This document shows positions 1 through 64,000 of a stretch of DNA of 64,000 bases, piece by piece; the first letter of the stretch is position 1; each line of letters starts with the position of its first letter. The stretch comes from Sphingomicrobium lutaoense. Lineage in GTDB: Bacteria > Pseudomonadota > Alphaproteobacteria > Sphingomonadales > Sphingomonadaceae. The stretch covers positions 1,311,317 to 1,375,316 of the forward strand of contig NZ_JACICF010000001.1 of NCBI RefSeq assembly GCF_014195685.1, in the 5' to 3' direction. The translations under genes and the position numbers were made by a program. A model generated the notes under the pieces. It saw nothing but the letters and a program-made list of their open reading frames with translations. It was not told the origin of the DNA and did not search any database.

Positions 1-396
1 CCCCGAGCGCAGCCCCGCGACCGAGGCAGTGGCGATGATCGACCCCCCGCCCCTTTCTTTCATGTGCGGGGCGGCATGCTTGATCGCCATCGCCGGGCCG
101 ATCGTATTGACCCGCAGGATCTCGGCCCAGGCCTTTTCATCCTGTTCGAAAATGCTGTCGAGGCCGCCTGAAATGCCCGCATTGGCGAAGAAGATGTCGA
201 GGCCGCCATGCCGGGTCACCACTTCGTCGATCAGCGCCGCGACATCGGCTTCGCTGCCTGCGTCGCATCGGGTATCCGCTCCGTGAAGGTCCGCGCCGAC
301 GACCGTCGCCCCTTCCTGTCGAAAGAGATCGGCGGTGGCCTTGCCGATGCCCGATCCGGCACCGGTGATGATGGCGATTTTGCCTTCGAGCCTCAC
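1..396 (-). CDS. SDR family oxidoreductase (3' part cut by window edge)
   Basis: Short-chain dehydrogenase/reductase; 132 N-terminal residues are visible and the rest lies beyond base 1. The Rossmann start shows TGAGSGIG near residues 11-18, an acidic residue after the second strand (GADLHG), and the NAG motif (FFANAGIS). It probably uses NAD(H) to oxidise or reduce a hydroxyl or keto group. The start is GTG at 396, whose GTGA overlaps the stop of the preceding SDR gene, so the two are translationally coupled. Together with the upstream acyl-CoA dehydrogenase this suggests a role in acyl-CoA or alcohol catabolism; the substrate cannot be told from the sequence. Confidence 0.85.
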
Positions 397-1172
397 AGCC
401 CCACTCCGATCGTGCTGCCGCCATCGACCACCAGCGCCTGCCCCGTCATGAAGGAAGAGGCCGGGCTGGCGAGATAGACCGCTGCACCCGCGATTTCCTC
501 GGGCTCGCCGATCCGCCGCATCGGCGTGTGGCGCGTCACCGTTTTGAGCGTATCGGGATTTTCCCACAGCGCGCGGGCGAAATCGGTGCGGATGAGGCCC
601 GGCGCGATGCAGTTCACGCGAACGCCCTTGGGGCCATATTCGGCGGCAAGGTTGCGCGCGAGCTGGAAGTCGGCGGCCTTGGAGATGTTGTAGGCGCCGA
701 TAGTGGTCGAGCTGGTCAGCCCACCGATCGAGGAAATGATGATGATCGAACCGTCTTCGCGGTCGAGCATGTCGGGCGCGGCCATCTGGATCAGCCAATG
801 GTTCGAGATGATATTGTTCGAAAGGATCTTCTCGAACTGTTCGTCGGAGATGCCCGCCATCGGCCCGTAATAGGGATTGGAGGCAGCGTTGCAGACGAGG
901 ATATCGATCCGCCCGAACGCCTCGCGCGTGCGCTCGACGAGGTTTTGCAGGGCCTCCTTCGAGGAGATGTTAGCGGCGACCGCGATCGCCCGTCCCTTGC
1001 CATGCTCGTCGCTGATTGCGGTGGCGACATCATCGCAGGCATCCTGCTTGCGGCTCGAGATGACGACATTGGCGCCTTGCGCGGCGAGCGCCTCCGCGAT
1101 GGCCCTCCCGATGCCGCGCGAAGAGCCGGTAATGATCGCGGTCCTGCCCTGAAGGTCGAAAAGGCCGCTCAT
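393..1172 (-). CDS. SDR family oxidoreductase
   Basis: Complete 259-aa short-chain dehydrogenase. It has TGSSRGIG near residues 16-23 (cofactor binding), CNAAS in place of the usual NAG, a catalytic Ser (IIIISSIGG), a YNISK catalytic Tyr-Lys pair, and the C-terminal GGSTIGVG typical of the FabG-like classical group. An SSRK segment after the second strand suggests NADP(H) preference. It overlaps the upstream acyl-CoA dehydrogenase by ATGA and the downstream SDR by GTGA, so the three form one minus-strand operon. A 3-hydroxyacyl-CoA or secondary alcohol dehydrogenase is plausible, but the substrate is not determined. Confidence 0.9.
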
Positions 1173-2416
1173 CCCTCTTTCTCCGCATGCTTGGCATATT
1201 CGAGCCGTGCGATGGTGCGGTTGTGGACTTCGTCGGGACCGTCGGCGAGCCGCAGCGTGCGGATCCCCGCCCAGCTATGCGCGAGCGGCGTGTCCTGCGA
1301 CACGCCCGCGCCGCCAAAGGCCTGGATGGCATCGTCGATGACCTTGAGCGCCATGTTCGGCGCCTTGACCTTGATCATCGCGATCTCGGCCTTGGCTTCC
1401 TTGTTGCCCGCCTTGTCCATCATGTCGGCGGCCTTGAGGCAGAGAAGGCGCGTGCAGTCGATCTCGGTCCGCGCTTCGGCGACGCGCTGTTCCCAGATCG
1501 AATGTTCGGCGATCCGCTTGCCGAAGGCGGTGCGTGACTGGAGCCGCCTAACCATCAGTTCGAGTGCTTCTTCGGCGGCGCCGATGGTGCGCATGCAATG
1601 GTGGATGCGCCCCGGCCCGAGGCGCCCCTGGGCGATTTCGAAGCCTCGCCCTTCGCCCAGCAGCATGTTGGAGGCGGGGATGCGGACATTGTCGAGGCTG
1701 ATTTCCATATGGCCGTGCGGGGCATCGTCATAGCCGAACACCGTCAGCGCGCGATGGATGGTGACGCCCTTCGCATCCATCGGCATCAGCACCATCGACT
1801 GCTGGCGGTAGCGATGCGCCTCGGGGTCGGTCTTGCCCATCAGGATCGCCACCTTGCAGCGCGGATCGCCCGCTCCGCTCGACCACCATTTGCGGCCGTT
1901 GATGACATATTCGTCGCCATCGCGCTCGATCGAAGATTCGATGTTGGTGGCATCGGAGGAAGCCACGCCCGGCTCGGTCATCAGAAAGGCCGAGCGGATT
2001 TCGCCACGCATCAGCGGGGCGAGCCATTCTTCCTTCTGTTCGCGGGTGCCGTAGCGATGCAGCACTTCCATATTGCCCGTATCGGGTGCCGAACAGTTGA
2101 AGACCTCGGCCGACCAGAGGATGCGCCCCATTTCCTCGGCGCACAGCGCATATTCGAGATTGGTGAGCTGTTCGCCCTCGAAGGCGAAACTTTCATCGAC
2201 ATGCTGAAGCGCACCGCCGGGGGGCATGAAGAGGTTCCACAGCCCGGCTTCGCGCGCCTTGGGCTTCAAATCCTCGATGACGGAAAGCGGCTGCCAGCGA
2301 TCCCCCTCAGCAATCTGGGCATGATAGTCGTCGACTCGCGGGCGGACGTGCCGGTCGATGAAGGATTTGACCGAATCGCGGAAAAAAGCCTGCCTTTCCG
2401 TAAGGTCAAAATCCAT
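1169..2416 (-). CDS. acyl-CoA dehydrogenase family protein
   Basis: 415-aa flavoprotein of the acyl-CoA dehydrogenase family, which introduces an alpha-beta double bond into an acyl-CoA and passes electrons to ETF. Visible landmarks are the FAD/substrate segment [25 protein letters not shown], the arginine-rich helix [10 protein letters not shown], and [11 protein letters not shown] near the C-terminus. The length, [11 protein letters not shown] segment and lack of an EGTSxIQ tail resemble the ACAD10/ACAD11-like branch, which is an inference. First gene of the minus-strand operon with two SDRs, and divergent (79-bp gap) from a pair of further acyl-CoA dehydrogenases. Confidence 0.92.
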
Positions 2417-2495
2417 CGTCCAATCCCCATGTTGCCTGTTCGGTCGGTAGCTATCTAAAACGGGCTAAATCCCCCGATGAGGAAGGGCAAGGGCA

Positions 2496-3656
2496 ATGGC
2501 CGACGACGAGACGTTCCGCGCAGAGACAAGGGCATGGCTGGAAGCCAATTGCTCGCCCGAGATGCGCACCCCGATGCGAAGCGAGAAGGATGCCTGCTGG
2601 GGCGGGCGGAATTTCAAATTCGCGTCCGACGCGCAGCGCCAATGGCTCGAGGCGATGGCGGGTCGCGGCTGGACCGTTCCCGACTGGCCAAGCGAATATG
2701 GCGGCGGCGGATTGAGCCCGTCAGAGACCAAGATCCTCAAGGAGGAGATGGCGGCGATCGGGGCGCGCGTGCCGCTCACCAGCTTCGGCATCTCGATGCT
2801 GGGGCCGGCGCTCTTGAAATATGGGACCGAGGCGCAGAAGCAGCGCTTCCTTCCCGAAATCGCGCGAGGCGAGATCCGCTGGTGCCAAGGCTATTCCGAG
2901 CCGGGCGCGGGGAGCGATCTGGCTGGCCTGCAGACCCGCGCCGAGGACAAGGGCGATCATTATCTCGTCAACGGCCAGAAGGTCTGGACATCCTATGCCG
3001 ACGAAGCCGACTGGATCTTCTGCCTCGTCCGCACTTCCAACGAGAGCAAGCATGGCGGGATCAGCTTTCTCTTGTTCGACATGGAAAGCCCGGGCGTCTC
3101 GACCAGGCCGATCAAGCTGATCAGCGGCTATTCGCCCTTCTGCGAGACCTTTTTCGATAATGTGAAAGTCCCCAAGGACCAGCTTGTCCATGAAGAGAAC
3201 AAGGGCTGGACAGTCGCCAAATATCTGCTCGGCCATGAGCGCGAGATGATCAGCGGCATGGGGCTGGGCGGCAGCGCAGGCTCCTCGCTCCTGTCCGAGG
3301 CGCTCGATGTGGGTGACGATCCCTTGCTGGCCGCCGACCTGGCCCGTTTCGATGTCGATGCCCTAGCCTTCCAGGCGATGAGCGAACATTTCATCGACAA
3401 GCTCAAGGCGGGCGAAGCGCATCCCGCCGAACCCTCGCTGATGAAATATGCCGGGACTGAGCTCAACAAGCGTCGCCACGAGCTTTTGCTGCGCGCGGGT
3501 GGGTCCGATGCGCTCGAATGGGAAAGCGAGCGGAGCCGCGAAGGCAAGACCGCGCGCGACTGGCTGCGCACCAAGGCAAATTCGATCGAAGGCGGCACCA
3601 GCGAAATCCAGCTGGGCATCGTCGCCAAACATATTCTCCAGCTTCCGGGAGCCTGA
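2496..3656 (+). CDS. acyl-CoA dehydrogenase, probable catalytic partner of the next gene
   Basis: 386-aa acyl-CoA dehydrogenase. It shows the FAD/substrate motif YSEPGAGSDLAG, NGQKVWTSYA, and near the C-terminus EGGTSEIQ, the position of the usual catalytic glutamate segment. The start ATG follows a purine-rich AGGAAGGGCAAGGGCA stretch. The next gene, also an acyl-CoA dehydrogenase, starts 4 bases downstream. Adjacent pairs of this kind commonly form heterotetramers in steroid and long side-chain degradation; that assembly is inferred here. The physiological substrate is unknown. Confidence 0.92.
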   Translation: MADDETFRAETRAWLEANCSPEMRTPMRSEKDACWGGRNFKFASDAQRQWLEAMAGRGWTVPDWPSEYGGGGLSPSETKILKEEMAAIGARVPLTSFGISMLGPALLKYGTEAQKQRFLPEIARGEIRWCQGYSEPGAGSDLAGLQTRAEDKGDHYLVNGQKVWTSYADEADWIFCLVRTSNESKHGGISFLLFDMESPGVSTRPIKLISGYSPFCETFFDNVKVPKDQLVHEENKGWTVAKYLLGHEREMISGMGLGGSAGSSLLSEALDVGDDPLLAADLARFDVDALAFQAMSEHFIDKLKAGEAHPAEPSLMKYAGTELNKRRHELLLRAGGSDALEWESERSREGKTARDWLRTKANSIEGGTSEIQLGIVAKHILQLPGA

Positions 3657-3660
3657 TCGC

Positions 3661-4782
3661 ATGCTCAAACTGAATGACGACCAGCAGATGCTGCTCGACA
3701 CGGTCCGACCCTTCATGGCCGACGAAGGGCGGATCGAGACCCAGCTGCGTCACTGGCGCGACAAGGGCTGCCCCGACGGCTTCGGCCATGGGCTATGGGA
3801 ACGGTTCGGCCAGCTCGGCCTTTCCGGCATCCTCATCCCCGAAAGCGCGGGCGGAAGCGGGCTCGGCCAGGTCGAGGCCAATGTCGTGCTCGAGGAGATC
3901 GGGCGCAATCTTACCCCCTCGCCTTTCCTCACGACCGCCGTCACCGCGGTGCGCGCGATCGAAGGCACGCCGCATGCCGAGCGATGGTTTCCGGGGATCG
4001 TCGAGGGCAAGACGGTCGCCGCCATCGCCCTCGACGAAGGGCCGCGTCACGATCCCGCCGGGACCGCGATGGAAGCGCGCCGTTCGGGCAACGGCTTCAC
4101 CCTGAACGGGAGCAAGCAATTCGTCGTCCATGGTCGCAGCGCCGATTTCTTCATCGTCGCGGCACGTAGCGGCGGATCGGCCGGAGAGCGCGAGGGCATT
4201 ACCCTGTTCGCCGTGCCCAGGGACGCGAAAGGCCTCGAACTGGAAAATGTCACGCTGGCCGATTCCTCCAAAGCAGCGCGGCTCGACTTCGACGAAGTCG
4301 CAGTCGATGCCGATGCGGTGATCGGCGAAGTCGATGGCGGCTGGAACCTGCTACGCCGCGCGCTACGCGCCGGACGCGCGGGCGCAGCATCCGAACTTGT
4401 GGGCATCGCCGCGGGCGCTTTCGCCATGACCAACGACTATCTGAGGGAACGCAAGCAGTTCGGGCGGGAAATCGGCAGCTTCCAGGCCCTGCAGCACCGT
4501 GCGGCGCATCTCTACAGCGAGATCGAGATCGCGCGTGCCGCGACCTTGAAGGCCGCGCAGCTCATCGACGAGGAACATGGGGATGCCGAGCGTTTCACCG
4601 CGGTGGCCAAGGCCAAGGCAGGCAGTGTCGCGCGTCTCGCGGTGCAGGAAGCCGTCCAGATGCACGGCGGCATCGGAATGACCGACGAACATGACGTGGG
4701 CTTCTACATGAAACGGCAGGCAGTGATGGACGAACTGTTCGGCAGGCCGTCCTTCCACGCGCGCCACCTTGGTAAGGACTAG
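3661..4782 (+). CDS. acyl-CoA dehydrogenase, probable second subunit
   Basis: 373-aa acyl-CoA dehydrogenase fold protein. The ATG at 3661, four bases after the previous stop, gives a normal family N-terminus (MLKLNDDQQMLLDTV); the open frame continues upstream into the preceding gene but that extension is a shadow. ERKQFGREIGSFQ and MHGGIGMTDEHD are typical family segments. The C-terminus lacks the EGTSxIQ motif and the FAD/substrate loop is degenerate (IALDEGPRHD), as seen in the second subunit of alpha2beta2 acyl-CoA dehydrogenases. Its 3' end overlaps the convergent thioesterase gene by 4 bases. Confidence 0.9.
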   Translation: MLKLNDDQQMLLDTVRPFMADEGRIETQLRHWRDKGCPDGFGHGLWERFGQLGLSGILIPESAGGSGLGQVEANVVLEEIGRNLTPSPFLTTAVTAVRAIEGTPHAERWFPGIVEGKTVAAIALDEGPRHDPAGTAMEARRSGNGFTLNGSKQFVVHGRSADFFIVAARSGGSAGEREGITLFAVPRDAKGLELENVTLADSSKAARLDFDEVAVDADAVIGEVDGGWNLLRRALRAGRAGAASELVGIAAGAFAMTNDYLRERKQFGREIGSFQALQHRAAHLYSEIEIARAATLKAAQLIDEEHGDAERFTAVAKAKAGSVARLAVQEAVQMHGGIGMTDEHDVGFYMKRQAVMDELFGRPSFHARHLGKD

Positions 4783-5168
4783 CTTCGTTCAGGGCGCGAC
4801 AGGAGAAAGTTGATCCGTGCCGAGGCGATCGGCGTTTCGGGCTCCTTCTGCCAGGCGTTGACCGTGACATTGGCGATGCGCCGTCCCAGCCGTTCGATAT
4901 GAGCCTCGGCATAGGTGTCGACGTGAAGGCCGCCGCGCATATAGTCCACCGTGATCGTGACGGGCTTCATCTCAATGCCATCCTCGCCGATGGCCTCGAC
5001 CAGCGTCGCGAAGGCGGTGAATTCCAAGAGACCCGCGATCGCGCCGCCGTGCAGATAGCCGGGGCGTCCCGTGACATCGTTATGAAAAGGCATGTGAATG
5101 CGCAAACGCCCTTCGTCCCTGAGAGGCGAAAGGCGCAACACTTCTCCATAAGGTGGAATCGCCAGCAT
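4779..5168 (-). CDS. PaaI-type hotdog thioesterase
   Basis: 129-aa hotdog-fold protein of the PaaI/YdiI type, expected to hydrolyse acyl- or aryl-CoA thioesters. The signature HGGAIAGLLEFTA carries the His-Gly-Gly turn and the glutamate on the central helix, and VDYMRGG forms the following strand. It is convergent with and overlaps the acyl-CoA dehydrogenase pair, which fits a role in recycling CoA from the same pathway. The substrate is unknown. Confidence 0.85.
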   Translation of the reverse strand: MLAIPPYGEVLRLSPLRDEGRLRIHMPFHNDVTGRPGYLHGGAIAGLLEFTAFATLVEAIGEDGIEMKPVTITVDYMRGGLHVDTYAEAHIERLGRRIANVTVNAWQKEPETPIASARINFLLSRPERS

Positions 5169-5199
5169 CGGGCGGGCTTAGCGCCAAACGGCGCGCGCG

Positions 5200-5352
5200 T
5201 CAGCTATTGCTCTTGTAGCCGGCGATGATGCCCAGGACGAACGACGTGGCGAGCGCAAGCTGCACTTTGCCATTGGGGTCCGCCCAACCGAAATATGCCG
5301 AGCCCCACCCGAACAAGGCGATGAAGATCATCGCTGAAAGGCCAACCAGCAT
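5200..5352 (-). CDS. small two-helix membrane protein (50 aa)
   Basis: A short ORF that automated callers would easily miss. The ATG at 5352 is preceded by a strong ribosome site (GAGGGAGGGAGC, about 6 bases upstream) and it ends in TGA at 5200. The protein has two hydrophobic segments, roughly residues 2-22 and 31-45, separated by the turn WADPNGK and followed by a basic-polar tail YKSNS. Codon use matches its neighbours. It is divergent from purS. No family is recognised; a small inner-membrane protein is the only supportable description. Confidence 0.65.
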   Translation of the reverse strand: MLVGLSAMIFIALFGWGSAYFGWADPNGKVQLALATSFVLGIIAGYKSNS

Positions 5353-5488
5353 GGTACGCTCCCTCCCTCTTTGGCGCGTAGACGCCGAACGAGCGTAAAC
5401 CCTGCTCTCAAATGGTTATTATTGGGTAAAGCTTGCCAGCGCTGGCCTCTCCCGCCATAGGCGGCGCAACAGCTGGAGGGAAAGCAAC

Positions 5489-5722
5489 ATGAAGGCGCGT
5501 GTCACCATCACCCTTAAGAACGGCGTGCTCGATCCGCAGGGCAAGGCGATCCACCACGCTCTCGAGGGACTGGGCTTTTCCGGCGTCGAGGACGTGCGCG
5601 CGGGCAAGGTGATCGAGCTCGACCTTGCCGAGGGCGCGAGCGAGGATGATGTCGACGCGATGTGCCGCAAGCTTCTCGCCAACACCGTCATCGAAAATTA
5701 CGCGATCGAGATGGTCGACTGA
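5489..5722 (+). CDS. purS: phosphoribosylformylglycinamidine synthase subunit PurS
   Basis: 77-aa PurS, the small dimerising subunit of the three-part FGAM synthase (PurS-PurQ-PurL) in step four of purine synthesis. The sequence [17 protein letters not shown] and the family-typical length are diagnostic. The start is supported by GGAGGGAAAG upstream. It overlaps purQ by one base (TGATG), so the two subunits are made together; purL is not in this window. Confidence 0.96.
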
Positions 5723-6387
5723 TGAAAAGCGCGGTCATCGTCTTCCCGGGCTCCAATTGCGACCGCGACATGGCGTCCGCGATCGAGAGCGTATCGGGCC
5801 GCGCGCCCGAGATGGTCTGGCACCGCGACAGCGACCTGCCCGCAGGCGTGGATTTCATCGCGATTCCGGGCGGATTTTCCTATGGCGACTATCTGCGCTC
5901 GGGCGCGATGGCGGCGCGTTCGCCGATCATCGCCGTGGTTCGCGAAGCCGCCGAGCGCGGCACGCCGGTGCTGGGCGTGTGCAACGGTTTCCAGATCCTC
6001 ACCGAAACGGGGCTGCTGCCCGGGGCGCTGATGCGCAACAAGTCGATGCATTTCACTTGCCGCGACGCCGCGCTGCGCGTCGAGAATGCCCGGTCGGTCT
6101 TCACCCATGGCTATGACGAGGGCGAGACCATCCATGTCCCCGTCGCGCATCATGACGGCAACTACCAGACCGATGCCGACGTGCTCGACCGGATCGAGGG
6201 CGAAGGCCAGGTGGCGTTCCGCTATCTCGACGACATCAACGGTTCGGCGCGGGGCATCGCGGGCATCCTCAACGCGAAGGGCAATGTCCTCGGCATGATG
6301 CCGCACCCCGAACGCGCCATCGAAAAAGCCCACGGCAACATGGACGGACGGCGACTGTTCGAGGGCCTCTTCGAAAAGGTCTTCTGA
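5722..6387 (+). CDS. purQ: phosphoribosylformylglycinamidine synthase glutaminase subunit PurQ
   Basis: 221-aa class I glutamine amidotransferase that supplies ammonia to PurL. The nucleophile Cys87 lies in GVCNGFQIL, and the His-Glu pair of the triad is in PHPERAIE near the C-terminus. [14 protein letters not shown] forms the oxyanion region. It is translationally coupled to purS through TGATG. Together they indicate the separated, PurSQL type of the enzyme used by alphaproteobacteria and Gram-positives rather than the fused gammaproteobacterial type. Confidence 0.97.
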
Positions 6388-6394
6388 CCTTTCC

Positions 6395-7093
6395 CTAGAG
6401 TTGGCTGTCGGCTGGATCCCACAACAGTGCCAGCGCCATCGAGGCGATCGCCATCGTCCGCTTCACGCCGGGATCGAGCGCAGGCGCGCTGATCAGGCGC
6501 GGCGTGCCGTTGAGTTCGATTGCGCCCACCGGCTCTCCGTCGCGATAGAAGAGATAGCCGATCGGCGTCTCGGTGGTGAGCGGGCTACCTTTCACGCCAT
6601 GCACCGAGCGAAAAGCGAGTATTTCTCCGCCCAGCGCGATTTCGCCGCGCCGTTCATGCTGTGCGAGCATTCCGCCGATGCCGTCCGCGCTTTCCTGCAG
6701 TTCGAAGCGCGCCGGGAAGGAGCGTCCATCGACGAGGAAGTCGCAGCGATAGGCCATCGGACTGGTAACGAAACTCGCGCTGCCCAGCGTCAGGGCGCGC
6801 TCGCGCATCCGGCAACGGGCATCGACCATTCCGCTGAGCATCGGACCCTCGATGGTGAAATCGGCATGGGCCGCGCGGCGGTCGGCGTTGAAGAAGCGCA
6901 GCCGTGTCTCCGAGCGCTCGTAGCCGCCAGAATATCCGGCGAAGCGGAAACGGCCGTGGGTCCAGCCATCGATGCCCAGAACGGGCTCGGCAGACTGGCC
7001 GGCCAGTGAAGAAGGAAGCTGCATTTGTGCAGGTTGGAGGCTGGCACAGCCCCCGAGCGCCAAAGTGGCGGCAATCAAGGCGACTCGCATCAT
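6395..7093 (-). CDS. putative outer-membrane lipoprotein
   Basis: 232-aa protein with a lipoprotein signal peptide: a hydrophobic stretch followed by the lipobox LGGC, cleaved before Cys15. The mature part has no motif I can assign; it looks beta-rich, with repeated short strands (SAEPVLGIDGW, RFRFAGYSGG) and the segment GYLFYRDGEPVGAIELNG. The start could be the first or second Met. It is convergent with purQ across 7 bases. Function unknown. Confidence 0.75.
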   Translation of the reverse strand: MMRVALIAATLALGGCASLQPAQMQLPSSLAGQSAEPVLGIDGWTHGRFRFAGYSGGYERSETRLRFFNADRRAAHADFTIEGPMLSGMVDARCRMRERALTLGSASFVTSPMAYRCDFLVDGRSFPARFELQESADGIGGMLAQHERRGEIALGGEILAFRSVHGVKGSPLTTETPIGYLFYRDGEPVGAIELNGTPRLISAPALDPGVKRTMAIASMALALLWDPADSQL

Positions 7094-7224
7094 CGAACCT
7101 TTCCCAAGGCTGCCTGTAAAGCCGGTTCGATGCGCCTCGCCGGATTGCTGGATCGTGAACGACCCGAAACGACTTTCTGACGGGGTGGAAAGCGCGACAT
7201 TTGATGGCTATGCCCGTCGGCGCG

Positions 7225-7300
7225 CGCCCGTAGCTCAGCTGGATAGAGCACGTGCCTTCTAAGCATGTGGTCGCAGGTTCGAATCCTGCCGGGCGCACCA
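7225..7300 (+). tRNA. tRNA-Arg (anticodon TCT)
   Basis: A full cloverleaf can be folded: acceptor GCGCCCG/CGGGCGC, D-stem GCTC/GAGC, anticodon stem CGTGC/GCATG with loop CTTCTAA (anticodon TCT, reading AGA and AGG), variable loop TGGTC, and T-arm GCAGG-TTCGAAT-CCTGC. The 3' CCA is encoded. In a GC-rich genome AGA is a rare codon, so this is a minor tRNA. The last bases of this gene recur at 9183-9196 (see findings). Confidence 0.97.
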
Positions 7301-7339
7301 TACCTCCAAGATATGCAAACGGATTCTCCAGCACGCAAT

Positions 7340-7364
7340 GTCGATGGAGCGCAACGCCATCGAC
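7340..7364 (+). other. perfect hairpin downstream of the tRNA
   Basis: An 8-bp perfect stem (GTCGATGG with CCATCGAC) and 9-base loop lies 40 bases after the tRNA end. There is no T-tract behind it, so it is not a canonical intrinsic terminator. It may be a processing or 3'-end structure for the tRNA transcript. Confidence 0.4.
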
Positions 7365-7444
7365 CGAGGTCGCGATCCAACTCGACAATTCATTGTTCCA
7401 TGTTATTAACCGGGGCAAGGGAAACGGTCGAAATGGGGGTAGAC

Positions 7445-7930
7445 ATGATCCGCTTGACCAAGGCAGCGCTGGTCCTTGCAATCGGGCTTCACGCACTTTT
7501 CTATGCGTTGCAGAATATCGCTAATGTCGATGCAGCGCATCTCGCCTTGAACTATGTCCTGTCGGGCACCGACCATGAAGTCTATTCCCGTACCGCTTTC
7601 ATCACGACGGCCAACCCGCTCCTGGCGTGGATCGCCCTGGGACTAGTGTTGCTGGGCGAGTTTGCCGTGGCGTTCTTCGGCATCAAGGGCGGCTGGGACC
7701 TTTTCAGAGCCAGGGCCGCATCGGCGGCGGAATATCATGATGCCAAACGAGCGGGCATCATGGCAGCGGGGCTGGCCCTTCTAGTCTGGTTCGGCTTTTT
7801 CATGACCTTCGGAGCCGCATTCTTCCAGATGTGGCAGACCCAGTTGGGCACCGGCTCGATGGAAGGTGCGTTCATGTACGCGATGGCCTCCGCAATAACG
7901 CTCCTGTTCGTGGTGCTGACCGATGACTGA
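7445..7930 (+). CDS. DUF2165 family integral membrane protein
   Basis: 161-aa protein with about four transmembrane helices (near residues 4-22, 52-76, 100-122 and 135-158), matching the small DUF2165 family by layout and by the WQTQLGTGS segment before the last helix. The ATG at 7445 has GGGGGT just upstream; an in-frame ATG at 7433 would add four residues. The frame stays open further upstream into the tRNA, which excludes the longer form. Function unknown. Confidence 0.75.
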   Translation: MIRLTKAALVLAIGLHALFYALQNIANVDAAHLALNYVLSGTDHEVYSRTAFITTANPLLAWIALGLVLLGEFAVAFFGIKGGWDLFRARAASAAEYHDAKRAGIMAAGLALLVWFGFFMTFGAAFFQMWQTQLGTGSMEGAFMYAMASAITLLFVVLTDD

Positions 7931-8103
7931 CCCTGCCATCGGGAAAGCAGCATAGCCTGAATAGGTTTGAGGGATTGGCCCCGGCCTTGCCGATGACGCG
8001 GGGAGCATGATTCCAATCCTCCCTTCCCATCCTGATGCCACGTCCATGCCGTGACCGGGCCAGCGCTCTCGCGGGCGGCCGGTCTTCATCGTCGGCAGGC
8101 CGT

Positions 8104-8129
8104 GGAAACAACGGGCTCCCTCCCTCGTT
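8104..8129 (+). promoter_or_regulatory. candidate EcfG-type general stress promoter
   Basis: GGAAAC (8104-8109), 16 bases, then CGTT (8126-8129). This resembles the alphaproteobacterial general stress sigma factor consensus GGAAC-N16/17-CGTT. It ends 24 bases before the start of a small hydrophilic protein gene, placing the transcript start close to that gene. The -10 part overlaps a small hairpin (CCTCG-TTTTT-CGAGG). The remaining bases of the 7931-8153 gap show nothing recognisable. Confidence 0.5.
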
Positions 8130-8153
8130 TTTCGAGGCAGAAGGAGAGTATCA

Positions 8154-8312
8154 ATGTCCAGTGAAACGGGTAACGCCCAGGCGAAGAAAGAAAATCGCGG
8201 GAGCAGCAATCCCAACATGAAATTGCAGAAGCAGGAATCGCGCGATCCGAACCATTCGGATGGGCGCGACCGCGAAAACCGCAAAGGCGGCGATAACGCC
8301 GAAAACCTCTAA
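8154..8312 (+). CDS. small hydrophilic protein (52 aa), possible stress protein
   Basis: 52-aa ORF with an AAGGAGAG ribosome site six bases before the ATG, followed directly by an intrinsic terminator. So it is a monocistronic unit with a promoter candidate, a ribosome site and a terminator of its own. The product is extremely polar, rich in Asn, Lys, Arg, Asp, Glu and Gly (KKENRGSSNP, DGRDRENRKGGDN), without hydrophobic core residues, and is probably disordered. Such composition recalls desiccation- or stress-related small proteins, but no family is recognised. Confidence 0.7.
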   Translation: MSSETGNAQAKKENRGSSNPNMKLQKQESRDPNHSDGRDRENRKGGDNAENL

Positions 8313-8334
8313 ATCGTTTGATTGCGATGAAGGG

Positions 8335-8370
8335 AAAGCGGGTCCCGGGCAAATCGGGGCCCGCTTTTTC
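8335..8370 (+). terminator. intrinsic terminator
   Basis: A GC-rich stem (AAAGCGGGTCCC pairing with GGGGCCCGCTTT) is followed by TTTTTC. It ends the small-protein transcript and separates it from the convergent amidohydrolase gene. Confidence 0.85.
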
Positions 8371-8411
8371 TTGACGGCTAGCCAGTCATTCCACCAGTGC
8401 GAGAAAGGCGG

Positions 8412-8936
8412 CTATTCGGCCTTGCTTCCGGGCTTCTCAAGCAGGGCTTCGAGCAATTCCAGGGCATGGGCGATGCTGGCGATGCGCACCGCCGCGCGGC
8501 CCACTTTTCCATGATGCCATTCGCCGTGCCGCATGCCGCCTTCGCGGTCGGTCGCCGCGACATGGACGAGACCTTCTTCTTCATCCTCCTCGCCCGGTCC
8601 CGCGAAACCGGTGATCGCGACAGCAAGGGCGGCCTGCGAATTGTCCAGCGCGCCTTTCGCCATCTCGATGGCGGCCTGACGGCTGACGGCTCCGAACCGG
8701 TCGAGGGTTTCGCGTTTCACGCCGAGCATCTCGATCTTGGCGTCATTGCTATAGGCAACGAACCCTCGCTCGAAGATGCCGCTATAATCGGGCACATCGG
8801 TCATCAGCGATGCCAGCAGACCACCGGTGCAGCTTTCGGCCGCGGCGATGGACGTGGATGCTTTGTTGGCTCGCTCCAGCAAGCGGCAAGCTTTCTCCAT
8901 GAGATCGGCAGGCAGCGCCGACAATAGTTCGGTCAT
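8412..8936 (-). CDS. CinA C-terminal domain family amidohydrolase (PncC-like)
   Basis: 174-aa stand-alone version of the CinA C-terminal domain, which deamidates nicotinamide mononucleotide in pyridine nucleotide recycling. Diagnostic segments are AAESCTGGLLASLMTDVP with the active-site Ser and Thr, and AITGFAGPG. The ATG at 8936 (MTELLSALPADL) gives the family N-terminus; a longer frame to 9032 adds a non-conserved extension. No CinA N-terminal molybdopterin domain is attached. Confidence 0.88.
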   Translation of the reverse strand: MTELLSALPADLMEKACRLLERANKASTSIAAAESCTGGLLASLMTDVPDYSGIFERGFVAYSNDAKIEMLGVKRETLDRFGAVSRQAAIEMAKGALDNSQAALAVAITGFAGPGEEDEEEGLVHVAATDREGGMRHGEWHHGKVGRAAVRIASIAHALELLEALLEKPGSKAE

Positions 8937-9241
8937 GGGATTTCGATCACTGCTTGAGGCGATCTTGCGCTGGCCGGACGCCGGACATGGGCAGCGTCGC
9001 CATCCACTTGCGCCATCGCAATACTCCTGCACATCGGGTGAGGAGAACGAACGCCTTTATGACGGGTTCCTTGGGCAGGTCGCGGTCCACCCGCGCCGCA
9101 GATTATTCTGGGGCGCTAAGCGAACATTATTTTCGCCTCCGGACTAGAATTTCCCGATGAATTGAGTGCCCATCTTTTTTACGCCGGGCGCACCATTTTC
9201 AAACGATGCCCGGATAGTTCGCGGGCCGCTTCGCGCTTTTG
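8937..9241. other. 305-bp non-coding gap
   Basis: No convincing gene. It holds A/T-rich tracts near 9125-9180 and a 14-base copy of the tRNA-Arg 3' end at 9183-9196, which is also one arm of a CCGGGC/GCCCGG inverted pair (second arm near 9208-9213). A 33-codon plus-strand ORF at 9060-9161 has a poorly spaced ribosome site and is not called. Confidence 0.5.
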
Positions 9242-10660
9242 TCAGGGAATGAGCTTGCCCGGGTTCATGATGCCTGCGGGGTCGAGAGCCACCTTGACGG
9301 CGCGAAGGGCCATGAGCCGGGCGGGTTCGCCGAGGCGGGCCAGTTCGTCGCGCTTCATCACGCCGATGCCATGCTCGGCGCTGATCGAGCCGCCATGTGC
9401 GATGACGATGTCATGCACGAAGCGCTCGATCTCCTCGCCTTCGGCTTGGCGCCAGTCTTCGCGGGCGCGTTCCATCGCGCGCACATGGAGGTGGATATTG
9501 CCATCGCCGAGATGGCCGTAGCCCGACACCTGGCTGCCGGGCCAGCGCGCCTCGACGGCCTCGCGCACCTTGGCCATGAAGGCGGGAATGTCGGCGACGG
9601 GCACCGAGATGTCATGCTGCGTCGCCATGCCATAATGCGCCTTCTCGGCATCCGATAGGCTGTCGCGGATGCGCCAGAGCGCCTGCGACTGGCTTTCGTT
9701 GGCGGCGACCACGGCATCGCCGATGATATTTGCTTCGAGAGCCGCCGCCAGCAATGCCTCAACCTTCTCCCGTCCCTCACCTGCCTGCGGATAGGCGATT
9801 TCGACGAGCGCATACCATGGGCTTACAGTGCCGATCGGCGAAGCGATGCCGAGATGCTCCATGGCGGCGACAAGGCTGTCGTGAGGCAGGACCTCGAACC
9901 CCTCCAGCCTGTCCCCGAGCCCGTCCTGGAGACGGGTCAGCAGATCGAGGGCATGATCGAGATCGGCCAATGCGGCCCAGATGGTGGTTCGGCCCCGGGG
10001 CAAGGGCACCAGCTTGAGCCGCGCCGCGGTGATCACGCCCAGCGTCCCTTCGGCACCGATCAGCAATTGGTCGAGGCTGAACCCGCGATTGTCCTTCTTG
10101 AGACCCGAGAGGCCGTCATGGACGCTGCCGTCGGGGAGCACCGCTTCCACGCCCTCGACCAGCCCGCGCATCGTTCCGAAGCGCAGAACCTGCGTCCCGC
10201 CGGCATTGGTCGAGGCGAGTCCGCCGATCGTCGCGCTTCCCTTCGCGCCCAACGTCAGCGGGAAGCGGAGGTCATGCGCCCGGGCTTCCTCATGCAGGGT
10301 TTCGAGGATGGTCCCGGCTTCGGCCACGGCCACGCGGCGTTTGGCATCGATCGCGCGGATCGCGTTCATGCGGCGTGTGGACAGGATCAGCTGGTCGCCG
10401 CTGTCATCCGGCGTCGCGCCGCCGACCATCGAGCTGTTGCCGCCCTGGGTGACGATGGGCTGGCCCAATTCGCTGGCGAGCGCGAGCATCACCGAGACAT
10501 GGCGCGTTTCGCGCGGTTCGAGCAGGGCGGGCGAGCGCCCCGTCCAACGACCCCGCCAGTCAGTGAGCCAGGGGAGGATAAGATCGGGGTCGGTGACCAC
10601 CACATCCTTGCCCAGCTGTTCGCGGACGCGGTCGAGATATTGGCCGAGGCGCTGTGTCAT
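9242..10660 (-). CDS. FAD-linked 2-hydroxyacid oxidase/dehydrogenase (GlcD/D2HGDH-like)
   Basis: 472-aa flavoprotein with an N-terminal PCMH-type FAD domain (TQGGNSSMVGGATPD, then GGLASTNAGG) and the C-terminal FAD-oxidase domain of the GlcD/D-lactate/D-2-hydroxyglutarate group: the metal-binding HLGDGNIHLHV, SAEHGIG and the terminal DPAGIMNPGKLIP. It should oxidise a D-2-hydroxy acid and pass electrons to the respiratory chain or ETF; D-2-hydroxyglutarate or D-lactate are the best guesses. It starts 53 bp from divergent folA. Confidence 0.9.
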   Translation of the reverse strand: MTQRLGQYLDRVREQLGKDVVVTDPDLILPWLTDWRGRWTGRSPALLEPRETRHVSVMLALASELGQPIVTQGGNSSMVGGATPDDSGDQLILSTRRMNAIRAIDAKRRVAVAEAGTILETLHEEARAHDLRFPLTLGAKGSATIGGLASTNAGGTQVLRFGTMRGLVEGVEAVLPDGSVHDGLSGLKKDNRGFSLDQLLIGAEGTLGVITAARLKLVPLPRGRTTIWAALADLDHALDLLTRLQDGLGDRLEGFEVLPHDSLVAAMEHLGIASPIGTVSPWYALVEIAYPQAGEGREKVEALLAAALEANIIGDAVVAANESQSQALWRIRDSLSDAEKAHYGMATQHDISVPVADIPAFMAKVREAVEARWPGSQVSGYGHLGDGNIHLHVRAMERAREDWRQAEGEEIERFVHDIVIAHGGSISAEHGIGVMKRDELARLGEPARLMALRAVKVALDPAGIMNPGKLIP

Positions 10661-10713
10661 GGCCTCTCCCCTACCCCTTCCCTTTGGCCGCGCAAAGGTT
10701 CACATAGCCCGCC

Positions 10714-11214
10714 ATGAACCGTCAGCCCATCACGCTCATCCTCGCCCGCGCGCTCAACGGCGTCATCGGCAAGGACAATGATCTTCCCTGGCACCTTCCC
10801 GAGGACCTGAAGCGGTTCAAGAAGCTCACCATGGGCAGCGCGATGATCATGGGGCGCAAGACCTTCGAGAGCCTGCCGGGCCTGTTGCCGGGGCGGCGCC
10901 ATATCGTCCTCACCCGTTCGTCCGACTGGGACGCGCCGGGCGTCGAGATTGCCCATTCGGCGCAGGCCGCGCTGGACCTGGCAGGCGAAGACCCTGTCTT
11001 CGTGATCGGCGGGGCGGCGATTTTCGAGATGTTCGAGCCTCATGCCGACCGGATCGAATTGACCGAGGTGCTGGCCGAGGTCGAGGGCGATGTCTTCATG
11101 CCCGACCTGCGCGGCATGGAGCATTGGGAAGAGGTCGATTGCGCCGATTATCCCGCCGAAGGCAAGCGGCCGGGCTTTCGCTTCATCACGCTTCGCCGCA
11201 GTCTCGACGACTAG
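10714..11214 (+). CDS. folA: dihydrofolate reductase
   Basis: 166-aa DHFR, reducing dihydrofolate to tetrahydrofolate with NADPH. Hallmarks are NGVIGKDNDLPWHLPEDLKRF with the substrate-binding acidic residue, MGRKTFESLP for NADPH, and FVIGGAAIFEMF. Its length is normal. thyA, often its neighbour, is not adjacent. The 3' end overlaps the convergent SRPBCC gene by 4 bases. Confidence 0.97.
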   Translation: MNRQPITLILARALNGVIGKDNDLPWHLPEDLKRFKKLTMGSAMIMGRKTFESLPGLLPGRRHIVLTRSSDWDAPGVEIAHSAQAALDLAGEDPVFVIGGAAIFEMFEPHADRIELTEVLAEVEGDVFMPDLRGMEHWEEVDCADYPAEGKRPGFRFITLRRSLDD

Positions 11215-11753
11215 GGAATGTCGCGGCGATTGCCCGCCGCCGCCTGCCGCCGCAGCCTTTTCATCTGCTCTCCCAGCACCCGGTCGACCGGTCCGGCGAG
11301 TGCCGCGCCATTGCCCTTGGGAAAGCCGAAGGCGCGATAGTCGAGGCTGATCCGCGAGCCGCCCGCGATCTTTTCCACCGACCAGACCATCGTTCCTGTC
11401 GCCGCTTCGAAGGTGAGCGGCCCCAGTCCGCCGGTAAAGACCAGCGCTTCGCCTGGTTTCAGCTGAACGAGGCGCAGATGTTCGACGAAGCCGCCGCTGT
11501 CGGGAAGCCGTTCGCAAAAGCAGCCGCCGGGCCGCAAGTCGAGCAGGAGATTGGCGCTGTCGCCCGAATAGCTATGTTCGGGATCCCACCAACGCGAAGG
11601 TGTGGTGAGCAGGGCATAGGCTTGCTCGGGAGGCACCACGACCTGGACGCTGTGCCGCACGTGGAAGGCATTGGCATTCTGGCTGACGATTTCGGCCTGC
11701 GCCGGCGCGGCCAGCAGGAAGGCCAGGGACAGACAAGCAGCGCGCATATTCAC
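11211..11753 (-). CDS. exported SRPBCC (START-like) domain protein
   Basis: 180-aa protein with an N-terminal signal peptide (cleavage after AAPAQA) followed by a SRPBCC-type ligand-binding domain: VRHSVQVVVPPEQAYALLT, then W-rich PSRWWDPEHSYSG and a final helix PVDRVLGEQMKRL. It is probably periplasmic and may bind a hydrophobic ligand. The start may be the Met two codons later. It lies just after adk, where rpsM-rpsK-rpoA-rplQ are usually found, and may be read through from the ribosomal operon, since no clear terminator separates them. Confidence 0.75.
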   Translation of the reverse strand: MNMRAACLSLAFLLAAPAQAEIVSQNANAFHVRHSVQVVVPPEQAYALLTTPSRWWDPEHSYSGDSANLLLDLRPGGCFCERLPDSGGFVEHLRLVQLKPGEALVFTGGLGPLTFEAATGTMVWSVEKIAGGSRISLDYRAFGFPKGNGAALAGPVDRVLGEQMKRLRRQAAAGNRRDIP

Positions 11754-11842
11754 TCTCCGGATGCCGAAGAGAAAGAGTTAGGCTGCAATCCGGCCTGCTG
11801 TCCAGCGACAGCGGGAGCGAACGGAATCGGGAAGGAAGCGTT

Positions 11843-12484
11843 TCAGGCGTCGAGGAGTGCGTCGATCTCGGCGGCGACCGCTTCGACCGTGCCCATGCCG
11901 TCGACCTTTCGCACGAGGCCCTGTTCTTCGTAGAAAGGCAGGATCGGCGCGGTCTTGGCGCGATATTCCTCCATGCGCTTGCGCACGGTTTCCTCATTGT
12001 CGTCGGGACGGCGCTTGAACTCGGTCGAGCCGCAGACATCGCAGACGCCATCCTTTTCGGGGCGCTTGGAAACATCGTGATAAAGCTCGCCGCACTTGGC
12101 GCAGGTGAAGCGCCCGCAGATCCGCTCGACCAGCGCGTCCTCGTCGACGACCAGCTCGATCACATGGCTAAGTTCACGGCTGCGGTCGGCGAGCAGCATT
12201 TCGAGCGCTTCGGCCTGGTGGCGCGTGCGGGGATAGCCGTCGAAGATCGCGCCGCCATTGGCTTCGTCGAGATGTTCGCCGATGAGCGCCGAGACGATCG
12301 CGTCGGAAACCAGTTCGCCGCGCGCCATCACTTCCTTGGCCTGCATGCCGACGGGCGTGCCTGCCTTGATGGCGCCGCGCAGCATGTCGCCGGTCGAAAG
12401 CTGCACCATGCCGCGCGTCGCGACCAGACGCTTGGCCTGCGTGCCCTTGCCGGCGCCCGGCGGTCCCAACAGGATGATGTCCAT
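11843..12484 (-). CDS. adk: adenylate kinase
   Basis: 213-aa adenylate kinase (ATP + AMP to 2 ADP). The P-loop GPPGAGKGT is at residues 7-15, with STGDMLR for AMP binding and FDGYPRTRHQAE. The LID carries four cysteines (CAKC and CDVC), indicating a zinc-stabilised LID more typical of Gram-positive enzymes but also found in alphaproteobacteria. It follows secY by 32 bases as the last recognisable gene of the spc-type operon. Confidence 0.97.
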   Translation of the reverse strand: MDIILLGPPGAGKGTQAKRLVATRGMVQLSTGDMLRGAIKAGTPVGMQAKEVMARGELVSDAIVSALIGEHLDEANGGAIFDGYPRTRHQAEALEMLLADRSRELSHVIELVVDEDALVERICGRFTCAKCGELYHDVSKRPEKDGVCDVCGSTEFKRRPDDNEETVRKRMEEYRAKTAPILPFYEEQGLVRKVDGMGTVEAVAAEIDALLDA

Positions 12485-12516
12485 CTGCGTCGATCCCCTT
12501 TAACGCGGCAGGCGCC

Positions 12517-13884
12517 CTAACGGCGGCGCCCGCCCTTCAACTTCGCCTTCTTGATCAGATCGCCATATTGATGGGCAATCAAGTGGCTCTGCACCTGGCT
12601 CACGAAATCCATCGTCACGTTGACGACGATGAGAAAGCTCGTGCCGCCAAGATAGAAGGGAATGCCCGCCTGGCTGAAGGCGATTTCCGGGATCAGACAG
12701 ACGACCACCAGATAGACCGCGCCCACGGTGGTGATGCGGTTGAGCAGATAATCGAAATATTGTTCGGTCGCCTTGCCGGGACGGATGCCCGGGATGAAGC
12801 CGCCCGCGCGCTTGAGATTTTCCGCCACGTCCTCGCTGTTGAACTGCACCGCCGCGTAGAAGAAGCAGAAGAAAGCGATGCCGGCCCCGTAGAGGAACAG
12901 GTAAAGCGGGCTGCCGTGCGACAGATAGAAGCTCACCGTGGTGAGGAAGTCGTTGCTCGCCGCATTGGGATCGGCGGTGTCGCCGGCCATCTGCAGCACC
13001 GTCAGCGGCATCAGCAGGAGCGAGGATGCGAAGATCGGCGGAATGACGCCCGCGGTGTTGATCTTGATCGGCAGGTGGCTGCGCTCCTGCTGCATCCCGC
13101 CGCGCGCCTGCGCCCGCTTGGGATATTGCACGAGGACGCGGCGCTGGGCCCGCTCGACGAAGCAGATGAGGAGGATGAGCGCGGTCACGCCGACGACGAT
13201 CGACATGATGAGCAGCGGATCGAGGGTACCCGAACGGCCGCCTTCGAACAGCTGGGCGAGTGCCTGCGGCAGGGTCGCCACGATGCCCGCCATGATGATC
13301 AGCGAAACGCCGTTGCCGATGCCGCGGCTGGTGATCTGTTCACCCAGCCACATGAGGAACAGCGTGCCGCCGACGAGGCTGACCGTTGCGGTGACGCGGA
13401 ACAGGAAGCCCGGATCGACCACCGCCGCGATGCTCTGCGCGTCGCCGAGGCTTTCGAGGCCGGTGGCGATGAAATAGCCCTGCACCGTCGTCAGGAGGAC
13501 GGTGAGGTAGCGGGTATATTGGTTGAGCTTCTTGCGCCCCGTCTCGCCTTCCTTTTTCAGCGCCTTCCACGGCTCGTGCAGGGCCGCGCCGAGCTGCACC
13601 ACGATCGAGGCCGTGATGTAGGGCATCACGCCCAGGGCGATGATGCTCATGCGCTCGAGGCTGCCGCCCGAGAAGGTGTTGAAGAAATCCAGGACCCCGC
13701 CCCGCTGGGTGTCGAACAGCGCGGCCATGGCGCGCGGATCGATGCCCGGGATGGGAACGAAGGAAAGGAAACGGAAGAGCACCAGCGCGCCCAGCGTGAA
13801 CCACAGCCGCTTCTTGAGCTCGGTGGCCTTGTTGAAGCTGGACAGGCTGATGTTGGATGCGAGTTGTTCGGCGGCGGAAGCCAT
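12517..13884 (-). CDS. secY: preprotein translocase subunit SecY
   Basis: 455-aa central channel of the Sec translocon with ten transmembrane helices. It shows VPIPGIDPRAM near the start of helix 1, the plug region, GIGNGVSLIIMAGI in helix 5, and the C-terminal cytoplasmic loop with PGIRPGKATEQY. It lies between rplO (108-bp gap) and adk. Confidence 0.98.
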   Translation of the reverse strand: MASAAEQLASNISLSSFNKATELKKRLWFTLGALVLFRFLSFVPIPGIDPRAMAALFDTQRGGVLDFFNTFSGGSLERMSIIALGVMPYITASIVVQLGAALHEPWKALKKEGETGRKKLNQYTRYLTVLLTTVQGYFIATGLESLGDAQSIAAVVDPGFLFRVTATVSLVGGTLFLMWLGEQITSRGIGNGVSLIIMAGIVATLPQALAQLFEGGRSGTLDPLLIMSIVVGVTALILLICFVERAQRRVLVQYPKRAQARGGMQQERSHLPIKINTAGVIPPIFASSLLLMPLTVLQMAGDTADPNAASNDFLTTVSFYLSHGSPLYLFLYGAGIAFFCFFYAAVQFNSEDVAENLKRAGGFIPGIRPGKATEQYFDYLLNRITTVGAVYLVVVCLIPEIAFSQAGIPFYLGGTSFLIVVNVTMDFVSQVQSHLIAHQYGDLIKKAKLKGGRRR

Positions 13885-13992
13885 GCGTCAAACCTTGTAT
13901 AAATCAAACAGGCGGCGAGCAGCGTTTCCGCCCCCCGCCGCCTGATATAGTGTGCCGGGGGCGCTTGCGAACCCCCCAGGCGGCTTAAATGC

Positions 13993-14526
13993 TCAGGCGT
14001 CGGCCTTCTTGGCCTTGCCGCCCTTGCCCTTCTTCGCCTCTGCCTTCTCGGCGGGCGACGCGGACTTGAGCACTTCGACCGAACCACCGGCCTTCTCGAC
14101 CGCTTCGATCGCGCCCTTCGAGGCGCCGGCGACGACGAACTTGGCCTTGGCCTTGATCTCGCCCTTGCCGAGGAGGCGCACGCCGTCCTTGCCGCCACGG
14201 GCGAGGCCGGCAGCCTTCAGGGCCGCGTGATCGAGATCCTTCTTGGCGTCGAGCTTCTTCTCGTCGATGGCCTTCTGGACCGCGCCCACATTGACGATGG
14301 CATAGTCCTTGCCGAACGGATTGTTGAAGCCGCGCTTCGGCATCCGCATGTGGAGCGGCATCTGGCCACCGGCGAAACCGTCGATGCTGACGCCCGAACG
14401 GCTCTTCTGGCCCTTCTGGCCGCGCGCCGCGGTCTTGCCCTTGCCCGAACCGATGCCGCGTCCGACGCGCATGCGGTCCTTGCGGGCGCCTTCGTTATCT
14501 CTGAGGTCGTTGATCTTGATGGTCAT
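13993..14526 (-). CDS. rplO: 50S ribosomal protein L15
   Basis: 177-aa L15 starting at ATG 14526 ([15 protein letters not shown]); an upstream in-frame extension is spurious. [22 protein letters not shown] and [16 protein letters not shown] are classic. Compared with about 144 aa in E. coli it has a longer C-terminal tail rich in Lys and Ala (ending [13 protein letters not shown]). Confidence 0.97.
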
Positions 14527-14599
14527 GTGCTGCACTCGCTTTCGCTGTTTTCGCGCTGATGGGAAGGAGCCCCGCACCGCGAGGCTCCATGGATGGGGT

Positions 14600-14794
14600 T
14601 CAGGCTTCCTCGACGGAAACCAGGTGATGCACCTTTTTCACCTGGCCGAGCACTTCGGGAGTGGCTTCGACGGTGACGCTGCGATGCATCTTGTTGAGGC
14701 CCAGGCCGACGAGAGTCGCGCGCTGGGTCTTGTCACGGCGGATCGGCGAACCGGTCTGCGTGATCGTGATCTTCTTGGTATCTTTCTTAGCCAT
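14600..14794 (-). CDS. rpmD: 50S ribosomal protein L30
   Basis: 64-aa L30 with the conserved [21 protein letters not shown] and the final VKKVHHLV segment. Four bases after rpsE; full length for the family. Confidence 0.96.
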
Positions 14795-14798
14795 TGCC

Positions 14799-15572
14799 TT
14801 ACTCCGTCACCGCGTCGGCGGTGGCTTCCGCTTCGGCCTTTTCCATGCCGCCACGGCCGAGAAGGTCAGCGACCTTCTTGCCACGGCGCTGGGCAACCGA
14901 GCGCGGGCTGGTCTGATCCTTGAGCGCCTCGAAGGTCGCGCGGATCATGTTGAAGGGGTTGGCAGTGCCGTTCGACTTGGTCACCACGTCGGCAACGCCA
15001 AGGCTTTCGAACACGGCACGCATCGGACCACCGGCGATGATGCCGGTACCCGGAGGCGCCGAGCGAACGACCACCTTGCCGGCACCGAAATGGCCCTTGC
15101 CGTCATGGTGCAGCGTGCGGCCATCCTTGAGCGGGACACGGACCATGGCCTTCTTGGCCGCGGCGGTCGCCTTGTTGATGGCTTCCGGCACTTCGCGCGC
15201 CTTGCCATGGCCGAAACCGGCCCGGCCCTTGCCGTCGCCCACGACGACCAGCGCAGCGAAGCCGAAGCGCTTGCCGCCCTTCACGGTCTTCGAGACGCGG
15301 TTGATGTGGACGAGCTTCTCGATGAGCTCTTCGCCTTCGTCCTCGCGACGGTTGTCGCGCCCGCGACCACGACCGCGGCCACCGCCACGATTGTCGCGTC
15401 CGCCGCGACCGCCGCCACGGCCACCGCGGTTGCCGCGATTGACCTGGGCTTCGGCTTTCTCGCCGGCATTCTCGAGATTGGCTTCGGCCTGCGCCGCCGC
15501 AACCTCGGGCGTTTCCGTGACCTGCGGCGTTTCCGCAGTCTTTTCTTCGGTCTGCTTTTCGTCAGCCATCAT
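14799..15572 (-). CDS. rpsE: 30S ribosomal protein S5 with Gly/Arg-rich N-terminal extension
   Basis: 257-aa S5, about 90 residues longer than the E. coli protein. The S5 body begins near residue 80 ([20 protein letters not shown]) and has [14 protein letters not shown] and PGTGIIAGG. The extension starts acidic ([13 protein letters not shown]) and then becomes an RGG-like region of roughly 35 residues ([26 protein letters not shown]). ATG overlaps the rplR stop by one base. The extension could bind RNA; its role is unknown. Confidence 0.96.
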
Positions 15573-15925
15573 TAGAACTCCAGGCCGCCTTCACGGGCGG
15601 CGTCGGCAAGGGCTTTCACCCGGCCATGGAACAGGAAGCCGCCACGGTCGAACACGACCTTGTCGACACCGGCCTTCTTGGCCTTGGCGGCGAGCGCCTT
15701 GCCAACCGCGGCCGCGGCATCGGTGGTAGCGCCCGACGAGAGCTTGACGTCCTTGTCGAGACTCGAGGAAGCGGCGATCGTCTTGCCCGCGGCATCGTCG
15801 ATGAGCTGCGCATAGATATGCTTGCCCGAACGATGGACGCTGAGACGGGGACGACCCGCGGCGCGTGCCTTGATCGTCGAGCGGACCCGACGACGACGGC
15901 GTTCGAAGAGAGAGAGTTTCGCCAT
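15572..15925 (-). CDS. rplR: 50S ribosomal protein L18
   Basis: 117-aa L18 that binds 5S r[23 protein letters not shown] and [23 protein letters not shown] are diagnostic; normal length, 3 bases after rplF and overlapping rpsE by one base. Confidence 0.97.
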
Positions 15926-15928
15926 GGC

Positions 15929-16465
15929 TTACTTCTTCTTGCCTTCTTTGCGGAAAACATATTCCCCGCGATATTTGATGCCCTTGCCCTTGTAGGGTTC
16001 CGGCTTACGCCACTTGCGGATTTCCGCCGCGAAGTGACCGACTTTCTGCTTGTCGATGCCGCTGACTTCCACCGTGGTGGCGTCGGGGGTCTTGACCTCG
16101 ATGCCCTCGGGGATGTCGATGTTGACATCGTGCGAGAAGCCGAGCTGCATGTTGAGCGTCTTGCCCTGCACCTTGGCGCGATAACCGACACCCGAAATCT
16201 CGAGCGTCTTGGTATAGCCCTCGGTGACGCCGGTGACGAGGTTCTGGACGAGCGTGCGCTGCATCCCCCAGACCTGGCGGCCCCGCTGCGACTTGGTCAG
16301 CGGCTGGACCGAAATCTCGTCGTCCTTGACGTCATAGGTGATGAGGTCGTCCATCATGGTCATCGACAGCGTGCCCTTGGGGCCCTTGACGGTCAGGGTC
16401 TGGCCGTCCTTGCTGGTCGTGACGCCCGAAGGAAGCGCGACCGGTTTCTTGCCGATACGGGACAT
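15929..16465 (-). CDS. rplF: 50S ribosomal protein L6
   Basis: 178-aa L6. [34 protein letters not shown] and the C-terminal [15 protein letters not shown] are conserved landmarks. Start overlaps the rpsH stop by one base. Confidence 0.98.
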
Positions 16466-16860
16466 TAGAACACCTCCGCCAGCACTTCGCCGCCGACATT
16501 CTGCTCCCGGGCTTCGGCGTCCGAGAGGACACCGCGCGGGGTCGACACGATCGTGATGCCAAGGCCGTTGCGGATCCGCGGAAGCTCCTTGGAGCCCGAA
16601 TAGACCCGGCGACCCGGCTTGGAGACGCGCGCGACATGCTGAATGGCCGGCTGGCCTTCGAAATATTTCAGTTCGATCCGCAGGCCGTTCTGACCCGCCA
16701 GCTCTTCTTCCGAATAGCCGCGGATATAGCCTTCGCGCTGCAGCACGTCGAGGACGTGGGCACGCAGCTTGGAAGCGGGCGAGAGGATCGAGTCCTTGCG
16801 CGCCTGCTGGCCGTTGCGGATGCGGGTGAGCATATCACCCAGGGGATCGGTCATTGCCAT
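16465..16860 (-). CDS. rpsH: 30S ribosomal protein S8
   Basis: 131-aa S8, with [16 protein letters not shown] at the N-terminus and [14 protein letters not shown] near the C-terminus. In E. coli S8 represses the spc operon by binding its mRNA near rplE; no such site was identified here. Confidence 0.97.
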
Positions 16861-16872
16861 CCTATTTACCCC

Positions 16873-17178
16873 TTACCAGCTCGACTTGGTCACGCCGGGG
16901 AGGAGGCCCTTGTTGGCCAGTTCCCGAAGCATGATCCGCGAGAGACGGAACTTGCGATAGTAACCACGGCTGCGGCCGGTGAGCTCGCAGCGGTTGCGGA
17001 CGCGGGTCGGATTGCCGTTGCGGGGCAATTCGGCCATCTTCAGACGAGCGATCAGGCGCTCGGTATCGTCGAGCGACTTGTCGTTCGCGATCGCCTTCAG
17101 CTTCGCATATTTGGGCGCCGTCTGCTTGACCAGCTTCTTGCGCTTCTCGTTCTTGTTCACGGAACTCAGTTTCGCCAT
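16873..17178 (-). CDS. rpsN: 30S ribosomal protein S14
   Basis: 101-aa S14 of the long, zinc-free type. The cysteine ligands of the short form are missing apart from one Cys in [31 protein letters not shown] and [17 protein letters not shown] are typical. Confidence 0.97.
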
Positions 17179-17218
17179 GACTTAAGTTCTCTTCCTTCCT
17201 GGGAGAGAGACCACCTGG

Positions 17219-17794
17219 TTAGGCAGCCTCCTTCTCCGCATTTTCCGCCGGGAACGGGAAGTTGAAGAGACGCAGCAGTTCGCGCGCTTCTTCGTCCGTC
17301 TTGGCGGTCGTGGTTACGATGATGTCCATGCCCCGGACCTGATCGACGTCGTCATAGTTGATCTCGGGGAAGACGATCTGCTCTTTCATGCCCATGGCAT
17401 AGTTGCCGCGGCCATCGAACGACTTGGGGTTGAGGCCCCGGAAGTCGCGCACGCGCGGCAGCGCAATGGTCACGAGCCGGTCGAGAAATTCGTACATGCG
17501 TTCGCGGCGAAGGGTAACCTTCACGCCGATCGGCATGCCCTCACGCAGCTTGAACTGCGCGATCGACTTCTTCGCCTTGGTGATCACCGGCTTCTGGCCC
17601 GCGATCTTTTCCATTTCGGCGGCCGCAGCTTCGACCTTCTTCTTGTCCTGGGTGGCTTCGCCGACACCCATGTTGATGACGATCTTCTCGATCTTCGGCA
17701 CTTCGTGACGGTTGGCATAACCGAACTTCTCGGTCATCGCCTTCACGATGCGCTCGTCATAGTCCTTCTTCAGACGCGGCGTGTAATCAGCCAT
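17219..17794 (-). CDS. rplE: 50S ribosomal protein L5
   Basis: 191-aa L5 starting at ATG 17794 ([13 protein letters not shown]), which overlaps the end of rplX by 8 bases; the longer frame upstream is rplX read out of phase. [27 protein letters not shown] and [14 protein letters not shown] identify it. It binds 5S rRNA in the central protuberance. Confidence 0.97.
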
Positions 17795-18107
17795 CGATCT
17801 TCTCCCCGGAACGCGCAGCGACGCGAACCTTCTTGCCGTCCTTGTCGGTGTCGAAACGGACACGGGTCGGCTTGCCATCCTTGGGGTCGGCAATCGCGAC
17901 CTTCGAGGCGTACAGCGGCGCCTCGCGCTTCTCGAGCCCGCCATTGGGATCGAGCTGCGTCGGCTTCTTGTGACGGGTGATGATGTTCACGCCGTCGACA
18001 ATCAGCTTGCCTTCCTTGGGCAGCACCCGGGTCACTTCGCCGGTCTTGCCCTTGTCCTTGCCGGACAGGACGACCACGGTATCACCCTTCTTGATCTTCC
18101 CAGCCAT
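17787..18107 (-). CDS. rplX: 50S ribosomal protein L24
   Basis: 106-aa L24 with the KOW motif [20 protein letters not shown] at the N-terminus and [13 protein letters not shown]. An assembly initiator of the 50S subunit. Overlaps rplN by one base and rplE by eight. Confidence 0.97.
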
Positions 18108-18475
18108 TACAGCACCTCCGGAGCGAGGCTGATGATCTTCATGTGCTTCTTGGCACGAAGTTCACGCACGACCGGGCCGAAGATACGGGTGCCGATCGGT
18201 TCCTCATTCTTGTTCACCAGCACCGCGGCATTGCCGTCGAAGCGGATGACCGAGCCATCCTTCCGGCGGATATCCTTGGCGGTGCGCACGATGACGGCAC
18301 GATGCACGTCACCTTTTTTCACCTTGCCGCGCGGAGCGGCTTCCTTGACGGACACCACGATGATGTCGCCGACCGAGGCAGTCCGACGCTTCGAGCCACC
18401 CAGCACCTTGATGCACTGGACGCGCTTGGCGCCTGAATTGTCCGCCACGTCGAGGGTCGATTGCATCTGAATCAT
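18107..18475 (-). CDS. rplN: 50S ribosomal protein L14
   Basis: 122-aa L14: [19 protein letters not shown], the [18 protein letters not shown] loop and FGPVVRELR near the end. Full length and highly conserved. Confidence 0.98.
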
Positions 18476-18504
18476 GTCAGATCCTTCCTAACTAACGGGC
18501 AGCT

Positions 18505-18771
18505 CTAGGCCTCGGCACCAGCGCCGGCCGGAGCCGCGCTGACACGATCGAGAACCGTCCAGCTCTTGGACTTCGAAATCGGCTTGCACTCTTCGATGCG
18601 CACCGTCTCGCCCATCGAGAATTCATTCTTCTCGTCATGGGCGTGATACTTTTTCGACCGCTTGATGATCTTGCCGTAGAGCGGGTGCTTCACCCGGCGC
18701 TCGACAAGCACCGTGACGGTCTTGTCACCTTTGTCGGACACCACGGTCCCGGTGAGGATGCGTTTGGGCAT
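18505..18771 (-). CDS. rpsQ: 30S ribosomal protein S17
   Basis: 88-aa S17 with [20 protein letters not shown] and the [21 protein letters not shown]-like core; [16 protein letters not shown] follows. A short Ala/Gly-rich C-terminal tail is added. Confidence 0.97.
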
Positions 18772-18782
18772 CTTGTCTTCTC

Positions 18783-18986
18783 CTACGCCTTGGCCGCGGC
18801 GCGTGCGCGCTCGCCCTGCAGCGTCTTGATCTGCGCGATGGTGCGACGCACTTCGCGAACACGGGCAGGCTTTTCCAGCTGGTTGGTCGCGGCCTGGAAG
18901 CGCAGGTTGAACTGCTCCTTCTTCAGCTGCGTCAGCTCTTCGGCCAGCTGGTCGTCGGTCTTTGCCTTGAGATCGTCGATCTTCAT
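18783..18986 (-). CDS. rpmC: 50S ribosomal protein L29
   Basis: 67-aa L29. I chose ATG 18986 ([14 protein letters not shown]), two bases after the rplP stop; a TTG six bases upstream, overlapping that stop, is an alternative that would add two residues. [20 protein letters not shown] and the helical C-terminus [13 protein letters not shown] are typical. Confidence 0.95.
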
Positions 18987-18988
18987 GC

Positions 18989-19420
18989 TCAATTCCCTTC
19001 GATCAGGCTTTCGCCAAGGCGGGCAACCACCTTGGTCTTGATCGGCAGCTTCTCGGCGGCGCGCTCGAAAGCGGCTTTCGCCAGCGGGCCGGAAACACCG
19101 TCCAGTTCAAACAGGATCCGGCCGGGCTTGACGCGGGCGACCCAGAATTCGGGGCTGCCCTTGCCCTTACCCATGCGGACTTCGGCCGGCTTCTTCGAAA
19201 CCGGAACATCCGGGAAAATGCGGATCCACAGACGGCCCTGGCGGCGCATGTGGCGCGTGATCGCGCGGCGAGCCGCCTCGATCTGGCGAGCGGTGATTCG
19301 CTCCGGTTCCATGGCCTTGAGGCCGTAGGCGCCGAAGTTCAGCTCGGTGCCACCCTTGGCATTGCCATGGATGCGGCCCTTGAAAGCCTTGCGGAATTTG
19401 GTGCGCTTCGGTTGCAGCAT
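18989..19420 (-). CDS. rplP: 50S ribosomal protein L16
   Basis: 143-aa L16: [19 protein letters not shown], then [20 protein letters not shown] and the conserved [12 protein letters not shown]. Lies at the A-site region of the peptidyl transferase centre. Confidence 0.98.
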
Positions 19421-19432
19421 CTCATTCGTTCC

Positions 19433-20137
19433 TTAGCGGCGGTCGCGCGCCGGGCGGACACCCGAAGTCTGCGCTTCCATCATGAGGCGGTCCTGCGCCA
19501 GCGGGTCGTGGCCGAGGATCTCACCCTTGAAGACCCAGCACTTGATCCCGCAGACGCCGTAAGCGGTGTGCGCTTCGGCCTCGGCATAATCGACATTACC
19601 GCGCAGCGTGTGCAGCGGCACACGACCTTCGCGATACCATTCGGTCCGCGCGATTTCGGCACCGCCGAGACGACCCGAGCAGGTGATCCGGATGCCTTCG
19701 GCGCCAAGACGCAGAGCCGACTGGACGGCACGCTTCATGGCCCGGCGGAACGCCACGCGGCGCTCGAGCTGGTCGGCAACACCCTGGGCAACCAGGCGGG
19801 CATCGATTTCCGGCTTGCGGATCTCGACGATGTTGAGGCTGATTTCCGAATCCGTCATCTTCGACAGAGTCTTCTTCAGCTTCTCGATGTCGGCGCCCTT
19901 CTTGCCGATGATGACACCGGGACGCGCGGCATAGATCGAAATGCGGCACATCTTGGCCGGGCGTTCGATCACGACCTTCGAAATCGCCGCCTGGGGCAGC
20001 GTCTTCATGATGAACCGGCGGATCTTCAGATCTTCAAGCAGCTGCTTGCCATAATCCTGACCCTCGGCGAACCAGCGCGAGTCCCAGGTGCGGTTGATCT
20101 GCAGACGCAGGCCGACGGGGGAGCTTTTCTGACCCAT
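19433..20137 (-). CDS. rpsC: 30S ribosomal protein S3
   Basis: 234-aa S3 with the N-terminal [20 protein letters not shown], a KH domain ([17 protein letters not shown]) and the C-terminal [17 protein letters not shown]. Overlaps rplV by one base. Confidence 0.98.
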
Positions 20138-20514
20138 TAGGCTTCTTCCTGCTCACGAACGACGACACGCAGGCGGCTGAACGGCTTGGTGATCCGGGTG
20201 GACCGGCCGCGCGCCCGGGTCGCGAAACGCTTCATGGTGATCGACTTGCCCACGCTGGCTTCCGCCACGACGAGCGCGTCGACGTCCAGATTGTGGTTGT
20301 TTTCGGCATTGGCCACCGCCGAGGCGAGCACCTTGTAGACATCCTCGCTCATTCCCTTGGTGGAGAATTTGAGGATGTTCAGCGCGTCCTCGACCTTGCG
20401 GCCGCGGATGAGGCCGGCAACGAGGTTGAGCTTCTGCGCCGACCCACGGATCATGGTGCCGACGGCGAGAGCTTCCTTCTCACCAACCTTGCGAGGCGAT
20501 TTGGGCTTCGACAT
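20137..20514 (-). CDS. rplV: 50S ribosomal protein L22
   Basis: 125-aa L22 lining the exit tunnel. [30 protein letters not shown] and the beta-hairpin tip [19 protein letters not shown] are visible. Coupled to rpsS and rpsC by one-base overlaps. Confidence 0.97.
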
Positions 20515-20789
20515 TAGCGCTTACCCTTCTTGTCGGCGGCGTGGCCCGGGAAAAAGCGCGTCGGCGCGAATTCACCAAGCTTCATGCCCACCATCTCTTC
20601 CGAGACGGAGACCGGCACGAATTTCTTGCCGTTGTAGACGTTGAACGTCAGCCCCACGAACTGGGGCAAGATGGTCGAACGACGCGACCAGGTCTTGATC
20701 GGCTTGCGCCCGCCATCTTCCTGAGCGGCTTCCGCCTTCTTCAGGAGCGACAGTTCGACGAAAGGACCTTTCCAAACGGAACGAGCCAT
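20514..20789 (-). CDS. rpsS: 30S ribosomal protein S19
   Basis: 91-aa S19: [39 protein letters not shown] and [14 protein letters not shown] are conserved. Six bases after rplB. Confidence 0.98.
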
Positions 20790-20795
20790 GGTCGC

Positions 20796-21632
20796 TTACC
20801 TCTTCTTCTTCGCGTGGCGCGAACGGATGATGAACTTGTCCGTCGCTTTGTTCTTGCGGGTCCGGGCGCCCTTGGTGGGCTTGCCCCACGGGGTGACCGG
20901 ATGACGACCGCCCGACGTGCGGCCTTCACCACCACCGTGCGGGTGATCGACCGGGTTCTTGGCGACGCCGCGGGTCAGCGGACGCTTGCCGCGCCACCGG
21001 TTGCGGCCAGCCTTGGCCAGGGTCGTGTTCGAATTGTCCGGGTTCGACACCGCACCGACCGTCGCCATGCAATCCGAGCGGATGTAGCGCTGCTCGCCCG
21101 AGTTCATGCGAACGATCACCATGCCCTTGTCGCGGCCCACCACCTGGCAATAGGTGCCGGCGGCGCGAGCGATCTGGGCGCCCTTGCCGGGCTTCAGCTC
21201 GATGTTGTGGACGATCGTGCCGATCGGCATCTGGCCGATAAGCATCGCATTGCCCGGCTTCACGTCGACCTTCTCGCCGGCGACGATCTTGTCGCCCGGA
21301 GCAACGCGCTGCGGCGCGATGATGTAGGCCTGCTCGCCGTCCGGGTAGGAAATGAGCGCGATGTAGGCCGAACGGTTGGGATCATATTCGATCCGTTCGA
21401 TCGTGCCTTCGACGTCCCATTTGCGACGCTTGAAGTCCACCAGGCGGTACTTCTGCTTGTGACCGCCGCCGATGCCACGCGAAGTGACATGGCCCTTGTT
21501 GTTGCGGCCACCGGTCTTGGTCTTGCCCTTGGTGAGCGACTTGACCGGCTTGCCCTTGTAGAGCTGCGAACGGTCGACGAGGATCAGGCCACGGCGGGCC
21601 GGGCTCGTCGGCTTATATGCTTTGAGTGCCAT
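20796..21632 (-). CDS. rplB: 50S ribosomal protein L2
   Basis: 278-aa L2, essential for peptidyl transferase centre assembly. [15 protein letters not shown], and the C-terminal [19 protein letters not shown] with the universally conserved His, are present. Confidence 0.98.
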
Positions 21633-21635
21633 CGG

Positions 21636-21950
21636 TTAGACCCCGCTCGTGATATCGATCATCTGGCCTTCGGCCAGCGTCACGATCGCTTTCTTCTCGT
21701 CCGAGCGCTTGTAGGGGCGACCCCGCCAGCGCTTCGACTTGCCCTTGGTCACGATCGTGTTCACCTTGGTGACGGTCACGTCATACAAGGCTTCGACCGC
21801 TTCCTTGATCTGCGGCTTGGTCGCGTCGTTGGCGACCTTGAACACCACGGCACCATGCTCGGAAGCCATGGTTGCCTTCTCGGTGATGTGCGGTGCCAGG
21901 ACGATGTCGTAATGACGGTCCTGGACGGCTTTCTTCTGCTGCTTAGCCAT
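21636..21950 (-). CDS. rplW: 50S ribosomal protein L23
   Basis: 104-aa L23 at the tunnel exit, docking site for trigger factor and SRP. It has [35 protein letters not shown] and [18 protein letters not shown]. Overlaps rplD by 8 bases. Confidence 0.97.
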
Positions 21951-22572
21951 TGAAACGGGCCTCCAGCTTTTCCAGCCCGGCGCGGGTCAGGACCAGCGTC
22001 TCGTGGCGGAGAATGTCGTACACGTTGGCGCCCATCGCCGGCATCAGGTTGATGCCTTCGAGGTTGGCCGAAGCGCGAGCGAAGCCGACGTTGACTGCTT
22101 CGCCATCGACCACCAGCGCGGTCTTGCCGAAGCCGAGCTTGCCGAGCTTCGCCTGCAGCGCCTTGGTCTTGGCTTCGCCGTCCATGTCGAGATTGTCGAG
22201 CACGATCAGCTTGCCATCCTTGGCCTTCGACGACAGCGCCATCTTCAGGCCGAGCGCACGAACCTTCTTGTTGAGGCTCGAGGTGAAGACGCGGGCGCGA
22301 GCGCCGTGAGCCTTACCACCGCCGATGAAGATCGGGGCGCGGCGATCGCCGTGGCGAGCCGTACCGCCGCCCTTCTGGCGACCATATTTCTTGCCCGTGC
22401 GGGCGACATCGCTGCGCTCACGCGTCGCGCGGGCGGGTGCCCGGCGGTTGGTGAGCTGCCAGGTGACCACGCGGTGGAGGATGTCTTCACGCGGCTCGAC
22501 ACCGAAAATTTCCTTGTCGAGCTGGATGTCGCCACCCGCCTTCGCGTCGAGGGTCTGAACCTTGACCTTCAT
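21943..22572 (-). CDS. rplD: 50S ribosomal protein L4
   Basis: 209-aa L4: the arginine-rich loop [20 protein letters not shown] and the [17 protein letters not shown] core. In gammaproteobacteria L4 represses its own operon through a leader upstream of rpsJ; in this genome the most structured untranslated stretch is between rpsJ and rplC. Confidence 0.97.
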
Positions 22573-22575
22573 CGC

Positions 22576-23331
22576 TTAGCCTTCCTTGCTTTCGTCGGCC
22601 GCCGGCGCGTTATCGGCCGGAGCCTCGGCAGCTTCGTTCTTGGTTTCCGCCTTGGCAGCCTGCTTGATGCCGGCCGGGTAAGGCGCATTCTCGTTCCGCG
22701 GCAGCTTCACTGCGTCGGTGACCATCAGCCAGCCACCCTTCGAGCCGGGCACCGAGCCCTTGACGAAAAGCAGGCCGCGCTCGGCATCGGTGCGGACGAT
22801 TTCGAGATTCTGCTGGGTGCGATTGCGCGCGCCCATGTGGCCGGCCATCTTCTTGCCTTTGAAGACGCGGCCCGGATCCTGGCGGTTACCCGTCGAACCG
22901 TGCGAACGGTGCGAGATCGACACGCCGTGGGTGGCGCGAAGACCACCGAAGCCCCAGCGCTTCATCGCGCCGGCAAAGCCCTTACCCTGGGTCACGCCCT
23001 GGATATCGACCTTCTGGCCCGGTGCGAAATGATCAGCGGTGATTTCCGTGCCGACGTCGAGGAGAGCATCCTCGGCGACGCGGAACTCCACGACCTTCTG
23101 CTTGGGTTCGACTTCGGCCTTGCCGAATGCAGCACGCTGCGGCTTGGCGACATTCTTCGCCTTCGCCTTGCCCGCGCCGAGCGCGACAGCGGTGTAACCA
23201 TCTTTATCTTGTTCGCGACGACCGACGACCTGAAGCTCGTCCAGCTGGAGAACGGTGACCGGCACATGCCGACCGTCTTCCTGGAACAGCCTCGTCATCC
23301 CCATCTTTTTCGCGATCACGCCAGTGCGCAT
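22576..23331 (-). CDS. rplC: 50S ribosomal protein L3
   Basis: 251-aa L3 starting at ATG 23331 ([16 protein letters not shown]) behind GAAGGAGTG. Upstream in-frame codons belong to the leader. [14 protein letters not shown] and [23 protein letters not shown] are diagnostic. It has an acidic/Ala-rich C-terminal tail of about 30 residues (ending [11 protein letters not shown]) absent from E. coli L3. Confidence 0.97.
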
Positions 23332-23578
23332 GATCCACACTCCTTCACAGAGGCCCCTCTCCCACCATTGGGATGGGGGCATGCCGACCCGTGAAACAAT
23401 GCGTGCCCCGCTTGGGCCATTCCTGCATGGAGTGCAGGATGCGGGGGACGCAGACCGCAGCGCATTTCCGTTGGAAAGTTGCTGCCCGGTATCCCTTTGA
23501 TCCGTTGCCGGATTTTGCTCCGGCGTCGGTCCTTACGATCAGGACCGTGCGAGCGAATCTGCTCGCGGTGCCAGCCCT
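23332..23578 (-). promoter_or_regulatory. structured rpsJ-rplC intercistronic leader
   Basis: 247 untranslated bases between rpsJ and rplC carry five hairpins. In transcript order: 23549-23566 (6-bp stem GCGAGC/GCTCGC), 23527-23547 (7-bp stem), 23507-23524 (GCCGGA/TCCGGC, 6 bp), 23421-23439 (7-bp stem TCCTGCA/TGCAGGA, 5-base loop), and 23354-23378 (TCCCA/TGGGA extended by CCCC/GGGG), the last just ahead of the rplC ribosome site. None is followed by a U-tract, so they are not intrinsic terminators. A role in autogenous control or RNA processing is inferred. Confidence 0.6.
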
Positions 23579-23890
23579 TTAGGCCAGCTTGATCTCCACG
23601 TCTACACCCGCGGCGAGATCGAGCTTCATCAGAGCGTCGACCGTCTGCGGCGTCGGCTGGACGATGTCGAGCAGACGCTTGTAGGTGCGGACCTCGAACT
23701 GCTCGCGCGACTTCTTGTCGATATGCGGCGAGCGGTTCACGGTGAACTTCTCGATGCGCGTCGGCAGCGGAATGGGCCCGCGGATCAGAGCGCCCGTACG
23801 ACGGGCCGTGTCTGCAATGTCCCCAGTAGCCTGATCGAGCACACGATGATCAAAAGCCTTGAGACGAATCCGGATATTCTGCGTTTCCAT
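23579..23890 (-). CDS. rpsJ: 30S ribosomal protein S10 (NusE)
   Basis: 103-aa S10; start at ATG 23890 ([15 protein letters not shown]), the usual family length. [19 protein letters not shown] is the conserved loop. It also works as NusE in antitermination. It follows tuf after 187 bases in which no clear terminator or promoter was seen. Confidence 0.97.
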
Positions 23891-24077
23891 GTCCACTTAC
23901 CGATGCGAAAGAGCCAAGCCCCGTCCGAAAGACGTCGGAGGCCAACCAAATTAAACTCAAAAAGGAAGGCCGCGTTCTTAACCGTGGAGGCCTGAACGCA
24001 GCCTTACTTTAAACCTGTAAAGGCCGGGCCGCGAAGGTGCTGACGAATCAGCGGCCCCCGCGGCCACGCGCCCTATA

Positions 24078-25268
24078 TTACTTCGTGATCTTGCCGACAA
24101 CCCCCGCGCCGACGGTACGACCGCCTTCACGGATGGCGAAGCGAAGACCCTGGTCCATAGCGATCGGAGCGATCAGCTTGACACCCAGCGAGACATTGTC
24201 GCCCGGCATGACCATTTCCGTACCTTCCGGCAGGACCACTTCGCCCGTCACGTCGGTCGTGCGGAAGTAGAACTGCGGACGGTAGTTGGCGAAGAACGGC
24301 GTGTGACGGCCGCCTTCGTCCTTCGACAGGACATAGACTTCGGCTTCGAAGTCGGTGTGCGGGGTGATCGAACCCGGCTTGGCCAGAACCTGGCCGCGCT
24401 CGACTTCGTCACGACCGACGCCGCGGATCAGCGCACCGATGTTGTCGCCAGCCTGGCCCTGGTCGAGCAGCTTGCGGAACATTTCGACGCCGGTGACGGT
24501 CGTCTTGGTGGTGTCCTTGATGCCGACGATTTCGACTTCGTCGCCAACGTTGACGATGCCGGTTTCGACACGGCCGGTGACCACCGTACCGCGACCCGAG
24601 ATCGAGAACACGTCTTCGATCGGCATCAGGAAGTCCTTGTCGAGCGGACGATCCGGCTCGGGGATCCACTCGTCGACGGCGTCCATGAGCTTCAGGATCG
24701 CGTCCTGGCCGATTTCACGGTTGCTGTCTTCGAGGGCAGCAAGGGCCGAACCCGCGATGATCGGAATGTTGTCGCCGTCGAAGTCGCGCTTCGAAAGTTC
24801 TTCGCGGATTTCGAGTTCGACGAGCTCGAGCAGTTCGGGATCGTCGACCTGGTCGACCTTGTTGAGCCACACGACCATGGTCGGAACGCCGACCTGCTTG
24901 GCGAGCAGGATGTGCTCCTTGGTCTGCGGCATGGGGCCGTCAGCGGCCGAAACCACGAGGATCGCGCCGTCCATCTGGGCAGCACCGGTGATCATGTTCT
25001 TCACATAGTCGGCGTGGCCCGGGCAGTCGACGTGCGCATAGTGACGCTTGTCGGTTTCATATTCGACGTGCGCCGTCGAGATGGTGATGCCGCGCTCGCG
25101 CTCTTCCGGAGCCTTGTCGATGTTCGCGAAATCGACCGCTTCCGACTTGCCGGCTTCCGCCAGCGTCTTGGTGATCGCCGCGGTGAGCGACGTCTTGCCA
25201 TGGTCGACGTGACCGATGGTGCCGATGTTGACGTGCGGTTTGTTCCGCTCAAATTTTGCCTTCGCCAT
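24078..25268 (-). CDS. tuf: elongation factor Tu
   Basis: 396-aa EF-Tu GTPase. G1 GHVDHGKTS (residues 19-27), the G2 region with RGITI, G3 DCPGHADY, G4 NKVD and G5 SALAAL are intact. It delivers aminoacyl-tRNA to the ribosome. Only one tuf copy lies in the window; a second elsewhere is common in proteobacteria. Confidence 0.98.
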
Positions 25269-25341
25269 TATACGCCTCTTCTTGTCTTAATGGTGACGGA
25301 CGACGCCCGTTGCGAGCGCGCCCATAACGCCTAATTTCCCG

Positions 25342-27444
<2,103 letters not shown>

Positions 27445-27507
27445 GATAAATTCCTTCTGGGGGTTATGACCGCCCGCCCGGCGGGCAGGCGGCCATGACA
27501 GTCTGTT

Positions 27508-27978
27508 TTACCAACGGTAGTGGCTGAAGGCGCGGTTCGCTTCGGCCATGCGGTGCGTGTCTTCGCGCTTCTTCACCGCATTTCCGCGGTTCTGCGAAGC
27601 GTCCATCAGCTCGCCCGACAGGCGTGCGGCCATGGTCTTCTCGGCGCGGTTGCGCGCGGCCGAGATGAGCCAGCGGATCGCGAGGGCCTGGGCGCGCTCG
27701 GGGCGCACTTCGACGGGGACCTGGTAGGTCGCGCCGCCGACACGGCGCGAACGCACTTCGACCTGCGGCTTGATGTTGTTGAGCGCCTCGTGGAACACGT
27801 TCAGCGGCTCGGCCTTCATCCGCGCTTCGACATTGTCGAGCGCGCCATAGACGATGCGCTCGGCAACCGACTTCTTACCGTCGAGCATGATGTTGTTCAT
27901 GAACTTCGACAGGACGAGATCACCGAACTTGGGATCGGGAAGAATGACGCGCTTCTCTGGGCGACGACGACGGGACAT
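27508..27978 (-). CDS. rpsG: 30S ribosomal protein S7
   Basis: 156-aa S7 that nucleates the 30S head: [41 protein letters not shown]-like core, and [13 protein letters not shown] at the end. Normal length; 60 bases after rpsL. Confidence 0.98.
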
Positions 27979-28038
27979 ATTGAATTCCTTTTGCGAGCGG
28001 CGCGCCAGCCATCGGGCGGCGCGTCCGACGAAACCAGC

Positions 28039-28410
28039 TTACTTGGGGCGCTTGGCACCATATTTCGAACGGGACTGACGACGGTCCTTCACACCCTGGG
28101 TGTCGAGGACGCCGCGCAGAACGTGGTAACGCACACCCGGAAGGTCGCGCACACGGCCGCCGCGGATCAGCACCACGCTATGCTCCTGGAGGTTGTGGCC
28201 CTCGCCCGGAATATAGCTGATGACTTCGCGCTGGTTGGTCAGGCGCACCTTGGCCACCTTGCGAAGCGCCGAGTTCGGCTTTTTCGGGGTCGTCGTGTAG
28301 ACGCGGGTGCAGACGCCGCGCTTCTGCGGGTTCTGCTCCATCGCAGGGACCTTGGACTTGGTCTTCTGCTGGGTGCGGCCCTTGCGGACCAGCTGGTTAA
28401 TCGTCGGCAT
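28039..28410 (-). CDS. rpsL: 30S ribosomal protein S12 with Arg88
   Basis: 123-aa S12 of the decoding centre. [11 protein letters not shown] at the start and [17 protein letters not shown] carry Lys43. In [11 protein letters not shown] residue 88 is Arg (codon at 28147-28149) instead of the Lys usual in E. coli. Lys88-to-Arg is a well-known streptomycin-resistance change, so this strain is expected to be resistant through its native ribosome. First gene of the str-S10-spc cluster. Confidence 0.98.
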
Positions 28411-28594
28411 GAAGCCTTCACCTTTCTGTTGCCGGGCATCTCCCGGCGGTTACTTTGTTTCCGATAGGCCAAATGAAGGACGTGGCCCTCCCGGTTTCCC
28501 GGGCGGCTGCCCTTCAGTTCGTCCTGGCGGAACAATGTTCAGCTCAAATGTTCCAGCGCACGACGGAATCACACCACCGGCGCGGACGAGCGGC
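28411..28594 (-). promoter_or_regulatory. rpsL 5' leader with two hairpins
   Basis: About 180 untranslated bases precede rpsL. Transcript elements: CCCGG-GAAA-CCGGG, a stem capped by a GNRA tetraloop, and GCCGGG-AGATG-CCCGGC just before the AAAGGTGAAG ribosome site. The second could occlude or expose the site. Regulation by S7 or S12 is possible but not shown. Confidence 0.45.
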
Positions 28595-28623
28595 CCATTA
28601 AGAGATATGCTGCATCGCGTCAA
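28595..28623 (-). promoter_or_regulatory. housekeeping promoter of the str-S10-spc cluster
   Basis: On the minus strand TTGACG (28618-28623), a 17-base spacer, and TAATGG (28595-28600), a near-consensus sigma-70 promoter. It is placed about 185 bases ahead of rpsL, the first gene of the ribosomal supercluster. Confidence 0.75.
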
Positions 28624-28683
28624 CAGCAGGCGCGGCGGAAAGTGAGCGCAATCCGGCCACTTAGGGCCGGCAGGGCGCCTCGG

Positions 28684-29985
28684 TCATTCGACCACCACGC
28701 CCCGCGCCATCACGAAGGGCACCGACCGGAACGCCGCCGGGTCGACGAGCGGGTCGCCGCTCACCGCGATGATGTCGGCGCTCTTGCCTGCCTCGATCGT
28801 CCCGATTTCGTCCGAAAGACCCAAGAGGTCGGCGGCATTGACCGTCGCCGCGACGAGCGCGCCTTCCATCGTCATCCCGTTGGCGACCATCAGTTCGAAT
28901 TCATCGGCGTTGCGGCCATGCTTGGACACGCCCGCATCGGTGCCGAAGGCGATCTTCACGCCGCGCGGCACCAGCTGCTGCAATGATTTTCCGGTGATGT
29001 CGATGCGCCAGCGGATCTTGGCGAGCACGTCGGGCGAATAGGCGCCCGCATTGGCGGCCAGCCGCTCCTTGTAGCCGTTCACGGTCGAAAGCGTGGGAAC
29101 ATAATAGGTGTCCGACCGCGCCCAGGCGTCGATCACTTCCTCGGTAAGGATCGTGCCATGCTCGATGCTGTCCACCCCGAGCTTGAGCGCAAGGAGAATG
29201 CCGTCCGCGCCATGGGCATGGACCGCCACTTCCTTGTCATAGAGGCGCGCAGTCTCGACGATCGCGCGGGCCTCGTCCTCGAACATCTGGGCGCCCAGCC
29301 CCGCGCCGATCCGGCTGTTGACCCCGCCGGTCGACGCAAACTTGATGACGTCGGCCCCGCGTGCGACCTGCAATCGCACCGCACGGCGGCATTGCGCCGG
29401 ACCGTCGCAGGTATTGCCCTTCTCCTCGAACAGGGGGCGGAATTCGTCGCGCCAGCCGAGCGCGCCGTCCATATGACCGGTGGTCGCCGAAAGGCTGACG
29501 CCCGCATCGACGATGCGCGGTCCCTGCACCATCCCGTCCTCGACCGCCTTCGCCAGCGCGAGCGTCGCGCCCGTGCCATCGCCAAGGTTACGCACCGTGG
29601 TGAAACCGGCGCGCAGCGTCTTCATGCCATTGGCATAGGCATTGAGCGCGAACCAACCGTCCGAGCGCTCCATCGACTGCATCGCGCGCGCCACCCCGCC
29701 CTCGTCGCTTGAGAGGTGGACATGGCTGTCGATGAGGCCCGGCAGCACGGTCTTGTCGCCGAGGTCGATCAGCCGTGCCCCCTCGGGCGCGGGCTGATGC
29801 CCCGCGCTCACCGAGCGGATGCGCCCGTCCTCGACGATGATGGTCGAAGGGCCTTGGACGCCCTCACCCGGCACGGCGATCAGCCGTCCGGCATGGATGA
29901 CGATCGGCTCGGCCATCGCCGCGCTGCCCATCGCGAGGGCAAGCCCCGCGGCAAAAATCCGGTTTACTGATGCTGCAAGGCCCAA
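28684..29985 (-). CDS. exported metal-dependent amidohydrolase (copy B)
   Basis: 433-aa member of the imidazolonepropionase/prolidase-like amidohydrolases. Signal peptide to about residue 25 (cleavage after MGSAAMA); metal ligands in DSHVHLSSD, a Lys in IKFASTGG, HAHGADG, IEHGTI and the Asp in FGTDAGV. The start is TTG 29985, with GGAGGAG eight bases before it, lying inside the remnant of another amidohydrolase gene; an internal ATG at 29931 would cut the signal peptide. It probably hydrolyses a cyclic amide or a dipeptide in the periplasm; the substrate is unknown. Confidence 0.85.
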   Translation of the reverse strand: MGLAASVNRIFAAGLALAMGSAAMAEPIVIHAGRLIAVPGEGVQGPSTIIVEDGRIRSVSAGHQPAPEGARLIDLGDKTVLPGLIDSHVHLSSDEGGVARAMQSMERSDGWFALNAYANGMKTLRAGFTTVRNLGDGTGATLALAKAVEDGMVQGPRIVDAGVSLSATTGHMDGALGWRDEFRPLFEEKGNTCDGPAQCRRAVRLQVARGADVIKFASTGGVNSRIGAGLGAQMFEDEARAIVETARLYDKEVAVHAHGADGILLALKLGVDSIEHGTILTEEVIDAWARSDTYYVPTLSTVNGYKERLAANAGAYSPDVLAKIRWRIDITGKSLQQLVPRGVKIAFGTDAGVSKHGRNADEFELMVANGMTMEGALVAATVNAADLLGLSDEIGTIEAGKSADIIAVSGDPLVDPAAFRSVPFVMARGVVVE

Positions 29986-30140
29986 GGGACCATCTCCTCC
30001 ACGGGCGTTCCGCCCTAGATTACCGCCTCGATATGCTCGACTGCCGTGATGTCGCGCAAGGGATCGCCCGCGACGACCACCATGTCGGCATAGCGGCCGA
30101 CCTCGATCGCGGGGACATGACCGCTGCGCCCCAGCGCCTC
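29934..30140. repeat. 207-bp direct repeat, left copy
   Basis: This stretch matches 30548-30754 with no indels and about 21 mismatches (about 90% identity), at an offset of 614 bases. On the minus strand it holds a broken amidohydrolase C-terminus followed by the ribosome site and signal-peptide coding part of amidohydrolase B. It borders the low-GC insert with the 126-aa membrane protein gene. Confidence 0.9.
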
Positions 30141-30143
30141 AGC
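29964..30143 (-). pseudogene. amidohydrolase C-terminal remnant
   Basis: Translated on the minus strand this fragment reads AEALGRSGHVPAIEVGRY, then ADMVVVAGDPLRDI and finally VEEMVPWALQHQ and a stop. It is collinear with the last 60 residues of amidohydrolase A, but interrupted by an in-frame TAG (30015-30017) where A has Lys. It has no N-terminal part: the homology stops exactly where the foreign insert begins. Confidence 0.85.
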
Positions 30144-30519
30144 TTGGTTTTTGGCTCTCGAAAATGGCTCGATTCCGCTTCTCCTCCTCGGGGAAGTTTC
30201 TCGTGATCTCCTTTATGAGGAGTAAAAAAATGAGGGCTGCGAACACGCCGACCACGAGAGCGACTAGGTATTGCTGCTCCAGATAGACCAGTAGTCCTAC
30301 GGCGATCCCAACCAAACCGAAGAGTGCAATATGCAAAACCCACTCTTTAGGGCTTGCACGATATTTGGCGTGAACGCCCACCGGCCAGTTCTGCGAAAGT
30401 TCCTGATAGATTCGCCCCCCGATCAAAAGGCTCAATTGCCGATGTAATTTTACCAGCAAGAGGAAAGATGTAGCTATAGAAAAAAGCGCAACCAGCCCGA
30501 CGTCCCACACTATCTGCAT
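30139..30519 (-). CDS. three-helix membrane protein in low-GC insert (126 aa)
   Basis: 126-aa protein with three hydrophobic helices (about residues 3-25, 60-80 and 84-102) and a charged C-terminus (NFPEEEKRNRAIFE). Start ATG 30519. Base composition is visibly lower in GC (near 50%) than its neighbours, with A-runs and rare codons, indicating transfer. The stop TGA sits at the border of the left repeat, so the natural C-terminus may have been cut or changed. No family recognised. It lies alone between the two direct repeats. Confidence 0.65.
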   Translation of the reverse strand: MQIVWDVGLVALFSIATSFLLLVKLHRQLSLLIGGRIYQELSQNWPVGVHAKYRASPKEWVLHIALFGLVGIAVGLLVYLEQQYLVALVVGVFAALIFLLLIKEITRNFPEEEKRNRAIFESQKPS

Positions 30520-30547
30520 ACGTCAGCACCTGCCGCCGCCGCCCGCC

Positions 30548-30754
30548 CGAGGGCAAGCCCTGCAGCGAAAATTCGGCTTACTGACGCTGCAAGGCCCAAG
30601 GGACCATCTCCTCCACAGGCGTTCCGCCCTTGATCACCGCCTCGACATTCTCGACTGCCTTGATGTCGCGCAAGGGATCGCCCGCGACCACCACCATGTC
30701 GGCATAGCGGCCGACCTTGATCGTGCCGACATCCGCGCTGCGGCCCAGCGCCTC
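30548..30754. repeat. 207-bp direct repeat, right copy
   Basis: Partner of 29934-30140. On the minus strand it encodes the intact C-terminus of amidohydrolase A and, after its stop, a fossil of the ribosome site, TTG start and signal peptide of amidohydrolase B (LGLAASVSRIFAAGLALG), which then runs into the foreign insert. Confidence 0.9.
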
Positions 30755-31882
30755 GGCGCCGTTGAGGGTCGCCGCGCGGATCGCTTCGAGCGGAGTCATT
30801 CCATATTCGGTCATCACCGAGAATTGCCCCGGCACCCAGCTCGGCGGCATCACGCCGACATCGGATCCGAACACCATCCGTACGCCCGCTTCGTGCGCCT
30901 TGCGGAAATTGTCCCGCTGCGCCTGCGCGATGTCGCGGTCCTTGCGAAGATTGACCTCGAGCACGCCGTTTTTGCGCCCCTCGGACTGGGTATAGTCGGT
31001 GTTGCGGATATCCATCGAGAACCACACCGGTCGAGCGCGGCTGGCGGCTAGGCGGATGCCTTCGTCATCGACGAGGCTGGCATGTTCGATCGTGTCGATG
31101 CCCGCGCGGATCGCGCGCTTAATTCCCTCGGCGCCATGCGCATGCGCCGCCGCGCGCACGCCCCACTGATGCGCCTCGTCGGCGATCGCGCGCAATTCCT
31201 CTTCGGAAAGCTGCGGCTGCCCGGGTTCGGTATTCATCGAGAAGACCCCGCCGGTAGCGCAGACCTTGATTACCTCGGCGCCGAACTTGCGCTGGCGCCG
31301 GACCTGGTAGCGTAGCTCGTCGACGCCGTCGCCAATCCCCTCTTCCTTGCCATCCTTCTCGAGGCTGGGGGGAAGAAAAGTGCTATCGCAATGCCCGCCG
31401 GTCGCGCCCAGCGAATAGCCTGCCGGGACGATCCGCGGGCCGACGACATAGCCATCCTCGATCGCCTGCTTCAGCCCGATCGCGGCGCGCTGGGTACTGC
31501 CGACCTGGCGCACCGTGGTGAAGCCCAGCTTGAGCATCGCTTCGCCCGCCGGGACCGCCGTGATCGGCCAGAAGCTGTCAGTATATTGGTAGCCGCGATA
31601 GCCGCCGATATTGGCGGGCCTGTCGAGATGGACATGCATGTCGATAAAGCCCGGCAGGAGCGTCTTGCCGGCATGGTCGATATGACGGTCCTCGCGCGAT
31701 AGCGGCGGCGGCTCGCCGGTCCCGATCGAACGGATGCGCCCGTCGTCACCGACGCGGATGAGCGGGCGCTCGACATAGCGCCCCCGCTCGACGTCGAGAT
31801 AGCGGTCGGCAGTGATATAGGTGTCGGCGGCAGCGGCACCCGGCACAGCAGCGCCGAGCGCCAGCAGAATCGCAAATCGCAT
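30578..31882 (-). CDS. exported metal-dependent amidohydrolase (copy A)
   Basis: 434-aa paralogue of the amidohydrolase downstream. ATG 31882 gives a signal peptide (MRFAILLALGAAVPGAAA); upstream in-frame codons are not conserved. Metal-site segments: DMHVHLDRP, IKVCATGG, AHAHGAEG, IEHASL and FGSDVGV. Its C-terminus lies in the right-hand direct repeat. The two paralogues were probably once directly adjacent, with the downstream ribosome site inside this gene's 3' end. Likely periplasmic; the substrate is not determined. Confidence 0.85.
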   Translation of the reverse strand: MRFAILLALGAAVPGAAAADTYITADRYLDVERGRYVERPLIRVGDDGRIRSIGTGEPPPLSREDRHIDHAGKTLLPGFIDMHVHLDRPANIGGYRGYQYTDSFWPITAVPAGEAMLKLGFTTVRQVGSTQRAAIGLKQAIEDGYVVGPRIVPAGYSLGATGGHCDSTFLPPSLEKDGKEEGIGDGVDELRYQVRRQRKFGAEVIKVCATGGVFSMNTEPGQPQLSEEELRAIADEAHQWGVRAAAHAHGAEGIKRAIRAGIDTIEHASLVDDEGIRLAASRARPVWFSMDIRNTDYTQSEGRKNGVLEVNLRKDRDIAQAQRDNFRKAHEAGVRMVFGSDVGVMPPSWVPGQFSVMTEYGMTPLEAIRAATLNGAEALGRSADVGTIKVGRYADMVVVAGDPLRDIKAVENVEAVIKGGTPVEEMVPWALQRQ

Positions 31883-31939
31883 GGCAGTTCCCCAGTTACG
31901 CGGACATGAGATTAATCCGCGCGACGGGAACGGCAAGCG

Positions 31940-33355
31940 TCAGATGTGCAACACCCGCCCATAGGCCGCGAGGACGCTTTCATGCATCATCTCGCTCAGC
32001 GTGGGATGCGGGAAGACGGTGTTCATGAAATCCTCTTCCACCAGTTCGGCCTGCTTGCCCACGGTATAACCCTGGATGAGTTCGGTGACTTCGGCGCCGA
32101 TCATGTGCGCGCCAAGGAGTTCGCCCGTCTCGGCATCGAACACGGTCTTGATAAAGCCCTCGGTCTCGCCCAGCGCGATCGCCTTGCCATTGCCGATGAA
32201 GGGGAATTTACCGACCTTGACCTTGTGTCCCGCTTCCTTGGCGGCCTTCTCGGTCATGCCCACCGAGGCGACCTGCGGATGGCAATAGGTGCAGCCCGGG
32301 ATATTCTTCACGTCCATCGCGTGGGGATGAACATCCTTGTTGCCCATTTCCTGCGCGATCGCCTCGACGCAGATGATGCCTTCATGGCTCGCCTTGTGCG
32401 CCAGCCAGGGCGGCGCGGTGACATCGCCGATCGCCCAGATGCCCTTCACATTAGTGCGGCACATGGCGTCGGTGTCGATATGCCCCTTGGTGGTCTTCAC
32501 CTTGAGCTTGTCGAGGCCGATATTCTCGGTGTTGGGCAGGATGCCGATGGCGACGATGCAGTGGGAGAATTTGCGCTCCTCGACCTTGCCCTTGGCATCC
32601 TTGATCTTGGCGGTGACGCCCGACTTTCCGGCCTTGAGGTCCTCGACCCCCGCGCCCGCCATGATTTCCATGCCCTGCTTCTTGAGGCTCTTGGCGAGTT
32701 CGGCGGAAATATCGTCATCCTCGACCGGCACGATCCGGTCGAGCATCTCGACGACGGTCACATTGGCGCCCATGTCATTGTAGAAGCTCGCGAATTCGAT
32801 TCCGATCGCGCCCGAGCCGATGACCAGCAGGTCCTTGGGCATTTCCTTGGGTACCATCGCGTGGCGATAGGTCCAGATGCGCTCCCCGTCGGCCTTGGCG
32901 AAAGGCAGGTCGCGTGCCCGCGCGCCGGTGGCGACGATGATATGCTTGGCGGCAAGCTGGCTCTTCTTGCCCTTGTCGTCGGTGATGGTGAGCTTGCCGA
33001 CGCCGTCGATATGGCCGGTGCCCATGTGGACGTCGATCTTGTTCTTCTTCATCAGGCCGGTGACGCCCTGGTTCAATTGCTTGGCGACCGCGCGGCTGCG
33101 CGCGACGACCTTGTCGAGGTCCATGCCCACGCCCTCGGCCTTCAGGCCATATTTCTCGGCATGCTTCATATTGTGGAGCACCTCGCCCGAGCGGAGCAGC
33201 GCCTTGGTGGGAATGCAGCCCCAGTTGAGACAGATGCCGCCGAGGCTTTCGCGCTCGACGATCGCGGTCTTGAGGCCGAGCTGCGACGCGCGGATCGCCG
33301 CAACATAGCCGCCGGGCCCCGAGCCGAGGACGATGAGATCGTAATTGTCAGCCAC
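31940..33355 (-). CDS. lpdA: dihydrolipoyl dehydrogenase (pyruvate dehydrogenase-associated E3)
   Basis: 471-aa FAD/NAD disulfide oxidoreductase that reoxidises lipoyl groups. FAD motif GSGPGGYVAA, redox pair Cys42/Cys47 in ICLNWGCIPTK, NAD-binding GSGAIGIEFAS, FAD-binding GDVT, and the C-terminal catalytic His-Glu in HPTLSEMMHES. It sits in the operon with pdhC, so it is assigned to the pyruvate dehydrogenase complex; a second E3 gene accompanies sucAB. Overlaps the preceding membrane protein gene by 8 bases. Confidence 0.96.
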   Translation of the reverse strand: MADNYDLIVLGSGPGGYVAAIRASQLGLKTAIVERESLGGICLNWGCIPTKALLRSGEVLHNMKHAEKYGLKAEGVGMDLDKVVARSRAVAKQLNQGVTGLMKKNKIDVHMGTGHIDGVGKLTITDDKGKKSQLAAKHIIVATGARARDLPFAKADGERIWTYRHAMVPKEMPKDLLVIGSGAIGIEFASFYNDMGANVTVVEMLDRIVPVEDDDISAELAKSLKKQGMEIMAGAGVEDLKAGKSGVTAKIKDAKGKVEERKFSHCIVAIGILPNTENIGLDKLKVKTTKGHIDTDAMCRTNVKGIWAIGDVTAPPWLAHKASHEGIICVEAIAQEMGNKDVHPHAMDVKNIPGCTYCHPQVASVGMTEKAAKEAGHKVKVGKFPFIGNGKAIALGETEGFIKTVFDAETGELLGAHMIGAEVTELIQGYTVGKQAELVEEDFMNTVFPHPTLSEMMHESVLAAYGRVLHI

Positions 33356-33758
33356 TTGGCGAACTCCTGTCTAAATCTGGACCTGCGGACCGGCGATCCG
33401 CGAAACGGAAGGTGAGAACGAAGATGATGGCGCTCGCCCCTCCCGCCAATCCGCCTTTCCAGGGAAACTCCCCGACCAGCGGATAGAGGATGAGGACCGG
33501 CCCGATAAGGCAAATGGCCGTCGTGAACAACAGCCGCCCCGCCGCGCTCGATGCGCGCGGCGCGAAACGATAGGCAGGCCAGGCCAGCAATATGCAGACC
33601 GCGAGCGCGAACGGCCCCGCGAGCGAATAGGCAAAGACAAGATCATCGCCGCCGATGCTTTGCCATTCGCCGAACTGGTCGAGCGCGAGAAAGAGCAAGG
33701 GGACCAGGGCCGCGGCAGCCAGCGCTGCCACCAGCACCCGCAACAGCTCCTTCGTCAC
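33348..33758 (-). CDS. small membrane protein in the pdhC-lpdA operon
   Basis: 136-aa protein with four predicted helices (about residues 7-27, 40-62, 74-95 and 103-118) and a polar Arg/Asp/Ser tail. It lies between an acyl-CoA thioesterase gene and lpdA and overlaps lpdA by 8 bases. No family recognised; not a known component of the pyruvate dehydrogenase complex. Confidence 0.7.
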   Translation of the reverse strand: MTKELLRVLVAALAAAALVPLLFLALDQFGEWQSIGGDDLVFAYSLAGPFALAVCILLAWPAYRFAPRASSAAGRLLFTTAICLIGPVLILYPLVGEFPWKGGLAGGASAIIFVLTFRFADRRSAGPDLDRSSPSG

Positions 33759-33764
33759 CGGTCT

Positions 33765-34130
33765 TCAGCCATCGCGGACGGGCCGCTTGCGATTGTCGGC
33801 ATCGACCGCCACGAAGGTGAAAAGGCCGCTGGCGACCTCCTGCTCGGCCTCGCCGTCGCGCTCGCGCCCGAGCGCGCGGGCGCGGATGGTCATCGAGGTC
33901 CGCCCCTCGCGCTCCATTTCGGCATAGACGCTGAGTTCATCGCCCACTTCCATCGCACCGGGAAATTCGAGGTCGGTCGCGGCGACCACAACCGCCTTGC
34001 CCTTCGAATGGCGCGAGGCGAGCGAGCCCGCCGCAAGCGCCATCTGGCTCATCAGCCAGCCGCCGAAAATCCCGCCATAGGGATTGGTGTCGGACGGCAT
34101 CGCCGTGACGCGGATGAGGGGTTCAGGCAC
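33765..34130 (-). CDS. acyl-CoA thioesterase (hotdog, YciA/ACOT type)
   Basis: 121-aa hotdog thioesterase. The motif MPSDTNPYGGIFGGWLMSQM carries the Asn and Gly-Gly active-site turn and ATDLEFPGAMEVGDE the following strand. It is expected to cleave acyl-CoA, perhaps acetyl- or short-chain CoA esters. The location between pdhC and lpdA suggests coordination with acetyl-CoA supply. Confidence 0.88.
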   Translation of the reverse strand: MPEPLIRVTAMPSDTNPYGGIFGGWLMSQMALAAGSLASRHSKGKAVVVAATDLEFPGAMEVGDELSVYAEMEREGRTSMTIRARALGRERDGEAEQEVASGLFTFVAVDADNRKRPVRDG

Positions 34131-34151
34131 AGCGGGCGTCCTTCCGACCTG

Positions 34152-35456
34152 CTACGCCACCATTCCCAGCGGATTCTCGACCAGTTCCTTGAAGACTTTC
34201 ATCAGCCGCGCGCCGTCAGCGCCGTCGATGGCGCGGTGGTCGAAGCTGCCGGTGGCGCTCATCACCGTCGCGATCTGCAGGCTGTCGTCGATGACATAGG
34301 GCCGCTTTTCGCCCGCGCTGATCGCCATGATCATCGCCTGGGGCGGATTGATCACCGCATCGAACTGCTTGATCCCGAACATGCCCATGTTCGAAAGGCT
34401 CGCGGTGCCGCCCTGATATTCGTGCGGCTGCAACTTGCCTTCCTTGGCACGCTCGGCCAGCTCCTTCATCTCGGTCGAGATTTTCGACAGCGACTTGTCA
34501 TTGGCCCCGACGATGATCGGGGTAATGAGGCCGCCCGGGATGCTCACCGCGACCGAGACATCGGCGCGCTCATATTTGATGAGTTCGCCGTCGCCGAAGC
34601 TGACATTGCATTCGGGCACTTCCATCAACGCGACGCCCAGCGCCTTGATGAGCATGTCGTTGACCGACAGCTTGATGCCGCGGCTTTCGAGGCCCGCATT
34701 CATTTCGCTGCGCAGCTTCAGAAGCTTGTCGAGCCGGATATCGACGGTGAGATAGATGTGCGGGATCTGTTGCTTCGCTTCGGTCAGGCGGCGCGCGATC
34801 GTCTTGCGCATGTTCGACAGCTTCTCGACGCTGTGCGGAATGTCGCCCGGATCGACCGTCTGTGCCTGCGGCGTGGGTGCGGCGGCTTTCTGCGGCGCAG
34901 CGGCGGCTCCGCCTGCCTTGTCGCCAAGATCGGCGCGAACGATCCGTCCACCCGGTCCCGAACCCTTGATGTTGGTGAGGTCGATGCCCTGCGCTTCGGC
35001 GAGGCGGCGTGCCAGCGGCGAGGCCTTCACCCGTTCGCCGTCCTTGCGCGGCGCGGCGGGCGCCTTGACGCCTTCGGCCTCGGCGGGAACGGCCTTTTTC
35101 TCGGGCTTGGGCGCTTCGTCGCGACCATAGCCCTTCTGCGCGGGCTGGGCCTCGGCCTTCTCTTCCTTCTTCTCTTGCTTGGCAGGCGCGGCGGCGGGCG
35201 CATCGACGCTCTCGCCTTCCTCGCCCAGCATCGCGATGACCGTGCCGACGGCGACATTGTCAGTGCCTTCCTCGACGAGGATCTTGAGCACGGTGCCTTC
35301 GTCGACCGCCTCGAATTCCATCGTCGCCTTGTCGGTCTCGATCTCGGCGAGGAGATCGCCCGAGGCCACCTCGTCGCCTTCCTTGACCAGCCATTTGGCA
35401 AGCGTTCCTTCCTCCATCGTCGGAGACAAGGCAGGCATTTTGAGTTCGGTGGCCAT
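34152..35456 (-). CDS. pdhC: pyruvate dehydrogenase complex E2 (dihydrolipoamide acetyltransferase)
   Basis: 434-aa E2 subunit. ATG 35456 ([17 protein letters not shown]) begins a single lipoyl domain with the lipoylated Lys in ETDKATMEF; an Ala/Lys/Glu-rich linker leads to the E3-binding domain ([15 protein letters not shown], near 135-170) and the catalytic core ending in [15 protein letters not shown] with the active His and Asp. pdhA and pdhB, normally just upstream, are absent; the divergent neighbour is a stress protein gene. Confidence 0.95.
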
Positions 35457-35600
35457 CGTGAAGATTCTTTCCCTTGTTGATCGGCATCCCACAAGCGCAT
35501 CAGGGGCGGTGCGGTCAAGGCCCGTGGACGCTCCACGCTTGCACGCGCCGCGCTTTTCGCGCAGCCTGACCGGCAGTCGGGGGCAAAAGGAGGGCCATGC

Positions 35601-36059
35601 GTGTCGAACACCTATCTGGTGATCATGAAAGAAGCGCCCGAGGCCCGTCTCGCGCTCCGCTTCGCCGCGCGCCGCGCTGCCAAGACCGACCGCAAGGTCG
35701 AAGTGCTCGCCGTGGTCGAGCCGCAGGATTTCGCGGCCTGGGGCGGCGTACAGGCAGCAATGGAAGAAGAAGAACGGCTACGCCTCGAGGCCACCATCGC
35801 TTCGACGGTGGGCGAACTGGTCGAGGAAACCGGCGTCAAGCCCAAGATCACCGTCCGATCGGGCGACAGCATCAAGGTCATCTGCAAGGAAATCGCCGAG
35901 CGCGACGATGTCGCCGCGCTGGTGCTTGGCGCCGCGCCCGGTGCCAATCCGGGGCCGATCGTCAAATATTTCACCGGTGAAGGCGCGGGCGACCTGCCCT
36001 GCCCCGTCCTCCTCATCCCGGGCGGGATGGACGACGACCGGATCGAGGAATTGAGCTAG
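35601..36059 (+). CDS. universal stress protein family
   Basis: 152-aa UspA-fold protein. GTG at 35601 preceded by AAAAGGAGGG. The N-terminal strand is followed by a helix rich in Ala and Arg ([21 protein letters not shown]), and the nucleotide-binding-type loop [18 protein letters not shown], where the canonical G-2x-G-9x-G motif is only partly kept. Its 3' end overlaps the convergent GAF protein gene by 4 bases. Probably a stress-induced regulatory or nucleotide-binding protein. Confidence 0.8.
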
Positions 36060-36535
36060 AACGCGCCGACCAGCACTTCGGCCAGCCGAACGCAGCCTGC
36101 CTCGTCATCCTCGTCGAACCGGTCGGGCTTGGGACTGTCGAGATCGAGCACGCCGATCAATTCGCCATCCTTGACGAGCGGCACCACCAGTTCGCTGTTC
36201 GAAGCAGAATCGCAGGCGATATGTCCTGAGAAGGCATGGACATCGGCGACGCGCTGCACCTCGCCCGTCTGGGCCGCCATGCCGCACACGCCCTTGCCGA
36301 AGGGAATGCGGATGCAGGCCGCGCGCCCCTGGAAAGGCCCCAGCACCAGTTCGCCGCCGACATTGCGGTAAAAGCCCGCCCAGTTGAGGTCGGGCAGTGT
36401 TTCCCAGATCAGTGCCGAGGCATTGGCCATGTTGGCGATGCCGTCCTTCTCACCGGTGACGAGCGCCTCGAGCGCCTTTGCCAACTCGTCATACATGGCG
36501 GCCTTGTCGCTCGTGTCGATCGCGAAATCATACAT
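36056..36535 (-). CDS. msrC: GAF-domain free methionine-(R)-sulfoxide reductase
   Basis: 159-aa single GAF-domain protein matching the fRMsr (YebR/MsrC) family, which reduces free methionine-R-sulfoxide. NWAGFYRNVGGELVLGPFQG, CIRIPFGKGVCGMAA and HIACDSASNSELVVPL contain the three conserved cysteines. The start is shared (one-base overlap) with the stop of arfB upstream. Confidence 0.9.
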   Translation of the reverse strand: MYDFAIDTSDKAAMYDELAKALEALVTGEKDGIANMANASALIWETLPDLNWAGFYRNVGGELVLGPFQGRAACIRIPFGKGVCGMAAQTGEVQRVADVHAFSGHIACDSASNSELVVPLVKDGELIGVLDLDSPKPDRFDEDDEAGCVRLAEVLVGAF

Positions 36536-36948
36536 CAGTGCTGCACCTTCCCGCGCAATTTCTTGGTCTGCCCGCGCTTCACCTTGGCGTCGACGCGCTT
36601 GGCCTTGGCGGCACGGCTCGGTTTCGTTTTCCTGCGCTTCTTGGGCTGCACATGGGCCTTGGCAATCATCTCGGCAAGCCGCGCGCGCGCTTCCTCCCGA
36701 TTGCTGTCCTGGCTGCGCGAGGCCTTGCAGGTGATGATGATATCGGCCCGGTCCTTGGTGACCTTGCTCCCCGCGATATGGCGCAAGCGATTGAGGACGC
36801 GCGGCGCCAGCCCCAAAGCCGCCAGCCGGACACGAAGCTGGACGCCCGTTTCCGAGGTGTTGGCATGCTGACCGCCCGGCCCGGTCCCCGCGAGGAAGGT
36901 CTCGCTCAGCGCTTCCTCGGGGATGCGCACCTCATCCGGCGACATCAT
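36535..36948 (-). CDS. arfB: ArfB-type peptidyl-tRNA hydrolase (ribosome rescue)
   Basis: 137-aa protein with a release-factor-like catalytic domain: SETFLAGTGPGGQHANTSETGV contains the GGQ (residues 25-27), then a basic C-terminal tail (PKKRRKTKPSRAAKAKR) that enters the empty mRNA channel of stalled ribosomes. ATG-ATG at 36948/36945; the gene begins inside the RluA gene. It should free peptidyl-tRNA from ribosomes without a stop codon. Confidence 0.9.
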   Translation of the reverse strand: MMSPDEVRIPEEALSETFLAGTGPGGQHANTSETGVQLRVRLAALGLAPRVLNRLRHIAGSKVTKDRADIIITCKASRSQDSNREEARARLAEMIAKAHVQPKKRRKTKPSRAAKAKRVDAKVKRGQTKKLRGKVQH

Positions 36949-37588
36949 TCTTCCATTCCGCAAAGCGCTCGGGCAGCGGCGCGACGCCTTCCAGCGGATC
37001 GCCTTTCTTGCGCGGCACCGTCAGCTTCCAGGCGTGGAGCATCATCTCGCCGCCGGGATAGCCGTAGACGCGGTCGCCGATGATGCCATGGCCCAGCCCC
37101 TCGCGCGCATGCACGCGGATCTGATGGGTGCGCCCCGTCAGCGGCATGAAAAGGACAAGGCTTCTGTCCTCGCGCACCGCAAGCCTGCGCCAGCGCGTCC
37201 GCGCGGGCTTTCCATCGGGATCGCCCACCATCTTCCAGCCACTCTCGGCGCTCGACTGCTTGGACAGCGGAAGTTCAATCACCCCTTCCTCCTCGCCGAC
37301 TTCGCCGCCAACCAGCGCGACATAGCTTTTCTCGGCAAGATGCTGTTCGAACACCTGCTGGAACCAGCGCCGCGCCGGCTGGTGGCGGGCAAAAAGCAGG
37401 CAGCCCGACGTGTCCTGGTCGAGCCGGTGCATCGCAACCGGCGGCCGCTTGTAGTTGAGGCGCAATTCATCGATCCGCGCCTCGATGCTGTCGCCGCCCT
37501 TGCGGGGTGCATCGACCGGCAGGCCCGCGGGCTTGTCGAGCAAAATGACGTCGGCATCGACGAAAAGAATATGGTCTTCCAGGGACAT
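36932..37588 (-). CDS. RluA-family pseudouridine synthase
   Basis: 218-aa RNA pseudouridine synthase. Catalytic Asp is in AMHRLDQDTSGCLLFA; LDKPAGLPVDAP at the N-terminus and TGRTHQIRVHAREGLGHGIIGD near the C-terminus are family hallmarks. No S4 domain, as in the RluA/RluE-like short enzymes, so it may act on 23S rRNA or tRNA. I prefer ATG 37588 (MSLEDHILFVDAD) over the longer frame. Confidence 0.88.
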   Translation of the reverse strand: MSLEDHILFVDADVILLDKPAGLPVDAPRKGGDSIEARIDELRLNYKRPPVAMHRLDQDTSGCLLFARHQPARRWFQQVFEQHLAEKSYVALVGGEVGEEEGVIELPLSKQSSAESGWKMVGDPDGKPARTRWRRLAVREDRSLVLFMPLTGRTHQIRVHAREGLGHGIIGDRVYGYPGGEMMLHAWKLTVPRKKGDPLEGVAPLPERFAEWKNDVAG

Positions 37589-37639
37589 GGAACGCGCCCT
37601 CGCATGGCGTTTCCCTACAGACAAGCCTTGATCGAAACT

Positions 37640-37750
37640 GAGTCTTTGGGGTCACGCCCCCGCAAAAAGAACAAAAATTAACCTTTTCAACCTTTGTTAA
37701 CCTTTTGCCGCCAGATAGGTCATGGTTAATGGACGCTTAGACGTCGTTAA
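37640..37750 (+). promoter_or_regulatory. ctrA upstream control region
   Basis: Contains GAGTC (37640-37644), a GANTC site for CcrM methylation; three AACCTTT direct repeats (37680, 37689, 37699) on one helical face at 9-10 bp spacing; TTAA boxes at 37678 and 37697; and TTAA-N7-TTAG (37726-37740), close to the CtrA binding consensus TTAA-N7-TTAA. This layout suggests methylation-sensitive, autoregulated transcription as in Caulobacter; inferred. Confidence 0.6.
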
Positions 37751-37814
37751 AGGCCCGCAGGGATTTTGCACGAACCGGTGCTGAAGTCGGGCGCAGTAAC
37801 GGGGGAAAGAACAG

Positions 37815-38522
37815 ATGCGGGTACTCCTGATCGAAGATGAGGCCACGATCGCGCAGAGCATTGAGCTCATGTTGTCGACCGAAGGCTTCAACACCTACAC
37901 CACCGATCTGGGCGAAGAGGGCCTCGATCTGGGCAAGCTCTACGATTACGACATCATTCTTCTCGACCTCAACCTGCCCGATATGCACGGTTATGACGTC
38001 CTGAAGAAACTGCGCACCGCCAAGGTGCAGACGCCGGTCCTCATCCTGTCGGGCATCGGCGAAATGGATTCCAAGGTGCGCGCGCTGGGCTTCGGCGCCG
38101 ACGATTATGTCACCAAGCCTTTCCACCGCGACGAACTCGTTGCCCGCATCCACGCGATCGTCCGCCGTTCGAAGGGCCATTCGCAGTCGGTCATCCGCAC
38201 CGGCAAGCTGGCGGTCAACCTCGATGCCAAGACGGTCGAAGTGGATGGCAACCGCGTCCACCTTACGGGCAAGGAATATGCGATGCTGGAGCTTCTCTCG
38301 CTCCGCAAGGGCACCACGCTCACCAAGGAAATGTTCCTCAACCATCTCTATGGCGGGATGGACGAGCCCGAACTCAAGATCATCGACGTCTTCATCTGCA
38401 AGCTTCGCAAGAAATTGAGCCTCGCTTGCGGGGGCGACAATTATATCGAGACGGTCTGGGGCCGCGGCTATGTGCTGCGCGACCAGGAAGAAGACAAGGG
38501 CGCCGACGAAGCGGCGGCCTGA
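37815..38522 (+). CDS. ctrA: cell-cycle response regulator CtrA
   Basis: 235-aa OmpR-family regulator. Receiver domain residues 1-115 with phosphoacceptor Asp51 ([12 protein letters not shown]) and Lys in [11 protein letters not shown]; a winged-helix DNA-binding domain follows ([39 protein letters not shown]). It ends in DEAAA, resembling the C-terminal alanine signal through which ClpXP degrades Caulobacter CtrA. It controls cell cycle and polar functions in alphaproteobacteria. Own promoter region and terminator. Confidence 0.97.
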
Positions 38523-38558
38523 AAGAATTAGAAAGTCTGGCGGGAGCCAATGGGGCTA

Positions 38559-38596
38559 AGGGCGGCGTCCGGGGGGAACGCCGCCCTTTCTTTTTG
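38559..38596 (+). terminator. intrinsic terminator of ctrA
   Basis: Stem AAGGGCGGCGT pairing with ACGCCGCCCTT, loop of nine mostly G bases, followed by TCTTTTT. Strong bidirectionally placed end between ctrA and convergent bpt. Confidence 0.9.
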
Positions 38597-38640
38597 ACCC
38601 TATGAGCGCGTGACCCGGACCGTTAGCAACCGCAAGAAGT

Positions 38641-39456
38641 TTATTTAAGCGGCAGCGTCCGCTGGCTCGGTGTCCTTGCCGGCAGGTCCTTGCGCCGTTC
38701 GGCAGGATCGGCGGAGCGCGGTTCTTCCATGGGGCGCCAGCCATCGCGGCCAAGCCTTTCGAGCGGGCGGAACTTGGCCTTGTAGGCCATGCGGTCCGAT
38801 CCCTCGACCCAATAACCGAGATAGACATAGGGAAGCCCCGCCCGCTTGGCGCGCAGGATATGGTCGAGGATGATATAGTTGCCGAGGCCCTGGCGCGCGT
38901 CGGGACCGGTATCGAAGAAACTGTAGATCATCGACAGGCCGTCGCCCTGCTGGTCCGACAGGCAAGCCCCGATCAGCTTGCCCGGCTGGCCGTCCTCGCC
39001 TGCAGGCTCGCGATATTCGACCACATAGGTCTGGACCGGCGTCTGCTCGACCATGTCGGCATAATCATGCTCGTCCATCTCGGCCATTCCGCCGCCGGGA
39101 TGACGATGCGCGAGATAGTGCTGGAGAAGCTGATATTGCTCGTCGGTCGTCCAGGGCTTGCAGGCGGTCACCTCGATATCGGCATTGCGGCGAATGAGGC
39201 GGCGCTGCGATCGGGTCGGCGCGAAATCGGCGGTGCGCACGCGCACCGAGACGCAGGCCGAACATTCAACGCAGGACGGCCGGTAGGCGACCGACTGCGA
39301 GCGGCGAAAACCGATCCGGCCCAGAGCTTCGTTGAGTTCGGCGGCATGGCGACCATTGAGCTCGGTAAACACCTTTCGCTCCACCTTCCCCTCGAGATAG
39401 GGACAAGGCGCAGGATTGGTGACGAAGAATTTCGGAAAGCGAAATGGTGCGCTCAC
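38641..39456 (-). CDS. bpt: aspartate/glutamate leucyltransferase (arginyltransferase family)
   Basis: 271-aa Bpt, which attaches Leu from leucyl-tRNA to proteins beginning with Asp or Glu so that the N-end rule pathway (ClpS-ClpAP) can degrade them. Family landmarks: [31 protein letters not shown], the Cys pair [11 protein letters not shown], and [16 protein letters not shown]. Convergent with ctrA. Confidence 0.93.
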
Positions 39457-39521
39457 CGCCGGTCGACTCCTGCCAATTGGTTACCAGTTCCTTAATAGCC
39501 TATGCGGGGTCGAAACGCATT

Positions 39522-39547
39522 TGAAAAGCGGATGGGCCCGCTTTTCA
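39522..39547. terminator. bidirectional hairpin between bpt and ilvA
   Basis: Perfect 10-bp stem TGAAAAGCGG/CCGCTTTTCA with a 6-base loop. A-run and T-run are inside the arms, so on the minus strand it can end ilvA transcripts. The rest of 39457-39605 holds a second small inverted pair, CTGTCC/GGACAG. Confidence 0.6.
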
Positions 39548-39605
39548 GCGTTAATCCGGCTGCCTGTCCCGCTTTCGGACAGCGCAAGGCTCGGCAGGAA
39601 GTCGG

Positions 39606-40823
39606 TCAGTCGCGCATGATGGTGGTGCGTTCGACCTTGAACTCGGCGGCGCGAAGCCGCTCGATCAGCTGGTCGATCGCTTCGCTGTCGCGCGCTTCGC
39701 ATTCCACTTCGATCAGCGAATCCTTGGCGGGCAGCGCGGTGAACACGCGGTGATGGTTGGTCTCGATGATATTGACCCCGCATTCGTGGAAAATGCGGGT
39801 GATCGCCGCCAGCGCGCCCGGACGATCCTGCGCCGCGATGCGCAGCCGCGCGATGCGCCCGCAACGCACCAGTTCGCGGACCAGCACATTGGCGAGCAGA
39901 TGGCTGTCGATATTACCGCCGCACAGAACGGTGCCGACCTTGCGGCCGCGATATTTGTCGGGCTCCTCGAGAATCGCCGCCAGCCCCGCCGCGCCCGCGC
40001 CTTCGACCACGGTCTTCTCGATTCCGACCAGTAGAGCGACGGCATGCTCGATCGCGGCCTCGGGAACGAGGTCGATCCGCTTCACCTTCTCGCGGATGAT
40101 CTCGCGGGTGAGATAGCCCGGGTCCTTGACCGCGATCCCTTCGGCCAGCGTGTCTCCGCCCAGTTCGAGCGCATTGCCTTCGATGACATTCTTCATCGCC
40201 GGAAACATCAGCGCCTCGACCCCGATCATCTCGATATCGGGCCTGATCGCCTTGGCGGCGGTGGCGATCCCGCTCATCAGCCCGCCGCCGCCGATCGGCA
40301 CGACGAGGCAATCGAGGTCGGGCGCGGCCTCGAGCATCTCGAGCGCAATGGTCCCCTGCCCCGCGATCACCTCGGGATCGTCGAAAGGATGGACGAACAC
40401 CAGCCCGCCCTCTTCCTCGAGCGAGCGGGCATGGGCATAGGCATCGTCATAGACCCGCCCGTGCAGGACGACATGCGCGCCATGCTGTTCGGTCTGGACG
40501 ACCTTGATGGTGGGCGTGGGCTCGGGCATCACGATGGTGACCGGGATGCCGAGGCGCGCACCATGATAGGCGACCGCCTGCGCATGATTGCCCGCCGAAG
40601 CCGCGATCACGCCGCGCTTCTTCTCATCATCGGTGAGCTGCAACAGCTTGTTGAGCGCGCCCCGCTCCTTGTAGGCGGCGGTGAACTGGAGATTCTCAAA
40701 CTTGAGCCAGATTTCCGCTCCCGCGATGTCGGAAAGGGTGCGGCTCAGGTTCATGGGCGTCCTGACCACCTGACCCTCGATGCGGGCGGCGGCGGCGCGG
40801 ATATCGTCGATGGTTACGCTCAT
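39606..40823 (-). CDS. ilvA: threonine ammonia-lyase (biosynthetic type, with ACT-like tail)
   Basis: 405-aa PLP enzyme converting threonine to 2-oxobutanoate for isoleucine synthesis. PLP Lys52 in FTAAYKERGALNKLL, the phosphate loop IGGGGLMSG, and SAGNHAQAVAYH. The C-terminal 80 residues form one ACT-like domain (DRPGALAAITRIFHECGVNI). The single short ACT module resembles the TdcB/IlvA2-like form rather than the 514-aa E. coli IlvA, so a catabolic function is possible. Confidence 0.93.
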   Translation of the reverse strand: MSVTIDDIRAAAARIEGQVVRTPMNLSRTLSDIAGAEIWLKFENLQFTAAYKERGALNKLLQLTDDEKKRGVIAASAGNHAQAVAYHGARLGIPVTIVMPEPTPTIKVVQTEQHGAHVVLHGRVYDDAYAHARSLEEEGGLVFVHPFDDPEVIAGQGTIALEMLEAAPDLDCLVVPIGGGGLMSGIATAAKAIRPDIEMIGVEALMFPAMKNVIEGNALELGGDTLAEGIAVKDPGYLTREIIREKVKRIDLVPEAAIEHAVALLVGIEKTVVEGAGAAGLAAILEEPDKYRGRKVGTVLCGGNIDSHLLANVLVRELVRCGRIARLRIAAQDRPGALAAITRIFHECGVNIIETNHHRVFTALPAKDSLIEVECEARDSEAIDQLIERLRAAEFKVERTTIMRD

Positions 40824-40905
40824 AAGGCTTGCGCCTAGCCCTTCCGCATCGCGCCGACAATGCTATGCGGGGCGCAAAGCTCAACTATCGTCCGGGAAGA
40901 TCCTC

Positions 40906-42543
40906 ATGCGTACTCTGCTTGCCACCGTCGCCCTCGTCGCCCTTGCGGCGCCTGCCAGCGCCGACACGCTCTATGATAATGTGAACGGCCTGCGCGCCGA
41001 CGAAGAGGGACGGATCGAACGGTTCGACGCTCTCCTCGTCTCCGACGACGGCAAGGTCGTGCAGCTCGTTGCTCAAGGCGTGGAACGGCCCGAGGCCGAT
41101 TTCGTGCTCGACATGGAAGGGCGCACGATGATGCCGGGCCTCATCGATGCGCATGGCCATGTCATCGGCCTGGGCCTTGCGACCATGCAGCTCGACCTCA
41201 CGGGAACCGCCTCGATTGCCGAGCTTAAGCAGCGGGTCGCCGACTATGCGGCGGCCAACCCCGACCTTCCCTGGATTACCGGTCGTGGCTGGAACCAGGA
41301 ATTGTTCGCCGACGGGCGGATGCCGCGCGCCAGCGACCTCGACGCGGTCGTTCCCGATCGCCCGGTCTGGCTGGGCCGCGTCGACGGCCATGCCGCCATC
41401 GCCAATAGCGCGGCGATGAAAGCCGCGGGCGTCACTGCCGCGTCCACCGTTCCCGAAGGGGGCGAAATGGTGATGGGCGAGGACGGCCAGCCCACCGGCC
41501 TGTTCATCGACACCGCCGAGCAGTTGGTGGCGAAGGCGGTTCCACAGAACGATGCCGCCACGCTCGACCTTGCCTTGGCGGCGGCGCAGCAATTCGCATT
41601 GTCCCATGGCCTCACCGCGGTCGCCGACATGGGTACCGCCGTAGGCGACTGGCACGCGATGCGCCGTGCGGGCGACCGAGGCAGCCTCAAGCTCCGCATC
41701 ATGAGCTATTCGGGCGGGCTCGAGCCCGCGCTGACCATCGCGGGCACCGGCCCCACGCCCTGGCTCTATGACGGCAAGCTGCGGATGGGCGGCATCAAGC
41801 TTTACTCGGACGGCGCGCTCGGTTCACGCGGCGCGCTCCTCAAGCAGCCTTATGAGGATGCTCCGGCCAGCAGCGGCCTACCGGTCACGCCGATGCCGCT
41901 CCTCGAACAGCAGGCGATCACCGGGGCCAGCCGCGGTTTCCAGATGGCGATCCACGCGATCGGCGATGCCGCCAACGACACGGTGATCGGCATTTTCGAA
42001 CGGCTGGGCGGCGGCGACAATGCCCGCCACCGGATCGAGCATGTCCAGATCCTCGACCCTGCCGACCTGCCGCGCATCGCCCGGGCGGGGATCATCGCAT
42101 CGATGCAGCCCGTCCACCAGAGCTCGGACTGGCAGATGGCTGAAAAGCGCCTCGGCCCCGACCGGCTGGGCGCCGCCTATGCCTGGAAATCGATCCTCGA
42201 TTCCGGCGCACGGCTGGCCTTCGGTTCGGACTTTCCGGTCGAACATCCCAACCCCTTTGTCGGGCTGAAGGTCGCCATCAGCCGCGAGGACGCCAAGGGC
42301 CAGCCGCAGGGCGGATGGCTCGCGAACGAAAAATTGAGCTTCGGACAGGCGCTTGCCGCCTTCACCACGGGCGCGGCCCATGCCGGGTTTGCCGAAAAGA
42401 AGTTCGGCAGCCTCGAGGCAGGCCAATATGCCGATTTCATCATCGTCGACCGCGATCCCACGGCAGTCGATGCCGATGCACTGGCCGAAACGCAGGTGCT
42501 CCAGTCCTGGGTCGGCGGACGGAAAGTCTATTCGCGCGACTGA
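40906..42543 (+). CDS. exported YtcJ-like amidohydrolase
   Basis: 545-aa amidohydrolase of the YtcJ/N-substituted formamide deformylase-like group. ATG 40906 gives a clear signal peptide (MRTLLATVALVALAAPASA). Metal-binding HxH-type motif in DAHGHVIGLG, later HAIGDAAND, RIEHVQI and FGSDFPVEHPNP. Probably periplasmic; substrate unknown. Not closely similar to the two amidohydrolases at 28-32 kb. Its last 16 bases overlap the convergent dsbD-like gene. Confidence 0.88.
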   Translation: MRTLLATVALVALAAPASADTLYDNVNGLRADEEGRIERFDALLVSDDGKVVQLVAQGVERPEADFVLDMEGRTMMPGLIDAHGHVIGLGLATMQLDLTGTASIAELKQRVADYAAANPDLPWITGRGWNQELFADGRMPRASDLDAVVPDRPVWLGRVDGHAAIANSAAMKAAGVTAASTVPEGGEMVMGEDGQPTGLFIDTAEQLVAKAVPQNDAATLDLALAAAQQFALSHGLTAVADMGTAVGDWHAMRRAGDRGSLKLRIMSYSGGLEPALTIAGTGPTPWLYDGKLRMGGIKLYSDGALGSRGALLKQPYEDAPASSGLPVTPMPLLEQQAITGASRGFQMAIHAIGDAANDTVIGIFERLGGGDNARHRIEHVQILDPADLPRIARAGIIASMQPVHQSSDWQMAEKRLGPDRLGAAYAWKSILDSGARLAFGSDFPVEHPNPFVGLKVAISREDAKGQPQGGWLANEKLSFGQALAAFTTGAAHAGFAEKKFGSLEAGQYADFIIVDRDPTAVDADALAETQVLQSWVGGRKVYSRD

Positions 42544-44507
42544 GCGCGGCTGATGAGCATGGAGGGCGTGAGGATCTGGGGCAGTTCCTCGGGCTCCTCC
42601 GCTCCCGGCGCATACCAGAGGTAGAGTGGCACCGCCGCGCGTCCCCTTTCCTCGAGGAAGCGGGTGATCGCCGGATCGCCATCGGTCCAGTCGCCGACGA
42701 AGGTGACCACTCCCGCCTCGTCGAACACTTCCTGCACCGCATCGCGCTGAATCGCGCCGGCTTCATTGGCCTTGCAGGTCAGGCACCAGTCGGCGGTGAA
42801 ATAGACGAAGACGGTCTTGCCCTCGTTTCGCGCCTTCGCGACCGCTTCCTCGCTCCAGGCGAGAGTGCCTTCGGGAATGCGGCTTTCGGCGGAGGGCCGA
42901 TCCGGCAGGAGCATCGCGCCGCCTGTCGCCATGGCAAGCCCCGCGACCAGCGCTGCCCAGCCGAGCCAGCGCGCCTTGTTCGACAGCCATAAAAGCAGGC
43001 CGAGCAGCAGCACTGCCGCGACGCCCAGCCAGAGCGCCGTCTCACCGCTCAACCGCCACAGCAGCCACAGCGTCGCGGCCACGGTCGCTGCCATGGGAAT
43101 CGCCAGCCAGCGCTGGAAGCGCGCCATCCACGGACCGGGGCTCGGCAGGCGGCGGCGAAGCGCCGGGACAAAAGCGACCAGCACGAAGGGAAGAGCAAGG
43201 CCAAGCCCGAGCGCGGCAAACACGCCGAGCGCGCCCATGGCAGGAAGAATGAGCGCGGTCCCGAGCGCCGCCCCCAGGAACGGCCCCGCGCAGGGCGTCG
43301 CGACGAAGGCGGCCAGCGCACCGGTGCCGACACTGCCACTGGTACGCACATTACCCGCCAGCACCGGCAGTCGGAACAGCCCCGCAAGATTGAAGGTGAT
43401 CGCCGCGGCCAGAAGCAGCAGGATGAAGATGGTTCGCGGGTCCTGCAGCTGGAAGGCCCAGCCCGCGGCATTGCCTCCCGCGCGGATCGCCAGAAGCAGA
43501 AGGCCCAGCGAAGCGGTCCCGATTACCGCACCGGCCAGATAGCCGAGCGCATCGCGCCGTGCCTCGCGCGGATCGCCGCCCGCGCGCCCGAGGTGCACCG
43601 CCTTCATCGCAAGGATGGGAAAGACGCAGGGCATGAGGTTGAGAAGCATGCCGCCGACCAGCGCCCCCGCGATCGCGATGAGGACAACCGCCAGCCCCGC
43701 TTCGCCGACCGACTTTCCGCCGCCCGGCACGTCGCCCGGCATGGCCGTGAAGGACAGTCCCTGCCCCCCGTCGATGGCAAGCACGCCGCTGACGCTCTCG
43801 GGCACCGCTTCGCCCTTTCGGACCAGGTCGGCCACCAACTGGTCGCCCACGCGCCGGAAGCGGTAGGGCGCGGCATAATCGACCACTCCATTTTCGGCGA
43901 TGAAGATCTCGGGCTTGCCGATTTCGAGGCTGGCGGGCACCGGAATGGCAAGCGACAGGCGATCGCCTTGGGCCTCGAAAGTCGCGGGAGTGGCGATCGG
44001 GCGAGGCAGCTTGCGACGGAACTGGTCGAACTCGGCGCTGCGGTCGGGACCTTCGCCTACCGGAAGAACCAGCGAGAAACTCCCCTTTTCGGGCACGCAG
44101 ACCTTGTCGGTGCAGGCGAGCCAGCGCCCTTCGCCCCGGATCGTCAGGGCGCCCGCAGGCGCTTGGGGCACCCGCAGGGTCGCGAGCAGCGCATGGTCCT
44201 TCTTGTAGACATAGTTCACCAGCCCGAAGGCATCGAAGCGCACGGGCGTCGGATATTGGAAGTCGGAGATCGACGCGCCTTCCGGCAGGGTCCAATCGAC
44301 GCTGAGCGGCAGCCCCGCATCGCCGGGGTTGAGCCAATAGCCATGCCAGCCGGGCTCGGTCTTGAAATGCAGCGCCAGCGTCACTTCGCCGCCTTCAAGA
44401 GGCAGCGGCCCTTCGGCGAGCAGCTGCGGAACGAGATGCGTGTCCTGCGCGGCGGCAGGAAGGGCAGTGAAAAAAGCAGCCAGAATCAGTAGCAGGCGCA
44501 TCAACAT
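42528..44507 (-). CDS. DsbD/ScsB-like thiol:disulfide reductase
   Basis: 659-aa membrane protein. Signal peptide, an N-terminal periplasmic domain (to about residue 270) with the pair WLACTDKVCVPEKG, a membrane domain of about eight helices with Cys in LMPCVFPI and ATPCAGPFLG, and a C-terminal thioredoxin-like domain with WCLTCK. It takes electrons from cytoplasmic thioredoxin to periplasmic partners such as cytochrome c maturation or copper-resistance proteins. Confidence 0.92.
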   Translation of the reverse strand: MLMRLLLILAAFFTALPAAAQDTHLVPQLLAEGPLPLEGGEVTLALHFKTEPGWHGYWLNPGDAGLPLSVDWTLPEGASISDFQYPTPVRFDAFGLVNYVYKKDHALLATLRVPQAPAGALTIRGEGRWLACTDKVCVPEKGSFSLVLPVGEGPDRSAEFDQFRRKLPRPIATPATFEAQGDRLSLAIPVPASLEIGKPEIFIAENGVVDYAAPYRFRRVGDQLVADLVRKGEAVPESVSGVLAIDGGQGLSFTAMPGDVPGGGKSVGEAGLAVVLIAIAGALVGGMLLNLMPCVFPILAMKAVHLGRAGGDPREARRDALGYLAGAVIGTASLGLLLLAIRAGGNAAGWAFQLQDPRTIFILLLLAAAITFNLAGLFRLPVLAGNVRTSGSVGTGALAAFVATPCAGPFLGAALGTALILPAMGALGVFAALGLGLALPFVLVAFVPALRRRLPSPGPWMARFQRWLAIPMAATVAATLWLLWRLSGETALWLGVAAVLLLGLLLWLSNKARWLGWAALVAGLAMATGGAMLLPDRPSAESRIPEGTLAWSEEAVAKARNEGKTVFVYFTADWCLTCKANEAGAIQRDAVQEVFDEAGVVTFVGDWTDGDPAITRFLEERGRAAVPLYLWYAPGAEEPEELPQILTPSMLISRAQSRE

Positions 44508-44516
44508 GCCGCGCCC

Positions 44517-47138
44517 CTAGCTTGCCGCGGCCCCATCGTCGAGATTGGCGCGCAGCATCTCGCGGGCTTCCTCGACCTCGACGCCGCACCGCCGCGCATA
44601 ATCAGCCAGCTGGTCTTCCCCGATCCGCGCCACCCCGAAATAGCGCGCCTGTGGATGCGCAAGATAGAAGCCGCTCACCGCGCTGGCAGGCCACATCGCG
44701 AAGGTCTCGGTCAATTCGATGCCCGCAGGATCACCGCCGAGTAGCTCGAACAGCAGTGGCTTGAGGCTATGATCGGGACAGGCCGGATAGCCCGGCGCCG
44801 GCCGGATCCCCTGATATTTCTCCGCGATCAACTGCTCGTTGGTCAGATGCTCCTCGGGCGCATAACCCCACAATCGGGTGCGCACATGGGCGTGCAGCCG
44901 CTCGGCAAAGGCTTCGGCCAGCCGGTCGGCGAGCGCCTTCAAGAGGATCGCCTGGTAATCATCGCCCTGGCTCTCGAAGGCACGGGCCTTCTCGGCGGCT
45001 CCGTGGATTGCCACCGCGAAGCCGCCGAGATGGTCGTCCTTTTCGGCGATGAAATCGGCGAGGCAGTCATTGCTACGTCCTTCGCGCTTCTTCACCTGCT
45101 GGCGCAGCATGGGCAAACGCGTCCCGTCCGCGATGATATCGTCGCCATCGCGATGCGCGGGCCAGATCGCGGCGACGCCGCGCGCAGTCAGCCATTCCTC
45201 TTCGATCAACCGGTCGAGCATCGCCTGCGCATCGGAATGGAGCTCGCGCGCGCTTGCCCCTACCACCACGTCCTCGAGGATGGCGGGATAGGTGCCGTGC
45301 AATTCCCAGCTGCGGAAGAAAGGTGTCCAGTCGATGAAGCGCCGCAGATCGCCGAGCGGCCAACGGTCGAACCGATGCGGACCCGCTTCGCGCGGCGGCG
45401 GAGCCTTGTCCGCTTCGTCGATCGGCGCCGCATTCGAACGCGCTTCGGAAAGAGGGAGGAGCGGGCTCTTGCCGCGCTTTGCCCGCCCTTCGCGGATCGC
45501 CGCATATTCCTCGCCCACCTCGCTGGCGAAAGGCGCACGCTCGTCCCCCATCAGCTTTCCCGCCACCCCGACCGCGCGGCTGGCATCGTTCACATGCACG
45601 ACCGGACCCGAATATTCGGGCGCGATCTTGAGCGCGGTATGCACCCGGCTGGTGGTCGCGCCGCCGATCAGCAAGGGGATCGACAGGCCCTCGCGTTCCA
45701 TTTCGCTCGCATTGGCGACCATTTCATCGAGGCTGGGCGTGATGAGGCCCGACAGGCCGATCATGTCGGCATCATGCCGTTTCGCCGCGGCCAGGATGTC
45801 GGGCCAGCCGACCATCACCCCGAGGTCGATAATCTCATAGCCATTACATTGCAGCACCACGCCGACGATATTCTTGCCGATGTCGTGCACATCGCCTTTC
45901 ACCGTCGCCATCACGATCCGCCCCTTGCCCGAGCGCGCGCCGCCATCGCTTTCGGCCTCGATATGTGGAAGAAGCTGGGCGACCGCTTTCTTCATCACCC
46001 GCGCCGATTTCACCACCTGCGGCAGGAACATCTGGCCCGAGCCGAAAAGGTCGCCGACGCGGTTCATCCCGTCCATCAGCGGCCCCTCGATGACCAGGAT
46101 CGCGCGCCCCATCGCCTGCCGCGCTTCCTCGACATCTTCGACGACATGGCGGTCGATGCCTCGGACGAGCGCATGGGTCAGCCGCTCGCCCACCGGCGCA
46201 TCGCGCCACGCCTCGTCCTGTCCCTCCTCCTTGGTGCCACTGCCGGCGCTTTCCTGCGCCAGGCCCACGAGCCGCTCGGTCGCCCCGGAATCGCGGTCGA
46301 AAATCACCGCCTCGCACGCATTGCGGAGCTGGGGGTCGATCTCGTCATAGACGTCGAGCTGCCCGGCATTGACAATCGCCATGTCCAGCCCGGCGGGAAT
46401 GGCATGATAGAGAAAGACGCTGTGCAACGCGCGGCGCACCACTTCATTGCCGCGGAAGGAGAAACTCAAGTTGGAGAGCCCGCCCGACAGATGCGCCCCG
46501 GGGCAGAGCTTTTTCAGATCGCGGCACGCATCGATGAAATCGACCGCATAGCGGCGATGCTCGTCGATCCCGGTTGCCACCGCGAAGATATTGGGATCGA
46601 AGATGATGTCCTCGGCCGGAAATCCGTCCCCGGTCAAAAGCCGATAGGCCCGCTGGCAGATTTCCACCTTGCGCGCCCGGGTGTCGGCCTGTCCTTTCTC
46701 ATCGAAGGCCATGACCACCACCGCCGCGCCATGGTTCCGCACCTTGCGCGCCAGGTCGAGGAAAGCCTCCTCCCCTTCCTTGAGGCTGATCGAATTGACG
46801 ATCGGCTTGCCCGGCACGACCTTCAGCCCGGCCTCGATCACCGACCAGCGTGAACTGTCGATCATCACCGGCACGGCGGCGATGTCGGGTTCGGCGGCGA
46901 TGCGCTTGAGGAAGATGGTCATTGCCTGCTCGCTGTCGAGCAGCGCTTCGTCCATATTCACGTCGATGATCTGCGCGCCATTGGCGACCTGCGTCCGGGC
47001 GACTTCCACCGCAGCATCATAATCACCCTGGCTGATCAACTTTCGAAAACGTGCCGAGCCCGTGACATTGGTGCGCTCGCCGATCATCACGAAGCGGCTC
47101 GCGACCTGGTCGGCGGCAGGCGGGTCGATCCGGCTCAT
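44517..47138 (-). CDS. metH: methionine synthase, cobalamin-dependent, C-terminal part
   Basis: 873-aa part of MetH carrying, in order, the methyltetrahydrofolate-binding domain ([13 protein letters not shown] near the start, [13 protein letters not shown]), the cobalamin cap and binding domains ([12 protein letters not shown] with the axial His), and the activation domain ([13 protein letters not shown] for SAM binding). The homocysteine-binding domain is a separate upstream gene, overlapping by ATGA. Together they transfer methyl from folate to homocysteine. Confidence 0.95.
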
Positions 47139-48178
47139 GACGCCACCCGAAGCGGCGATTGCCCTGCGAGCCACAATGCGGGGTCGGCAGGCCGCGGCTC
47201 GCGGGGACGGGCCTTTCCGGCCACCTCGGCGATCGCCGCGATATGTTCGGCGGTCGTCCCGCAACAGCCCCCCACGACATTGACCAGCCCTTCGTCGAGC
47301 CATTCGGCGACCTGTGCGGCGGTCTGTTCGGGGCCTTCCTCATATTCGCCCAGATCATTGGGAAGCCCGGCATTGGCATAGGCCATGACAAGCCCCGACG
47401 CCCGGCCGCTCAAGGCCTTGAGATGCGGGCGAAGCGCATGAGCGCCGAAGCTGCAGTTGAGCCCGATGGTCAAGGGCTCGGCATGGGCGACCATCGCCCA
47501 GAATGCCTCGACCGTATGGCCCGACAGGTTGCGCCCCGACAGGTCAGTGAGCGTCATCGACAGCATCATCGGCAGCGACCCGCCCAGCTTTTCCTCGACT
47601 TCGCGCACCGCCACGATCGCCGCCTTGGCGTTGAGCGTGTCGAAGATCGTCTCGATGAGGATGAAATCCACTCCGCCTTGGGCGAGCGCCTCGACCTGCT
47701 CGGCATAGACTGCGACCAGCTCGTCGAAGTCGATCTCGCGATAGGCGGGATCGGATACGTCGGGGGAAAGCGACAGGGTCTTGTTGGTCGGCCCGACCGC
47801 TCCCGCGACGAAGCGGGGCGCATCGGCGCTGGAGAATTCGTCGGCGATGCGCCGCGTGATCGCCGCCGCGGAGCGGTTGACGTCGCCCACCAGGTGACCC
47901 GCGCCATAATCGGCCTGGCTGATCGCATTGGCGTTGAAGCTGTTGGTGGCAAGGACATGCGCTCCGGCTTCGGCAAAGCCGCGACAGATCTGCTCGACCG
48001 CTTCGGGGGCGGTGAGGTTGAGAAGGTCGTTATTGCCCTGCTGCGGCCCGTTGGTCGCGACGTCGCCCGCGAAATCCGCTTCGCCCAACCCCAGTGACTG
48101 GATCGCGGTGCCATAGGCGCCGTCCTTCACCAACACCCGCCGCGCGGCCATGTCGCGGAAGCGTCGGGCGGCGCTCAC
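47135..48178 (-). CDS. methionine synthase, homocysteine-binding part
   Basis: 347-aa homocysteine S-methyltransferase domain equal to the first module of MetH. Zinc ligands in GLNCSFGAH and [22 protein letters not shown] and [16 protein letters not shown] begin and follow the barrel. GTG 48178 overlaps the metF stop; ATG 48151 is an alternative start nine codons on. It must work in trans with the downstream gene. Confidence 0.92.
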
Positions 48179-49065
48179 CCCTTGACCCCCAGCATATGGC
48201 AGATGGTCCAGCTGAGGCTCGCCCGGTTGAGCGTGTAGAAATGGAAATGGCGCACCCCGCCCGCATAGAGTCGCCCGCACATCTCGGTCGCCACCGTCGC
48301 CGCGACCAGCCGCCGCGCATCGGGAAGCGCATCGAGCCCCTCGAACTTTTGGTCGAGCCAGTCGGGAATGGCCGACCCGCATTTGCGCGCGAATTCGCGC
48401 GTCCGTTCGACATTGGTAACGGGCAGGACGCCGGGCACCAGCTCGATGTTGCGGCCCCTCGCCGCCAGCGCATCGCGCAGCCGGAAGAAGGCATCGGCGG
48501 AAAAGAAGAATTGCGTGATTGCCCGCTCGGCCCCCGCGTCGATCTTGCGCAGCAGGTGATCGAGGTCGGCATCGGCGCTGCGCGCTTCGGGATGGCCTTC
48601 GGGATAGGCGGCGACCGAAATGTCGAAATCGGCCACTTCCTTGAGGCCCGCGACCAGTTCGGCGGCATTGGCATAGCCGTCGGGATGCGCGCTGAACGGC
48701 TGGCCATCAGGCGGATCGCCGCGCAGCGCGACGATATGGCGCACCCCCGCATCCCAATAGTCGCGCGCGACTTCCTGCACTTCCTCGCGGCTGGCATCGA
48801 CGCAGGTGAGATGCGCGGCAGGCGTGAGGTCGGTTTCCTCGAGGATGCGCTTGACGGTCGAATGGGTACGCTCGCGGGTGGAGCCGCCCGCACCATAGGT
48901 GACCGACACGAAACGCGGCTCGAGCGGCGCCAGCCTGCCGATCGACTGCCACAGCCGCTCCTGCATCGCTTCGCTGCGCGGCGGGAAGAATTCGAAGCTC
49001 ACGTCGATGTCGCCATGGCAGCGCTCGAACAAGGGCGCGGGTGCGGGCGTGGAAGTAAGATTCAT
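48175..49065 (-). CDS. metF: 5,10-methylenetetrahydrofolate reductase
   Basis: 296-aa FAD enzyme producing methyl-THF for MetH. VSFEFFPPRSEAM at the N-terminus, SVTYGAGGSTRERT for folate/FAD and ALRGDPP, ending VRHFHFYTLNRA. It overlaps the upstream regulator gene and downstream metH part by four bases each, a tightly coupled methionine operon. Confidence 0.97.
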   Translation of the reverse strand: MNLTSTPAPAPLFERCHGDIDVSFEFFPPRSEAMQERLWQSIGRLAPLEPRFVSVTYGAGGSTRERTHSTVKRILEETDLTPAAHLTCVDASREEVQEVARDYWDAGVRHIVALRGDPPDGQPFSAHPDGYANAAELVAGLKEVADFDISVAAYPEGHPEARSADADLDHLLRKIDAGAERAITQFFFSADAFFRLRDALAARGRNIELVPGVLPVTNVERTREFARKCGSAIPDWLDQKFEGLDALPDARRLVAATVATEMCGRLYAGGVRHFHFYTLNRASLSWTICHMLGVKG

Positions 49066-50030
49066 GCCGCTCTCCTTCCGCCGTCGCGGCGACCCGGCTG
49101 CTCGGCGCGCCAGATGCTCACCGTCAATTGGCCACCCTCCAGCTTGACCGGATCGTCGCCTTCGAGCCCTGCGGCGGCGAGCCAGTCGGCCATGGCGCGG
49201 TCGGAAAAGCCCAGCCGACGATGGCGATGAACCTTGCGCAATTCCTCATGATCATGGGGGGCGAAATCTGCGATCAGCATCTGCCCGCCGGGCTTGAGAA
49301 TACGCGCCGCTTCGCTGATCGCCTTGGCGGGGTTCTCGGCATAATGAAGGACAAGGTGCAGGATGACGCAGTCGGCCGAGGCATCGCGGAGCGGCAGCGC
49401 GAACATGTCGCCCTGGCGCAGACTGGCATTGGTGACGCCCGCTGCGTCGAGCTTGACCCGCGCGAGCCGAAGCATCTCGGTGCTCCGGTCGATACCGATG
49501 GCCTCGCTCGCCCGCGCCGAGAACAGCTGGATCATGCGCCCCGTGCCGGTCCCGATGTCGACGAGGCGGCCCAACGGCCCGGGTCCCAGTGCCCGGGCGA
49601 TGGCGCTTTCCATCCGCGCTTCCTCGACATGGAGCGAACGGAGTTGGTCCCACTCGCCCGCTTTCTCGGCGAACCATCGCTCGGCGGCCTCGGCGCGTTC
49701 GTCGCGCACCGCCTCCAGCCGCGCCGCATCCTCGGCAAAACGGCGCCGATCTTCCTCGTTGGTGGCTTCGTCGATCAGTTCGGCGAGCGGCCCGGTGAGC
49801 GCCGAATCACCCATTTCGACGAACACCCAGGCCCCTTCCCTTCGGCGGCGGATCAATCCGGCTTCCTCGAGGATCCGCAAGTGGCGCGACACGCGCGGCT
49901 GGCTCTGCCCCAGTGCACCCGCCAGTTCGCCCACTGCCAGCTCCATTGAGCGGACGAGCGAGAGGATGCGCAAGCGGGTGGGATCGGCAAGCGCCTGAAA
50001 AAGTGTCGAAAGTCTTCCACCCCCGCTCAT
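49062..50030 (-). CDS. SahR-like ArsR regulator fused to a SAM-dependent methyltransferase domain
   Basis: 322-aa two-domain protein. Residues 1-90 are an ArsR-type winged helix (ALADPTRLRILSLV, then QSQPRVSRHLRILEEAGLI); residues 130-320 a class I methyltransferase fold (LVDIGTGTGRMIQLF, ILKPGGQMLIADF). Family knowledge of SahR suggests it senses S-adenosylhomocysteine via the second domain and represses methionine cycle genes. I chose ATG 50030; the longer frame would read through the palindromic operator. First gene of the metF-metH operon. Confidence 0.85.
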   Translation of the reverse strand: MSGGGRLSTLFQALADPTRLRILSLVRSMELAVGELAGALGQSQPRVSRHLRILEEAGLIRRRREGAWVFVEMGDSALTGPLAELIDEATNEEDRRRFAEDAARLEAVRDERAEAAERWFAEKAGEWDQLRSLHVEEARMESAIARALGPGPLGRLVDIGTGTGRMIQLFSARASEAIGIDRSTEMLRLARVKLDAAGVTNASLRQGDMFALPLRDASADCVILHLVLHYAENPAKAISEAARILKPGGQMLIADFAPHDHEELRKVHRHRRLGFSDRAMADWLAAAGLEGDDPVKLEGGQLTVSIWRAEQPGRRDGGRRAA

Positions 50031-50039
50031 CGGATAATC

Positions 50040-50059
50040 ATATAAACAAGTCTTTATGT
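50040..50059. promoter_or_regulatory. probable SahR operator
   Basis: Imperfect palindrome AtATAAA-N6-TTTATgT ending ten bases before the regulator gene start. Placement and AT-rich character against GC-rich surroundings fit an ArsR-family operator controlling the regulator-metF-metH operon. Confidence 0.6.
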
Positions 50060-50236
50060 CCGTCAATCACCCGCGCGAAGTTGCCGCTCGGTGAATTTCT
50101 CAACCGGCCACTGACAAAAATGACGATTGCGTGACTGCAATGAACCGTCTATTTGCACCCGCAGGCCTGCCCGATGACGGCAGGCTCTGCCTTGTGCGCG
50201 CGGTGAGCGGGCACGCAATGCAAGGAATGAAGTATC

Positions 50237-50482
50237 ATGAAGAAGGTTGCACTGACCGTTTCGGTTCTCGCACTCGGCCTCGCTGCCTGCGAAACCCAGA
50301 CTGAAGAAGCGATGGAAAACGACATGGCCGTCGCTGGCGAAGCCGTCGACAATGCCGCTGACGAAGCGGACATGATGGCCGACAACGCCATGGACGCCAT
50401 GGAAGGCGCAGCTGCTGAAGCTGCCGCTGAGACCGACGCTGCCGCTGCTGAAGTGGAAGCCGAAGTCGAAGGCGAAATGTAA
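50237..50482 (+). CDS. small Ala/Glu-rich lipoprotein (81 aa)
   Basis: 81-aa protein with a lipoprotein signal (MKKVALTVSVLALGLAAC, Cys18) and a mature part made almost only of Ala, Glu, Asp, Met, Val: likely one long acidic amphipathic helix or coiled coil. Good ribosome site AAGGAATGAAG; a terminator follows. The 170-base region before it carries a 7-bp hairpin (50165-50185, GCCTGCC/GGCAGGC). No family recognised; probably a surface or periplasm spacer lipoprotein. Confidence 0.8.
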   Translation: MKKVALTVSVLALGLAACETQTEEAMENDMAVAGEAVDNAADEADMMADNAMDAMEGAAAEAAAETDAAAAEVEAEVEGEM

Positions 50483-50507
50483 GCTTTTCCAAGCTTATCG
50501 CTTTTCG

Positions 50508-50543
50508 AAAGGGTCGCCCGGCACTGCCGGGCGGCCCTTTTTC
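50508..50543 (+). terminator. intrinsic terminator
   Basis: CGCCCGGC-ACT-GCCGGGCG stem, extended by AAAGGG/CCCTTT across one mismatch, then TT-rich bases. Ends the lipoprotein gene transcript. Confidence 0.85.
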
Positions 50544-50566
50544 ATTGCCTGACACGTTGACTGCCC

Positions 50567-50740
50567 ATGAAACCCGCATTCCTCCCCCTTTTCCCCGCAG
50601 CGGTCCTGCTTGCCTCCTGCTCCGGCTCGGTCGATCGCCCGACCGACGAGGAAGTTCAGAAGCTCGACGAGGCCGAGGCGATGCTCGACCGGCTCGATGC
50701 CGAAGCGGACGGGATCGGAAACGGGCAGGAAGCCCCATAG
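50567..50740 (+). CDS. small lipoprotein (57 aa)
   Basis: 57-aa ORF with a lipobox: a short hydrophobic signal and LLASC, lipidated Cys18. Mature part of about 40 residues is acidic and helical (TDEEVQKLDEAEAMLDRLDA). ATG 50567 is close behind the previous terminator and it ends right before a bidirectional terminator. No family recognised; too short for default gene calling, but lipobox, codon use and position support it. Confidence 0.7.
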   Translation: MKPAFLPLFPAAVLLASCSGSVDRPTDEEVQKLDEAEAMLDRLDAEADGIGNGQEAP

Positions 50741-50741
50741 A

Positions 50742-50771
50742 AAAAGGCCGGGGCAAAAACCCCGGCCTTTC
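50742..50771. terminator. bidirectional terminator between lipoprotein gene and groEL
   Basis: Perfect 11-bp stem AAAGGCCGGGG/CCCCGGCCTTT with loop CAAAAA; A-run on the left and T-run on the right allow it to work for both convergent genes. Confidence 0.88.
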
Positions 50772-50801
50772 CCTTTGTCAGACTGGCTGAACGGGCAGGA
50801 C

Positions 50802-52783
<1,982 letters not shown>

Positions 52784-52825
52784 GGGGCCCCTCTTCTGTT
52801 CTAGTGTTGGTCCAATGTTCACGAC

Positions 52826-52850
52826 TGGCACTCTTCCAAAGAGAGTGCCA
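52826..52850. promoter_or_regulatory. CIRCE element (HrcA operator)
   Basis: Perfect inverted repeat TGGCACTC-N9-GAGTGCCA, matching the CIRCE consensus TTAGCACTC-N9-GAGTGCTAA except the outer bases. It lies between the promoter and groES, so HrcA repression of groESL is expected. Confidence 0.9.
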
Positions 52851-52861
52851 ACGTCGCGGCG

Positions 52862-52890
52862 GATGTGGGATGGAGGGCGAGCGGAGTCAA
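52862..52890 (-). promoter_or_regulatory. groESL promoter
   Basis: On the minus strand TTGACT (52885-52890), 17-base spacer, CACATC (52862-52867). The -10 is weak for sigma-70 but CCCACAT-like and could fit RpoH (sigma-32) as well; transcription would start just before the CIRCE element. Confidence 0.5.
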
Positions 52891-52917
52891 CGGTTCGCAC
52901 GCGAAATTTTTTGACGC

Positions 52918-54300
52918 TCAGCGCGGCTGCGTCAGGCCCAGCTTTTCCCGCATCATCCAGCGAGCGAGCATGAGGATCGCGACGATCGCGAGACCCACGG
53001 CCAGCCCGGTCCAGATACCGACGCCATCCCATCCCGCCTCGAAGGCGAGCCAGGCGCCGACCCCGATGCCGATCAACCAATAGCCGACGAAGGTGAAGAC
53101 CATCGGGATCTTAGTGTCGTGCAGCCCGCGCAGCACGCCTGCGCCCACGACCTGCGCACCATCGACGATCTGGAAGATGGCGGCGACCACGAGGAAGGAT
53201 GCCCCGAGCGCGAGCACATGCGCATTTTCGGGCGTGTCGGCAAGGAACAGGCCGATGAGTTCGCGCGGGAACAGCCAGAGGAAGATCGCCATCACGCTCA
53301 TGAAGCCGACGCCCAGCGTCCATGCCGTCCAGCCCGCCCGCGAAATGCCGGCCTTGTCGCCGCGCCCCGCCATGATCCCGACACGCACGGTCGCGGCCTG
53401 GGCAATGCCCCAGGGCACCATGAAGGACAGCGCCGCGATCTGGAGCGCAATGGCGTGGGCGGCAAGCTCGTCGGCACCGACCAGCCCCATCAGATAGGCC
53501 GCCGCCGAGAAGACCCCGCCTTCGAACCCCATTGCGAGCCCGATCGGCAGACCCAGCGCCCACATCGTGCGATAACGCGGCCAGTCGGGCCGCCACAGCC
53601 GCGCGAGCAAGTGGAAACGGCGGAACTGCCGGTCGCGCAGCACCACGAAGAGCATCGCGCCGACCATCAGCATCCAGGTGATCGTCGAGGCCAGCCCTGC
53701 ACCGAACAGGCCCAGCGCGGGCAGCCCGAAACCGCCGAAGATCAGCCCGTAATCGAGCAGGCTGTTGATCGGGATGCCCGAAATGGAAATGAGCAGCATC
53801 CAGCCCGGCCGTTCGAGCGCGGCAAGGAAATTGCGCAGCGCGTTGAACAGGAGAAAGAAAAAGGTCGACCACAGATAGCCCCAGAGGAAGACCTGCGCAT
53901 CGCGCGCCAGTTCGGGCTCCTGCCCCAGCCAGCCGATCAGCGTCTCGGCATTGATGAGCAGAAGCCAGATCGGGATGGTGATGGTGACGGCGAGCCAAAG
54001 CGACTGGCGGAAGCTGCGCCGCACTTCCTTCACGCGTCCCCGCCCGCGCCCGAGCGCGCTCGCCATCATCGGCGATGCCGCGGTGATCAGCCCGAGTGCG
54101 ATGAGGTTGAGCGCAAAGGCGAGGTTGAGCGCCAGAGCCGCCGCCGCCAGTTCATGCGCCCCGAGGCGGCCGAGGAAAAAAGTGTCGATTGCCTGGATCG
54201 AGGCCATCGTCAGATTGGCGAGAATGAGCGGCCAGGCAAGCTGCAGCGTGGCGCGAAGTTCGCGCTTCCATCCGTGAAGGGAAGTGTCCGCTCCGCTCAT
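52918..54300 (-). CDS. MATE family efflux transporter
   Basis: 460-aa integral membrane protein with twelve hydrophobic helices in two halves, typical of Na+ or H+ driven multidrug/toxic compound exporters. Landmarks: [25 protein letters not shown] in helix 1 region, [20 protein letters not shown], and repeat-like [13 protein letters not shown] at the start of the second half. NorM-like; the exported compounds are unknown. Confidence 0.92.
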
Positions 54301-54407
54301 CGTCCCGACCCGCTATCGGCCATTGCCCCCGCCGTCCAGCGAATAAGGGTGGCGCAACGCCCCCGCCTCCCTATCTTGTGCCCAACACCGGAAGAGAGGC
54401 CCATTCA

Positions 54408-56246
54408 ATGTCATTCGCGCGCGCATTGTGGAAATTGCTGGTCGGGATCAAGGACGGGCTGGTGCTCATCTTCATGATCCTTTTCTTCGGCCTTCTCTAT
54501 GTCGCGCTGTCCGCAGCCCCCGCGCAGGTGCGCGAAGGCGTGCTCTGGGTCGATCTCGACGGCGTGGTGGTCGAGGAGCCTTCGGCGCCCGATCCCCTCC
54601 TGATGGCGACGGGCCTGTCGAACCGGGCGGGCGAATATCGTCTGCGCACCCTTGTCGAGGCACTCCGCGAAGCGCGCGAGGACGACCGCATCAAGGCGGT
54701 CGCGCTCGATCTCGACGGTTTCCTGGGCGGCGGCCAGGCGGCGCTTGGCGAACTGGCGGACGCGATCGAGGAATTGCGCAAGGACGACAAGCCGGTGATC
54801 GCCTTCGCCACTGCCTATTCGGACGATGCCTACCAGCTTGCCTCCCATGCCAGCGAAATCTGGCTCAACCCGATGGGCGCGGTGGCCTTTGCCGGCCCCG
54901 GCGGGAGCAGCCTCTATTATGGCGAATTCTTCGACCGGATCGGCGTCACCGCCAATGTCTACCGGGCGGGCGACTATAAGAGCGCGGTCGAACCCTATAC
55001 CCGCTCGGACATGAGCGAGGAATCGCGCGCCAACCGCCGCCAGTTGGCGGGCGCGCTTCTCGAAAGCTGGCGCGAGGATGTCGCGGCCGCGCGTCCCAAG
55101 GCACAGCTCGATCTCGCGCTCGACGACCCGGTCGGCATGATCGAGGCCGCCGACGGCGACCTCAGCCGCGCGGCGCTCATGGCGGGGCTGGTCGACCAAC
55201 TGGCCAGCCGCACCGATTATGTAAAGCGCCTCGCCGAACTGGGCGGCGAGGATGGCAAGGGCGGTTTCCGCCACACCCTCGTCGAGGATTATGCCGCGCG
55301 CATGGTCGAAAAGCCTTCGGGCAAGATCGGCGTGGTGACGGTCGCGGGCACGATCGTCGATGGCACCGCCGGCCCCGGCACCGCGGCAGGCGCGAGCATC
55401 GCCATGGCAATCGAAGAGGCCGCCGCGCAGCGCGATCTCGACGCCTTGATCGTCCGCATCGATAGCCCGGGCGGCTCGGCCCTCGCTTCGGAGCGCATCC
55501 GCCAGGCCATTCTCGCGGTGAAGGCCAAGGGCGTTCCGGTGGTTGCCAGCTTCGGCAACGTCGCGGCTTCGGGCGGCTATTGGGTCGCCACTGCCGCCGA
55601 CAAGATCGTTGCCGAACCCTCGAGCATCACTGGCTCGATCGGCGTCTTCGCCATGCTGCCGAGCTTCGAGGGAAGCCTCGAAAAGCTGGGAATCGGCGCG
55701 GACGGCGTGGCCACCACCCCACTGTCGGGCCAGCCCGATCTTCTCGAAGGCCTCTCGCCCGCGGCCAATGCTTTTCTCCAGGCTGGCGTCGAGGATGTCT
55801 ACAAACGCTTCCTGACCATTGTTTCGGAGGCGCGCGACCTTCCGGTCGAACGGGTCGACGCAATCGGCGGTGGCCGCGTATGGGATGGCGGATCGGCGCA
55901 TCAGGTCGGCCTGATCGACCGCTTCGGCGGAATGGACGAGGCCATCGCGCTCGCCCGTGAGCTGGCAGACGATGAGGATGGCGAGCTTTTCTATATCGAG
56001 CGAAAGAGCCCCTTTGCCGACAGCCTTCTCGGAATATTCGCCAGCGACGCGCACGCCGAGCGCTCCGCCGATGCCTTCGCGCTGCTCGCGCCCGCCCCCG
56101 AAGCGCTGGTTCGCCAGGCGCTCGCCGATGTCGAGGAAATGCTGTCGGGTCCGACGATCCAGCTGCGCTGTCTCGACTGCGGCCCGCAGGCGCGCCCCGC
56201 ATCGCCGCCGCCTCGGGGCTGGCTCGCTCGCTTATTCGCCGGCTGA
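54408..56246 (+). CDS. sppA: signal peptide peptidase SppA (long form)
   Basis: 612-aa membrane-anchored serine protease that degrades cleaved signal peptides. One N-terminal helix (about 17-37), then tandem ClpP-like domains. The catalytic Lys191 is in the first domain (AGDYKSAVEPYTR) and Ser388 in the second (NVAASGGYWVA). ATG 54408 follows GGAAGAGAGG. The 67-kDa two-domain type as in E. coli. 3' end overlaps the convergent PepSY gene by 15 bases. Confidence 0.95.
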   Translation: MSFARALWKLLVGIKDGLVLIFMILFFGLLYVALSAAPAQVREGVLWVDLDGVVVEEPSAPDPLLMATGLSNRAGEYRLRTLVEALREAREDDRIKAVALDLDGFLGGGQAALGELADAIEELRKDDKPVIAFATAYSDDAYQLASHASEIWLNPMGAVAFAGPGGSSLYYGEFFDRIGVTANVYRAGDYKSAVEPYTRSDMSEESRANRRQLAGALLESWREDVAAARPKAQLDLALDDPVGMIEAADGDLSRAALMAGLVDQLASRTDYVKRLAELGGEDGKGGFRHTLVEDYAARMVEKPSGKIGVVTVAGTIVDGTAGPGTAAGASIAMAIEEAAAQRDLDALIVRIDSPGGSALASERIRQAILAVKAKGVPVVASFGNVAASGGYWVATAADKIVAEPSSITGSIGVFAMLPSFEGSLEKLGIGADGVATTPLSGQPDLLEGLSPAANAFLQAGVEDVYKRFLTIVSEARDLPVERVDAIGGGRVWDGGSAHQVGLIDRFGGMDEAIALARELADDEDGELFYIERKSPFADSLLGIFASDAHAERSADAFALLAPAPEALVRQALADVEEMLSGPTIQLRCLDCGPQARPASPPPRGWLARLFAG

Positions 56247-56942
56247 TCGCCGCTTGCGGCGCTTCTTGCGGCCCGTCGACATGGGCAGGAGGATGAGCGC
56301 GAGCACGGTCATCACGATCGAGAAGATCGCAAAGCTCTTGATCCAAAGGTTCGAGGTGTCCTCGCGGGTCTGGAGGTCCATGATGTGCAGCCCCCAGAAA
56401 AAGTCGAACACCCGCCACCAGCTGGTGCGCCGCGCGCTGATCGCCCCGGTCGCTTCGTCGACATAGAAGCGGTCGCCATTCTCCATCTCGACCTGCCACG
56501 CCGCGACCGGGCGGCGCCAGTCCATCGGCGGGTCGTCGGGATCGGTGCGCGAAACGCTCCGGATGCGGCTGTCGCCCTGGTAACGCGCCATCACTTCGGC
56601 CGAAGCTTCGTCGGCGCCGTAGGCCGGTAGCCATTGCCCCGTCGCAGGATCGGCGAGCCGTTCGGACCCGTCGCTCAATCCCACGACCCAGCGCGGCCCG
56701 CCCATGCGATGCTCGATCCGCGCGCCCTCGATGGGAACGCCCCGCGCCGCTGCAGGCAGGACGGGTTCGCTTTCAAGCTGGAAGGCGGTTGCAGGCGCGA
56801 TCAGGTCGGTGCCGCGCACTTCCTCGATCGGCTTCCAGACCATCACGAGGCCCGAGACGGTCCAGATGAGAAATGGCACCCCGACCAGCCATCCCAGCCA
56901 GAGGTGCCATTTACGCAGTCTCTTGCGATTGATCATCGGCAA
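56232..56942 (-). CDS. PepSY-domain membrane protein
   Basis: 236-aa protein with an N-terminal helix (LWLGWLVGVPFLIWTVSGLVMVW, residues about 13-35), periplasmic PepSY-like domain (WQVEMENGDRFYVDEATGAIS), and a C-terminal helix (about 208-225) followed by a basic end. Proteins of this type are often linked to iron uptake or reductases, but this copy lacks clues; its role is unknown. Confidence 0.8.
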   Translation of the reverse strand: MPMINRKRLRKWHLWLGWLVGVPFLIWTVSGLVMVWKPIEEVRGTDLIAPATAFQLESEPVLPAAARGVPIEGARIEHRMGGPRWVVGLSDGSERLADPATGQWLPAYGADEASAEVMARYQGDSRIRSVSRTDPDDPPMDWRRPVAAWQVEMENGDRFYVDEATGAISARRTSWWRVFDFFWGLHIMDLQTREDTSNLWIKSFAIFSIVMTVLALILLPMSTGRKKRRKRRSAGE

Positions 56943-56992
56943 TGCTCCTCGCCCCTCTTGCTAGAGCGGCGGGAGCCCATTTGCCAAGTCCG

Positions 56993-58387
56993 CTAGATGT
57001 GGATGGGCTTGCCCTGAACTGCCATCGCCGCTTCCTTGATCGCTTCCGAATGCGTCGGATGTGCGTGGCAGGTATAGGCGATATCCTCGCTCGTTGCGCC
57101 GAATTCCATTGCCTGGGCAGCCTGCGCGATCATGGTGCCGGCAGGTACCGCGATGCACCACACGCCGACCACGCGATCGGTCTTGGCATCGGCGATGATC
57201 TTCACCGAACCATCGGGTTCGTGATTGGTCTTGGCACGACTGTTGGCAAGCATCGGGAACTTGCCGACCTTGACCTCGCCATATTTTTCCTTCGCCTCGG
57301 CTTCGGTCAGGCCAACGCCCGCGATTTCGGGGAAAGTGTAGACCACGCCCGGAATGATGTCGTGGTTCACGATGCCCGTCAGGCCCGCGATATTCTCGGC
57401 CACGGCAATGCCTTCATCCTCGGCCTTGTGGGCAAGCATGGGGCCCGGCACGACATCGCCGATCGCCCAGACGCCGTCGACCTTGGTGCGGAAGTCATGA
57501 TCGGTTTCGATCTGGCCGCGCTTGTTGACTTCCAGCCCGATGGCTTCGAGGCCCAGGCCTTCCGTGTTCGGGCGACGCCCGATCGCGACGAGCACGCAGT
57601 CGGCTTCCAGCGTCTCGCTGTCGCCGCCCTTGGCAGGCTCCATCGTCAGCGTCGCCTTCTTGCCCTTGACCTCGACCGCGGTCACCTTGGTCGAAAGCTT
57701 GAAGTCGATGCCCTGCTTCTTGAAGATCTTGTGCGCTTCCTTGCGGATATCGTCGTCCATGCCGGGCAGGATCTGGTCGAGAAACTCGACGCAGGTCACC
57801 TTGGCGCCCAAACGGCGCCACACGCTGCCGAGTTCGAGGCCGATCACGCCGCCGCCGATGACGACCATGTGCTCGGGCACTTTCTCGAGTTCGAGCGCGC
57901 CAGTCGAGGAGACAATGATCTTCTCATCGATTTCCACGCCCGGAAGGGGGGTCACCGACGAACCTGTCGCAATCACGATATTCTTGGCGGTCACGGTCTT
58001 GCCGGCGACTTCGACGCTGTGCGCGTCCTTGAAGGTGGCATAGCCCTTGAGCCAGTCGACCTTGTTCTTCTTGAACAGGAATTCGATCCCGCCGGTCAGC
58101 TGCTTGACCGCATCGCGGCGCTGGCCGTGCATCTTGTCGAGGTTGAGCTTGGGCTTCACTTCCACGCCCATGCTCTCCATCGTGCCGTTCGCCGCGGCGT
58201 CATAATATTCGGACGCATGCAGCATCGCCTTGGAGGGAATGCAGCCGACGTTGAGGCAGGTCCCGCCCAGCGTCTCGCGCCCTTCGGCACAAGCGGTCTT
58301 GAGCCCCAGCTGCGCGGCGCGGATTGCCGCCACATAACCGCCGGGTCCGGCACCGATCACCAGGACGTCATAGTCGAATTCAGCCAT
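56993..58387 (-). CDS. lpdA: dihydrolipoyl dehydrogenase (2-oxoglutarate dehydrogenase E3)
   Basis: 464-aa E3 flavoprotein. FAD motif GAGPGGYVAAIRAAQ, redox pair Cys44/Cys49 in TCLNVGCIPSK, NAD motif GGGVIGLELGSV, and catalytic HAHPTHSEAIKEA. It is the last gene of the sucD-sucA-sucB set, so it should serve 2-oxoglutarate dehydrogenase. Distinct from the E3 near pdhC. I chose ATG 58387 over ATG 58393. Confidence 0.96.
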   Translation of the reverse strand: MAEFDYDVLVIGAGPGGYVAAIRAAQLGLKTACAEGRETLGGTCLNVGCIPSKAMLHASEYYDAAANGTMESMGVEVKPKLNLDKMHGQRRDAVKQLTGGIEFLFKKNKVDWLKGYATFKDAHSVEVAGKTVTAKNIVIATGSSVTPLPGVEIDEKIIVSSTGALELEKVPEHMVVIGGGVIGLELGSVWRRLGAKVTCVEFLDQILPGMDDDIRKEAHKIFKKQGIDFKLSTKVTAVEVKGKKATLTMEPAKGGDSETLEADCVLVAIGRRPNTEGLGLEAIGLEVNKRGQIETDHDFRTKVDGVWAIGDVVPGPMLAHKAEDEGIAVAENIAGLTGIVNHDIIPGVVYTFPEIAGVGLTEAEAKEKYGEVKVGKFPMLANSRAKTNHEPDGSVKIIADAKTDRVVGVWCIAVPAGTMIAQAAQAMEFGATSEDIAYTCHAHPTHSEAIKEAAMAVQGKPIHI

Positions 58388-58478
58388 TCTCATTTCCCTC
58401 TGGCGCGTCGCGGCGCCGATCCATGTCGTTCGCGGGCGTCACTAGCGGCCCGCCGTGCAATTGCCAAATGGGCCTGCC

Positions 58479-59762
58479 CTAAAGGTCAATCAACAGGCGC
58501 GTGGGATCCTCGATCGCTTCCTTGATCCGGACGAGGAAGGTCACCGCTTCGCGGCCATCGACCAGCCGGTGGTCATAGCTCAGCGCGAGATACATCATCG
58601 GGCGGATCTTGACTTCGCCATTCACCGCGACGGGGCGCTCCTCGATCCGGTGCATGCCGAGCACCGCCGACTGGGGCGGGTTGATGATCGGGGTCGAAAG
58701 CAGGCTGCCGAACACTCCGCCATTCGAGATGGTGAAGGTCCCCCCCTGCATTTCCTCCATGCTGAGCGTGCCTTCCTTGGCGCGCTCGCCGAAGTCGGCG
58801 ATGGTCGTCTCGATTTCGGCGAAGCTCATCCGGTCGGCCGAGCGGATGACCGGCACGACCAGCCCCTTGGGCGCCGATACCGCGACCGAGACATCGAGAT
58901 AGTCGTGATAGACGATCTCGTCCCCGTCGATGCGGGCATTGACCGAGGGCACGTCCTTGGCGGCCAGCGCGACGGCCTTGGTGAAGAAGCCCATGAAGCC
59001 GAGACGGATGCCATGCTTCTTGGCGAACTCGTCCTTATATTTGGCGCGCGCTTCCATCACCGCGGTCATGTCGACATCGTTGAAGGTGGTGAGCAGCGCC
59101 GCGGTGTTCTGCGCATCCTTGAGGCGCTTGGCGATGGTCTGGCGAAGGCGGCTCATCTTGACCCGCTCCTCGCGCCGCTCGCCCGACACGCCCTTGGCCG
59201 AAGGCGACGGCTTCTGCGCGGGCTGCGCGGCGGGCGCAGGCGTGGCGGCAGGCTTGTCGGCCTTGGGGGCGGCGTCCTTGGCCTTGGCGGCCGCGATCAC
59301 GTCATCCTTGGTGATGCGCCCGTCCTTGCCGGTGCCGCTGATCTTGGAGGGATCGACGCCATGTTCGAGGACCGCGCGGCGCACCGCGGGCGACAAGGTC
59401 ACGGGCTCGGTGCCCGCGCCATGTTCCATTTCTTCATTGTCCTCGGCGACCTCGTCCTCGACCGCGATATTCTCACCGGGTCCCGGCTCATGCTCGGCCT
59501 TGGCGGCGGGCGCTTCGGCGGCTTCGCCATCCTTGATCGTCGCGATGACGGTGCCGACCTCGACGGTGTCGCCCTCGGAGAATTTCTGCTCGCCCATCAC
59601 GCCCGCGACGGGGGAAGGCACGTCAACCGACACCTTGTCGGTTTCGAGGCTGGCGATCGCCTCGTCGGCCTCAACCGCATCGCCCGGCTGCTTGAGCCAT
59701 TCGCCGACAGTGGCTTCGGTAATCGATTCGCCCAGCGTGGGGACCTTGACCTCGGTGGCCAT
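58479..59762 (-). CDS. sucB: 2-oxoglutarate dehydrogenase E2 (dihydrolipoamide succinyltransferase)
   Basis: 427-aa E2. N-terminal lipoyl domain with the lipoylated Lys in [12 protein letters not shown], acidic/Ala linker (about 85-120), E3-binding domain ([15 protein letters not shown], about 122-160), Ala/Pro/Lys linker, and catalytic core ending [16 protein letters not shown] with active His and Asp. 15 bases after sucA. Confidence 0.97.
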
Positions 59763-59777
59763 GACGTTCCTTTTCTC

Positions 59778-62570
59778 TTACTTCGTATCGGGGCTGCTAT
59801 GCCCCAAAGCCTCGGCAATCAAGGCTGCCTGCTGCTTGGCATGGCGCGTGGCAAGCCCGGTGGCGGGCGAAGCCGACGCCGCGCGCCCCGCATAACGGGG
59901 CCGCATGCCCTTGAACCCGGCCTCGCCGAGACATTCTTCCAGATAGGGTTCGACGAAGAACCAGCTGCCCTGGTTCTTCGGCTCTTCCTGCGCCCAGATC
60001 ACTTCCTCGAGGTTGGTCATCGCCTCGAGGCGTTTGACCAGCGGCTCGCTGGGGAAGGGATAGAGCTGCTCGATCCGCACGATCTGCACATCGTCGAGCC
60101 CGAGCTTGTCGCGTTCCTCGATGAGGTCATAGGCAACCTTGCCCGAGCAAAGCACGAGGCGCCGCGTCTTTTCGGGCGCGGGCGGATTGAGATCCGACTT
60201 GATGCGGAAGAAATGCCCTTCGCCGATGAATTCCTCGCGGCTCGACACCGCCAGCTTGTGCCGGAGCAGCGACTTGGGCGTCATGATGATGAGCGGCTTG
60301 CGGAAATCGCGCATCATCTGGCGGCGAAGCACATGGAAATAATTGGCGGGCGTGGTGATATTGCACACCTGCATATTGTCTTCGGCGCACAGCTGCAGAT
60401 AGCGCTCGAGGCGCGCCGAGGAATGTTCGGGCCCCTGCCCTTCATAGCCGTGCGGCAAGAGCATGGTGAGGCCCGAGGCGCGCAGCCACTTGGCTTCGCC
60501 GCTGGAGATGAACTGGTCGATCATCACCTGCGCGCCATTGGCGAAATCACCGAACTGCGCTTCCCACAGCACCAGGGTCATCGGGTCGGCGATCGAAAAG
60601 CCATATTCGAAGCCGAGCACGCCGAATTCCGAAAGCGGGCTGTCGCGCACCTCGAAACGGGGGCCACCGGTGCGCATCTCGCGCAAGGGAATGAATTTCT
60701 CGCCGGTCTGCTGGTCGAGCCATGCGGCATGACGCTGCGAGAAGGTGCCGCGCCCGGAATCCTGTCCCGAAAGGCGGACGCCCATCCCGTCGAGAAGCAG
60801 GCTACCGAACGCCAGCGCCTCGCCGGTCGCCCAGTCGATCCCTTCGCCTTCCTCGAGCACTTTCTTCTTGGCCGCGAGGATGCGCTTCAAGGTCTTGTGG
60901 ATCGCCAGGTCCTCGGGGACGTGGGTGAGGACATCGGCCAATTTGTCGTAGGTCTCGGCATCGATCGCGGTGCCGGTATTGCGCCGCCCCGAGACATCCT
61001 CGTCGGGCAGGCGCAGCTTCGACCAGCGTCCGCCGAACCAGTCGGCCTTGTCGGGCTCATAGGCCTTGCCCGCCTCGAACTCCTCGTCGAGATGGCTGAT
61101 GAATTGCTGGCGCACGCCGTCGATCCAGCCCTGGTCGACCACGCCTTCCTCGATCAGCCGCTCCGAATAGATCTTGCTGATCGGCGGCTGCGAACGGATC
61201 GCGTCATACATGAGCGGCTGGGTGAATTTGGGTTCGTCGCCCTCGTTATGGCCGAAACGGCGATAGCACCACATGTCGATCACGATGTCGCGGCCGAAGG
61301 TCTGGCGATATTCGATCGCCAGCTTGCAGCACCAGGTCACCGCTTCGGGATCGTCGGCATTGACGTGGAGGATCGGCGCCTGGATCGACTTGGCGATGTC
61401 CGAGGGATAGGGCGAGGAGCGCGCGAACTGCGGGCTCGTGGTGAAGCCCACCTGGTTGTTGATGATGAAGTGGATCGTGCCGCCCGTGGCATAGCCCTGA
61501 AGCCCGCTCATCATCAGGCATTCGGCGACCACGCCCTGTCCGGCGAAGGCCGCATCGCCGTGCAGCAGGATCGGCATGACGGTCTTGCCATGCTTGTCCC
61601 CGCGCAGCGTCATCACCGCGCGGCACTTGCCCAGCACCACCGGGTCCACCGCCTCGAGATGCGAAGGATTGGGGACCAGCGAGAGATGCACCTTGTTGCC
61701 GTCGAACTCGCGGTCCGATGAAGTGCCGAGATGGTATTTGACGTCGCCCGAGCCGCCGACATCGGCGGGATTGGTCGCTCCGCCAGCGAATTCATGGAAG
61801 ATCGCGCGGTAGGGCTTGCCCATGACATTGGCGAGCACGTTCAAACGCCCGCGATGCGCCATGCCGATGGTCATCTCGGTGACGCCGAGCTGGCCACCAT
61901 ATTTGATCACCGCTTCGAGGGCAGGGATCGCGCTTTCGCCGCCGTCGAGCCCGAACCGCTTGGTCCCGACATATTTCTTGGCGAGGAATTTTTCCCATTC
62001 CTCCGCCTCGATGACCTTCTGCAGGATCGCCTGCTTGCCCTCGGGGGTGAAATGGATCTCGGCATCCTTGCCTTCGACCCGGTCCTGGATGAAGCGACGC
62101 TCCTCCAGGTCGTTGATATGCATATATTCGGTACCGACCGTGCCGCAGTAATTATTCTGCAGCACCCCGACGATCTGGCGGATCGTCGCGCGGTCGAAGC
62201 CGAGCACCCCGCCTAGCCACACTTCTTCCTCGAGGTTGGTGAAGCCGTGATATTCGGGGGTCAGTTCCTTGGGAAAATCATGGTGGCTGAGGCCCAGCGG
62301 ATCGAGCCGCGCGGCCAGGTGCCCGCGCACGCGATAGGTGCGGATGAGCATCATCGCCCGGTTCGAGGCATCGGCAGCATGCTGCACCGCCGGATCGTCA
62401 AGCGAGCCGCCGCCCGCGCGGACGATCGCGTCGGCGGCCTGTTCGCGCGCCTGCTCGATGACCGCCTGCGTCGGGTCGAGGCCCAGGTTCACATCGTCGA
62501 GTACCGACAGCGGCCAATTGTCCCGCTGCCAGCTCGGACCTTCCTCACGCTCCACGCTCATCGCGTCCAT
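59778..62570 (-). CDS. sucA: 2-oxoglutarate dehydrogenase E1
   Basis: 930-aa thiamine-diphosphate enzyme of the TCA cycle, decarboxylating 2-oxoglutarate and succinylating the E2 lipoyl group. EMTIGMAHRGRLNVLANVMGK, GDAAFAGQGVVAE (ThDP/Mg region) and HFIINNQVGFTTSP are characteristic, plus the C-terminal transketolase domain HGYEGQGPEHSSAR. Near the N-terminus RVRGHLAARLDPLG binds E2. Start 62570 or Met four codons later. Confidence 0.97.
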   Translation of the reverse strand: MDAMSVEREEGPSWQRDNWPLSVLDDVNLGLDPTQAVIEQAREQAADAIVRAGGGSLDDPAVQHAADASNRAMMLIRTYRVRGHLAARLDPLGLSHHDFPKELTPEYHGFTNLEEEVWLGGVLGFDRATIRQIVGVLQNNYCGTVGTEYMHINDLEERRFIQDRVEGKDAEIHFTPEGKQAILQKVIEAEEWEKFLAKKYVGTKRFGLDGGESAIPALEAVIKYGGQLGVTEMTIGMAHRGRLNVLANVMGKPYRAIFHEFAGGATNPADVGGSGDVKYHLGTSSDREFDGNKVHLSLVPNPSHLEAVDPVVLGKCRAVMTLRGDKHGKTVMPILLHGDAAFAGQGVVAECLMMSGLQGYATGGTIHFIINNQVGFTTSPQFARSSPYPSDIAKSIQAPILHVNADDPEAVTWCCKLAIEYRQTFGRDIVIDMWCYRRFGHNEGDEPKFTQPLMYDAIRSQPPISKIYSERLIEEGVVDQGWIDGVRQQFISHLDEEFEAGKAYEPDKADWFGGRWSKLRLPDEDVSGRRNTGTAIDAETYDKLADVLTHVPEDLAIHKTLKRILAAKKKVLEEGEGIDWATGEALAFGSLLLDGMGVRLSGQDSGRGTFSQRHAAWLDQQTGEKFIPLREMRTGGPRFEVRDSPLSEFGVLGFEYGFSIADPMTLVLWEAQFGDFANGAQVMIDQFISSGEAKWLRASGLTMLLPHGYEGQGPEHSSARLERYLQLCAEDNMQVCNITTPANYFHVLRRQMMRDFRKPLIIMTPKSLLRHKLAVSSREEFIGEGHFFRIKSDLNPPAPEKTRRLVLCSGKVAYDLIEERDKLGLDDVQIVRIEQLYPFPSEPLVKRLEAMTNLEEVIWAQEEPKNQGSWFFVEPYLEECLGEAGFKGMRPRYAGRAASASPATGLATRHAKQQAALIAEALGHSSPDTK

Positions 62571-62622
62571 AATTCGCCTTCCTCGCTACATTAGCGAATG
62601 ACGGGGGCTATCGACCGGTTCC

Positions 62623-63507
<885 letters not shown>

Positions 63508-63563
63508 CTACTTCTTCTCCGAAATCTGTTCAGCAGGGGCCAGCCGGGGCCAAGGGCAGTGGA

Positions 63564-64000
63564 TCAGGCGAGGCTTTCGTCGAGCTTCTTGCAGGCATCC
63601 ACCAGTTCTTCGACCGCATCGATCGAGACGCCGAGATTCTTCTTCTCTTCGTCCGACAGTTCGATCTCGATCACGTCCTCGATGCCATTGGCGCCGATCA
63701 TCGCGGGCACGCCGACATAAAGACCGTCGACGCCGTACTTGCCTTCGACATAGGCCGCGCAGGGCAGGACGCGCTTCTGGTCGCCCAGATAGGCCTCGGC
63801 CATCGCGATCGCGCTGGTAGCCGGGGCGTAATAGGCGCTGCCGGTCTTCAGGAGGCCGACGATCTCGCCGCCGCCGCCGCGGGTGCGCTGGACGATGTCG
63901 TCGATGCGCTCTTCGCTGATGCCCTTGATCTTGGCGAGGTCGTTGACCGGAATACCGTTGACCGTCGAATAGCTCAGCACCGGCACCATCGTGTCGCCAT
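63564..64000 (-). CDS. mdh: malate dehydrogenase (N-terminal part beyond window)
   Basis: About 145 C-terminal residues of an LDH-like malate dehydrogenase, the type used by alphaproteobacteria. [18 protein letters not shown] follows the catalytic-His region, and [37 protein letters not shown] continues the family pattern; the end is in [11 protein letters not shown]. Oxidises malate to oxaloacetate with NAD+. The 5' part lies past base 64000. Confidence 0.95.

Follow-up and report, generated by a model that had tools for sequence, protein, structure and literature searches.

Foreign DNA entry accompanied by local duplication

Template switching of the FoSTeS/MMBIR type can produce an insertion together with a local duplication in a single event and requires no homology in the donor. 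The locus described here likewise combines an insertion with a local duplication but, unlike that process, offers no clear proof of microhomology at its joints. When a plasmid entered E. coli by conjugation, 56 of 60 clones gave a PCR product diagnostic of partial target duplication, and in the 14 sequenced clones the duplications measured 109-950 bp, which the authors explained by single crossovers of shortened circles (PMC3240628). Here, too, the insert lies between direct repeats a few hundred bp long; however, whereas plasmid and homology were engineered in E. coli (PMC3240628), this event is natural, involves one gene, and is old enough for its repeat copies to stand 10% apart. Homology-facilitated illegitimate recombination, a term applied to S. 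pneumoniae, A. baylyi and P. stutzeri, resembles it in that a short homologous stretch helps foreign DNA in with a small net gain (donor homology being putative at our locus), and differs in that a deletion of resident DNA is predicted beside the insert, in contrast to the duplication found here (PMC3240628). Finally, transformation can create tandem duplications (merodiploids) in S. pneumoniae, where a donor fragment bridging two places leaves a tandem duplication there, much as might be envisaged for this locus; unlike the latter, those duplications reach almost half the genome and need a repeat in the recipient (PMC3784515). The type of event is already known, and the locus is a well-supported and fairly clean case of it that introduces no new mechanism. 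A limited search of the open-access literature brought up no paper describing gene overlaps that took in foreign genes by being duplicated.

A gene junction present twice

The whole stretch of DNA that was analysed (the window, 64,000 nucleotides of Sphingomicrobium lutaoense) contains the following features around the junction of two amidohydrolase genes.

28684-29985, minus strand: gene2 (amidohydrolase B), 433 aa, TTG start, frame intact, Pfam Amidohydro_1
29934-30140, minus strand: downstream repeat copy (D), a dead gene1 tail with an in-frame TAG that still supplies the ribosome site, start and signal-peptide start of gene2
30139-30519, minus strand: small membrane protein gene (an ORF), 126 aa, three hydrophobic stretches recognised by eye
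30144-30536, minus strand: inserted foreign DNA, about 390 bp, one coding frame with its ribosome site, delimited by blastn to the locus of genome G303
30510-30599, minus strand: truncated gene2 leader frame, 29 codons from TTG to TAG, by direct reading
30548-30754, minus strand: upstream repeat copy (U), the true gene1 end plus a dead 5' gene2 fragment, 21/207 mismatches to copy D
30578-31936, minus strand: gene1 (amidohydrolase A), 452 aa, NCBIfam NF051886 Xaa-Pro dipeptidase, frame intact

The order along the minus strand is a gene at 33355-31940, which we take to be lipoamide-dehydrogenase-like (lpd-like), followed by gene1 (31936-30578), the 126-aa gene (30519-30139) and gene2 (29985-28684). 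Gene1 matches Pfam Amidohydro_1 and scores 619.9 bits against NF051886, above the curated cutoff of 500, whereas gene2 (327) falls under it; in congener G018, the respective counterparts share 85.6% amino acid identity with gene1 and 79.7% with gene2, the latter across residues 26-433. The 29-codon leader frame ends on a stop codon that falls in the opening 10 nt of the 126-aa gene, and gene2 starts 153 nt past the stop of that gene.

The two direct repeats are exactly as originally predicted, 207 bp long and ungapped, and the roughly 21 mismatches of that prediction were counted as 21; gapped blastn widens them to 29918-30143 and 30532-30757 (227 columns, 88%). The pair scores 281 bits, whereas 50 first-order Markov sequences simulated from 25001-36000 reached 37.4 bits at most. 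When the plus strand of the window was compared with itself at E <= 1e-6, no other close pair emerged, the remaining two rows joining positions some 25 kb apart. The prediction that the repeats span the 3' end of amidohydrolase A together with the ribosome site and signal-peptide start of amidohydrolase B also holds, all on the minus strand: each comprises the final 58 gene1 codons with their stop, the gene2 ribosome site, its TTG start and the first signal-peptide codons, with ribosome site and TTG falling inside the last codons of gene1.

The same site in related species

How is this junction organised where no insert is present? Matches to gene1 were sought across the genus in 71 genomes, its own included, and the 30 best, again with its own, were taken as loci with 1.5 kb on each side of gene1; the comparison genomes are congeners of other species. 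In four of the 29 congener loci (G018, G034, G001 and G002), which are also the best-scoring ones, gene2 is joined directly to gene1 without an insert, the two genes overlapping by 25, 25, 28 and 25 nt, respectively. Their gene2 ATG lies inside the final codons of gene1, preceded by a ribosome site, GAGGAG, which likewise belongs to the coding sequence of gene1, and the TTG of gene2 in our genome occupies the same aligned point. Because the four best-scoring congeners overlap directly and share this start position, an overlapping gene pair free of any insert was likely the ancestral state in the clade, as judged from the alignments. This starting state rests on four genomes, and G061, the fifth by score, which is about as similar in gene1 (75% amino acid identity, versus 74% for G002), has no gene2 nearby. 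It belongs to the 16 of 29 loci with no gene2 within 1.5 kb, while at the other nine a relative of gene2 (56-61% amino acid identity, part covered) lies approximately 0.5-1.2 kb downstream with other DNA in between.

The comparison with relatives that the original prediction proposed thus speaks for insertion, in that A is followed directly by B in the four best-scoring congeners; conversely, the arrangement is not one that all relatives carry, as the prediction would have expected of an old, stable feature. Its description of the locus as a recombination scar with cargo is borne out by these four insert-free junctions together with a homologue of the cargo at an unrelated locus (see below).

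Some further observations concern the neighbourhood. Eight of the nine gapped loci (L044, L045, L046, L048, L052, L062, L065 and L067) share an ORF family in the gap, a cupin in the two that were scanned (L045 and L067); as a source of the insert, the congener gap ORFs were discarded, the best blastp match of the 126-aa protein having E = 1.6. A second gene1 tail in G090, 99.2% identical to the first, lies on another contig and ends at the contig end, and was taken to represent a redundant contig. In our genome gene1 begins only a few bases after the lpd-like gene (31936-31940 of the window); the corresponding distance is about 0.4-0.5 kb in G034 and G001 and about 1.2 kb in G018.

The insert contains one gene of other origin

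Homology between the repeats stops at 30143 and resumes at 30532, so that the borders of the insert are known to about 10 bp. The original prediction had placed some 400 bp of lower-GC DNA with one membrane protein gene between the repeats, and the analysis of GC, GC3 and ORFs agrees with it: the GC content of 30141-30547 is 0.523 (about 0.52, compared with about 0.64 in the surroundings), and the 126-aa frame has a GC of 0.503 and a GC3 of 0.60, as opposed to means of 0.64 and 0.75 for a background of 47 mechanically chosen ORFs, some of them probably non-genes. Of 3180 sliding 407-bp windows (step 20), only four match or undercut the insert in GC; two of these fall on the insert and two lie near 37.6 kb. 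At 37541-38027 the window reaches a second minimum, with a GC no higher than that of the insert.

None of the 70 other congeners matches the 126-aa protein at E <= 0.001 (best E 0.0075). In 397 genomes drawn from the family, its own included, there is one strong match, in G303 from another genus (73% identity over residues 1-124), whereas the remaining five genomes of that genus lack one; six more family genomes show weak partial matches (E 0.0006-0.01) within frames of more than 500 aa. Draws from the order (396 genomes) and the class (385), which include its own genome and share members with those before, each yielded two partial matches, again within larger frames (best E 3.8e-5). By blastn, the DNA of 30149-30536 aligns with the G303 locus at 72.5%, a match that reaches from near the stop codon to the ribosome site and little beyond. 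The G303 homologue has an ABC-transporter gene on one side and a LysR-type regulator gene on the other (named by eye from translations), together with two other small frames and with no amidohydrolases nearby, and the GC content is 0.50 in both gene copies. In light of the GC contrast (0.52 versus 0.64), the lack of a match in the 70 congeners and the unrelated location of the G303 homologue, the cargo is, on sequence grounds, a real gene of other origin than its flanks.

The dN of 0.20 and dS of 1.48 between cargo and G303 homologue (NG86; 0.24 and 0.79 by YN00) speak for selection on the protein during at least some of the history that separates the two. The open frame as such was considered too weak to prove selection, given that 17-58% of neutral simulations (substitutions only) keep the 126-aa frame open at 10-3% divergence. 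A structure model of the protein, computed without an alignment, is helical but of low global confidence (mean pLDDT 74.5, pTM 0.33), too weak to base a fold search on. The protein has no match among phages, plasmids and viral contigs or in NCBIfam, merely weak ones in PHROGs (best E 0.12), and its Pfam matches all fall below the curated cutoffs (best E 0.0009, PelG).

Two kinds of vehicle were considered and rejected. A transposon or other mobile element does not fit, since the insert carries no recombinase gene (its single frame is the small membrane protein), no terminal inverted repeats of at least 10 bp occur at its ends, and a target-site duplication would be far shorter than the direct repeats of 207 bp. 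An integron gene cassette was dismissed on the absence of GTTRRRY core sites at the borders, on both strands of 30100-30580.

How both neighbours could have survived

We consider it probable that one insertion event duplicated the resident junction around the foreign gene, and that the redundant halves decayed thereafter. Because the ribosome site and start of gene2 lie inside the last codons of gene1, a simple insertion would cut either the gene1 end or the gene2 start. A single event that copied or crossed over the resident junction would, by contrast, leave a left copy (U) completing gene1 and a right copy (D) restoring the start region of gene2, the duplication of the shared DNA thereby letting both genes survive. 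Since the insertion, the gene2 head in the left copy and the gene1 tail in the right copy would have decayed. The new gene would join the operon in the same direction as its neighbours and, as the stop of the truncated gene2 leader overlaps its first bases, it may be translated by re-initiation, its expression and coupling being presumed. As to the physical route, a small circle entering by single crossover, homology-facilitated illegitimate recombination or template switching during replication could each be envisaged, and the joints favour none of them. That the insert amounts to almost exactly one gene is odd for a random fragment and counts against this explanation.

Differences between the copies bear on the proposed order of events. 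Over 54 codons of the gene1 tail, U and D differ at 15 bases, whereas U differs from the four relatives at 40, 47, 41 and 42, and both copies share the TTG start and an indel relative to all four. When differences were polarised by the majority of the four relatives (several calls resting on two or three of them), those in the gene1 tail comprised nine derived in the spare copy D, four in the live copy U and three unclear, and those in the gene2 head, whose alignment contains gaps, two in the dead copy U, none in D and three unclear. Eight of the nine changes in the D tail fall at codon positions 1 or 2, a contrast that is not significant (Fisher P 0.14 to 0.37 over the four relatives), and this tail carries, besides its stop, D-to-H and G-to-P replacements at residues constant in the four relatives. 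Small as the counts are, they point to greater change, in each copy, of the half without a job. Because the copies share derived features and the spare gene1 tail has a stop and radical changes, they would also suggest, within the same small counts, that the resident junction was duplicated and then decayed, rather than that a long-functional or diverged allele was imported.

Other explanations of the duplicated junction

Could the second junction have come from outside? A foreign circle or linear piece might have carried the junction of a related species, already 10% diverged, together with the cargo, and have entered by one crossover. Such a divergence is plausible for a related species, and plasmid integration in E. 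coli gave partial duplications of 109-950 bp (PMC3240628). Yet the changes in copy D, few as they are, are mostly non-synonymous, include a stop and hit invariant residues, unlike those of an allele that functioned in its donor, and the two copies have features in common that the four relatives lack; an imported junction is quite improbable. Circular DNA integrated by single crossover, one of the two explanations originally offered, survives as a candidate route, but the differences between the copies fit resident duplication and decay better than they fit a junction brought in on the circle.

A tandem duplication of the junction that came first, with the foreign gene placed between the copies later, would yield an identical final structure, and small tandem duplications are common. 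It demands two events, the second at the border of the first, and is in our view unlikely, if slightly less so than the imported junction. The other explanation originally offered, a third tandem amidohydrolase that decayed and had its middle replaced, draws on the fact that the tail in copy D is a gene1-type C-terminus with a stop. A third amidohydrolase between gene1 and gene2 is absent, however, from all 29 congener loci (1.5 kb flanks), and no amidohydrolase sequence lies between the repeats, where the 400 bp match an unrelated gene, the G303 cargo gene; moreover, the spare tail is far nearer to its own gene1 tail than to that of any relative, so it is not an older paralogue. This origin is highly improbable and was abandoned.

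Significance of an overlap that carries cargo

As read here, a single insertion with duplication of the resident junction shows a foreign gene added inside an operon of overlapping genes with both neighbours unbroken; that the two copies have decayed unevenly hints at the half on which each neighbour depends. A repeat of a gene overlap around a compositionally odd gene is also a signature that can be searched for in other genomes. It is conceivable, as a generalisation on which we would place little weight, that overlapping, translationally coupled pairs may accept new genes only if the overlap is duplicated in the same event. Were this true, the locus would stand as the type case for a general way in which operons gain inner genes, and the signature would consist of a direct repeat of the overlap, reciprocal decay of the useless halves and coupling between the start of the cargo and the truncated leader.

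Repeats around the homologue in G303

In G303, the stretch that holds the cargo homologue is flanked by hairpin-forming intergenic repeats (L155:4617-4668 and 6401-6462), which occur in many copies in G303, G255, G194 and G373. As ends of a mobile element (L155:4617-6462) they were rejected, being found at other stretches too: 14 of 18 stretches, hand-picked partly for the closeness of repeat copies, hold two such repeats.
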